DNA from: Gammaproteobacteria bacterium
GTDB taxonomy: Bacteria; Pseudomonadota; Gammaproteobacteria; SG8-11
Assembly: GCA_030610155.1 (NCBI GenBank)
Contig: JAUWSG010000010.1
Span: 1 to 34,657, forward strand
DNA length: 34,657 nt
Direction: 5' to 3'
Shown: positions 1 through 34,657 of the stretch, piece by piece
How positions within the stretch are numbered: position 1 is the stretch's first letter
How the letters are laid out: each line of letters starts with the position of its first letter
Notes under the pieces: model-generated
The model's input: only the letters and a program-made list of their open reading frames with translations
Databases searched by the model: none
What the model was told of the DNA's origin: nothing
Program-made: the position numbers and the translations under genes

Positions 1-761
1 AGCAAAGTATTGGGATATTCTCCCTGTAATTGTTGCAAATCAATTTCAGCTAACTGCTCCAGCAACTGACTCACTTCTGCATTATGAAGAGCTGAACGGG
101 AAATAGTTTTCACAATCTGAGGCCAGCGCTGTTTGAATGCAGGCATGACAGTATGCCGGACAAAATTGCGATCAAAATCAATATCAAAATTACTCGGGTC
201 TTCGATCCATTGCAGGTTTGCAGCTTGCGCATAAACACTTAACTGCTCCCGTGTAAAATTTAGCAATGGTCGCGCCAACCAGGCAGAATGAAAACGGCCA
301 AGCATCGGCATGCTCGCCAATCCCGCCGGACCACATCCTCTTGCAAGCTGTAGCAACAAAGTTTCAGCCTGATCATCCTGGTGATGCGCGGTCACGACGC
401 AATCCCCCTCTTCCAGTAATTCCTTAAATGCATCGTAACGAGCATGTCTGGCAGCAGCTTCCGGACTTTCTCCCTTTTTGTGTCTTGCATCAACGCAAAC
501 AATTTTGACGGGGATGCCATAGCTTTCACATACCTGCTGACATTGTTGTGACCAGCTTTTAGATTTCTCATTCAGTCCATGATCAATATGAACGGCCTGC
601 AACTCAACATCGCTCAAACGATCTTTCAACTCTGCAAATGCGCGCAGCAAAACATGGGAATCCATACCGCCACTAAATGCAATCCAGATGCGTTTGAATT
701 CAGGGTAGGCAATAACAAATTCGAATAATGAATCAGGCGTAAACGTGACTGGTTTGGGCAT
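1..761 (-). CDS. tilS: tRNA(Ile)-lysidine synthase TilS, 3' end cut by window edge
   Basis: This enzyme ligates lysine to C34 of the AUA-reading tRNA-Ile, using ATP, so that it decodes isoleucine rather than methionine. Reading from an ATG at 761, the frame stays open to base 1 and gives about 253 residues beginning MPKPVTF. The PP-loop SGGMDS lies near residue 30 and adenylates the tRNA base. It is followed by the family segments VHIDHGLNEKS, EAAARHARY, VTAHHQDDQAET and NFVRHTVMP. Family members are usually about 430 residues, so the C-terminal tRNA-binding domains lie outside the window. It is downstream of accA on the same strand, with a palindromic repeat (781-913) in the 153-bp gap. Identification is firm from the motifs. 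Confidence 0.95.
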   Translation of the reverse strand, partial: MPKPVTFTPDSLFEFVIAYPEFKRIWIAFSGGMDSHVLLRAFAELKDRLSDVELQAVHIDHGLNEKSKSWSQQCQQVCESYGIPVKIVCVDARHKKGESPEAAARHARYDAFKELLEEGDCVVTAHHQDDQAETLLLQLARGCGPAGLASMPMLGRFHSAWLARPLLNFTREQLSVYAQAANLQWIEDPSNFDIDFDRNFVRHTVMPAFKQRWPQIVKTISRSALHNAEVSQLLEQLAEIDLQQLQGEYPNTL

Positions 762-780
762 AACTTGCTCTTGGAAACCT

Positions 781-913
781 TTCACCGCAAAGGCGCGAAG
801 GACGCAAAGATTAATAATAATAAAAAAGGACAGGAACCTGGCTTGTAAATTTACATTATTTAACTGTTGTAATAAAAAATATTTCTTTGCGTCCTTCGCG
901 CCTTTGCGGTGAA
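781..913. repeat. Perfect 29-bp inverted repeat between accA and tilS
   Basis: Arms 781-809 and 885-913 are exact reverse complements over 29 bp and are separated by 75 AT-rich bases. Each arm is itself built from a repeated 8-9 base word of the form CGCRAAGG (CGCAAAGG, CGCGAAGG, ACGCAAAG). The right arm ends one base before the accA stop codon. It could act as a terminator or mRNA-stabilising hairpin for accA; no clean T-run follows, so this is inference. The word structure resembles that of the larger nested palindromes elsewhere in the window. Confidence 0.9.
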
Positions 914-914
914 C

Positions 915-1877
915 CTATTCTTTGACTTCAAACTCACCGTATTTCATCAGACGCTCGTAACGACGCTCGAGCAATTTATCTATTGTCGTATTATCAAAAA
1001 ATTCAAAATTTTCAAGGATTGCATTCTTCAAACTTAGTGCTATTGCGTCAATATCACGGTGCGCACTGCCAAGCGGTTCCTTTATAACCTGATCAATCAT
1101 ACCCAGCTCCTTTAGCCGGGATGAAGTAATACCCATGGCATTCGCTGCATCTGCAGCTTTATCCGCACTCTTCCATAAGATAGAAGCGCAACCTTCTGGC
1201 GAAATAACTGAATATGTTCCAAATTCCAGCATCAACACCTTATCACCAACACCGATCGCAAGCGCACCGCCCGACCCACCTTCGCCGATGATAATACACA
1301 AAATAGGCGTTCTTAATTCAGACATAACAAACAGGTTACGTGCAATAGCCTCGCTTTGGCCTCGCTCCTCAGCACCCAAACCCGGGTACGCGCCCGGTGT
1401 ATCAATAAAGGTTATGACAGGCAATTTGAAACGTTCTGCCATTTGCATTAATCGAAGTGCTTTGCGATAACCCTCGGGTCGTGGCATTCCAAAATTTCGT
1501 CGCACCTTTTCTTTAGTATCACGGCCTTTTTGATGGCCAATGATCATGACTGGCCGACCTTCCAGTCGGGCGAGCCCGCCAACAATAGCCTCATCATCGG
1601 CGTACATACGGTCACCGTGTAATTCTTCAAAATCTGTAAATACGTGCTTAATATAATCCAGGGTATAGGGTCGTTTGGGATGCCGGGCAAGCTGGGAAAT
1701 TTGTGGCGGCGTAAGAGAAGAAAAAATAGATTCTGTTAACTGCTTACTTTTCCCCTCAAGACGCGATATTTCTTCAGTGATATTTACCTCAGCATCACTG
1801 CCCACATAACGCAGCTCTTCAATTTTTGCTTCAAGCTCTGCGATGGATTGTTCGAAATCAAGAAAATTTGGGTTCAT
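915..1877 (-). CDS. accA: Acetyl-CoA carboxylase carboxyltransferase subunit alpha
   Basis: This is the alpha subunit of the carboxyltransferase of acetyl-CoA carboxylase. With AccD it moves the carboxyl group from carboxybiotin to acetyl-CoA, making malonyl-CoA for fatty acid synthesis in the cytosol. The 320 residues match the usual length (about 319). Diagnostic segments include [16 protein letters not shown] (about 81-96), [29 protein letters not shown] (about 158-176) and the [15 protein letters not shown] oxyanion loop. The ATG at 1877 gives the conserved N-terminal [10 protein letters not shown]. The gene lies 42 bp downstream of yebC and may be co-transcribed with it. AccD is not in the window. 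Confidence 0.98.
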
Positions 1878-1919
1878 AATAATTTTACTTCAGAGTAATA
1901 AGTTCAAATAATTGCACTA

Positions 1920-2666
1920 TCAACCGAGTTGCGCCAATACTTCTTCCGGAATTTCTGCATTTGTATAAACATTTTGCACGTCATCAAGATCTTCAAGGGT
2001 ATCGACCAGTTTCATAATTTTTTCTGCGCCATCCAGATCCAGATTCGTTGACGTCGATGCTTCCATGGTCACATCTGAAGTGTCCGGCTCAAATCCGGCC
2101 GCAATCATCGCCTCTTTTACATCCATATAGTTTTCCGGCGTTGTGGTCACATCCACAGAACCGTCTTCATGACCAAGTACATCTTCTGCGCCCGCTTCAA
2201 GGGCGGCTTCCATAATTTTATCTTCATCACACCCGGTATGATATGACAGCATGCCAATTTTATTAAACAAATAAGATACCGAACCATCGGTGCCCAAATT
2301 CCCGCCCATCTTGGAAAAAGCGTGCCTGACTTCCGCTACCGTACGGTTGCGATTATCTGTCAGGCAATCCACCATCACCGCGACACCATTCACACCATAA
2401 CCTTCATAACGAATCTCTTCATAATCTTCACCTTCCAGGGCACCCGCACCCCGTTTAACAGCCTTTTCAATGGTGTCTTTGGTCATGTTGCCCGCAAGCC
2501 CTTTGTCTACGGCGGTACGCAAGCGGGGGTTTCCGGCTGGATCAGCACCGCCTAGCCTGGCTGCAACGGTTATTTCCTTGATCAGCTTGGTAAACAATTT
2601 ACCGCGCTTTTTATCCTGCGCACCTTTACGGTGCTGAATATTTGCCCATTTACTATGACCGGCCAT
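1920..2666 (-). CDS. yebC: YebC/PmpR (TACO1) family protein
   Basis: The protein is 248 residues and starts with the family signature [20 protein letters not shown], followed by FTKLIKEI and [15 protein letters not shown]. It was long annotated as a DNA-binding transcriptional regulator. The mitochondrial relative TACO1 is a translational activator, and recent work proposes that bacterial members relieve ribosome stalling at proline runs. Length and all three domains look intact. The ATG at 2666 is preceded by a GAGGAAAC ribosome binding site. In many gammaproteobacteria this gene directly follows aspS and precedes ruvC; here the FHA gene is upstream and accA is downstream. The family call is firm, the function in this organism is not. 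Confidence 0.96.
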
Positions 2667-2763
2667 TAGTTTCCTCTTAAATATGACGTAATGACTTACA
2701 ATGCTGACATATTCTAGCGAATTTACAAAAAACTATCGAATTATCACGGACACAAACTAAAGA

Positions 2764-2799
2764 GTCTGGATTTTTTGGCGGCCAGACGCCTGTCAGGCG
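2764..2799. other. Pair of short inverted repeats downstream of the FHA gene
   Basis: CGCCTGTCAGGCG (2787-2799) is a perfect palindrome with a single-base centre. GTCTGG (2764-2769) pairs with CCAGAC (2782-2787). They lie just after the FHA stop codon, in the 158-bp gap before yebC. No T-run follows the hairpin on the transcribed strand, so a terminator is possible but unproven. Confidence 0.4.
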
Positions 2800-2824
2800 A
2801 TTAGAGTCTTAATAGTTGAAATAG

Positions 2825-3541
2825 CTATCGGATCGCAAATTCCAGCTTCAAACCATCAATATCGATGATATCGTGATCTTGCAACGGTACACTTTGCGCA
2901 CCAATCGGATTTTCGTTAACGGTTGGAAAACTGCCATGCTTTTCGGATTTCCCGGAAACATGCGACACAAAATAGCCTTGTTGTCGCTTTGCAATCACGA
3001 TCATCGTGCCCGCATTCCCCATAGATGTATAAGATTTAACCAGGTCCAGCTCTTTACCGGCTTTAGGGCCACTCAGTACTTTCACATAGGCAAGTTTTAC
3101 GGCTTGTTTAGGCGGCTGTTCGGATTGATCTGCGGCGGATGGCGCTGCTCCCGGTACTGGTTCAGGTACCGGTTCTTTGGCAACATTCTCGGTAGTGGGC
3201 GCTATTACCACTGTCTTGTCAAAATCCGGCGCATCATCATCAAGAAACTTGAACTCATGTCGTCCAATTTGAATCATGTCCCCGTGCCGAAGCATGTGTT
3301 TCTTGATCTTCTTACCATTAACATAAGTACCATTAGTGCTATTAGCATCTTCTATATAAACGTCTTTGAGGTTTTCCATATAGAAATTTTGCTCAACCAG
3401 AACACGCGCATGCGTGCCGCTCACAGAAATATCATCGATTTGTATGTCATTCTGTGATTTTCGGCCAATATTAAACACTTCCTGCTCCAGCAGAAATTCT
3501 TTCGTTATCACACCATCACTACTAAGAACCAGTTTTGCCAT
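2825..3541 (-). CDS. FHA domain protein with a degenerate second FHA-like half
   Basis: The 238-residue soluble protein has an N-terminal FHA domain (about 1-98), a phosphothreonine-peptide binding fold. The binding-loop residues are visible: GRKSQNDIQI, SGTHARV and DANSTNGTYVNGKKI. A proline- and alanine-rich linker (about 110-148) joins it to a C-terminal half (about 150-238) with the same strand pattern (VKVLSGPKAGKELDL ... VPLQDHDIIDIDGLKLEF). That half lacks the GR, SxxH and NG residues and looks like a second FHA that lost ligand binding. It is 164 bp downstream of the PP2C gene, after the kinase gene, on the same strand. The natural inference is that it reads threonine phosphorylation made by that kinase; partners are unknown. 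Confidence 0.9.
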   Translation of the reverse strand: MAKLVLSSDGVITKEFLLEQEVFNIGRKSQNDIQIDDISVSGTHARVLVEQNFYMENLKDVYIEDANSTNGTYVNGKKIKKHMLRHGDMIQIGRHEFKFLDDDAPDFDKTVVIAPTTENVAKEPVPEPVPGAAPSAADQSEQPPKQAVKLAYVKVLSGPKAGKELDLVKSYTSMGNAGTMIVIAKRQQGYFVSHVSGKSEKHGSFPTVNENPIGAQSVPLQDHDIIDIDGLKLEFAIR

Positions 3542-3705
3542 CTTTTCTTTCCGAAAGTTCGATTTCCAAGCTTACCCGTTTACAGCCAGAATTGACCGCT
3601 ATTATTACACTCACTCATTAGCTGATCCATATAAACTTCTGACTTTATTCATCAAATTCTAGACTAATTTCAACCAGATGATAAATCTGATACGCGAAAA
3701 ACCGC

Positions 3706-4497
3706 TTAACTGCAAAATGTGCTTTTCTCAAATTCAGGATTAACACGGGCAATGATAATCGAAATGTTATCAATTCCGCCCTTGTCGTTTGCCTTCGCCA
3801 CTAATTGTTCTGCGGCCGTTTTCATATCTGATTTTGATTTAGCTAGCGTTAGTTGTATTTCCAGATCAGACACCAGATCTGTCAAGCCATCAGAACAAAG
3901 TAAAATGATATCATCTGTCTCAACAGTTTGTTGTTGCACATCAATATCCACATCAATATTAATTCCCAGTGCGCGGGTAATCATATTTTTATTAAGTTTT
4001 TTCTCCGCTTCTGCTTCGGACATATATCCCCCCTGTATCATTTCCTGATACAAGGAATGGTCCACTGTGAGCTGTTCTAACACCCCTTTCCTCAACCGGT
4101 ATAAACGTGAATCGCCAACATGCGCAATCGTTAGTGTATCTTCATGAAACAATGCCATAACAAGTGTTGTACCCATGCCTGCATACTGTGGTTTTGTCGC
4201 GGCTTCCGAGAAAATAGATTGATTTGCATTACTGATCGCACTCATACTCAAACAAACGGTATCTTCATCCATGCTCTCTTCACCATCCCCCAATGAACCT
4301 GAAGAGTCTTTTATTTCCTGTACAATACTTTCCACTGCCATCTTGCTGGCAACTTCACCTGCGTTATGACCACCCATACCATCTGCCAACAGGAGCAAGC
4401 CGAGGTCTTTCTCCCAGGTAATAAAATCCTCGTTGTGGTCGCGTGCACGACCAACATCTGTTAATCCGGCTATTTCTATCCTTTTATTTATATTCAT
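3706..4497 (-). CDS. PP2C-family Ser/Thr protein phosphatase
   Basis: The protein is 263 residues, about the full length of a minimal bacterial PP2C catalytic domain, with no membrane segment. All metal-binding motifs are seen: RDHNED near residue 20, LLLADGMGGHNAGE (about 36-49), MGTTLV, AHVGDSRLYRL (about 126-136), LLCSDGLTDLV and GGIDNISIIIARV. It should remove phosphate from Ser/Thr using two Mn/Mg ions. Its ATG overlaps the kinase stop codon (ATGA, 4494-4497), so kinase and phosphatase are translationally coupled. It probably reverses the action of that kinase and may act on its activation loop; the substrates are inferred only from gene order. Confidence 0.95.
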   Translation of the reverse strand: MNINKRIEIAGLTDVGRARDHNEDFITWEKDLGLLLLADGMGGHNAGEVASKMAVESIVQEIKDSSGSLGDGEESMDEDTVCLSMSAISNANQSIFSEAATKPQYAGMGTTLVMALFHEDTLTIAHVGDSRLYRLRKGVLEQLTVDHSLYQEMIQGGYMSEAEAEKKLNKNMITRALGINIDVDIDVQQQTVETDDIILLCSDGLTDLVSDLEIQLTLAKSKSDMKTAAEQLVAKANDKGGIDNISIIIARVNPEFEKSTFCS

Positions 4498-7067
4498 CTC
4501 TTTGGTTTTTGCGGATTATTAATGTGTTCCTGGCAGCGCCTGAATGCCAGCGCCATTTTCTCACCTGACTGAAAACGTTTATCAACATCCTTTTGTAAGG
4601 CCAGGTCAATTATTTTAGTCACGCATGACGAAAGTTCGGGCCGAAACATTCTCACGTCCGGATGCTTTTCAGTTGAAATTTTGTACATCAAATTTGCCAT
4701 CGAATCACCGATAAAAGGTAGCTCACCAGTAACTAACTGGAAAAACATGACGCCGAGAGAAAAAAGATCTGAACGACCATCCACTTTTTTACCTGCCAAC
4801 TGCTCAGGAGACATATATGAAGGTGTTCCCAGTATAGTGCCCGTTTTTGTTTTACTGACATCTGTCAGACAGGCAACACCAAAATCCGTCACCTTGACCA
4901 CCTTCTTCCTGGGCTCATACATTACATTTGCCGGTTTAATATCCCTGTGCACTACACCATGATTCTGCCCATAGTCCAGCGCTTCAGCAATTTTTGACAC
5001 TATAAAAAAAATATCATCCAGGGGCAGCAGCTTATCGGGTTTTGTATATACAGATAAATCTTGTCCCTGCAGAAAATCCATTGCTATATACGCAAGGTCA
5101 TGATCTTCACCCACATCATAAATAGTCACGATATTTGGATGATTCAAACGTCCTGCCGTTTTTGCTTCTCTAAAAAAGCGGTTTTTAACCTCTTCCAATT
5201 GATCGTCTTCAAATTCCTGGGAAAATGCCAGCGTCTTCACGGCAACGGTTCGGTTAATTTTAGGATCTTCCCCCAGATACACCATGCCCATGGCACCGCG
5301 TCCGATTTCCTTGACAATTTCATAGCGACCAATCATAGGCCGCTGGATAGCAGCATTATCTAACACGATGGTTCCGGCTTGTGCCGCCTTACCGACAGCC
5401 CCTGCCCCTGGCACCATGCGGCCTTCCATTTCACGATTACTCAAAATACGTTTTTTGGTATCACGAAAATCAACATTGTAATCTGCAATATAACGAAATA
5501 CTGAACCGGCCTTGGCAAACTGACGTTTACGTTCGTAATCAAGACCCAAAGTATAAAACAGATCCAGTGCCGTATCGTTTATAGGCAAATTCCTGAATTT
5601 TTCAAATGCCATGTCCAGCTGACCCTGGTTTTGCAAGGTCAAGCCCAGCATTTTATTTGAATCAGCTGTTTCTGATCTCCAGTCTGCCGCACTGTCTTGA
5701 AACATTCGTTTGGTTGCAATCAGCATCGACCCGATCAATAACTGTACCGTCGGTACCATCAGCTTGACCCAGATACCCTGGGTTATTAACAACATAAGTT
5801 CTGCATTGAATAACACGATAACCAGCAAGGCGCTTATTGCCAGACCTGTTACCAGACGCACACGTGACAATATTGACATCAGGAAAGAGGCCACCAGAAA
5901 AATACCCAGAAGCTCAACCCATGCAGCCCATTCAGGCTGTCGGTTATAATCACCATTGAGTATGTTCGAGACCGTATTAGCAACAAAGTTGATTGGTGAC
6001 ACAACATCCCCGGTTGGTAACAATACCGGCTCAACACTCTCTCCCTCTGTCAGGCCAATCAACACAATCTTATCTTTGAATTTTTCTGCAGGCACTTTCC
6101 CTTTATAAACATCATAAAACGAAACAATTTCAAATGGTGCCTGGTCGTCCTTGCCCTTATAAAAAGTAGGCAGCAGGTTGAATTGCTCATCTGTTGCAAT
6201 TACCTTTTTACCAAGCTTGATTCCTCCGGTTCGCATTATTTTTATATCATCAATTGTCATGCCTTCGCTGACCGCTGCCAGCATTAATGAAAATGATGCA
6301 AATATATTTTTGTTAAAATCCAGCACCAGACTTTCAGAACGCACAACCTGATTTCCATCAAAATCCGTTTTAGTATGCCCGACTGACTTCACAACTTTGC
6401 CAAATCGCTGTAGAGGCGGATTAATAATTGTGGCAACCGGCACAGACTGCTGATGCATCACGCTTGGCAAGTAGCTTGTACTGCTACGCCCCGGCGAAGA
6501 AAGGTCAGGCAAGGTATTTCTCGAAATGTAACTTGGTAGCACGGAGATATTCAGCGGTACACCGCTCATACGGTAAGGTATAGCAAGCACGACATTTTGA
6601 GATTTTCTTAATGCGCTAGCGAGTAACCGATCGGTGTTAAGGCCATATTCCGCTTCCTGTAACAAAGCTTCATATTCTGTTGCAAATTCAGCATCCAGAT
6701 TTTCTTCGTCTACTTGAGCGTAAATTTTCTTGAAGCGCTTTATATATTCCAGGCCATTGGTATTTTGCGGCCCACTCAAATCAATTGCGACACCAATTGC
6801 CCGTGGTTTCTCAGCGCTCACATCCTGAATCAAATCGGCCACGATGCTTCTGGGCCATGGCCAGTTTCCAAATTTAGCGATTGAGTTGGCATCAATACCA
6901 ATGATAGTGACTTGCTCATTTGCAGCACGAGCAGGCATCAAACTTACGCCAATATCGTAAGCCTTATTTTCCAGGCTCTGCATCACATTGCTACCCGCGG
7001 TAAATAAAATAACCAGCGTCACAATCAGACCCAGAAACCAATCAGCATTCCACACTGCTTTCTTCAC
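4494..7067 (-). CDS. CHASE2-domain transmembrane Ser/Thr protein kinase
   Basis: Domain order in 857 residues: an N-terminal membrane segment (about 10-28), a CHASE2 extracytoplasmic sensor (about 35-385, with VTIIGIDANSIAKFGNWPWPR), three closely spaced membrane helices (about 385-460), a short TPR-like helical linker (about 470-540), and a Hanks-type kinase (about 582-850). The kinase is complete: glycine loop GRGAMG, VAVK (Lys about 611), HRDIKPANV (Asp about 709), DFGVA (Asp about 728), TPSYMSPEQ and DGRSDLFSLGV. The start is a GTG with GAGAG a few bases upstream. An envelope signal of unknown kind is presumably converted to cytosolic Ser/Thr phosphorylation. No type VI secretion genes are nearby, unlike many bacterial kinase/phosphatase/FHA sets. 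Confidence 0.93.
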   Translation of the reverse strand: MKKAVWNADWFLGLIVTLVILFTAGSNVMQSLENKAYDIGVSLMPARAANEQVTIIGIDANSIAKFGNWPWPRSIVADLIQDVSAEKPRAIGVAIDLSGPQNTNGLEYIKRFKKIYAQVDEENLDAEFATEYEALLQEAEYGLNTDRLLASALRKSQNVVLAIPYRMSGVPLNISVLPSYISRNTLPDLSSPGRSSTSYLPSVMHQQSVPVATIINPPLQRFGKVVKSVGHTKTDFDGNQVVRSESLVLDFNKNIFASFSLMLAAVSEGMTIDDIKIMRTGGIKLGKKVIATDEQFNLLPTFYKGKDDQAPFEIVSFYDVYKGKVPAEKFKDKIVLIGLTEGESVEPVLLPTGDVVSPINFVANTVSNILNGDYNRQPEWAAWVELLGIFLVASFLMSILSRVRLVTGLAISALLVIVLFNAELMLLITQGIWVKLMVPTVQLLIGSMLIATKRMFQDSAADWRSETADSNKMLGLTLQNQGQLDMAFEKFRNLPINDTALDLFYTLGLDYERKRQFAKAGSVFRYIADYNVDFRDTKKRILSNREMEGRMVPGAGAVGKAAQAGTIVLDNAAIQRPMIGRYEIVKEIGRGAMGMVYLGEDPKINRTVAVKTLAFSQEFEDDQLEEVKNRFFREAKTAGRLNHPNIVTIYDVGEDHDLAYIAMDFLQGQDLSVYTKPDKLLPLDDIFFIVSKIAEALDYGQNHGVVHRDIKPANVMYEPRKKVVKVTDFGVACLTDVSKTKTGTILGTPSYMSPEQLAGKKVDGRSDLFSLGVMFFQLVTGELPFIGDSMANLMYKISTEKHPDVRMFRPELSSCVTKIIDLALQKDVDKRFQSGEKMALAFRRCQEHINNPQKPKR

Positions 7068-7079
7068 TACACTCTCACC

Positions 7080-7189
7080 ATCACCATCACATTCAGGGGA
7101 TCAATAATCTTATAAGTAGTTAATTCGACAGAAAATTCCTTATCTTTAACAACTTGAGCAGGAAACCCTGAAAGTCACCTGATGGTGAT
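7080..7189. repeat. Short inverted repeat in the leader of the kinase gene
   Basis: ATCACCATCA (7080-7089) and TGATGGTGAT (7180-7189) are exact reverse complements 90 bases apart in the 149-bp gap upstream of the kinase GTG. It could be a leader hairpin or an operator pair. The arms are short and low in complexity, so it may mean nothing. Confidence 0.3.
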
Positions 7190-7216
7190 GATAGATTAAC
7201 CAATAGGCTTATATCC

Positions 7217-7849
7217 CTATTTAGTATGCGTGAAATATCCCTGCTTAATAAATAAGCATGCCTGGCTGGCAACGGCCTTGTTATAGATCAGGCCGGTATG
7301 ACTTGCCGGCAAAACGATATGATCAGCCATCCCGGCTAAGCGGGTTTCTGCGACAGCGATGGTGCCATCATTCTCGCCCTCAAACCGGCAGATAAGCCTG
7401 CCAGCGCCAAATGCATGATTACCGGCAATCACCCCCAATGGATTTTTTGTATGCCATTCAGGCACTTCGCCAATTAAACCTTGTTCAACGCTTTTTCCCA
7501 GGATTGAACGACCCCAGGCATAACGAACCAGTTGCCTGGCTACCTGGCTGCCTGAGTGAGGTGTTCCCAACGTCACAACACAGCCTGGACGCTGTTCAGG
7601 AAACTGGCGGAATAAATGCCTCAGGACAAGCCCGCCCAGACTATGTGCAACAAAATGCACAACATCCCCTGCAACCTGCTGTTGTAGATATTGTTGCAGA
7701 GATTGTGCATTTTCAGCGGGGGTATTACGTATTGTTGAGCAGGAGAACTGGTATACCTTGAACCCAGCCTGTCTAATACGGCGGCGTAACAGGGTCATAT
7801 CCACCCCGACCATCCACAAACCATGAACCAACACCACATTCTCTAACAT
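7217..7849 (-). CDS. Alpha/beta hydrolase, lipase/PGAP1-like
   Basis: The 210-residue protein has an alpha/beta-hydrolase core: oxyanion strand NVVLVHGLWMVG (5-16), nucleophile elbow HFVAHSLGGLVLRHL (Ser70), GTPHSGSQVA (about 95-104), an acid at about Asp161 (ENDGTIAV) and the catalytic His at about 184 (PASHTGLIY). The pattern matches short lipase/esterases of the PGAP1-like type, which cleave ester bonds in lipids or small esters. There is no signal peptide, so it is likely cytosolic. It starts 21 bp after the metallopeptidase stop codon and is probably co-transcribed with it. The substrate cannot be predicted. Confidence 0.88.
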   Translation of the reverse strand: MLENVVLVHGLWMVGVDMTLLRRRIRQAGFKVYQFSCSTIRNTPAENAQSLQQYLQQQVAGDVVHFVAHSLGGLVLRHLFRQFPEQRPGCVVTLGTPHSGSQVARQLVRYAWGRSILGKSVEQGLIGEVPEWHTKNPLGVIAGNHAFGAGRLICRFEGENDGTIAVAETRLAGMADHIVLPASHTGLIYNKAVASQACLFIKQGYFTHTK

Positions 7850-7870
7850 AACAAACCGCGACTAATGCAG

Positions 7871-10800
7871 TTATCGCGCAATAACATGTGTGGTGACAGA
7901 GACTTTTTTACCATCTCGACGATAAACAATTGTTAACGGGTCGCCAGGGCTTAATGATCGTAGTACAGCAGAAAAATCTTTCAGGTCTGCAACGTCAGTA
8001 GTATTTAAACGAATGATGACGTCACCTGCCCGGAGCCCTGATTTCTCGGCAGGCGACCCTTTGGTAACATCAGTAATACGAACACCGTTTTCACTAAATG
8101 CAAAATCAGGTACCGTTCCCAGGCTAACACGCCGGCCTTGCGTTGTTTTTTGAGTGCCTGCCGCTTTTTTCTGATCCATACCGCTCATTGTCAAAGTGGA
8201 ATGCAGTGGCTCTGCCCGTGCAGCAAGATACTCCACCGCTTCTTTTAATACAGTCGCGACTTTAACCAGGCCCGCAGAATCAATTTTATCCGGTGTATCA
8301 GAAGGCCGATGAAAATCACTGTTCGCACCACTGAAGAACTGAACCGCCGGCACGCCGACATCCAGAAAACTCCTCTGGTCACTGGAACCAAATTCATTTT
8401 GTACACTTTGGATATCAACGCCGGTGACAAATCCGGCACCACGAAAAATATGTATCCATTCCCGTGCCGACCCCGTTCCAAAGACAGTCAATTTATTTTT
8501 GTTCAGACGGCCGACTGTATCCAGATTTAACATCCCCATCATTTTATTTATTGGATACCGACTGGCATTATTCACAAAATAAATTGATCCCCGTCGACCT
8601 GCTTCTTCAGCCGTGAAAGCAACAAACACTATCGTCCGATCAGGCGAACCTTTCGATGCGACGTTCCTGATGAGTTCCAGCATGACGGCAACACCACTGG
8701 CATTATCATCCGCACCATAATGGATTTTCCCTTCGTCGCCTTGATGTACATCCGGCCAACCACGCCCCAAATGATCATAATGCGCCGCCACGACCACACT
8801 TTGCTCACGCCATTGCGCCTTTTTTCCAGGTAAAATACCAATAACATTTTTCAGCTTTGTTTTACCTGCTGGTAATCCAGCATTTTCAGACCAGATTTGA
8901 AAATAACTATTACCATCTCCCCCTGGCTGCAAACCGGCTTTTTTAAATGCCCCGGCAATATAATTCGCCGCGTCATCCAGTGCCAACGTTCCCAGGCCGC
9001 GACCGGCCATTTTATCGCTTGCCAGGACTTCAATATCCTTGAGCATTCTTTTTTCAGAAAATACGGCGGGTAACTGTGCCAACGCAACCCGTGGCGCACG
9101 CTGCACTGCCATGGGCTCTGTTATTTTCCCGTCTGCTTGTACAACAGGAATCGACATCGGCGATTTCACAACCGGCCATTGTCCTTTGACAATATTTGTC
9201 GGTTCATCACCTTCAAAGCCAAGATAACTATAACGACCATAATGCGGTAATTTACGGCCCAGGCCCGGCATCGCTCTTTCGTTTTCGTTGCTTATCCAGC
9301 TTATAGCATGTTCCGGGTTCGCAGGATTTCGCGCTGTTAACACCAGTGAATGTTTTTCACGACTTAATTCGGCAGTTCCAATAGTCAAAGCATCATCCGA
9401 GAAATCAAGTTTATAGTCCTTCAAGGCCTCTTGTATTGTTTCCCGATAACGGTTTTCCCAACCCAACAACCAGACCGCGCGATCATCAGGCAAACTTTTC
9501 AGCTGGTCATCAAACTTGATTGCCACTTTGCCTTGCTGGCCTTTTTTCCAGTTATTGGCCAAATCTTCATAGGCCTTTTTAATCTTGCTGTTTGCCTTTG
9601 CTGGCAACACTATCAAAACTTTTTCAGCACCGAATGCTTTAGTAAAAGCGGGCGGTATCTCATTACGGTGCAGACGACGAAACACGTCAAACTCGGGATC
9701 TATATCCAGTTGTAACGGTCGGCCTTCAAGTTTAATGCGCAACTTGTGATGTTTTGATTTAACAAGCTCTACCGCCTGGAATGCCCTGTCTTTGCCTTCG
9801 ATAGATACTGAGAGCGGTAACCGCAAGGAATACGGTTTACCTTCCTGTATCTGTTCAATGTCCGCAGTGAGTACAAAACTGCCATTTTCCGGCCTGGCTT
9901 TGGCATTACTGATGCGCAATTCAGGTGCGCCGGTTCTACTCACCCATTGACTGAACATGTCCGCCAGCTCAGTGTCTGTTACCTGCTCGAATACATGCTG
10001 AACATCTTCAAAGGCGGCATATTTGAATTTATATTTCCGGTAAAATGTTTGTAGTGCTCGAATAAATTGCTCATCGCCTGTTTGCAGACGCAACATATGA
10101 AAAAGCATGAGTGTTTTTCCATATCCCACTGCTTCAGTTGTTGCACTATGACGGGAGCGAAATTCCGTTAGCGGAAAATCACGGTTCCCGTTTACGAAAT
10201 CAGTATATTTTTGCAAGGCATTTCTGCGATAGTTCACTGCCCGCCCACGTTGCTCCTTGATCAAATGGTCAGCCAGGTAACTGGTCAATCCTTCCGCCCA
10301 ATTGCCTTTTTCATAATCTACAAAAACACCATTCCCCCACCAGTTATGCAATATCTCATGCGGATAAGATGAGTGAAGAATAAACGGGAAGCGTATGACT
10401 TTTGGCCCCAGCAAGGTAAACGACGGCATGCCGTATCCGGTTTCCCAGAAATTCTCTACCAGGGCAAATTTTTTATAAGGATACGGGCCAAGCAACTTGC
10501 GATACATCTCAATGTATTGCGCGGTCGTCTCCAGATATTTTTGTGCTAACGAATCGTCTGCCTGACGCAGAAATACCATTGCCTCAACTGCGGCTGAAGC
10601 CTGGTTATATTCCCTGAATTGCGCGGCGATCAGATAAATTTCATCCTGTGGTTTGTCAATCGACCAGGTCTCCAGACGCACGTCATTGCGAGACATGTCA
10701 TTTATGCGCTGCCCCTGACTGACCGACGACCAGGTCTTCGGAAGTTCAACGCTGACATTAAACGTATGTAATGCTTCGCCAGAATGGGGATACCAGTAGC

Positions 10801-11263
10801 TGGCGCCCGAAAGAAATACACCATCTGGTGAAATAATTCCAGGCGACACCCCAAAGCTTCGAGCATATTCTGCACCTAACTGCTCAACAGGATGGTGTAT
10901 TTCACCACTGTAACGTAATGTTAACTTGCTTTTGTTTTTTGGCAGCGACAGTGAAAGCTGTTCTAACGGGACGTGCGACTGGCCTGAACCATCAACGGGC
11001 TGTAGATTTAACTTGATACTACTGTCATTAAGCTCAGGAGAAAGACCGGCATGCAAATATAGTTGCAATACACCTTTCTTAACCAACGTTTCCGGCAAAG
11101 TAAGTGTATCTTCAACCTTGATTGAATGTGTATCCGGCGACAATACAACCGTGATGTCGTGGTGAATAACATCATTCGCAACAGAAAACCCTGGAAACAA
11201 TAAAAAAACGAATAAACAGCAGCCCAACAAACTTCGTAAACAATTTACGCTAAGGGCTCTCAT
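7871..11263 (-). CDS. Secreted M1-M28-PDZ fusion metallopeptidase
   Basis: About 1130 residues that join two aminopeptidase families and a PDZ domain. A signal peptide (about 1-30, ending GFSVA) predicts export. The M1 (gluzincin) part spans about 30-530, with HEILH (His about 302 and 306) and the third ligand Glu about 324 in WAEGLTSYLAD, exactly 18 residues on. A linker region of about 530-725 has no motif I recognise. The M28 part (about 735-1010) keeps all five zinc ligands: AAHYDH, GADDNASG, TAEEAG, NLDTVG and SDFHRPSDT. A PDZ domain (about 1052-1130, GSPAEKSGLRAGDVI) ends it. The first in-frame ATG at 11263 was chosen over a TTG at 11269. It lies 10 bp after aspS. The role is presumably periplasmic peptide degradation. 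Confidence 0.92.
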   Translation of the reverse strand: MRALSVNCLRSLLGCCLFVFLLFPGFSVANDVIHHDITVVLSPDTHSIKVEDTLTLPETLVKKGVLQLYLHAGLSPELNDSSIKLNLQPVDGSGQSHVPLEQLSLSLPKNKSKLTLRYSGEIHHPVEQLGAEYARSFGVSPGIISPDGVFLSGASYWYPHSGEALHTFNVSVELPKTWSSVSQGQRINDMSRNDVRLETWSIDKPQDEIYLIAAQFREYNQASAAVEAMVFLRQADDSLAQKYLETTAQYIEMYRKLLGPYPYKKFALVENFWETGYGMPSFTLLGPKVIRFPFILHSSYPHEILHNWWGNGVFVDYEKGNWAEGLTSYLADHLIKEQRGRAVNYRRNALQKYTDFVNGNRDFPLTEFRSRHSATTEAVGYGKTLMLFHMLRLQTGDEQFIRALQTFYRKYKFKYAAFEDVQHVFEQVTDTELADMFSQWVSRTGAPELRISNAKARPENGSFVLTADIEQIQEGKPYSLRLPLSVSIEGKDRAFQAVELVKSKHHKLRIKLEGRPLQLDIDPEFDVFRRLHRNEIPPAFTKAFGAEKVLIVLPAKANSKIKKAYEDLANNWKKGQQGKVAIKFDDQLKSLPDDRAVWLLGWENRYRETIQEALKDYKLDFSDDALTIGTAELSREKHSLVLTARNPANPEHAISWISNENERAMPGLGRKLPHYGRYSYLGFEGDEPTNIVKGQWPVVKSPMSIPVVQADGKITEPMAVQRAPRVALAQLPAVFSEKRMLKDIEVLASDKMAGRGLGTLALDDAANYIAGAFKKAGLQPGGDGNSYFQIWSENAGLPAGKTKLKNVIGILPGKKAQWREQSVVVAAHYDHLGRGWPDVHQGDEGKIHYGADDNASGVAVMLELIRNVASKGSPDRTIVFVAFTAEEAGRRGSIYFVNNASRYPINKMMGMLNLDTVGRLNKNKLTVFGTGSAREWIHIFRGAGFVTGVDIQSVQNEFGSSDQRSFLDVGVPAVQFFSGANSDFHRPSDTPDKIDSAGLVKVATVLKEAVEYLAARAEPLHSTLTMSGMDQKKAAGTQKTTQGRRVSLGTVPDFAFSENGVRITDVTKGSPAEKSGLRAGDVIIRLNTTDVADLKDFSAVLRSLSPGDPLTIVYRRDGKKVSVTTHVIAR

Positions 11264-11273
11264 AAACAATCCG

Positions 11274-13058
11274 TTATTTTTCAGTTTCCTTCGGCTGTTT
11301 ACGTATTTTAATATTCAACTCACGTAATTGCGCATCCGACACCGTTGATGGCGCCTGGGTCAGCAGACAACTGGCAGTTTGTGTTTTTGGAAATGCCATT
11401 ACTTCACGAATTGATTGCGCACCGGTCATTAACATCACCATGCGGTCCAGACCAAATGCGATGCCACCATGTGGAGGACATCCAAATTTCAAGGCATCAA
11501 GTAAAAAGCCGAATTTTTCATTCGCTTCTTCATCACTAATACCTAACGCGTGAAACACTTTCTTCTGGACATCAGGCCGATAAATACGCATTGAACCACC
11601 ACCCAGTTCCGTACCATTTAACACAATATCGTAGGCACGGGACTGGCAGCGTCCTGGATCACTTTCCAGATATTCTATATCTTCTTCATTAGGCGAAGTA
11701 AACGGATGATGTAACGAGGTCCAGCGCTTGGCATTTTCATCATACTCGAACATGGGAAAATCAACGACCCACAGTGGCGCCCAGCCTTCTTTAAGAAGGC
11801 CTCTGTCGTGGCCTAATTTGACACGCAAGGCACCAAGCGCCTCATTAACAATTTTCGTTTTATCCGCGCCAAAGAAAATCAAGTCACCACTTTTCGCGCC
11901 GGTACGGTCAAGTATGGTCTGGACTGTATCATCAGGCAGGAACTTGAGTATTGGCGACTGCAAACCATCACGACCTGCAGCAAGATCATTCACTTTAATG
12001 TAAGCCAGACCCTTGGCGCCATAGATACTGACATACTTGGTGTAATCATCAATCTCTTTCCTGCTTAACTCGCAACCCTGTGGTACGCATAACGCGGCCA
12101 CTCTGCCATCAGGATCCTTTGCCGGACCTGCAAATACCTTGAATTCCACCCCTTCCATCACGTCATTTACATCAACAAGCTCAAGGGGAATTCGTAAATC
12201 AGGTTTATCACTTCCATATCGTCGCATTGCTTCTGCGTGGCTCATACGCGGGAAAGGGTCAGGTAACTCAATTTGAAGCACATTGGAAAACACGTCACGC
12301 AACATCTCTTCCATAAGAGCGATGATTTCATCCTCCATCATAAATGATGTCTCGATATCCAGCTGGGTAAATTCAGGCTGGCGATCGGCGCGTAAGTCTT
12401 CATCACGAAAACAACGCACGACCTGGTAATAACGATCCATACCGGAAACCATTAACAATTGTTTAAAAATTTGCGGTGATTGTGGTAACGCAAAAAAACT
12501 GCCGGCATGAGTTCGGCTGGGGACCAGGTAGTCACGTGCCCCCTCTGGCGTTGCCTTGGTCAACATGGGTGTTTCTATATCGAGAAAACCCTGATTATCC
12601 AGATATGAACGCAAATAACGAATAATTTCAGAACGCAATTTCATACGCTTGAACATCTCTTCACGTCGTAAATCAATATAACGATAACGTAACCGGTGTT
12701 CTTCAGAAATATCATCATCTTCGATCTGAAAAGGTGGCGTTTCAGATTTATTGAGTACAACTAATTTCTGGGCCAGGACTTCAATCTGACCTGTTGGCAA
12801 GTCCGGATTGACCGTTCCTTCAGGCCTGTTGCGCACTTTTCCAGTCACTTGTAAAACATACTCACTGCGCACATGCTCAGCTATCGAAAAAATCTCGGGG
12901 AGATCCGGATCAAAAACAATCTGTACGAGACCTTCACGATCACGTAAATCGATAAATATGACACCACCATGATCACGACGCCGGTGAACCCAGCCACAAA
13001 CTGTGATTTCCTGATCGATTTCAGACTCTCTGACAATGCCGCAATAGTGCGTGCGCAT
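11274..13058 (-). CDS. aspS: Aspartate--tRNA ligase
   Basis: A class II aminoacyl-tRNA synthetase charging tRNA-Asp with aspartate in the cytosol. The 594 residues match the bacterial type. An OB-fold anticodon domain (about 1-105, [20 protein letters not shown]) is followed by the catalytic core with motif 2 [18 protein letters not shown] (about 215-232), the bacterial GAD insertion (about 290-420), and motif 3 [15 protein letters not shown] near the end. Whether it discriminates tRNA-Asp from tRNA-Asn is not clear from the sequence. The start ATG at 13058 gives the conserved MRTHYCG. The 242-bp gap between it and the upstream fmdB gene shows no gene or strong structure. Confidence 0.98.
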
Positions 13059-13300
13059 AAGATTTTTTCCTATAAAAATTAACGACTAAGCTGTTTTCTC
13101 AGCCAACTAGAAATGCGGGCTAGAGGCGGGAATGTTACGGATTGCGTCGCCTGCTTGCAACTATTGATTAAATGACACGGTGAGCGTCAGAATGATCGAT
13201 TCCAATCACTGAAGCGAGCCGTCATCACAGATGCCGGCACGGCCCAACACAGCTTCAGATTTTAATTTATAAATATATTGCAACCTATTGATAATAATAT

Positions 13301-13654
13301 TTATTTGTTATTTTTTTTAGTTGCTGGCGCCGGCTTGCTAGCCGTGGCTTTCCCTTCTTTCTTCTTGCTGGCAGCAGGCTCCGCTTTCACTTTATCCGCC
13401 TTGCCACTCTCCTGTGATGAACCTTTCTTGTCAGCTGTGCTGGAGTCCGATGAAGAAAGGTTCTTTTTACCACCCTCCTTGAAATCTGTTTCATACCAGC
13501 CCTGGCCTTTCAAGCGAAAAGCGACGGCTGAAATCAGCTTGCGTAATGCGGGTTTATTACACTCAGGACAAACAGATAGCTTGTCATCACTCATCTTTTG
13601 CAAGATTTCGAACTGATGTCCGCATTCATCACATTCGTATTCGTAAATTGGCAT
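13301..13654 (-). CDS. FmdB-family zinc ribbon protein
   Basis: The 117-residue protein starts MPIYEYECDECGHQFEILQK, the FmdB/CxxC_CxxC_SSSS signature. Two CxxC pairs (Cys8/Cys11 and SVCPEC near 32-37) should bind one zinc. After about residue 65 the chain becomes a low-complexity Lys/Ala/Ser/Pro tail, as is common in this family. Its molecular role is not established; the family name comes from a putative regulator of formamidase genes. Placement just upstream of aspS on the same strand is a recurring arrangement in gammaproteobacteria. The gene diverges from the YkgJ-like gene across 127 bp. Confidence 0.93.
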   Translation of the reverse strand: MPIYEYECDECGHQFEILQKMSDDKLSVCPECNKPALRKLISAVAFRLKGQGWYETDFKEGGKKNLSSSDSSTADKKGSSQESGKADKVKAEPAASKKKEGKATASKPAPATKKNNK

Positions 13655-13781
13655 ATCTCAAAACACCTCAAAAGTAACTTCTACCGTTGTTATAAGTTCA
13701 AAATGTATAATATCAAGACTTTAATAATATGTCACAATGCAGCAATAAAAACCCGGTTCAATCCATTACGCGCGAGGCAAC

Positions 13782-14234
13782 ATGACAAACAAACAGGCCT
13801 ATAAAACGACCTTTATCGCACAAGCTCCTGCAAAAAACAAAACAAAACTAAAAATTGAAATGACGCCGGAAACAAAATGCAGCTTTTGCCCTGGCGCAAT
13901 TTGTTGCAATTATTTTACCGAGCAAGTAGATACACCGCGTTCAAAACAGGATTTTGACCATCTTTTATGGCAGCTCGCGCATAAAAACACCCAGCTTTAT
14001 AAAGATGATGAGGGTTGGTTTCTGCTGGTCAACAACAAATGCACACATTTACATGATGATGGTCGATGTGGGATTTATGAAACCAGGCCACAGGTATGTC
14101 GCGATTATTCGAATGATTATTGTGAACTCGACCAACGCGCGGAGGAAGGCTTTGACCTGTTTTTCGAAGATTACAATGCCCTGCTGAAATATTGCAGAAA
14201 ACGCTACAAAAAATGGGACCAGCGTTATAAATAA
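13782..14234 (+). CDS. YkgJ-family cysteine cluster protein
   Basis: The 150-residue protein has a cysteine-rich pattern typical of the YkgJ/UPF0153 zinc- or iron-chelating family: KCSFCPGAICCNYF near residues 28-41, then NNKCTHLHDDGRCGIYETRPQVCRDYS and NDYC further on. The C-terminus is basic and ends KKWDQRYK. Members are thought to bind a metal cluster and their function is unknown. The first ATG at 13782 precedes about 25 residues rich in Lys and Thr, which could be an extension; an internal ATG at 13860 (MTPETKC) is a possible alternative start. It ends at a nested palindromic repeat and converges with the TusE-like gene. Confidence 0.88.
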   Translation: MTNKQAYKTTFIAQAPAKNKTKLKIEMTPETKCSFCPGAICCNYFTEQVDTPRSKQDFDHLLWQLAHKNTQLYKDDEGWFLLVNNKCTHLHDDGRCGIYETRPQVCRDYSNDYCELDQRAEEGFDLFFEDYNALLKYCRKRYKKWDQRYK

Positions 14235-14260
14235 AAATCTTTAAATGACAAAACCTGTTT

Positions 14261-14457
14261 TTACCACGGGGAACACGGGGAAAAACACTTAAAGACTAAA
14301 AACAGTGTTAGCCACGGAGGTCACGGAGAAAAAAGAGAGGATTATTTTTAAGTTCGCCTCCCTTTGGGAAAGCGCACTTAAAACAAAAAGACTTTCTCCG
14401 TGACCTCCGTGGCATAAATAGCTTTTAAGATCTTCCACCCCTGTTCCCCATGGTAAA
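14261..14457. repeat. Nested palindromic repeat, copy A
   Basis: Three concentric inverted repeats. The outer arms are ACCACGGGGAACACGGGG (from 14263) and a diverged complement at about 14437-14455. The middle arms are CCACGGAGGTCACGGAG (14312-14328) and its exact complement (14396-14412). The inner arms are TTTTAAGT and ACTTAAAA around a CCCTTTGGG centre (about 14347-14383). It fills the gap between two convergent genes, ykgJ-like and tusE-like, and would fold in both transcripts. Copies B (32404) and C (33631) share the same layout. Confidence 0.92.
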
Positions 14458-14464
14458 TTAGGTC

Positions 14465-14800
14465 TTAACTACACCCTTTCGGACGCGGTAAGCCTGCGAT
14501 TTTGTTCGCGCATTTGATCAAGCCGGTTGGAAACAGGGAATAGATATATTTTTGATCGCTGCGATCCTTGCCAAATTCTTTTTTCATTACTTTTGAAAAT
14601 GCGCGTGGCTCTGCGACAACACCATTTTCATGAAATAATTTGCGCGCCAGATTAATGATGTCCCAGTGCTCACCTGTCAGCTCTGCAATTTTTTCATTTT
14701 TGCAGATTTCGACCGCCAGATCTTCACTCCACTCATCGAGATTTTCCAGCCATCCTGCTTCGCTGAGCTGAATCACTTTACCATTTACTTCTGCTTGCAT
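14465..14800 (-). CDS. tusE: TusE/DsrC-family sulfur carrier protein
   Basis: The 111-residue protein matches TusE/DsrC: a central WSEDLAVEI / LTGEHWDIINLARKLF core and the C-terminal IAGLPRPKGCS arm. The penultimate Cys110 is the persulfide-carrying CysA used to hand sulfur to MnmA (2-thiouridine in tRNA) or, in DsrC, to sulfite reductase. DsrC proper has a second Cys 11 residues upstream; here that position is Asn99, while a Cys sits at 97. This favours a TusE or DsrC-like role rather than true DsrC. No tusBCD or dsr genes are nearby. The start ATG at 14800 has a GAGG site upstream. Confidence 0.9.
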   Translation of the reverse strand: MQAEVNGKVIQLSEAGWLENLDEWSEDLAVEICKNEKIAELTGEHWDIINLARKLFHENGVVAEPRAFSKVMKKEFGKDRSDQKYIYSLFPTGLIKCANKIAGLPRPKGCS

Positions 14801-15067
14801 TGTTCATGTACCTCATCAGTCTTGAATTGTTTCTACAGTTGACAAAATCCGCCTACTCAATAGTTGACTAATTTTATCGGATATTAACGATAAAATCTAT
14901 ATAAGTTTTCACTTATACACAAGAATAGCCCTGTTTTGGCAAACTGCCCACCTGCATCACTCAATCAAAATATAATCACTAAATATCATATAGTTACTAA
15001 ATACTGAGACTCACGATGGAACATTCTGCAGCAATCGTTTTCGCTGCAACCCGGGAATTCGCAGCAG

Positions 15068-15089
15068 TAAAAATAGATCAGGCCTGATC
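15068..15089 (-). terminator. Rho-independent-like terminator at the end of yrfG
   Basis: Read on the minus strand, the perfect 14-bp palindrome GATCAGGCCTGATC is followed directly by TATTTTTA. The stem overlaps the yrfG stop codon (15088-15090). The stem is short (5 bp with a GGCC loop), so termination may be weak. The remaining sequence up to the tusE start (to 14801) is AT-rich, with no other feature that I can support. Confidence 0.6.
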
Positions 15090-15759
15090 AGGTGTCAGTA
15101 GGATGATGAATGGGCATTAAATCGGAAAAATGGTTAATTGCTGCAAATTCTTTAACATTTCTTGATGATTGCCTGGAGTCCGGTTTATGTACCGCCAAAA
15201 GATGTTCAATACCGTATTGTTTTGCAGAACGTAGTACCGCCAGACTGTCATCCACTAATAATGTGGCCCCTTTTTCAAAAGGCTCACGCGCCTGCAACTT
15301 GTCCCAAAACTTCACGTTCTCTTTGGGTATACCAAAATCATGCGCACAAATAATTTCATCAAAGTGCTTACCCAGTTTGGTCCGTTTCATTTTTAATCGT
15401 AAACTTTTGCCATGGGCATTTGTAACCAATACCAGGCGCTTGTCTGCGGATTGGGCGGCAATTAAAAAATCAATCACATGAGGGTGGACCGCAATCAGAT
15501 GATCAACTTCCTGTTTTAATAATTCAATGTCCATCCCCAACTCACGGGTCCAGTGATCCACACAATACCAGTTCATCGTGCCTTCAATTTCACGGAACCT
15601 GGGAAAAAGTATCTGTTTCGCAGCCTCAAGGTCGAGCCCATGTTTTTCTGCATATCGGGTTGGCACGTGCGTCTGCCAGAAGTAATTATCAAAATTTAAA
15701 TCCAGCAAGGTACCATCCATGTCGAGCAGAATGGTTTCTATTTGTGTCCAGTTAATCAT
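15088..15759 (-). CDS. yrfG: GMP/IMP nucleotidase of the HAD superfamily (YrfG)
   Basis: A 223-residue HAD phosphatase. Motif I is LLDMDGTLLDL (nucleophile about Asp13, acid/base Asp15), motif II VLVTNAH, a lysine in the KENVKFWDKL region, and motif III TLLVDDSLAVL. The residues between motif I and the cap (NYFWQTHVPTRYAEKHG, NWYCVDHW) match the YrfG subgroup, which dephosphorylates GMP and IMP in E. coli. It starts 27 bp after the hemH stop codon on the same strand. Upstream of the ATG at 15759 is a pyrimidine run (CTTCTCCCTC) rather than a Shine-Dalgarno sequence, so translation may depend on coupling to hemH. Confidence 0.92.
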   Translation of the reverse strand: MINWTQIETILLDMDGTLLDLNFDNYFWQTHVPTRYAEKHGLDLEAAKQILFPRFREIEGTMNWYCVDHWTRELGMDIELLKQEVDHLIAVHPHVIDFLIAAQSADKRLVLVTNAHGKSLRLKMKRTKLGKHFDEIICAHDFGIPKENVKFWDKLQAREPFEKGATLLVDDSLAVLRSAKQYGIEHLLAVHKPDSRQSSRNVKEFAAINHFSDLMPIHHPTDT

Positions 15760-15786
15760 GAGGGAGAAGAATATAATCGAAAATAA

Positions 15787-16899
15787 TCACTTTTCTGCGC
15801 CCATTTGTGTCGCACGTTGAAGACTGCCATTGCGCTGTGCTTTTGCTTCAGCATCGTCCCAGACAGATCCCGTTTCTGGCCAGCCCTGACTATGACGTTT
15901 AATAAGGTTTACCAACATATCAATATGATCATCACGGTGATTGAGTGCAGGAATATAATGAAGACTATCTCCACCTGCACCTTCAAAGAATTCTTTATTC
16001 AACATGGCAATTTCTTCCAGCGTTTCCAGACAGTCTGCAGAAAACCCCGGACATACCACGTCGACGCTTTTTACGCCGGACTTCCCCCATTCTTCCAATG
16101 TGGGTTGTGTATAGGGTTTAAGCCACTCGGCCTTGCCAAACAGCGATTGAAAAGACACTAACCACTGCGAATCAGTTAGCTCCAACTGCTCTGCCACTAG
16201 TCGAGCCGTTTTCTGACACTGACAATGATAAGGATCTCCCGCCAACAAGAACTGTTTGGGCATACCATGAAAGGAGAACAATAATTTTTCTGGTTGCTGA
16301 CGCTCCGCCCAGGCCTCTTTAATGCTGTTCGCCAGACAATTGATATAGGCCTGTTCATCGTGATACTGGTTAACAAAACGCATTTCCGGCAGCCATCGCC
16401 ATTTTTGCAGAATACGTGTGACTTCATCAAACACCGAGGCCGTTGTCGTAGCGGAATATTGAGGATAAAGCGGTAACACCAGAATACGCCGTGCATTAAG
16501 CCCACGCAGTTTTTCCAGCGCGGATGCCAATGAAGGCTCACCATAACGCATCCCCAATTCAACATTTACCGGACCGGGAAATTCGCCTTTCAACCTGGCA
16601 CTCAAAGCATCCGTCTGCTTTCTCGAAATAGCCAATAATGGAGAGCCCTCTTCTGTCCAGACACGTTTATAAGCCTCTGCAGATTTAGCCGGGCGTGTTG
16701 TCAGGACCAAACCATTAAGAATCAGCCACCAGAGGGGGCGCGGTATTTCGACCACCCGGGGATCCCAGAGAAATTCCCCTAAATATCGACGTACGGCCGC
16801 CGCCGTCGGCGCATCAGGTGTACCCAGATTAACGACAAGTATTCCCACAGACTCATCCGCGCCATGGGTATAGTTTTCCTCACCAACAAATTTGGGCAT
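15787..16899 (-). CDS. hemH: Ferrochelatase
   Basis: Inserts ferrous iron into protoporphyrin IX, the last step of protoheme synthesis, at the inner face of the membrane. About 370 residues. Seen are VGILVVNLGTPDAP, RYLGEFLWDPRVVE, the PLYPQYSATTTASVFDEV block, the active-site His in LLFSFHGMPKQFL, and the conserved Glu in CPGFSADCLETLEEI. I chose the ATG at 16899 (MPKFVGEE) over the upstream ATG at 16920 because GGAG lies five bases before it. The C-terminal tail after the catalytic core (about 35 residues, GWPETGSVWDDAEAKAQ) is as in longer proteobacterial forms. It diverges from the SCO gene. Confidence 0.96.
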   Translation of the reverse strand: MPKFVGEENYTHGADESVGILVVNLGTPDAPTAAAVRRYLGEFLWDPRVVEIPRPLWWLILNGLVLTTRPAKSAEAYKRVWTEEGSPLLAISRKQTDALSARLKGEFPGPVNVELGMRYGEPSLASALEKLRGLNARRILVLPLYPQYSATTTASVFDEVTRILQKWRWLPEMRFVNQYHDEQAYINCLANSIKEAWAERQQPEKLLFSFHGMPKQFLLAGDPYHCQCQKTARLVAEQLELTDSQWLVSFQSLFGKAEWLKPYTQPTLEEWGKSGVKSVDVVCPGFSADCLETLEEIAMLNKEFFEGAGGDSLHYIPALNHRDDHIDMLVNLIKRHSQGWPETGSVWDDAEAKAQRNGSLQRATQMGAEK

Positions 16900-16928
16900 A
16901 ATAACTCCAGAATTGACCATGCTAAGCT

Positions 16929-16959
16929 GTTATACAACTACGAAGTTGGCTAGTATAAC
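16929..16959. promoter_or_regulatory. Nested inverted repeat in the hemH/SCO divergent region
   Basis: GTTATAC (16929-16935) and GTATAAC (16953-16959) are exact complements, with a second pair AACT (16936-16939) and AGTT (16944-16947) just inside. It sits between the divergent hemH and SCO starts, within about 30 bp of hemH and 61 bp of the SCO ATG. A binding site for a dimeric regulator is plausible. No known consensus is recognised. Confidence 0.4.
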
Positions 16960-17019
16960 GATAAATTGGTATTTTCACGAACAGCTCTATATCTCAAGCC
17001 GGGAAAATTAGTACACTGA

Positions 17020-17658
17020 ATGACCGTTAACGCTGCTTTTGTTAAAAATAACCGTGCGCTTATCGCATTTATCCTTATTGCCGTCATTGGATTTTTCAGC
17101 TGGCGAGTCTATCATGTTCAGATCCAGGACCCACTGGATCGCATCTTGCTGGACCCACCCCGGTCTCTAACGCCTTTTAGCCTTGTTGCGGGTGATAACA
17201 ATCCATTTACCCTTGAACAATTAAAAGGAAAATGGACATTCCTGTTTTTTGGCTATACAAGCTGCCCGGATGTGTGCCCGACAACCTTGACCGAAATGGC
17301 TACCATGAGCAAGTTATTGGCAAAATCGACTGAACCAAACACCATTCAGTTTGTCTTTATATCTGTCGACCCTGAAAGAGATACACCGGATCATCTTAAA
17401 AATTTTGTTGCCTATTTCAACAAGACTTTTACAGGCGCAACCGGAACAATTGACCAGTTAAATACCCTGACCAGACAAATTGATATAAAGCATCGACGCC
17501 TTAAAGAACAAGGTAATAATTATCTGGTAGAACACAGCGCAGACATTTTACTCTTTAACCCGCAAGCCAAACTATTTGCCAGATTCCCGGCCCCACATTA
17601 TTCTGAAGAAATCAGCGCACTGTTTACCGAAATTCTGAAATTAAACAAGGATACTTAA
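17020..17658 (+). CDS. SCO1/SenC/PrrC-family copper chaperone
   Basis: The 212-residue protein is anchored by one N-terminal membrane helix (about 12-31), with the rest in the periplasm. The thioredoxin-like fold carries the SCO copper site: CPDVC (Cys82 and Cys86) in FFGYTSCPDVCPTTLTEM, and His172 in VEHSADILLF. SVDPERDTP is also typical. Such proteins deliver copper to, or reduce, the CuA site of cytochrome c oxidase. The stop codon overlaps the ATG of the next gene (TAATG), so it is coupled to the PCuAC protein, a known functional partner. The pair lies divergent from hemH, which fits cytochrome oxidase assembly. Confidence 0.95.
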   Translation: MTVNAAFVKNNRALIAFILIAVIGFFSWRVYHVQIQDPLDRILLDPPRSLTPFSLVAGDNNPFTLEQLKGKWTFLFFGYTSCPDVCPTTLTEMATMSKLLAKSTEPNTIQFVFISVDPERDTPDHLKNFVAYFNKTFTGATGTIDQLNTLTRQIDIKHRRLKEQGNNYLVEHSADILLFNPQAKLFARFPAPHYSEEISALFTEILKLNKDT

Positions 17659-18125
17659 TGAAGTACATCATAAATTGCTCTTTGGCTATGATTGCCGCCC
17701 TTCTACTGGTTAATACAACGTATGCCAGTGAAAAAATCGGCCTGCATATACATGACCCCTGGATAAAAGAAGCACCACCGAATGCTACTGTGCTCGGCGC
17801 CTATATGACGATCGAAAATCATGAAAACAAAAAATTCATAATCACGCAGATCACTTCCCCATTATTCAAAAAGATCGAGATACACAAATCAGTCACAAAA
17901 GATGGGATGACCACCATGGAACAACGAAAAAGAATCGTTATACATGCAAATAAAAGTTTCATTTTACAACCTGGCGACTATCATCTGATGCTAATAAAAC
18001 CAACAAAACCCTTAAAACATGGCGACCTGGTGCCACTGACATTTACACTGGAAAATGGCAAAACGATCATCGCTAAAGCCAAAGTGAAAAAGGTACTCGG
18101 TTCAATGAGTCCGAAAAAGGAGTAA
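17658..18125 (+). CDS. Periplasmic copper chaperone PCu(A)C
   Basis: A 155-residue protein with a signal peptide (about 1-23, ending TTYA). The Cu(I) site of the family is exact: His76, ten residues, Met87, twenty-one residues, His109-x-Met111 (PGDYHLML). GAYMTIEN near residue 50 is also conserved. It carries copper in the periplasm and works with SCO proteins to build the CuA centre of cytochrome oxidase. Its ATG overlaps the SCO stop codon by one base. The C-terminal region is rich in lysine. There is no sign of truncation. Confidence 0.94.
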   Translation: MKYIINCSLAMIAALLLVNTTYASEKIGLHIHDPWIKEAPPNATVLGAYMTIENHENKKFIITQITSPLFKKIEIHKSVTKDGMTTMEQRKRIVIHANKSFILQPGDYHLMLIKPTKPLKHGDLVPLTFTLENGKTIIAKAKVKKVLGSMSPKKE

Positions 18126-18198
18126 AATCAGCAAGTGACAACGACCACAAACATCAACATAGTCATTAATAAAAGCTGCAAAACGTTAAGAGTAGATA

Positions 18199-19125
18199 AT
18201 GAACAATAACAGCAGTAAGGCTAATAACAGGAACGCTTCATTACTTGATTACATCAAGGCCTATTGGCAATATGTTCTGCCCCACTTTTTCCTGTCCGGT
18301 ATCATGCGGCGGGTTACACGCAGTCAAAGTAAATTCTGGCGGACACTCTTTATCAACTGGATCATTAAACTTTATAAAGTCGACATGAGCCTGGCATTAA
18401 ATGAAAAAACAACCAGCTACAAAAATTTCAACACCTTCTTCACACGTCGACTTAAACCTGATGCCAGACCTTTTGTCAGCGGTGAATACGAAATAGCCTG
18501 CCCGGTAGATGGCACAGTCAGTCAGGCCGGAAAAATAGAGGATGGAGAAATTTTCCAGGCTAAGGGCCGCTCTTACAGCACACAACAATTGCTGGGGCAC
18601 CCACATATTGATGCAAAACAATTTGAAGGCGGACAGTTTGCAACAATTTATTTGTCGCCCAGAGATTACCATCGAATTCACATGCCAATCGATGGCGCAC
18701 TTAAAACCATGGCGCATGTACCAGGTCGTTTGTTCAGCGTAAGTCCTGCTACGACCCGCGTTATACCGGGCCTGTTTGCGCGTAATGAACGTGTGGTGAC
18801 CCTTTTTGAAACAAAATTTGGCCCAATGGCAATGATTGCGGTCGGTGCTATTTTTGTCGGTAGTATCGAAACCGTTTGGTATGGCGAAGTCACACCCCCA
18901 ACCATTCCCGATATAAGAGTGTGGCACTACGACAATGTAGAAACAAAAGGTTCAGCTGGTGAAAACAAACCCATCGCATTAAAACGTGGTGAAGAATTTG
19001 GTCGTTTTAATATGGGCTCTACCGTCATTCTTTTATTTGGCCCACAAACGATTGAGTGGACCAAAGAAATCACAGCGAATGCAACGGTGAATATGGGACA
19101 ATTACTTGGCGTACGCCAGCCCTGA
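18199..19125 (+). CDS. psd: Phosphatidylserine decarboxylase proenzyme
   Basis: Converts phosphatidylserine to phosphatidylethanolamine at the inner membrane. The 308-residue proenzyme should cleave itself at the Gly273-Ser274 bond in FNMGST, leaving a pyruvoyl group on the small subunit; E. coli has LGST at this site. Other family segments are NTFFTRRLKPDARP (about 78-91), CPVDGTVSQAG with a catalytic Asp near 104, and LSPRDYHRIHMP with a catalytic His near 161. The ATG at 18199 has AAGAG upstream. It is 73 bp after the PCuAC gene, on the same strand. Confidence 0.97.
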   Translation: MNNNSSKANNRNASLLDYIKAYWQYVLPHFFLSGIMRRVTRSQSKFWRTLFINWIIKLYKVDMSLALNEKTTSYKNFNTFFTRRLKPDARPFVSGEYEIACPVDGTVSQAGKIEDGEIFQAKGRSYSTQQLLGHPHIDAKQFEGGQFATIYLSPRDYHRIHMPIDGALKTMAHVPGRLFSVSPATTRVIPGLFARNERVVTLFETKFGPMAMIAVGAIFVGSIETVWYGEVTPPTIPDIRVWHYDNVETKGSAGENKPIALKRGEEFGRFNMGSTVILLFGPQTIEWTKEITANATVNMGQLLGVRQP

Positions 19126-19269
19126 CACAATCGGCACCCGCCTGCAAAGTACGTATGACCTGGAAAACATAAATGCTACTTATAGCGCATATATAAAAAG
19201 TTGGCTGCTATCCTGAGGTAAGCTGTTCTATACTGTTTACAGGTACTTCATCTCGACGGAGGAAAGGGT

Positions 19270-19458
19270 ATGAATGGTAAAACCACACCCAAAGAACCCG
19301 AAAAAATGGTAGCTTGCGATATTTGCCTGAAGGAAATTCCTGAGTCTGTTGCCAACTGCATGGAAGGTGCTGATTATATTCATCATTTCTGTGGCCTGGA
19401 GTGTTATCAAAAGTGGCATGACACGGAAAAAGTCGCCCAAAAAGTTGCCAGCCAATAA
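19270..19458 (+). CDS. Small zinc-finger-like protein, DUF3330-type
   Basis: A 62-residue protein with a strong ribosome binding site (GGAGGAAAGG just before the ATG). Two cysteine pairs, CDIC (16, 19) and CGLEC (41-45), and HH at 38-39 suggest one bound zinc. The pattern VACDICLKEIP...HHFCGLECY resembles DUF3330, a short domain seen alone or near mercury-resistance transposons. No mercury or transposon gene is in the window. A longer frame on the opposite strand is a shadow. Function is unknown; the good ribosome site and motif make the gene likely. Confidence 0.8.
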   Translation: MNGKTTPKEPEKMVACDICLKEIPESVANCMEGADYIHHFCGLECYQKWHDTEKVAQKVASQ

Positions 19459-19470
19459 GATTTCGTCTCT

Positions 19471-19542
19471 AAAAACTGCGCAAACACACACGCATGGGGT
19501 GGGTTGTGCCTGAGGCCTTGTATTGTTTTTGGTGCAGTTTTT
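19471..19542 (+). terminator. Inverted repeat after the DUF3330-like gene
   Basis: AAAAACTGC (19471-19479) and GCAGTTTTT (19534-19542) are exact complements 54 bases apart, beginning 12 bases after the stop codon. The right arm ends in a T-run, which suits transcription termination on the plus strand, but the loop is long. The right arm merges into the 13-bp tandem repeat. Confidence 0.4.
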
Positions 19543-19613
19543 AACTATCAGTTTTAACTATCGATTTTAACTATTGGTTTTAACTATCTGGTTTTAACTA
19601 TCGATTTTAACTA
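19539..19613. repeat. Six-copy 13-bp tandem repeat
   Basis: TTTTAACTA starts at 19539, 19552, 19565, 19578, 19592 and 19605. The spacing is 13, 13, 13, 14 and 13 bases, with variable bases only between the words. It ends five bases before the stop codon of the Spx/ArsC-like gene, whose transcript would read repeated ATAGTTAAAA. This could be a protein-binding array or an unstable repeat. Confidence 0.92.
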
Positions 19614-19617
19614 CAAA

Positions 19618-19974
19618 TCAACTCTTCCACATTTCGTTGAATTCATCCTCTTTAAAACCAATCGTTGCCCGGGATCCATCCGAGACAAGAGGGCGCTTGA
19701 TCAATCGCCCGTTAGCTGCCAGCATTTTAAGAATGTCATTTTCCTTGAGCCCTGGAAGTTTGTCCTTTATTTTGAGTTCACGATATTGCACACCACTGGT
19801 ATTGAATAATTTCTTTATATCAACCCCGGATTGTTTAAGCATTTTTTTCAATGCTGATACACCTGGTGGCATTTCAGTAATATCAATAAATTGATAGTCG
19901 GCATTTAATTTTTCCAATGCCTTTTCTGCCTTTCGGCAAGTGCTGCATTTTTTATAGCCATAAAATTTAATCAT
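19618..19974 (-). CDS. Spx/ArsC-like thiol protein (YffB/MgsR type)
   Basis: A 118-residue thioredoxin-fold protein starting MIKFYGYKKCSTCRKAEK, with a CSTC redox pair (Cys10 and Cys13). Later come NTSGVQYRELKIKDKLP and the RLIKRPLVSDG segment typical of the Spx/ArsC superfamily. It could be an arsenate reductase-like enzyme or a redox adaptor; the CxxC is closer to Spx/MgsR-type proteins than to classical ArsC, which has a single N-terminal Cys. I chose the ATG at 19974 over one at 20010 because a strong GGAGGGAGG site lies between them. It is downstream of a MarR-like regulator on the same strand. No arsenic-resistance gene is nearby. Confidence 0.85.
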   Translation of the reverse strand: MIKFYGYKKCSTCRKAEKALEKLNADYQFIDITEMPPGVSALKKMLKQSGVDIKKLFNTSGVQYRELKIKDKLPGLKENDILKMLAANGRLIKRPLVSDGSRATIGFKEDEFNEMWKS

Positions 19975-20098
19975 AATACCTCCCTCCGTAATTAACTTTT
20001 TCAGGAGCAACCAGCAGGTAAGTATACTGTAATTTTTTAGGCTTGCGGTGAGGAAATTATTGAGGTAATTGACAAACGGAGTACGTGGCCTGGTAATA

Positions 20099-20668
20099 CT
20101 ATGCGTGTTCCTGACATATTTTAACTATATCATCACCATTCAGCACGCCTTGAGTTAACCCACACTTAAAAGAATGATCACTTTCCTTTATGAAATGCGC
20201 ACAGGTTTGACACTGACCAAATGATTTGTTTTTGTTCGTCACTTGTAACTGAATAAGCAGATCAGCAAGATAATCTTCTGTCCCGTCTGTGCCAACCTTA
20301 TCAAAGACAGAAAATGTACTGTCGCGTAGCAATATAACAATTTCAGACACTGCTTGCTGGCCTTTCACAGTGAGCACCAGCCGCACGTCTTCCGGATTGT
20401 CCTGATCAATCACCTTTTTCAAAAAATCACTTTCTGCGAGCGAATCGATTGATTGATTCAGTTTATTGACTGATTCATCAAGAAACAAAGCCAATGCACT
20501 GCTTGTATCGCTAAAACGATTACAACGGGACAGGTAATTAAGCGTAAGAATTTGAACCGGCGTTAAATTTGTTGTTGAAGATACATAGTGCTTTTCAGAC
20601 TGTATTAAGTTGCTAATACGTTCCAGATATTCATACAGGTTTGTTTCTATCATAAGCTTAGCCACCAT
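20099..20668 (-). CDS. MarR-like regulator with C-terminal Cys/His cluster
   Basis: About 189 residues. Residues 1-145 are helical with a winged-helix pattern typical of MarR (LTPVQILTLNYLSR, then LDESVNKLNQSIDSLAESDFLKKV and VRLVLTVKGQQA). A C-terminal tail adds CQTCAHF (two Cys and a His), FKCGLTQ and ICQEHA. With four Cys and two His it could bind zinc or iron-sulfur, or respond to oxidation. ATGs at 20668 and 20653 are both usable; I give the longer. It lies 124 bp upstream of the Spx/ArsC-like gene, so a thiol or oxidant response is a reasonable inference. Ligand and targets are unknown. Confidence 0.8.
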   Translation of the reverse strand: MVAKLMIETNLYEYLERISNLIQSEKHYVSSTTNLTPVQILTLNYLSRCNRFSDTSSALALFLDESVNKLNQSIDSLAESDFLKKVIDQDNPEDVRLVLTVKGQQAVSEIVILLRDSTFSVFDKVGTDGTEDYLADLLIQLQVTNKNKSFGQCQTCAHFIKESDHSFKCGLTQGVLNGDDIVKICQEHA

Positions 20669-20797
20669 CTTCAATAATGCACCGGATATCGATACCTTTT
20701 TATCGGACCAGTAGCAAAAGTCTGAATACTCAAATCAATCAACATCTATTACCCAGTTGAGCCATAACGTATTGATTTATTGGCATACGAGTAACGT

Positions 20798-21925
20798 TTA
20801 ACCGTACTGATCTTCCTTAAATAATCGTTGCACCTCTTCCACTTCTTTTCTATTCGAAAAAAGCGCCTCTACACAATCCTTGTCCAGCTTTTCTCCAGCC
20901 AGTTTTTTTAACATTTCAAAGGCTTTATCATTTTCCCATGCCTGCTTGTAAGGTCGAGATGTGGTCAACGCATCAAATACATCTGCAACAGCAACAATCC
21001 TGGCTTCCAGTGGAATTTCATCATACGATTTACCTTCGGGATACCCTGTCCCATTAACTGCTTCATGATGAAACTCAGAGATATTACGCAACACATCAAT
21101 ATCGCTTATTTCATCGAGGCCGAAATTTTTAATAATATCGTCAATCATTTCACGGCCCTTACGGGCATGGGTGTTCATGATTTTACGTTCGTCTTCATCC
21201 AACCCTGCCGGCTTTAATAAAATGCTGTCCGGAATGGCAATTTTTCCAATATCATGTAACGGGGCAAACATAAATATATGTTCTATATATTCATCATCCA
21301 GATCATATTTATCTGCTAATGTCGTTGCAATAATGCGGCTATAACGCGACATTCGGTCCAGGTGACTACCTGTTTCAGGATCACGTTCATGTGTAATATG
21401 GCTGGTGGTTTTGATTGCTGCGCTCATCACTTTTAGCGTAGCAAGCTCATTTACGATCATCAAAGAAATAAGATGACCATAAACATCAAGATCACTCAAT
21501 ACTTTTTCAGTAAACACCTCACTCTCATAGGAATTAAAAAATAAAAAACCAATAAATTCGCCACTGTGATACATCGGCATCGTATAACTGGCTGCATAAC
21601 CCTGCCGGCCAATACGTTTTGCATGCTCATGGTCACTGTCATTAAAGGTCACAAGCTTGTTTACCACCCTTGGCCTGCCCTTATTTAAAATTTCTCTCAA
21701 TGATGGCGCTTCATCCAGCAAGGCATGATAATGCTGCAGTGGATTATCATCACCACTACTGTGCATATAGGTCTTGAGAACCCTGGTCTCAGGATCGTAA
21801 AGGGTAATTGCTACACGAGCGACAAAGGGGAATTTGTCTTTAACAACTTCATGTGCACTTATAATTTTTTCTTTCAGGGGTAGATGTGAATTCAATACTT
21901 CAAGTGTGTCACGGTGATGAAACAT
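20798..21925 (-). CDS. GAF-HD-GYP cyclic di-GMP phosphodiesterase
   Basis: A 375-residue cytosolic protein. An N-terminal GAF-like sensor (about 1-165) is followed by an HD-GYP domain (about 170-370). Catalytic residues are intact: FAPLHDIGKIAIPDSIL (the HD pair) and EFHHEAVNGTGYPEG (the HHE and GYP motifs), plus VADVFDALTTSRPYK. It should hydrolyse c-di-GMP to pGpG or GMP. It lacks a receiver domain, so its activity is probably set by the GAF ligand. It is 255 bp downstream of a histidine kinase on the same strand; that gap holds no gene, only a short TGACTA/TAGTCA hairpin near 22022-22036. Confidence 0.94.
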   Translation of the reverse strand: MFHHRDTLEVLNSHLPLKEKIISAHEVVKDKFPFVARVAITLYDPETRVLKTYMHSSGDDNPLQHYHALLDEAPSLREILNKGRPRVVNKLVTFNDSDHEHAKRIGRQGYAASYTMPMYHSGEFIGFLFFNSYESEVFTEKVLSDLDVYGHLISLMIVNELATLKVMSAAIKTTSHITHERDPETGSHLDRMSRYSRIIATTLADKYDLDDEYIEHIFMFAPLHDIGKIAIPDSILLKPAGLDEDERKIMNTHARKGREMIDDIIKNFGLDEISDIDVLRNISEFHHEAVNGTGYPEGKSYDEIPLEARIVAVADVFDALTTSRPYKQAWENDKAFEMLKKLAGEKLDKDCVEALFSNRKEVEEVQRLFKEDQYG

Positions 21926-22180
21926 AACTTCTTTTATCCTTCAATAGCCCAACTCCTAATATACACTGACTGATAACATAATTAAGGAAATTATTTGCAT
22001 ATTTGAATGGTACCGATATACATGACTATTTTAGTCAGTTTAGCGAAACATTTGTTCGAGAAAGAAGAAGCTAGTCAGCTGTCGACCAGAACATCACGAC
22101 AAAATATTTTTTGTGTGATTCCGCTAACTTATCACCCATGATTTATGAACACCGGTATCACAGTCGATTGATCGCAGCAA

Positions 22181-24589
22181 TTAATCCTGGTTGACTTGCT
22201 TTTGATCTTGCAAAGACCTGTTATTTTTTGTGGATTGAACCTTTTTAGCCGGTAGTGCAGGTAAATGAATTTTAAAGGTCGTACCCTGACCCAATTTACT
22301 TTCTACCGTTATATCCCCACCCATTATACGACAAAATCGTTGACTAATTGCCAGACCCAGTCCTGTACCACCATATTTACGTGTCGTTGAAGAATCAGCC
22401 TGAGCAAAGTCCTGAAATAATTTTTCAAGCTGATCTTCTGACAAACCAATACCGGAATCAGATATCGAAAATACAAGCCAGGGGGTATCTTCAAGATATT
22501 CATGCTCAGCAGTTAAAGTCACTTTTCCATTTTCAGTAAATTTTCCTGCATTACTGATAAGGTTGAGTAATAACTGCCGCAATTTGGTCAAATCTGTTGT
22601 TATAAGACCAACATCTTCCTTACAATTAATTTCAAAACTATTATTATTTTTTTCAACAAGCGGTTGAACAGTTGCCGCAACATCTTTCAATATCATCGCC
22701 ACATCTGCAGATTCATAATACAAATCCATCTTACCCGCTTCCACTTTTGCAAGATCGAGAATATCATCTATTAATTTCAGAAGATGCTTGCCGGCCCCAT
22801 GGATTTTTTCCAAATCTATAGCTGACTCCTGCTGATGCCTGGCTTCTGCATCTTCTTTTAGCAATTCGCTATAACCAATAATGGCATTGAGTGGCGTGCG
22901 TAACTCGTGGCTCATCTTTGCAAGAAAATCACTTTTTGCCCTGTTTGCTTCCTCAGCAACACGTTTTGCCTGATCAGTCTCCTGCTGCGCCAGATGACGC
23001 TCGAGTGTTACACTGACCCAGCGCCCCATTAACTTAACCAAATCCAGATCAGCAACAGGAAATGGTTTTTCCCTGGCTTGTCGACTTGAAAAATTGATGG
23101 TGCCAAATTTTTTTCCGTTTACCCAGATTGGCGTTGCGATATAAGCTTCCAACCGGGCAAACTTATACGCTTCATGATTACGTAAACTGGACTGACCAAC
23201 ATGATGAATCGATAAGGACTTCCCGGACTGGTATGTGATATTACAATAGGACCTCGCCAAAGGAACTTTATCTCCCGCCTTTATTTTAAAATCATGCGGC
23301 GCAACAATACTGATGATGGTGTTCAGTTGGGCCTTCTCATCAATCTGACAAACACGGCCTATTTCTGTACCCAATAACGCATTACCTACTTTCAGCACTT
23401 CTTTTACCTGATCATCAAAGCTTGCACCGGGTATTGATGACACATTATAGAGGACCCGAATTCGTTTGGTATGCATGACACTGGATTTTTCTATCCGTTT
23501 ACGAACCATTACCTCCTGTTTCAATATTTCTTTTGAACGGGTAACTTTACGATTGAGTTTGATAACGTAAAATGTGATGCCAGTAGAAACCAGAAAAACC
23601 AACATTACAATAACAACCCAGTACCAGTATTGACGGACAATTTCCTGAACTGTAATTTGTTCAATTTTCTTATAAGGGCCAACATGTAATTCTTTCATCA
23701 GGTCATGGACAGGCTGATAATCAAGCGGTACTGTCCAACCAGCACTCCTGGCCGCCAGAGCGGCATTACTATTGGGTGACATTTTTAATAAGGCGATAGC
23801 GACGCTTTGAGCCAGATCCTGACTTGTATGCTTTACAATCGCAAATGGCCATTCCGGATACAGTCGGGTACTGTGGGCGAAGGGAAAGTTTTCTGATTCT
23901 TGTGCATTGAGCACGCGAAAGTCCTTTAGATCAATCTTCCCTGCTTTGGCCATACGTTCCAATAAATCTGTTCGTACTGTGCCTGCATCCACTTTTCCAT
24001 CCCTGACAGCCAATACAATCTTATCCTGGGGAAAACCACTGAATTCGAGACGTTCAAAATCTGACCCAGGAGTTATTCCCTGCAGCTTCATCTCACGCCA
24101 TGCCATCCACCATCCCCCGAAGGCATCCGGGTGTACAGCTGCAAATGATTTTCCTTTTAAGTCTGCTAACGTTTGTATTGATTTATTGTCTGACCTCGTC
24201 AGGATAAGTGCACCAAAACGTGTATACACACCGCCTGCACGTCGGTTTCTTAGCGTTGCAATACGTGTAATGCCATATTGTGCTTCCAGTTCTGCATAGG
24301 AAGCGGAGTTCGTCAATACAAAATCCACCTTGCCTTGTGCAACTGAATTTTCTATGTCATCTAATGTCAGGGGAACAATACGAAAACTGTATTCAGGAAT
24401 GGACTCTTCTAAATAACTTGCCGTCGGGTACCACATTTTGTAAGCGAGACCGGGTCCACGAAATGCCAGGACACCTAGTTTTATTTTCTTTATATCTGAA
24501 CTCACGGGCACTGAATACAACAACGTGAGGCAAAATAACGCCCCAAGGATCAGTTTTAAATATCGCCCTTCTGCATGCTGAATGGTCAT
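22181..24589 (-). CDS. Sensor histidine kinase with PhnD-like periplasmic domain
   Basis: About 802 residues. Order: a signal/anchor helix (about 10-32), a periplasmic PhnD/SsuA-type binding domain (about 35-300; [38 protein letters not shown]), a membrane helix (about 322-342), a GAF-like domain (about 380-530), and a kinase core with phospho-His near 561 in [19 protein letters not shown]. The N, G1 and G2 boxes follow ([39 protein letters not shown]). There is no receiver domain and no response regulator gene alongside. The layout resembles tetrathionate sensors (TtrS), but the ligand is unknown. The ATG at 24589 was chosen over a TTG at 24598. Confidence 0.93.
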
Positions 24590-24677
24590 GAGCACCAATT
24601 AACTATTATTTTTGTGGTTATTAAGATATGCCCTGTGATCTCAATAATTCTTTATCGACATACAAGGATAAAGGTTA

Positions 24678-24706
24678 AATCACCATCAAAATGCTCATTG
24701 GTGATT
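24678..24706. repeat. 8-bp inverted repeat upstream of the histidine kinase
   Basis: AATCACCA (24678-24685) and TGGTGATT (24699-24706) are exact complements with a 13-base loop. They lie about 90 bp upstream of the kinase ATG, so this could be an operator or a terminator for epmA. Nothing decides between these. Confidence 0.35.
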
Positions 24707-24714
24707 TATTCTTT

Positions 24715-24868
24715 TGGCCAGGGATGGCCTTATGCGAAGTACATGGACGTACGAGTTTCACAGGAGGACAGGAGGTCCGGAGTGATCTCGAGAGCACATG
24801 GACGTGCGTAGAGACACTGACCTCCAATTGCCTCAGAGTCCCTAATAGATTCGACTAACCTGCAATCG
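24715..24868 (-). repeat. CATCCATG-hairpin repeat, inverted single copy
   Basis: Read on the minus strand this stretch matches the units at 29903-30229: TTGCAGGTTA, then TTAGGGAC, TGAGGCAATTGGAGGTCAG, TGTCTCT, CCATGTGCTCTCGAGA and CATAAGGCCATCC in the same order. It carries near-palindromes GCACATGGACGTGC (24794-24807), GTACATGGACGTAC (24739-24752) and GGCCAGGGATGGCC (24716-24729). With the short inverted repeat next to it, it fills the 320-bp gap between epmA (3' end) and the histidine kinase (5' end). No gene is seen there. Confidence 0.85.
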
Positions 24869-24909
24869 AACACTCCAGAACGGAATGCACGGAATGATAT
24901 GCAAAACGC

Positions 24910-25890
24910 TTAAGCACGCCCAAATGGAAACGTCAGCACTTCATCAATACAACTCACACCCATAATAATCATACAAAGGCGATCAATCCCCAGCGCAACA
25001 CCCGAACAACTCGGCAATCCATGCTCGAGAGCATCCAGCATATTTTCATCTATCGGCACATCGGTCAGGCCTTTTTCCTGGCGCACCCGCAAATCGTGCT
25101 CAAAACGTTCTCGCTGGATCCGTGCATCCGTTAACTCCTGGAAGCCATTCGCCAGCTCTATACCATTAACATATAACTCAAATCGTTCTGCGACAGGCGG
25201 GCTGTCCTGACGTATATTCGCCAGTGATGCTTGTGATATTGGGAAATCATATAGAAAAGTCAACTTGCTGATTCCAAGATGCCGCTCTACCAGATGAGTC
25301 AGCAATAAACTCAGCCAGCCATCCCTGTCATCAGATGACAAGCCAGGCACATCCCCCACTCCGTGATGCTGCGCACACTCAATTAATTCTTTTGTACTGG
25401 CTGTAAATGGATGGATATCAGCATAACGTTCAAACGCATCGCGATAACTGAGATGTTCACAAGACGATACTTGATATTCCACTGGCAAAACGCACTGAAC
25501 CAATTCAGCCACTTCTTCCATTAAAGCCCGGTAATGCATATCAGGCCGGTACCATTCAAGCATGGTAAATTCAGGATTATGCAACCGGCCTTGTTCACCC
25601 TGGCGGAACACTTTACAAATTTGGAAAATAGAACCGCAACCTGACGCCAGTAATCGTTTCATCGGAAATTCAGGCGAAGTATGTAAATAACGTATTTCCT
25701 TTCCGGAAGATATTGTGGCCTGATACCAGGCATCCAGAGAGTCTATATATGGATCTGTATTTGCCGCGCAGGACAAATAAGGTGTCTCGACTTCCAGTAC
25801 CCTTTTGCGGGCAAAAAAAGCGCGAATGGTGTTTAATGTATCCGCGCGTTGCTGAAGCGCTTCAAGTCGGGATGTAGGTTGCCAGTCCAA
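24910..25890 (-). CDS. epmA: EF-P--(R)-beta-lysine ligase
   Basis: A class II LysRS-like enzyme without the anticodon domain. It attaches (R)-beta-lysine to Lys34 of elongation factor P. 326 residues, close to E. coli EpmA (325). Seen are RVLEVETPYLS, HTSPEFPMKRLLASGCGSIFQICKVFRQGEQGRLHNPEFTMLEWYR spanning motif 2, NGIELANGFQELTDA and the motif 3 segment CSGVALGIDRLCMI. No in-frame ATG precedes the conserved WQP start, so a TTG at 25890 is the likely initiation codon. It is 124 bp downstream of efp on the same strand. EpmB is encoded divergently nearby; EpmC is not in the window. Confidence 0.96.
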   Translation of the reverse strand: MDWQPTSRLEALQQRADTLNTIRAFFARKRVLEVETPYLSCAANTDPYIDSLDAWYQATISSGKEIRYLHTSPEFPMKRLLASGCGSIFQICKVFRQGEQGRLHNPEFTMLEWYRPDMHYRALMEEVAELVQCVLPVEYQVSSCEHLSYRDAFERYADIHPFTASTKELIECAQHHGVGDVPGLSSDDRDGWLSLLLTHLVERHLGISKLTFLYDFPISQASLANIRQDSPPVAERFELYVNGIELANGFQELTDARIQRERFEHDLRVRQEKGLTDVPIDENMLDALEHGLPSCSGVALGIDRLCMIIMGVSCIDEVLTFPFGRA

Positions 25891-26014
25891 CCTAGAATCC
25901 GTAGTTAGATGGCATGCAGAGTGCCTTTTTTTGATAAAAATTTATCGTGAATGGCAAGGCGCGATGAGGAAGAATAGTCAATCTATTGTGACGGTCGCTG
26001 GAAAAAACATGAGA

Positions 26015-26584
26015 TTATTCTTTTGCCCGACCAGCGTATTCACCTGTTCGGGTATCTACTTTGATCAGTTCGCCTTCTTCGATAAACAAAGGCACACGCA
26101 CAACAGCACCGGTTTCCAGTGTTGCGGGTTTGCCGCCCCCACTGGCGGTATCACCTCGTACACCCGGATCAGATTCAGCTATTTTTAACACAACAAAATT
26201 GGGCGTAGTCACCGCAATAGGCACATTATTAAAAAGCGTGACGTCACAAATATCCTGATCCTTTAACCATTTTGATGCGTCACCTACTGCATTGGCATCA
26301 GCCGCATATTGTTCAAACGTATCCTGGTGCATAAAATGCCAGGCATCACCATCCGTATATAAATATTGCATCTCAGTATCCATGACATCTGCCGCTTCTA
26401 TGGATTCGCCTGATTTATAGGTTCTTTCCACTACCCGACCCGTCTTCAAAAATTTTACTTTTATACGTGTAAATGCCTGGCCTTTACCCGGTTTGACAAC
26501 ATCAAGATCCTGTATTGAACAAGGTTCACCGTCGATCATCACTTTCAGACCATTTTTAAATTCGTTCGTACTGTATGTAGCCAT
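26015..26584 (-). CDS. efp: Elongation factor P
   Basis: Binds stalled ribosomes between the P and E sites and speeds peptide-bond formation at proline runs. The 189 residues are full length, with three beta-barrel domains. Lys34 in the loop [10 protein letters not shown] (29-38) is the site of beta-lysylation by EpmA/EpmB, both encoded here. Later segments [20 protein letters not shown] and [29 protein letters not shown] are typical. The ATG at 26584 begins [10 protein letters not shown]. It diverges from epmB across 85 bp, so both may share a control region. The Lys34 loop and neighbours argue for the lysine-modified EF-P type, not the rhamnosylated (Arg) type. Confidence 0.98.
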
Positions 26585-26669
26585 TTACGCCTCGATTTGG
26601 GATGATATCCTGCAATTATTTAGCTTAATCCACAGATTAGATATGAATTCGAATATTTTAAAGGACGCT

Positions 26670-27695
26670 ATGATACCGCGATCTCATGCAACTTTGCAGG
26701 CTTTCACAGAGAAATTGTCACAATCCGGCTGGAAAAAGCACTTGTCACAGGCCATCAGCTCGCCACATGAACTACTTGAGCTATTAGAGCTGGATCCACA
26801 AGGCCTGGAGAAGGAGTTTGCGCTCGATATTCCCTTCCCGTTAAAGGTGCCCCACAGCTATGTCGCGCGCATGGAAAAGGGCAACCCCAACGATCCACTT
26901 TTGCTTCAGGTGTTACCCTTGAAAAAAGAATTACTGGAAAAAGAAGCTTATACAGTCGACCCGGTGGGTGACCTGATATCAATGTCAACACCCGGCGTGT
27001 TAAAAAAATACCATGGCAGAGCACTGCTCGTCACCACAGGTGCATGCGGCATACATTGTCGTTATTGTTTTCGCCGCCATTTCCCCTATTCTGATGCCAA
27101 CCCGGCAAATGAACAATGGTCTTCGACAATAAATGATTTAATGCATGACCCCTCAATTAACGAAGTCATTCTAAGCGGCGGCGATCCACTGTGTCTGAGC
27201 GACGAACGATTGAGCGTTTTAACAAAAATGCTGGATACAATTCCACACTTAAAAAGACTGCGTATTCATAGTCGATTACCTGTCGTCCTGCCAGAACGCA
27301 TTGATAGCTCATTTTTATCCTGGCTAGAGACGATCAAGCTGAAAAAAATCATGGTCCTGCATATCAATCACCCAAACGAGATAAACCAGCCTGTCAAACA
27401 GGCCATGCATCAATTGGCTAAAATAGACACAGTACTGTTTAATCAGGCGGTACTATTACGGGGGGTCAATGACAACAGCAAAACACTGATCAATTTAAGT
27501 GAGACACTTTTTGCAGCTGGCATCACACCCTATTATCTGCACATGCTGGACAAGGTCCAGGGGGCAAGTCATTTTGACGTCAGTGACAAAAAAGCACGCG
27601 AACTAATGGATGAACTGCGAAAACAATTACCCGGCTATCTGGTGCCTCGGCTGGTCCGCGAACAGATAAACAAGGAATACAAAGTACCGATGTAG
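26670..27695 (+). CDS. epmB: EF-P beta-lysylation protein EpmB (lysine 2,3-aminomutase-like)
   Basis: A radical SAM, PLP-dependent enzyme that converts (S)-alpha-lysine to (R)-beta-lysine for EF-P modification. The cluster motif is CGIHCRYC (Cys about 126, 130, 133), followed by FRRHFPY. RMEKGNPNDPLL, ILSGGDPL, RLRIHSRLPVVLPERI, NQAVLLRGVNDN and YYLHMLDKVQGASHF are family hallmarks. The frame is open upstream into efp, so the start must be chosen: the ATG at 26670 has AAAGGA five bases before it and gives 341 residues, close to the E. coli enzyme. An ATG at 26643 lacks a good ribosome site. Confidence 0.95.
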   Translation: MIPRSHATLQAFTEKLSQSGWKKHLSQAISSPHELLELLELDPQGLEKEFALDIPFPLKVPHSYVARMEKGNPNDPLLLQVLPLKKELLEKEAYTVDPVGDLISMSTPGVLKKYHGRALLVTTGACGIHCRYCFRRHFPYSDANPANEQWSSTINDLMHDPSINEVILSGGDPLCLSDERLSVLTKMLDTIPHLKRLRIHSRLPVVLPERIDSSFLSWLETIKLKKIMVLHINHPNEINQPVKQAMHQLAKIDTVLFNQAVLLRGVNDNSKTLINLSETLFAAGITPYYLHMLDKVQGASHFDVSDKKARELMDELRKQLPGYLVPRLVREQINKEYKVPM

Positions 27696-27707
27696 GATAT
27701 ATGATCA

Positions 27708-27725
27708 GCACTCAATCAAGAGTGC
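27708..27725 (+). terminator. Hairpin after epmB
   Basis: GCACTC and GAGTGC pair perfectly around an AATCAA loop, 12 bases after the epmB stop codon, followed by CCTTATT. The stem is 6 bp and the T tract is poor, so this is a weak terminator candidate. The rest of the gap to 27935 is AT-rich and shows nothing else that I can support. Confidence 0.45.
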
Positions 27726-27935
27726 CTTATTCACATGTTTCATGTTTTATATAATATAGTCGATATATCTATTTGTTAAACAAGTAGAAAATGGATTTCC
27801 CACTTGAGGACAAGTACACTGGATAATCAGCCTCGTATCCATCATTCATACAACAATGACGGCATTAAATTCTCTTTTTATTGCTATAAATACAATTAGT
27901 TACGAATAGTACTTAAAAATAGCGTGAGGGTCTGA

Positions 27936-29864
27936 GTGACACATAACGAAGCATCAACTGGCTTGCTTGGTATACCCGAGCAAAAATCAGACACGGGCAT
28001 GGAAATTCGCCCCAAGCATATCGCAAAATGGATAGACTCACTCCCGCGCGCCAATGTGGGGGAAACAGCGAAGCTCGTCTATAAAAACCTGCATCGTTTA
28101 AACAGAACACAAATATCGGATGTTAATCGTTACAAAATTCTGGAACTATTCTGGGAACCCACCAATTTTCTTACCGAGGCACTGAAAAAACATTATCTTG
28201 GCCTCTCCTTCCCTTTGCCTGCAAAAAAACAACAAGTGGCATTACTATCGCGGGAAATCCAGGCGGAAATGGCGACTGGCTATAAAATAGTCATAGAGGG
28301 AAAATTAACAGGGCAAAGTTCAAAGCTGGATAAGAAGATACTGGCCATGACGATCTATCATGCCATGCGTTATCTGAGTGCTGTTTTACAAGGTTCATAT
28401 CAAATCTACGTGCCGGAGCCAGCCAATATCTGGAAGCAGCTTTATCGTCTGTATTTGCATGCGCAACAAAACAATTTTAATGATTTGCCACTGGACACGG
28501 GAAAGAACAAGCATGAAACCCAGGCGACTATAAACAATTTATTTAAACAAATATTACTCCTTTCGCTTGCCAGCCCCTATAGAATGCGCCAGGGTGATAT
28601 TGAAAAAGTTGGAAATTTTCTGCTGCAATGGGGTTCCTATGCAAAAATCAGTGAACTCATTGACCCCGATCAATGCACAGGTATGTATTCATTTAATTTG
28701 AGTAGTGATAACCCACCCGGTTTCTTCACTCCCGATGAATCACAACTATCTCTCATTCATATACTCGATACTGTGGATCTGGTCGCAGCCATTAAGGATG
28801 ATATCAAACACTACAGTAGTTATGTCGCCAGCCATGGTGGCAATAAAAACAAAATTCTTTCCAAAAAAGTGTTAAAGCAACTATTTCTGACATGGGGCGG
28901 CATTGCCAAACGTGGTTTCTCTCGTGCCAGAAGCAATATGAAAATACTGGTCACATTTGGTTTAAGTGCTACCCACCACATAATTTATGAAACAATGAAA
29001 GCCGCGATCGAAGAAAACATTAAGCACAAGGAAAAACCAAAAAAAGATGACCAATGGCCTCCTCGCAATTTGCCAGAAGCAACACAAGATGATGAACTGG
29101 ATGAATATTTAAACCTTGATTTAAACGAACCCGTCTATAATAAAAACTCACATTTTTCCAGTGCACCTGTCTTTGGTGTCTCTCAACCGCAGACTTCTAA
29201 ACAGGATGTATGGAACCCTCTTTATAACAGCAATATTGTTGATTACGACGACACGATATTCAGTCACTCAACAATTTCAGGGAAAGACAATTTCACTAGT
29301 CAATCACAGTCAATCCAGTATGAAACCCACCTTTGTAACAGTGTAAACGAGAGCGCTAATGGTTTCTGTTTAACGTGGCAACCGACAGAAAATCATAATT
29401 CACCTATTAACGCCCTGGTAGGCGAGCTCGTTGGCATCAGAGAACTAGGAGATTCAGATGAGTCTCAATGGGGTATCGGTGTCATAAGATGGTTGAAACA
29501 TACCGGTACAAAAAAACTGGAACTAGGCATACAAAAACTCGCGCCACATGCCATATCAGCGGGATCACTGATTATCAAGAAAATAAAAACACCGGGGTCT
29601 TATCTAAGGACATTGGTACTACCGGAAATCAAATCGATCAATCAACCAATGACCCTGATTGCACCCAATATTTATGGCGTAGGAAATACTTTAAGCCTCA
29701 GTATTTTTGGCGATAAAATTCCGATACGACTGACCAAATTAATTGAAACAACCGGCGCATTCTCACATTTCCAGTTCACCAGTATCTCCGAAAATGATAT
29801 GACAGACGCGACAGAGGACAATCCAAAACTTGATTTTGATGATGTGTGGTCATCTATAAAATAA
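27936..29864 (+). CDS. Conserved hypothetical protein upstream of fimX, possible PilZ-like C-terminus
   Basis: A 642-residue soluble protein I cannot name with certainty. Residues 1-340 look all-helical (IRPKHIAKWIDSLPRANVGETAKLVYKNLHRLNR; later TPDESQLSLIHILDTVDLV). Residues 350-490 are charged and low in complexity, probably a linker. Residues about 495-605 look like a beta-barrel (NGFCLTWQ, LVGELVGIREL, WGIGVIRWLKH, LGIQKLAPHA), reminiscent of PilZ but without the RxxxR and D/NxSxxG motifs. The GTG start has GAGGG nearby. It lies upstream of fimX on the same strand. From memory, Pseudomonas has a conserved protein of similar size next to fimX and psd; I could not check this. A c-di-GMP or pilus role is inference. 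Confidence 0.75.
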   Translation: MTHNEASTGLLGIPEQKSDTGMEIRPKHIAKWIDSLPRANVGETAKLVYKNLHRLNRTQISDVNRYKILELFWEPTNFLTEALKKHYLGLSFPLPAKKQQVALLSREIQAEMATGYKIVIEGKLTGQSSKLDKKILAMTIYHAMRYLSAVLQGSYQIYVPEPANIWKQLYRLYLHAQQNNFNDLPLDTGKNKHETQATINNLFKQILLLSLASPYRMRQGDIEKVGNFLLQWGSYAKISELIDPDQCTGMYSFNLSSDNPPGFFTPDESQLSLIHILDTVDLVAAIKDDIKHYSSYVASHGGNKNKILSKKVLKQLFLTWGGIAKRGFSRARSNMKILVTFGLSATHHIIYETMKAAIEENIKHKEKPKKDDQWPPRNLPEATQDDELDEYLNLDLNEPVYNKNSHFSSAPVFGVSQPQTSKQDVWNPLYNSNIVDYDDTIFSHSTISGKDNFTSQSQSIQYETHLCNSVNESANGFCLTWQPTENHNSPINALVGELVGIRELGDSDESQWGIGVIRWLKHTGTKKLELGIQKLAPHAISAGSLIIKKIKTPGSYLRTLVLPEIKSINQPMTLIAPNIYGVGNTLSLSIFGDKIPIRLTKLIETTGAFSHFQFTSISENDMTDATEDNPKLDFDDVWSSIK

Positions 29865-29902
29865 GTGGCCTTTTATGGGTGAGGTGAAATATTATGGGTT
29901 GG

Positions 29903-30229
29903 GGGTTTATTTAGGGACCTGGAGGCAATGGAAGGTCAATATCTCTCCGGGCGGTCACTTGGTACATCCATGTGCTCTCGTGACATAAGGCCATCCATGG
30001 CCAAATCCTGCCCTCCCGAGACATAAGCGTGGTAGATTGCAGGTTATGGGGTTTGGTTAGAAGCTCTGGGGCAATGGGAGGTCACCGTCTCTCCGCACAT
30101 CCATGTGCTCCCGAGACATAAGCTTGGAAGATTGGAGGTTGGGAGATTTTTTCAGGAACCCTGAGGCAATGGGAGGTCAGTGTCTCTCCAGACGTCCTGT
30201 CTTCCCGAGACATAAGCACATCCATGTGC
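29903..30229 (+). repeat. Three-unit CATCCATG-hairpin repeat array
   Basis: GGCAATGG recurs at 29924, 30070 and 30165, followed each time by GGTCA and then TCTCTCC, and later by CGAGACATAAGC or CGTGACATAAGG. Units are 146 and 95 bp apart, so the spacing is irregular. Short palindromes sit at matching places: GGCCATCCATGGCC (29989-30002), GCACATCCATGTGC (30095-30108 and 30216-30229) and TACATCCATGT (from 29963). The array fills most of the 434-bp gap upstream of fimX. No gene is seen in it. Confidence 0.9.
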
Positions 30230-30298
30230 AAAAATTAAGGATTTGCTGAAACCATCCGTAATAAGTACTGGAATTGTTTTATTTAACCGGAGCCTAGA

Positions 30299-32386
30299 GT
30301 GGAAGACGAAAAAGGAACAACCGTTAAATTATTGACGGTCAAAGAATCATCAAATGATGCTGAAGCTTTGTCCAGTATGATGCGTAATGCAGGACATGCC
30401 ATCCGGTCAACGAATGTCGAAGATGAAGAAGACTTGCGTGAGGCACTTGAGCAGCAAACCTGGGACCTGGTAATCAGTTCACTGGAAATCCCGAATTTTA
30501 CTGCACTTCAGGTGATCGACATCATAAGTCAATCCGGAAAAGACCTTCCTGTGATTGTGTTATCTAACTCTGATGACCCTGCCACCAAGGTTAAATTAAT
30601 CACGGCCGGATGTCGCGATGTTGTCAATGAGTCTAACTCCGATTTGTTATTACTCGTTCTTACCCGCGAACTCGCCAACCTTAAAGAACGCAGGAATCTG
30701 CGACAGTCGCAAATTCTATATAACGAAAGTGAAAAACGAAATCGCGCTCTTATGGACAGTTCGCGGGATGCCATTGCCTATATCCATGAAGGTATGCATA
30801 TTTATTCCAATACCACTTACCTGGAAACATTTGGTTTTACAGATGCAGAAGATATAGAAGCCGTACCAATAATGGATTTAATCGGCTCTGATGAACAGAA
30901 AAATTTTAAATCGATATTACAAAGACTGAGTAAAGGCGACAACCCGGATGCTGAGTTTGAATTCACCGCTGTTCCAGAAGGTAGCGAAGAGTTTAAAGCC
31001 GTCATGGAATTTGCTCCGGCCAGTATCGATGGTGAACATTGCACCCAGATCATCATTCGCACCAAAAGTGATAATAAAGAACTGCAAAAAGAAATTGATG
31101 CGCTGCGTAGACAGGACCTGCTCACCGGCTTGTATAATCGACAACATTTTAATGACCAACTGGACAACGCTGTCACAGCTGTTGCCGAAAAAGGACTTAA
31201 ATGTTCATTACTTTATATTGAAATCGATGAATTCAAAGCAATCGCGGAAAATGTCGGTATTGCTGCCAGTGATTTTGTATTAACAGATTTTGCCAACATC
31301 CTTCGCAATCATCTGGGTAAATCAGACCTGGCCGCCCATTTTGCCGGAAGTATTTTCACCTGCCTGATTCCTAACAAAAATATTGATGAAGTTAAAAAAA
31401 TAGCAGAAGCTATTCGACAGGAAACTGAAAATCACATTTTCGATGTCGAAGGCCAATCCGTTACCTGCACTAGCAGCATTGGTGTCGCCCAACTATCTGA
31501 GACTAATTTAAGCGCTAAAAGGGTGCTAGCACAGGCGGATATGGTCTGCAAAAAAATACGCTCAAACAATGGAAACGGCATTCACATTCACTCAGCTGAG
31601 GACGAAAAAGCCAGCTTCGAACGAGACAAGAAGTGGTCTGAATTAGTAAAACGGGCGTTGGAAAAAAATGAATTTAAACTTGCTTTTCAACCTATCGTAA
31701 GCTTACAGGCTGAACCTGGAGAACGATACGAAGTCCTGTTACGCATGATAGGAGAAGGCGGAAAGGAAATCATGCCGGGTGAATTTCTGGGTGCGGCTGA
31801 ACAGGCCGGCCTGATGTCCGAGATTGACCGCTGGGTCGCGAAACAAGCGGTAAAGATTCTCGCAACCAAACGAGGCACAGACGTACAAACAAAATTCTTT
31901 ATTAAATTGTCATATGATTCAATTAAAGACCAGACGCTCCTGGTCTGGATCAGCAAATTATTAAAAGCAGCCCGTATTCACGGCTCCTCGTTATGCTTTG
32001 AGATCAGTGAAGCCAATGCAATAAGCGCGTTAAAAGAAACCAAATTATTTGCCAATGGACTAAAACAACTTCATTGTGAATTTGCTATAGACCACGTCGG
32101 CAGCGAGGAAGACAGCTCGTTTAATTACCTCAAGCACCTTGATGCCAATTACCTGAAAATTGACGGCTCCCATATCAGCGACCTGGCCTCCAACGAACAA
32201 AGCCAGGAAATTGTTAAAGCCATTACAGAACTGGCGAAAGCACAAAAGAAACAAGTTATCGCCGAACATGTCCAGGATCCCAGCGCTCTGGCGGTGCTTT
32301 GGCAAAATGGCGTTAATTTCATTCAAGGTTTTTACTTACAACAACCCGAACATGAAATGACCTACGACTTCACTGCTGAAGACTAA
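30299..32386 (+). CDS. fimX: FimX-like degenerate GGDEF-EAL c-di-GMP receptor
   Basis: The 695 residues carry REC (about 8-125), PAS (about 145-255), GGDEF (about 265-430) and EAL (about 440-685), the layout and length of Pseudomonas FimX, which binds c-di-GMP and controls type IV pilus assembly. The catalytic motifs are degenerate: the REC phospho-site is Ser61 (VISSLEIP), GGDEF is AGSIF (349-353) and EAL is EVL (478-480). NLS is KLS and DDFG is DHVG, while Glu656, Lys620 and QG remain. FimX also has a degenerate GGDEF and EVL, so this is likely a sensor and not an enzyme. The GTG start has CGGAG upstream. No pil genes are in the window. Confidence 0.88.
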   Translation: MEDEKGTTVKLLTVKESSNDAEALSSMMRNAGHAIRSTNVEDEEDLREALEQQTWDLVISSLEIPNFTALQVIDIISQSGKDLPVIVLSNSDDPATKVKLITAGCRDVVNESNSDLLLLVLTRELANLKERRNLRQSQILYNESEKRNRALMDSSRDAIAYIHEGMHIYSNTTYLETFGFTDAEDIEAVPIMDLIGSDEQKNFKSILQRLSKGDNPDAEFEFTAVPEGSEEFKAVMEFAPASIDGEHCTQIIIRTKSDNKELQKEIDALRRQDLLTGLYNRQHFNDQLDNAVTAVAEKGLKCSLLYIEIDEFKAIAENVGIAASDFVLTDFANILRNHLGKSDLAAHFAGSIFTCLIPNKNIDEVKKIAEAIRQETENHIFDVEGQSVTCTSSIGVAQLSETNLSAKRVLAQADMVCKKIRSNNGNGIHIHSAEDEKASFERDKKWSELVKRALEKNEFKLAFQPIVSLQAEPGERYEVLLRMIGEGGKEIMPGEFLGAAEQAGLMSEIDRWVAKQAVKILATKRGTDVQTKFFIKLSYDSIKDQTLLVWISKLLKAARIHGSSLCFEISEANAISALKETKLFANGLKQLHCEFAIDHVGSEEDSSFNYLKHLDANYLKIDGSHISDLASNEQSQEIVKAITELAKAQKKQVIAEHVQDPSALAVLWQNGVNFIQGFYLQQPEHEMTYDFTAED

Positions 32387-32403
32387 AGAAGACCTTAAAC
32401 CTT

Positions 32404-32603
32404 TTACCACGGGGAAAAACACTAAAAGATAAAATCAGTGTTAACCACGGAGGTCACAGAGAAAATCTTTTTGTTTTAAGTTCACTTTCCCAAAGGGAGA
32501 GCGAACTTAAAATAATCCTCTCTTTTTTCTCCGTGACCTCCGTGGTAAAAAACATTCTTTAGGTCTTTTCCCCGTGCGCCCCGTGTTCCCCGTGGTAAAA
32601 GGT
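32404..32603. repeat. Nested palindromic repeat, copy B (inverted core)
   Basis: Middle arms CCACGGAGGTCACAGAG (32445-32461) and CTCCGTGACCTCCGTGG (32529-32545) differ at one position. The inner pair is around TTTAAGTTC...GAACTTAAA with a TTTCCCAAAGGGA centre (about 32475-32512). The outer arms are TTACCACGGGG (32404) and a CCCCGTG-rich segment ending GTGGTAAAAGGTC (32569-32603). The core reads as the reverse complement of copies A and C. It lies between the convergent genes fimX and htpX and could serve as a two-way terminator. Confidence 0.92.
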
Positions 32604-32616
32604 CTTCCTTTCAGGG

Positions 32617-33501
32617 TTAAGCTTGCGCTCTCAGAGCCGCGATACGTTCATCCAATGGTGGATGTGTCATAAATAGCCGCTTGATACCATCACCGATTCC
32701 ACCCGCAATACCTAAAGCCGCCATCTGATCGGGTAAATGGGGCTGGCCGGCACTTACCTTGAGGCGCTCCAGTGCAGCAATCATCTTTGACTTATCAGAC
32801 AATTGTGCCCCGCCTGCATCAGCCCGAAACTCTCTTTGACGGCTGAACCACATAACGATTGTGCTCGCGAGGATACCTAGAACAATCTGGGCAAATATCG
32901 ACGTAATGTAATATGCAGGACCATGACCTTGCTGTGTTTTGAACACTACCCTGTCGACAACGTGTCCGATAATTCGGGAAAAGAAAATAACAAATGTATT
33001 TACAACACCTTGAATCAGGGCCATGGTAATCATATCTCCATTAGCCACGTGGCTTATTTCATGCCCGATGACTGCTTCGGCTTCATCTTTTGTCATCGCG
33101 GATAACAAACCCGAACTGACCGCAACTAGCGCCTTGTTTCGTGACGGCCCGGTAGCAAACGCATTAATATCCGGCGTATCAAAAATGGCGACTTCCGGCA
33201 TTTTGATTCCAGCCTGCTGTGACTGCTTTTGAACCGTTTCAACCAGCCATTGTTCAGTACTGTTGCCAGGCTGTTCAATGATCCTCGCACCAGTAAATCG
33301 CTTTGCAGTCCATTTGGATATCATCAACGATATTATCGAACCACCAAAACCCAGCAACGCAGAAAATACCAGCAAGGCATTCATATCCAGGTCCACACCC
33401 TGCTCATCCATCAAACTATCGAAACCAAGCAGACTCATGGTGGCACTTAACACGATCAGAATTGCAATATTAGTTGCCAGGAACAGAAAAATTCGTTTCA
33501 T
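32617..33501 (-). CDS. htpX: Membrane zinc protease HtpX
   Basis: An M48 metalloprotease of the inner membrane that degrades damaged membrane proteins, working alongside FtsH in E. coli. 294 residues, the usual length. Helices lie at about 4-25 and 40-62, and two more in the C-terminal half (about 158-178 and 195-215). The zinc site is HEISH (147-151), with the third ligand in the [13 protein letters not shown] region. [26 protein letters not shown] is a family hallmark, and the end [17 protein letters not shown] is conserved. The ATG at 33501 has GGAG upstream. A CTTGAAA box 80-90 bp upstream suggests heat-shock control. Confidence 0.97.
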
Positions 33502-33560
33502 TAAAACACTCCATCAATCAGGGGCAGGAACTGCCTGCTTTATATATTTGCAACTCTAAT

Positions 33561-33588
33561 ATATATGCACTATTTTGCATTTTTCAAG
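33561..33588 (-). promoter_or_regulatory. Candidate heat-shock or housekeeping promoter of htpX
   Basis: On the minus strand CTTGAAA (33588-33582) is followed after 13 bases by GCATATAT (33568-33561). The first box matches the sigma-32 -35 consensus; the second only partly fits CCCCATNT. The same bases also read as TTGAAA, 16 bases, TATATA for sigma-70. Either would start transcription about 50 bp before the htpX ATG. Confidence 0.45.
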
Positions 33589-33630
33589 ACGAAAGATGAA
33601 TTAGCTGCTCAAATATCAAACAAAACCAAA

Positions 33631-33845
33631 GACCTTTTTTACTACGGGGACCACGGGGCGCGCGGGGAAAAGTCCTAAAGAATGTTTTTTGCCACGGAGG
33701 TCACGGAGGAAAAGAAAGGATTATTCCCCCTCCCAAAGGGAGAGGGAATTTAAAACAAAAAGGTTTTTCTCCGTGACCTCCGTGGCTCAATTCAATCTTT
33801 TAATCTTTTACCCCGAGAGTCCCGTGTTCTCCGAGGTAAAAGGTC
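33631..33845. repeat. Nested palindromic repeat, copy C
   Basis: The outer arms run from GACCTTTTTTACTACGGGG (33631) to a segment ending GAGGTAAAAGGTC (33845). The middle arms CCACGGAGGTCACGGAG (33692-33708) and its exact complement (33769-33785) match copy A base for base. The inner hairpin centres on CTCCCAAAGGGAG (about 33730-33742). It begins just beyond the parC stop codon and occupies most of the 354-bp gap to htpX. The rest of that gap holds the htpX promoter region. Confidence 0.92.
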
Positions 33846-33855
33846 TTCGGTCTTT

Positions 33856-34657
33856 TTATTCTTCTTCCACTTCTTCTTCTACAACAAACATGCGTTTAAC
33901 GCTACGCATTCCCTGAGGCAGTTTTTTCCCTCTTTGGCCGCGTTCTCCAATAAATTCATTCAACGCATCATCATCAAATTCCTTTTTCCGTTTTTCAGTA
34001 TTAACAATAATACTGCTGCCTTCCGGAATAGAAAGTATGGCGACCAGGTATTCTTCCCGCTTTTCAACACGTGAAGAAGGGATACCAAGAATCTTGTTGC
34101 CCTTGCCTTTCGGTAACACGGGCAAGTCTTTTGTCGGGAACACCAGCATTTGCCCTGTACTCGTCACTGCCGCTATCCAGTCCGTATCGATATCATGCAC
34201 AGGCACCGGTGGCACCACGCCCGCTGACACTTTAGGCACAGATAAAACAGCCTTACCTTTCTTGTTCTTGGTGATCATATCTTCCAATTTAACAAGGAAA
34301 CCATAACCTGCGTCACTTGCCACTAAAAAATATTGATCAGGCGCACCCATCATCACACCGGCAAATGTTGCACCTTCAGGCGGACTAAAGCGCCCTGCCA
34401 ATGGCTCACCATGCCCTCTCGCTGAAGGTAAGGTATGCGCAGAAGTTGAATAAGCCCGGCCTTTGGAATCAAGAAATACAGAAAGCTGATTACTTTTACC
34501 ACGTGCACTGGAAAGACATTCATCACCTGTCTTGTAACCCAAAGTCGTTGGATCAACTTCATGCCCTTTTGCAGAACGTACCAGCCCTTTTTGTGACAAA
34601 ATAATCGTGACAGGCTCTGAACTGATCAACGAGGTTTCATCAATTTCCTGTGCTGCA
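33856..34657 (-). CDS. parC: DNA topoisomerase IV subunit A, C-terminal part
   Basis: The frame is open from the window edge to a stop at 33856, giving about 267 residues that start AAQEIDETSLISSEPVTIILSQKG. This is the C-terminal DNA-wrapping beta-pinwheel of ParC, seen in LVRSAKGHEVDP, GYGFLVKLEDM and STGQMLVFPTKDLP; ParC type is favoured over GyrA because the GyrA-box is absent. ParC with ParE unlinks daughter chromosomes. The N-terminal winged-helix and catalytic tyrosine lie beyond the window. The tail ends in an acidic run (VVEEEVEEE), which is unusual in degree. The stop codon lies about ten bases from palindromic repeat C. Confidence 0.93.
   Translation of the reverse strand, partial: AAQEIDETSLISSEPVTIILSQKGLVRSAKGHEVDPTTLGYKTGDECLSSARGKSNQLSVFLDSKGRAYSTSAHTLPSARGHGEPLAGRFSPPEGATFAGVMMGAPDQYFLVASDAGYGFLVKLEDMITKNKKGKAVLSVPKVSAGVVPPVPVHDIDTDWIAAVTSTGQMLVFPTKDLPVLPKGKGNKILGIPSSRVEKREEYLVAILSIPEGSSIIVNTEKRKKEFDDDALNEFIGERGQRGKKLPQGMRSVKRMFVVEEEVEEE

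Follow-up and report, generated by a model that had tools for sequence, protein, structure and literature searches.

A widespread M1–M28–PDZ fusion with two predicted metallopeptidase sites is linked in genomes to a PD40 beta-propeller protein

The window that we analysed, the whole 34,657-nucleotide stretch of gammaproteobacterial DNA, carries on its minus strand (7871-11263) one intact open reading frame that begins with an ATG at 11263, ends with the stop codon at 7871-7873 and encodes 1130 amino acids. A TTG at 11269, two codons upstream, is an alternative start that would give 1132 residues; residue numbers below are counted from the ATG. Three Pfam families match the protein, all above their gathering scores: Peptidase_M1 (PF01433, E 1.6e-10), Peptidase_M28 (PF04389, E 5.7e-42, 144 bits against a gathering score of 21.3) and PDZ_2 (PF13180, E 8.1e-16, 58.5 bits against 27). 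The first-pass annotation, which had named these three families, described a single secreted chain with two unrelated zinc-peptidase folds and a C-terminal PDZ domain, and the reading frame, the Pfam matches and the predicted signal peptide bear this out. From the appearance of its N terminus, the protein looks like an exported one, and its location is probably periplasmic. The full-length AlphaFold2 model is confident (pLDDT 90.4, pTM 0.86), and the parts of the gene are as follows.

7871..11263, minus strand: complete gene for an M1–alpha/beta–M28–PDZ protein of 1130 aa, predicted to be exported (open reading frame, Pfam, full-length homologues)
11180..11263, minus strand: predicted signal peptide, about residues 1-28, a hydrophobic stretch ending FPGFSVAN (sequence; model helix 2-26, low confidence at 25-27)
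10580..11176, minus strand: M1-type domain I, beta-rich, residues 30 to about 228 (AlphaFold2 model; structural match to M1 enzymes over about 560 columns)
9929..10579, minus strand: M1-type catalytic domain, residues about 229-445 (PF01433; model; structural match)
9701..9919, minus strand: M1 domain III beta-sandwich, residues 449-521 (AlphaFold2 model; structural match)
9116..9694, minus strand: alpha/beta flavodoxin-like domain, residues 524-716 (model; Foldseek match to BcsB, E 6.6e-5; ends the stand-alone homologues)
8204..9061, minus strand: M28 peptidase domain, residues 735-1020, without PA insertion (Pfam; model; homologue comparison)
7886..8095, minus strand: PDZ domain, residues 1057-1126 (PF13180 and PF17820; pLDDT about 83-94 over most of the domain)

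Neither the Pfam matches of the 1130-aa protein nor the NCBIfam matches shown for it include M61, the family with an M1-like domain and a PDZ, and Pfam finds no S41-type serine peptidase core in the chain. A gap of 10 bp separates the start of the gene from the end of aspS, and one of 21 bp lies between its own end and an alpha/beta hydrolase gene; this tight spacing makes the co-transcription with both that was first proposed plausible. Neither neighbour, though, is among the gene clusters shared by 80 related loci (compared by clustering of the neighbouring genes), and we therefore reject a conserved operon with aspS and the hydrolase. A phospho-signalling cluster downstream of the hydrolase (2825-7067, minus strand) encodes a CHASE2 sensor Ser/Thr protein kinase of 857 aa, a PP2C phosphatase and an FHA-domain protein. 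The window also holds a histidine kinase whose sensor part consists of a phosphonate-type periplasmic binding domain and a GAF domain (22181-24598, minus strand), and a 642-aa open frame with no Pfam match at E 0.01 (27936-29864, plus strand).

The same protein is encoded at full length, in a single reading frame and with about 50% identity, by two further genomes from the family of the window's organism; in a sample of 369 genomes of the class, about 20 others show the same single frame. Scanning GTDB genomes gave 555 relatives, of which the 80 best were taken forward for locus analysis; these loci, from about ten phyla, all show the M1–M28–PDZ order, save where a contig end or, in one case, a stop codon cuts it short. 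Because the same frame recurs in all three sets, a sequencing error or a chimeric joint between two genes is ruled out. The hosts of the best 80 loci include Gammaproteobacteria, Nitrosomonas (several of them cultured), Nitrospirota, Planctomycetota, Calditrichota, Ignavibacteriota, Acidobacteriota, Myxococcota and others, although most are metagenome bins, so that individual taxon assignments may be wrong. An architecture that had seemed rare or one-off is thus widespread among the best 80 of the 555 relatives, and its homologues align over both catalytic domains. The first-pass annotation knew of no characterised enzyme with this order and would have given way to a common, already characterised architecture: common it is, across 80 loci, but full-text literature searches found no paper that characterises an enzyme of the M1–M28–PDZ order.

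The fusion design turns out to be old. A quick tree built from the M1-type part groups the fusions into a single clade (SH-aLRT 99). Most stand-alone forms fall outside this clade, and a few, from genomes G004, G075, G245, G340, G026 and G173, are nested within it. Three loci entered as stand-alone M1-type proteins (L048, L096 and L127) are in fact fusions. The simplest reading of the tree would be one fusion event followed by several losses of the M28–PDZ half, within the limits that its long branches and short-search support set on such reconstruction.

The M1-type part has the fold of its family: model residues 30-521 correspond to M1 domains I-III, with Foldseek matches to IRAP, ERAP1, PepN and F3 (E 1e-23 to 1e-26, about 560 columns), and the Pfam M1 catalytic model aligns only in part, from position 73. 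We counted residue conservation over 65 aligned full-length fusion homologues, and the sites in this part are these.

10346..10360, minus strand: HEILH zinc motif, residues 302-306; H302, E303 and H306 invariant in 65/65
10292..10294, minus strand: third zinc ligand E324 (GNWAEG), invariant in 65/65
10121..10123, minus strand: Y381, the probable M1 catalytic tyrosine position, aligned to the M1 Tyr region; 65/65
10421..10438, minus strand: GYGMPS, residues 276-281, the GxMEN region of M1 aminopeptidases; Glu and Asn absent (column counts, PepN comparison)

The zinc site that had been described as intact is therefore invariant throughout the family, with the HEXXH-18-E spacing in all 65 homologues. 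In common with the M1 aminopeptidases PepN, PSA, ERAP1 and IRAP (PF01433), the protein has this motif, the catalytic tyrosine position and domains I-III; it differs from them in lacking the Glu and Asn of GxMEN and in having a flavodoxin-like alpha/beta domain where they have the HEAT domain IV. The GxMEN region of the window protein reads VENFWETGYGMPSFTLLG, with GYGMPSFT in place of the motif; Glu and Asn are absent in 65/65 homologues, and no conserved acidic residue stands between residues 275 and 301 in that alignment. By comparison, GAMEN is retained, with its normal spacing, in eight of the nine PepN-type homologues taken from genomes of this class. The register of the region differs among HMMER, hhalign and an ungapped reading anchored at the PYP motif, which give Tyr or a gap, Thr or Pro, but none of the three places a Glu at the GxMEN position.

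In M1 aminopeptidases, the GxMEN glutamate is proposed to bind the substrate N terminus (PMC10343166), and Glu and Asn together to hold it (PMC10343166, PMC2241622). The motif does not decide activity, because Aminopeptidase O (Ap-O), in which GxMEN is gone except for Met, is still called an aminopeptidase (PMC2241622), and NosP, an M1 enzyme that retains GAMEN, has both endopeptidase and aminopeptidase activity (PMC13039773). The window protein belongs to M1 by fold and zinc site, yet it lacks the GxMEN signature, and the first-pass label of aminopeptidase for this part is unproven; the replacement of both residues in all 65 homologues is suggestive only, as Ap-O illustrates. An endo- or oligopeptidase role is plausible from this loss, as a lead and not as proof.

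The roughly 200 residues between the peptidase domains, first described as a join with no recognisable motif, form a conserved domain. Predicted alone, residues 524-716 fold with confidence (pLDDT 94.2, pTM 0.88), which also answers the structure prediction proposed for the supposed linker; the domain is nearly constant in length in the 65 full-length fusions, and in other genomes M1-type proteins that stand alone, about 700-740 residues long, align through it and end after it. Its conservation and its confident predicted fold rule out a disordered or motif-less linker. The best Foldseek match is the flavodoxin-like domain of BcsB, with weaker matches to parts of GH115 and GH67 glucuronidases; TM-scores are below about 0.5, so that the resemblance is one of fold and says nothing of function. 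In the AlphaFold2 model and the Foldseek comparison, the C-terminal HEAT domain IV is not present and the alpha/beta domain takes its place; some other M1 members also lack domain IV or have it shortened (PMC10343166).

The M28 domain likewise retains the complete set of catalytic residues, with all five metal ligands, as first noted, and the general base present in every aligned homologue.

8780..8782, minus strand: M28 ligand H828 (HYDH), 65/65
8705..8707, minus strand: M28 bridging Asp D853 (GADDNASG), 65/65
8603..8608, minus strand: M28 general base E886 and ligand E887, 65/65
8519..8521, minus strand: M28 ligand D915, 65/65
8309..8311, minus strand: M28 ligand H985, 65/65

Its nearest solved relatives are 2ek8, YwaD and the Vibrio aminopeptidase AAP, with which (PF04389) it shares the five ligands and the general base; it differs from them in being fused between an M1-type protein and a PDZ domain. 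We infer that both zinc sites are active. A survey of microbial PDZ proteins describes two PDZ-peptidase families, ‘APN’ and ‘ZEP’, as functionally uncharacterised (PMC6411480). These also pair PDZ with either an aminopeptidase-N-type domain or a Zn-dependent exopeptidase, whereas the window protein has both peptidase kinds in one chain, a combination of which the accessible part of the survey makes no mention.

The best-supported new point is the link to a PD40 beta-propeller. When the neighbouring genes of the 80 loci were clustered, a single family recurred, that of an exported protein of about 350 residues built of PD40 beta-propeller repeats and often bearing a lipobox. By profile search, its gene lies less than 500 bp from the fusion in 32 of the 80 loci and is not adjacent in 48; where more than 1.3 kb is available on both sides, the two are adjacent in 26 of 57 loci. 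On the same strand, the propeller gene is downstream in 13 loci and upstream in 11; it is divergent in five and convergent in three, and since the orientation varies, the pairing has probably been re-formed and not merely inherited. Among the 369 genomes of the class, 15 have both genes, seven have the fusion with no propeller detected, five have the propeller only and 342 have neither (Fisher p 1.3e-17, in a test that ignores relatedness and genome incompleteness). The propeller of the window's own genome is on another contig (C145:7995-8960). One genome (G370; C4, C9) holds four propeller-family copies, one of them about 4 kb from the fusion. An M16 peptidase gene lies directly upstream of the fusion in 17 of the 80 loci (L069, L076, L089, L090, L095, L098, L110 and others); these are mostly from Ignavibacteria and related MAGs, and we rejected M16 as a general partner.

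In three of the five propeller-only genomes, the propeller is joined to M28–PDZ itself. G352 and G250 encode propeller–M28–PDZ in one chain, G177 encodes M28–PDZ–propeller (L142:2147-5443), and in a fourth genome, G345, both pieces sit at the ends of contigs, consistent with one such chain that the assembly broke. The chains of G352, G250 and G177 share the M28–PDZ and propeller modules with the window's genome but carry an inserted PA domain that the window protein lacks. G352 and G250 carry the M1-type module as a separate gene; no such module was found in G177. The modules occur either as (M1-type)–(M28–PDZ) with a propeller, the form in the window's genome, or as M1-type with (propeller–M28–PDZ). 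In G316 (L160), the remaining propeller-only genome, the cut-off used returned neither a fusion nor an M28–PDZ match. No member of the propeller family was detected in any of the six genomes with nested stand-alone M1-type proteins; because propeller and M28–PDZ go missing together, the pattern fits a propeller that would serve the M28–PDZ half.

These modules recall tricorn and its factors F1-F3, with which they have in common a PD40 beta-propeller, a PDZ domain and a peptidase; factor F3, among the structural matches of the window M1 part, is an M1 enzyme. In tricorn, the propeller guides substrate (PMC3808539). At the level of genes, a PD40 propeller accompanies a PDZ peptidase here, through adjacency in 32/80 loci and fusions in both orders. 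The catalytic core, in contrast, is M28/M1 here and S41 in tricorn, the propeller is usually a separate protein, and the window protein is exported, judging by its signal peptide, whereas tricorn is cytosolic. The system is thus a tricorn-type module in outline, analogous and not homologous in its catalytic part, and stands outside the tricorn family because the S41 core is absent.

Our preferred interpretation, which we regard as an even bet, is that the exported two-site metallopeptidase and the separate propeller form an extracytoplasmic peptide-degrading module that works in a tricorn-like manner. It builds on the observed architecture, conservation and genomic link between propeller and M28–PDZ, and on predicted domain folds. 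The M1-type site, without the GxMEN glutamate and the HEAT lid, would most likely cut peptides independently of a free N terminus, as an endo- or oligopeptidase, and the M28 site would trim the resulting products as an aminopeptidase. The separate exported propeller may dock on or gate the M28–PDZ half, so that propeller and fusion jointly would resemble tricorn with its peptidase factors, around a different catalytic core. This division of labour, the physical complex with the propeller and the role in peptide breakdown are what we infer. More tentatively, and on the unlikely side, we suggest one widespread complex in which the propeller admits substrate to an M28–PDZ core and the GxMEN-less M1-type endo- or oligopeptidase feeds the M28 aminopeptidase.

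The fusion could instead be a bifunctional aminopeptidase, both sites trimming N termini with different specificities while the PDZ domain holds the substrate and the propeller link reflects some other function. Both folds come from families that are mainly aminopeptidases, all metal and base residues are intact, and loss of GxMEN is no bar to aminopeptidase activity, as Ap-O exemplifies (PMC2241622); we nevertheless consider this doubtful, since Glu and Asn of GxMEN are lost in 65/65 and the propeller fusions to M28–PDZ are left unaccounted for. It is improbable, to a greater degree, that M28 is the sole working peptidase and that the M1-type and alpha/beta domains are a binding or scaffold arm or act on a special non-peptide or modified substrate. 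The absence of GxMEN and the HEAT lid, the partial Pfam alignment and the resemblance of the alpha/beta domain to BcsB and to GH115/GH67 glucuronidase domains, which handle polysaccharide, would all suit such an arm, but strict invariance of HEXXH-18-E and the tyrosine across phyla is hard to square with a lack of catalysis. That fusion and propeller are only loosely associated proteins of general periplasmic scavenging with no shared mechanism seems very improbable: the propeller is unlinked in the window's genome and M16 peptidases also adjoin the fusion, mostly in one group of relatives, but chance would hardly produce adjacency in four orientations together with single-chain fusions in either order and the joint absence.

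We conclude that M1–M28–PDZ is a widespread, uncharacterised and ordinary-looking exported metallopeptidase with two sites predicted from sequence. The M1-type enzymes of this group, fused and stand-alone alike, all lack the residue by which aminopeptidases are defined, and automatic procedures may be wrong to annotate them as such. The three modules (M1-type, M28–PDZ and PD40 propeller) are conserved in many phyla of bacteria and also in cultured Nitrosomonas, and come with predictions of partner and activity. If the tricorn-like interpretation is true, the mixing of separate modules would have produced a metallopeptidase equivalent of tricorn and its factors.
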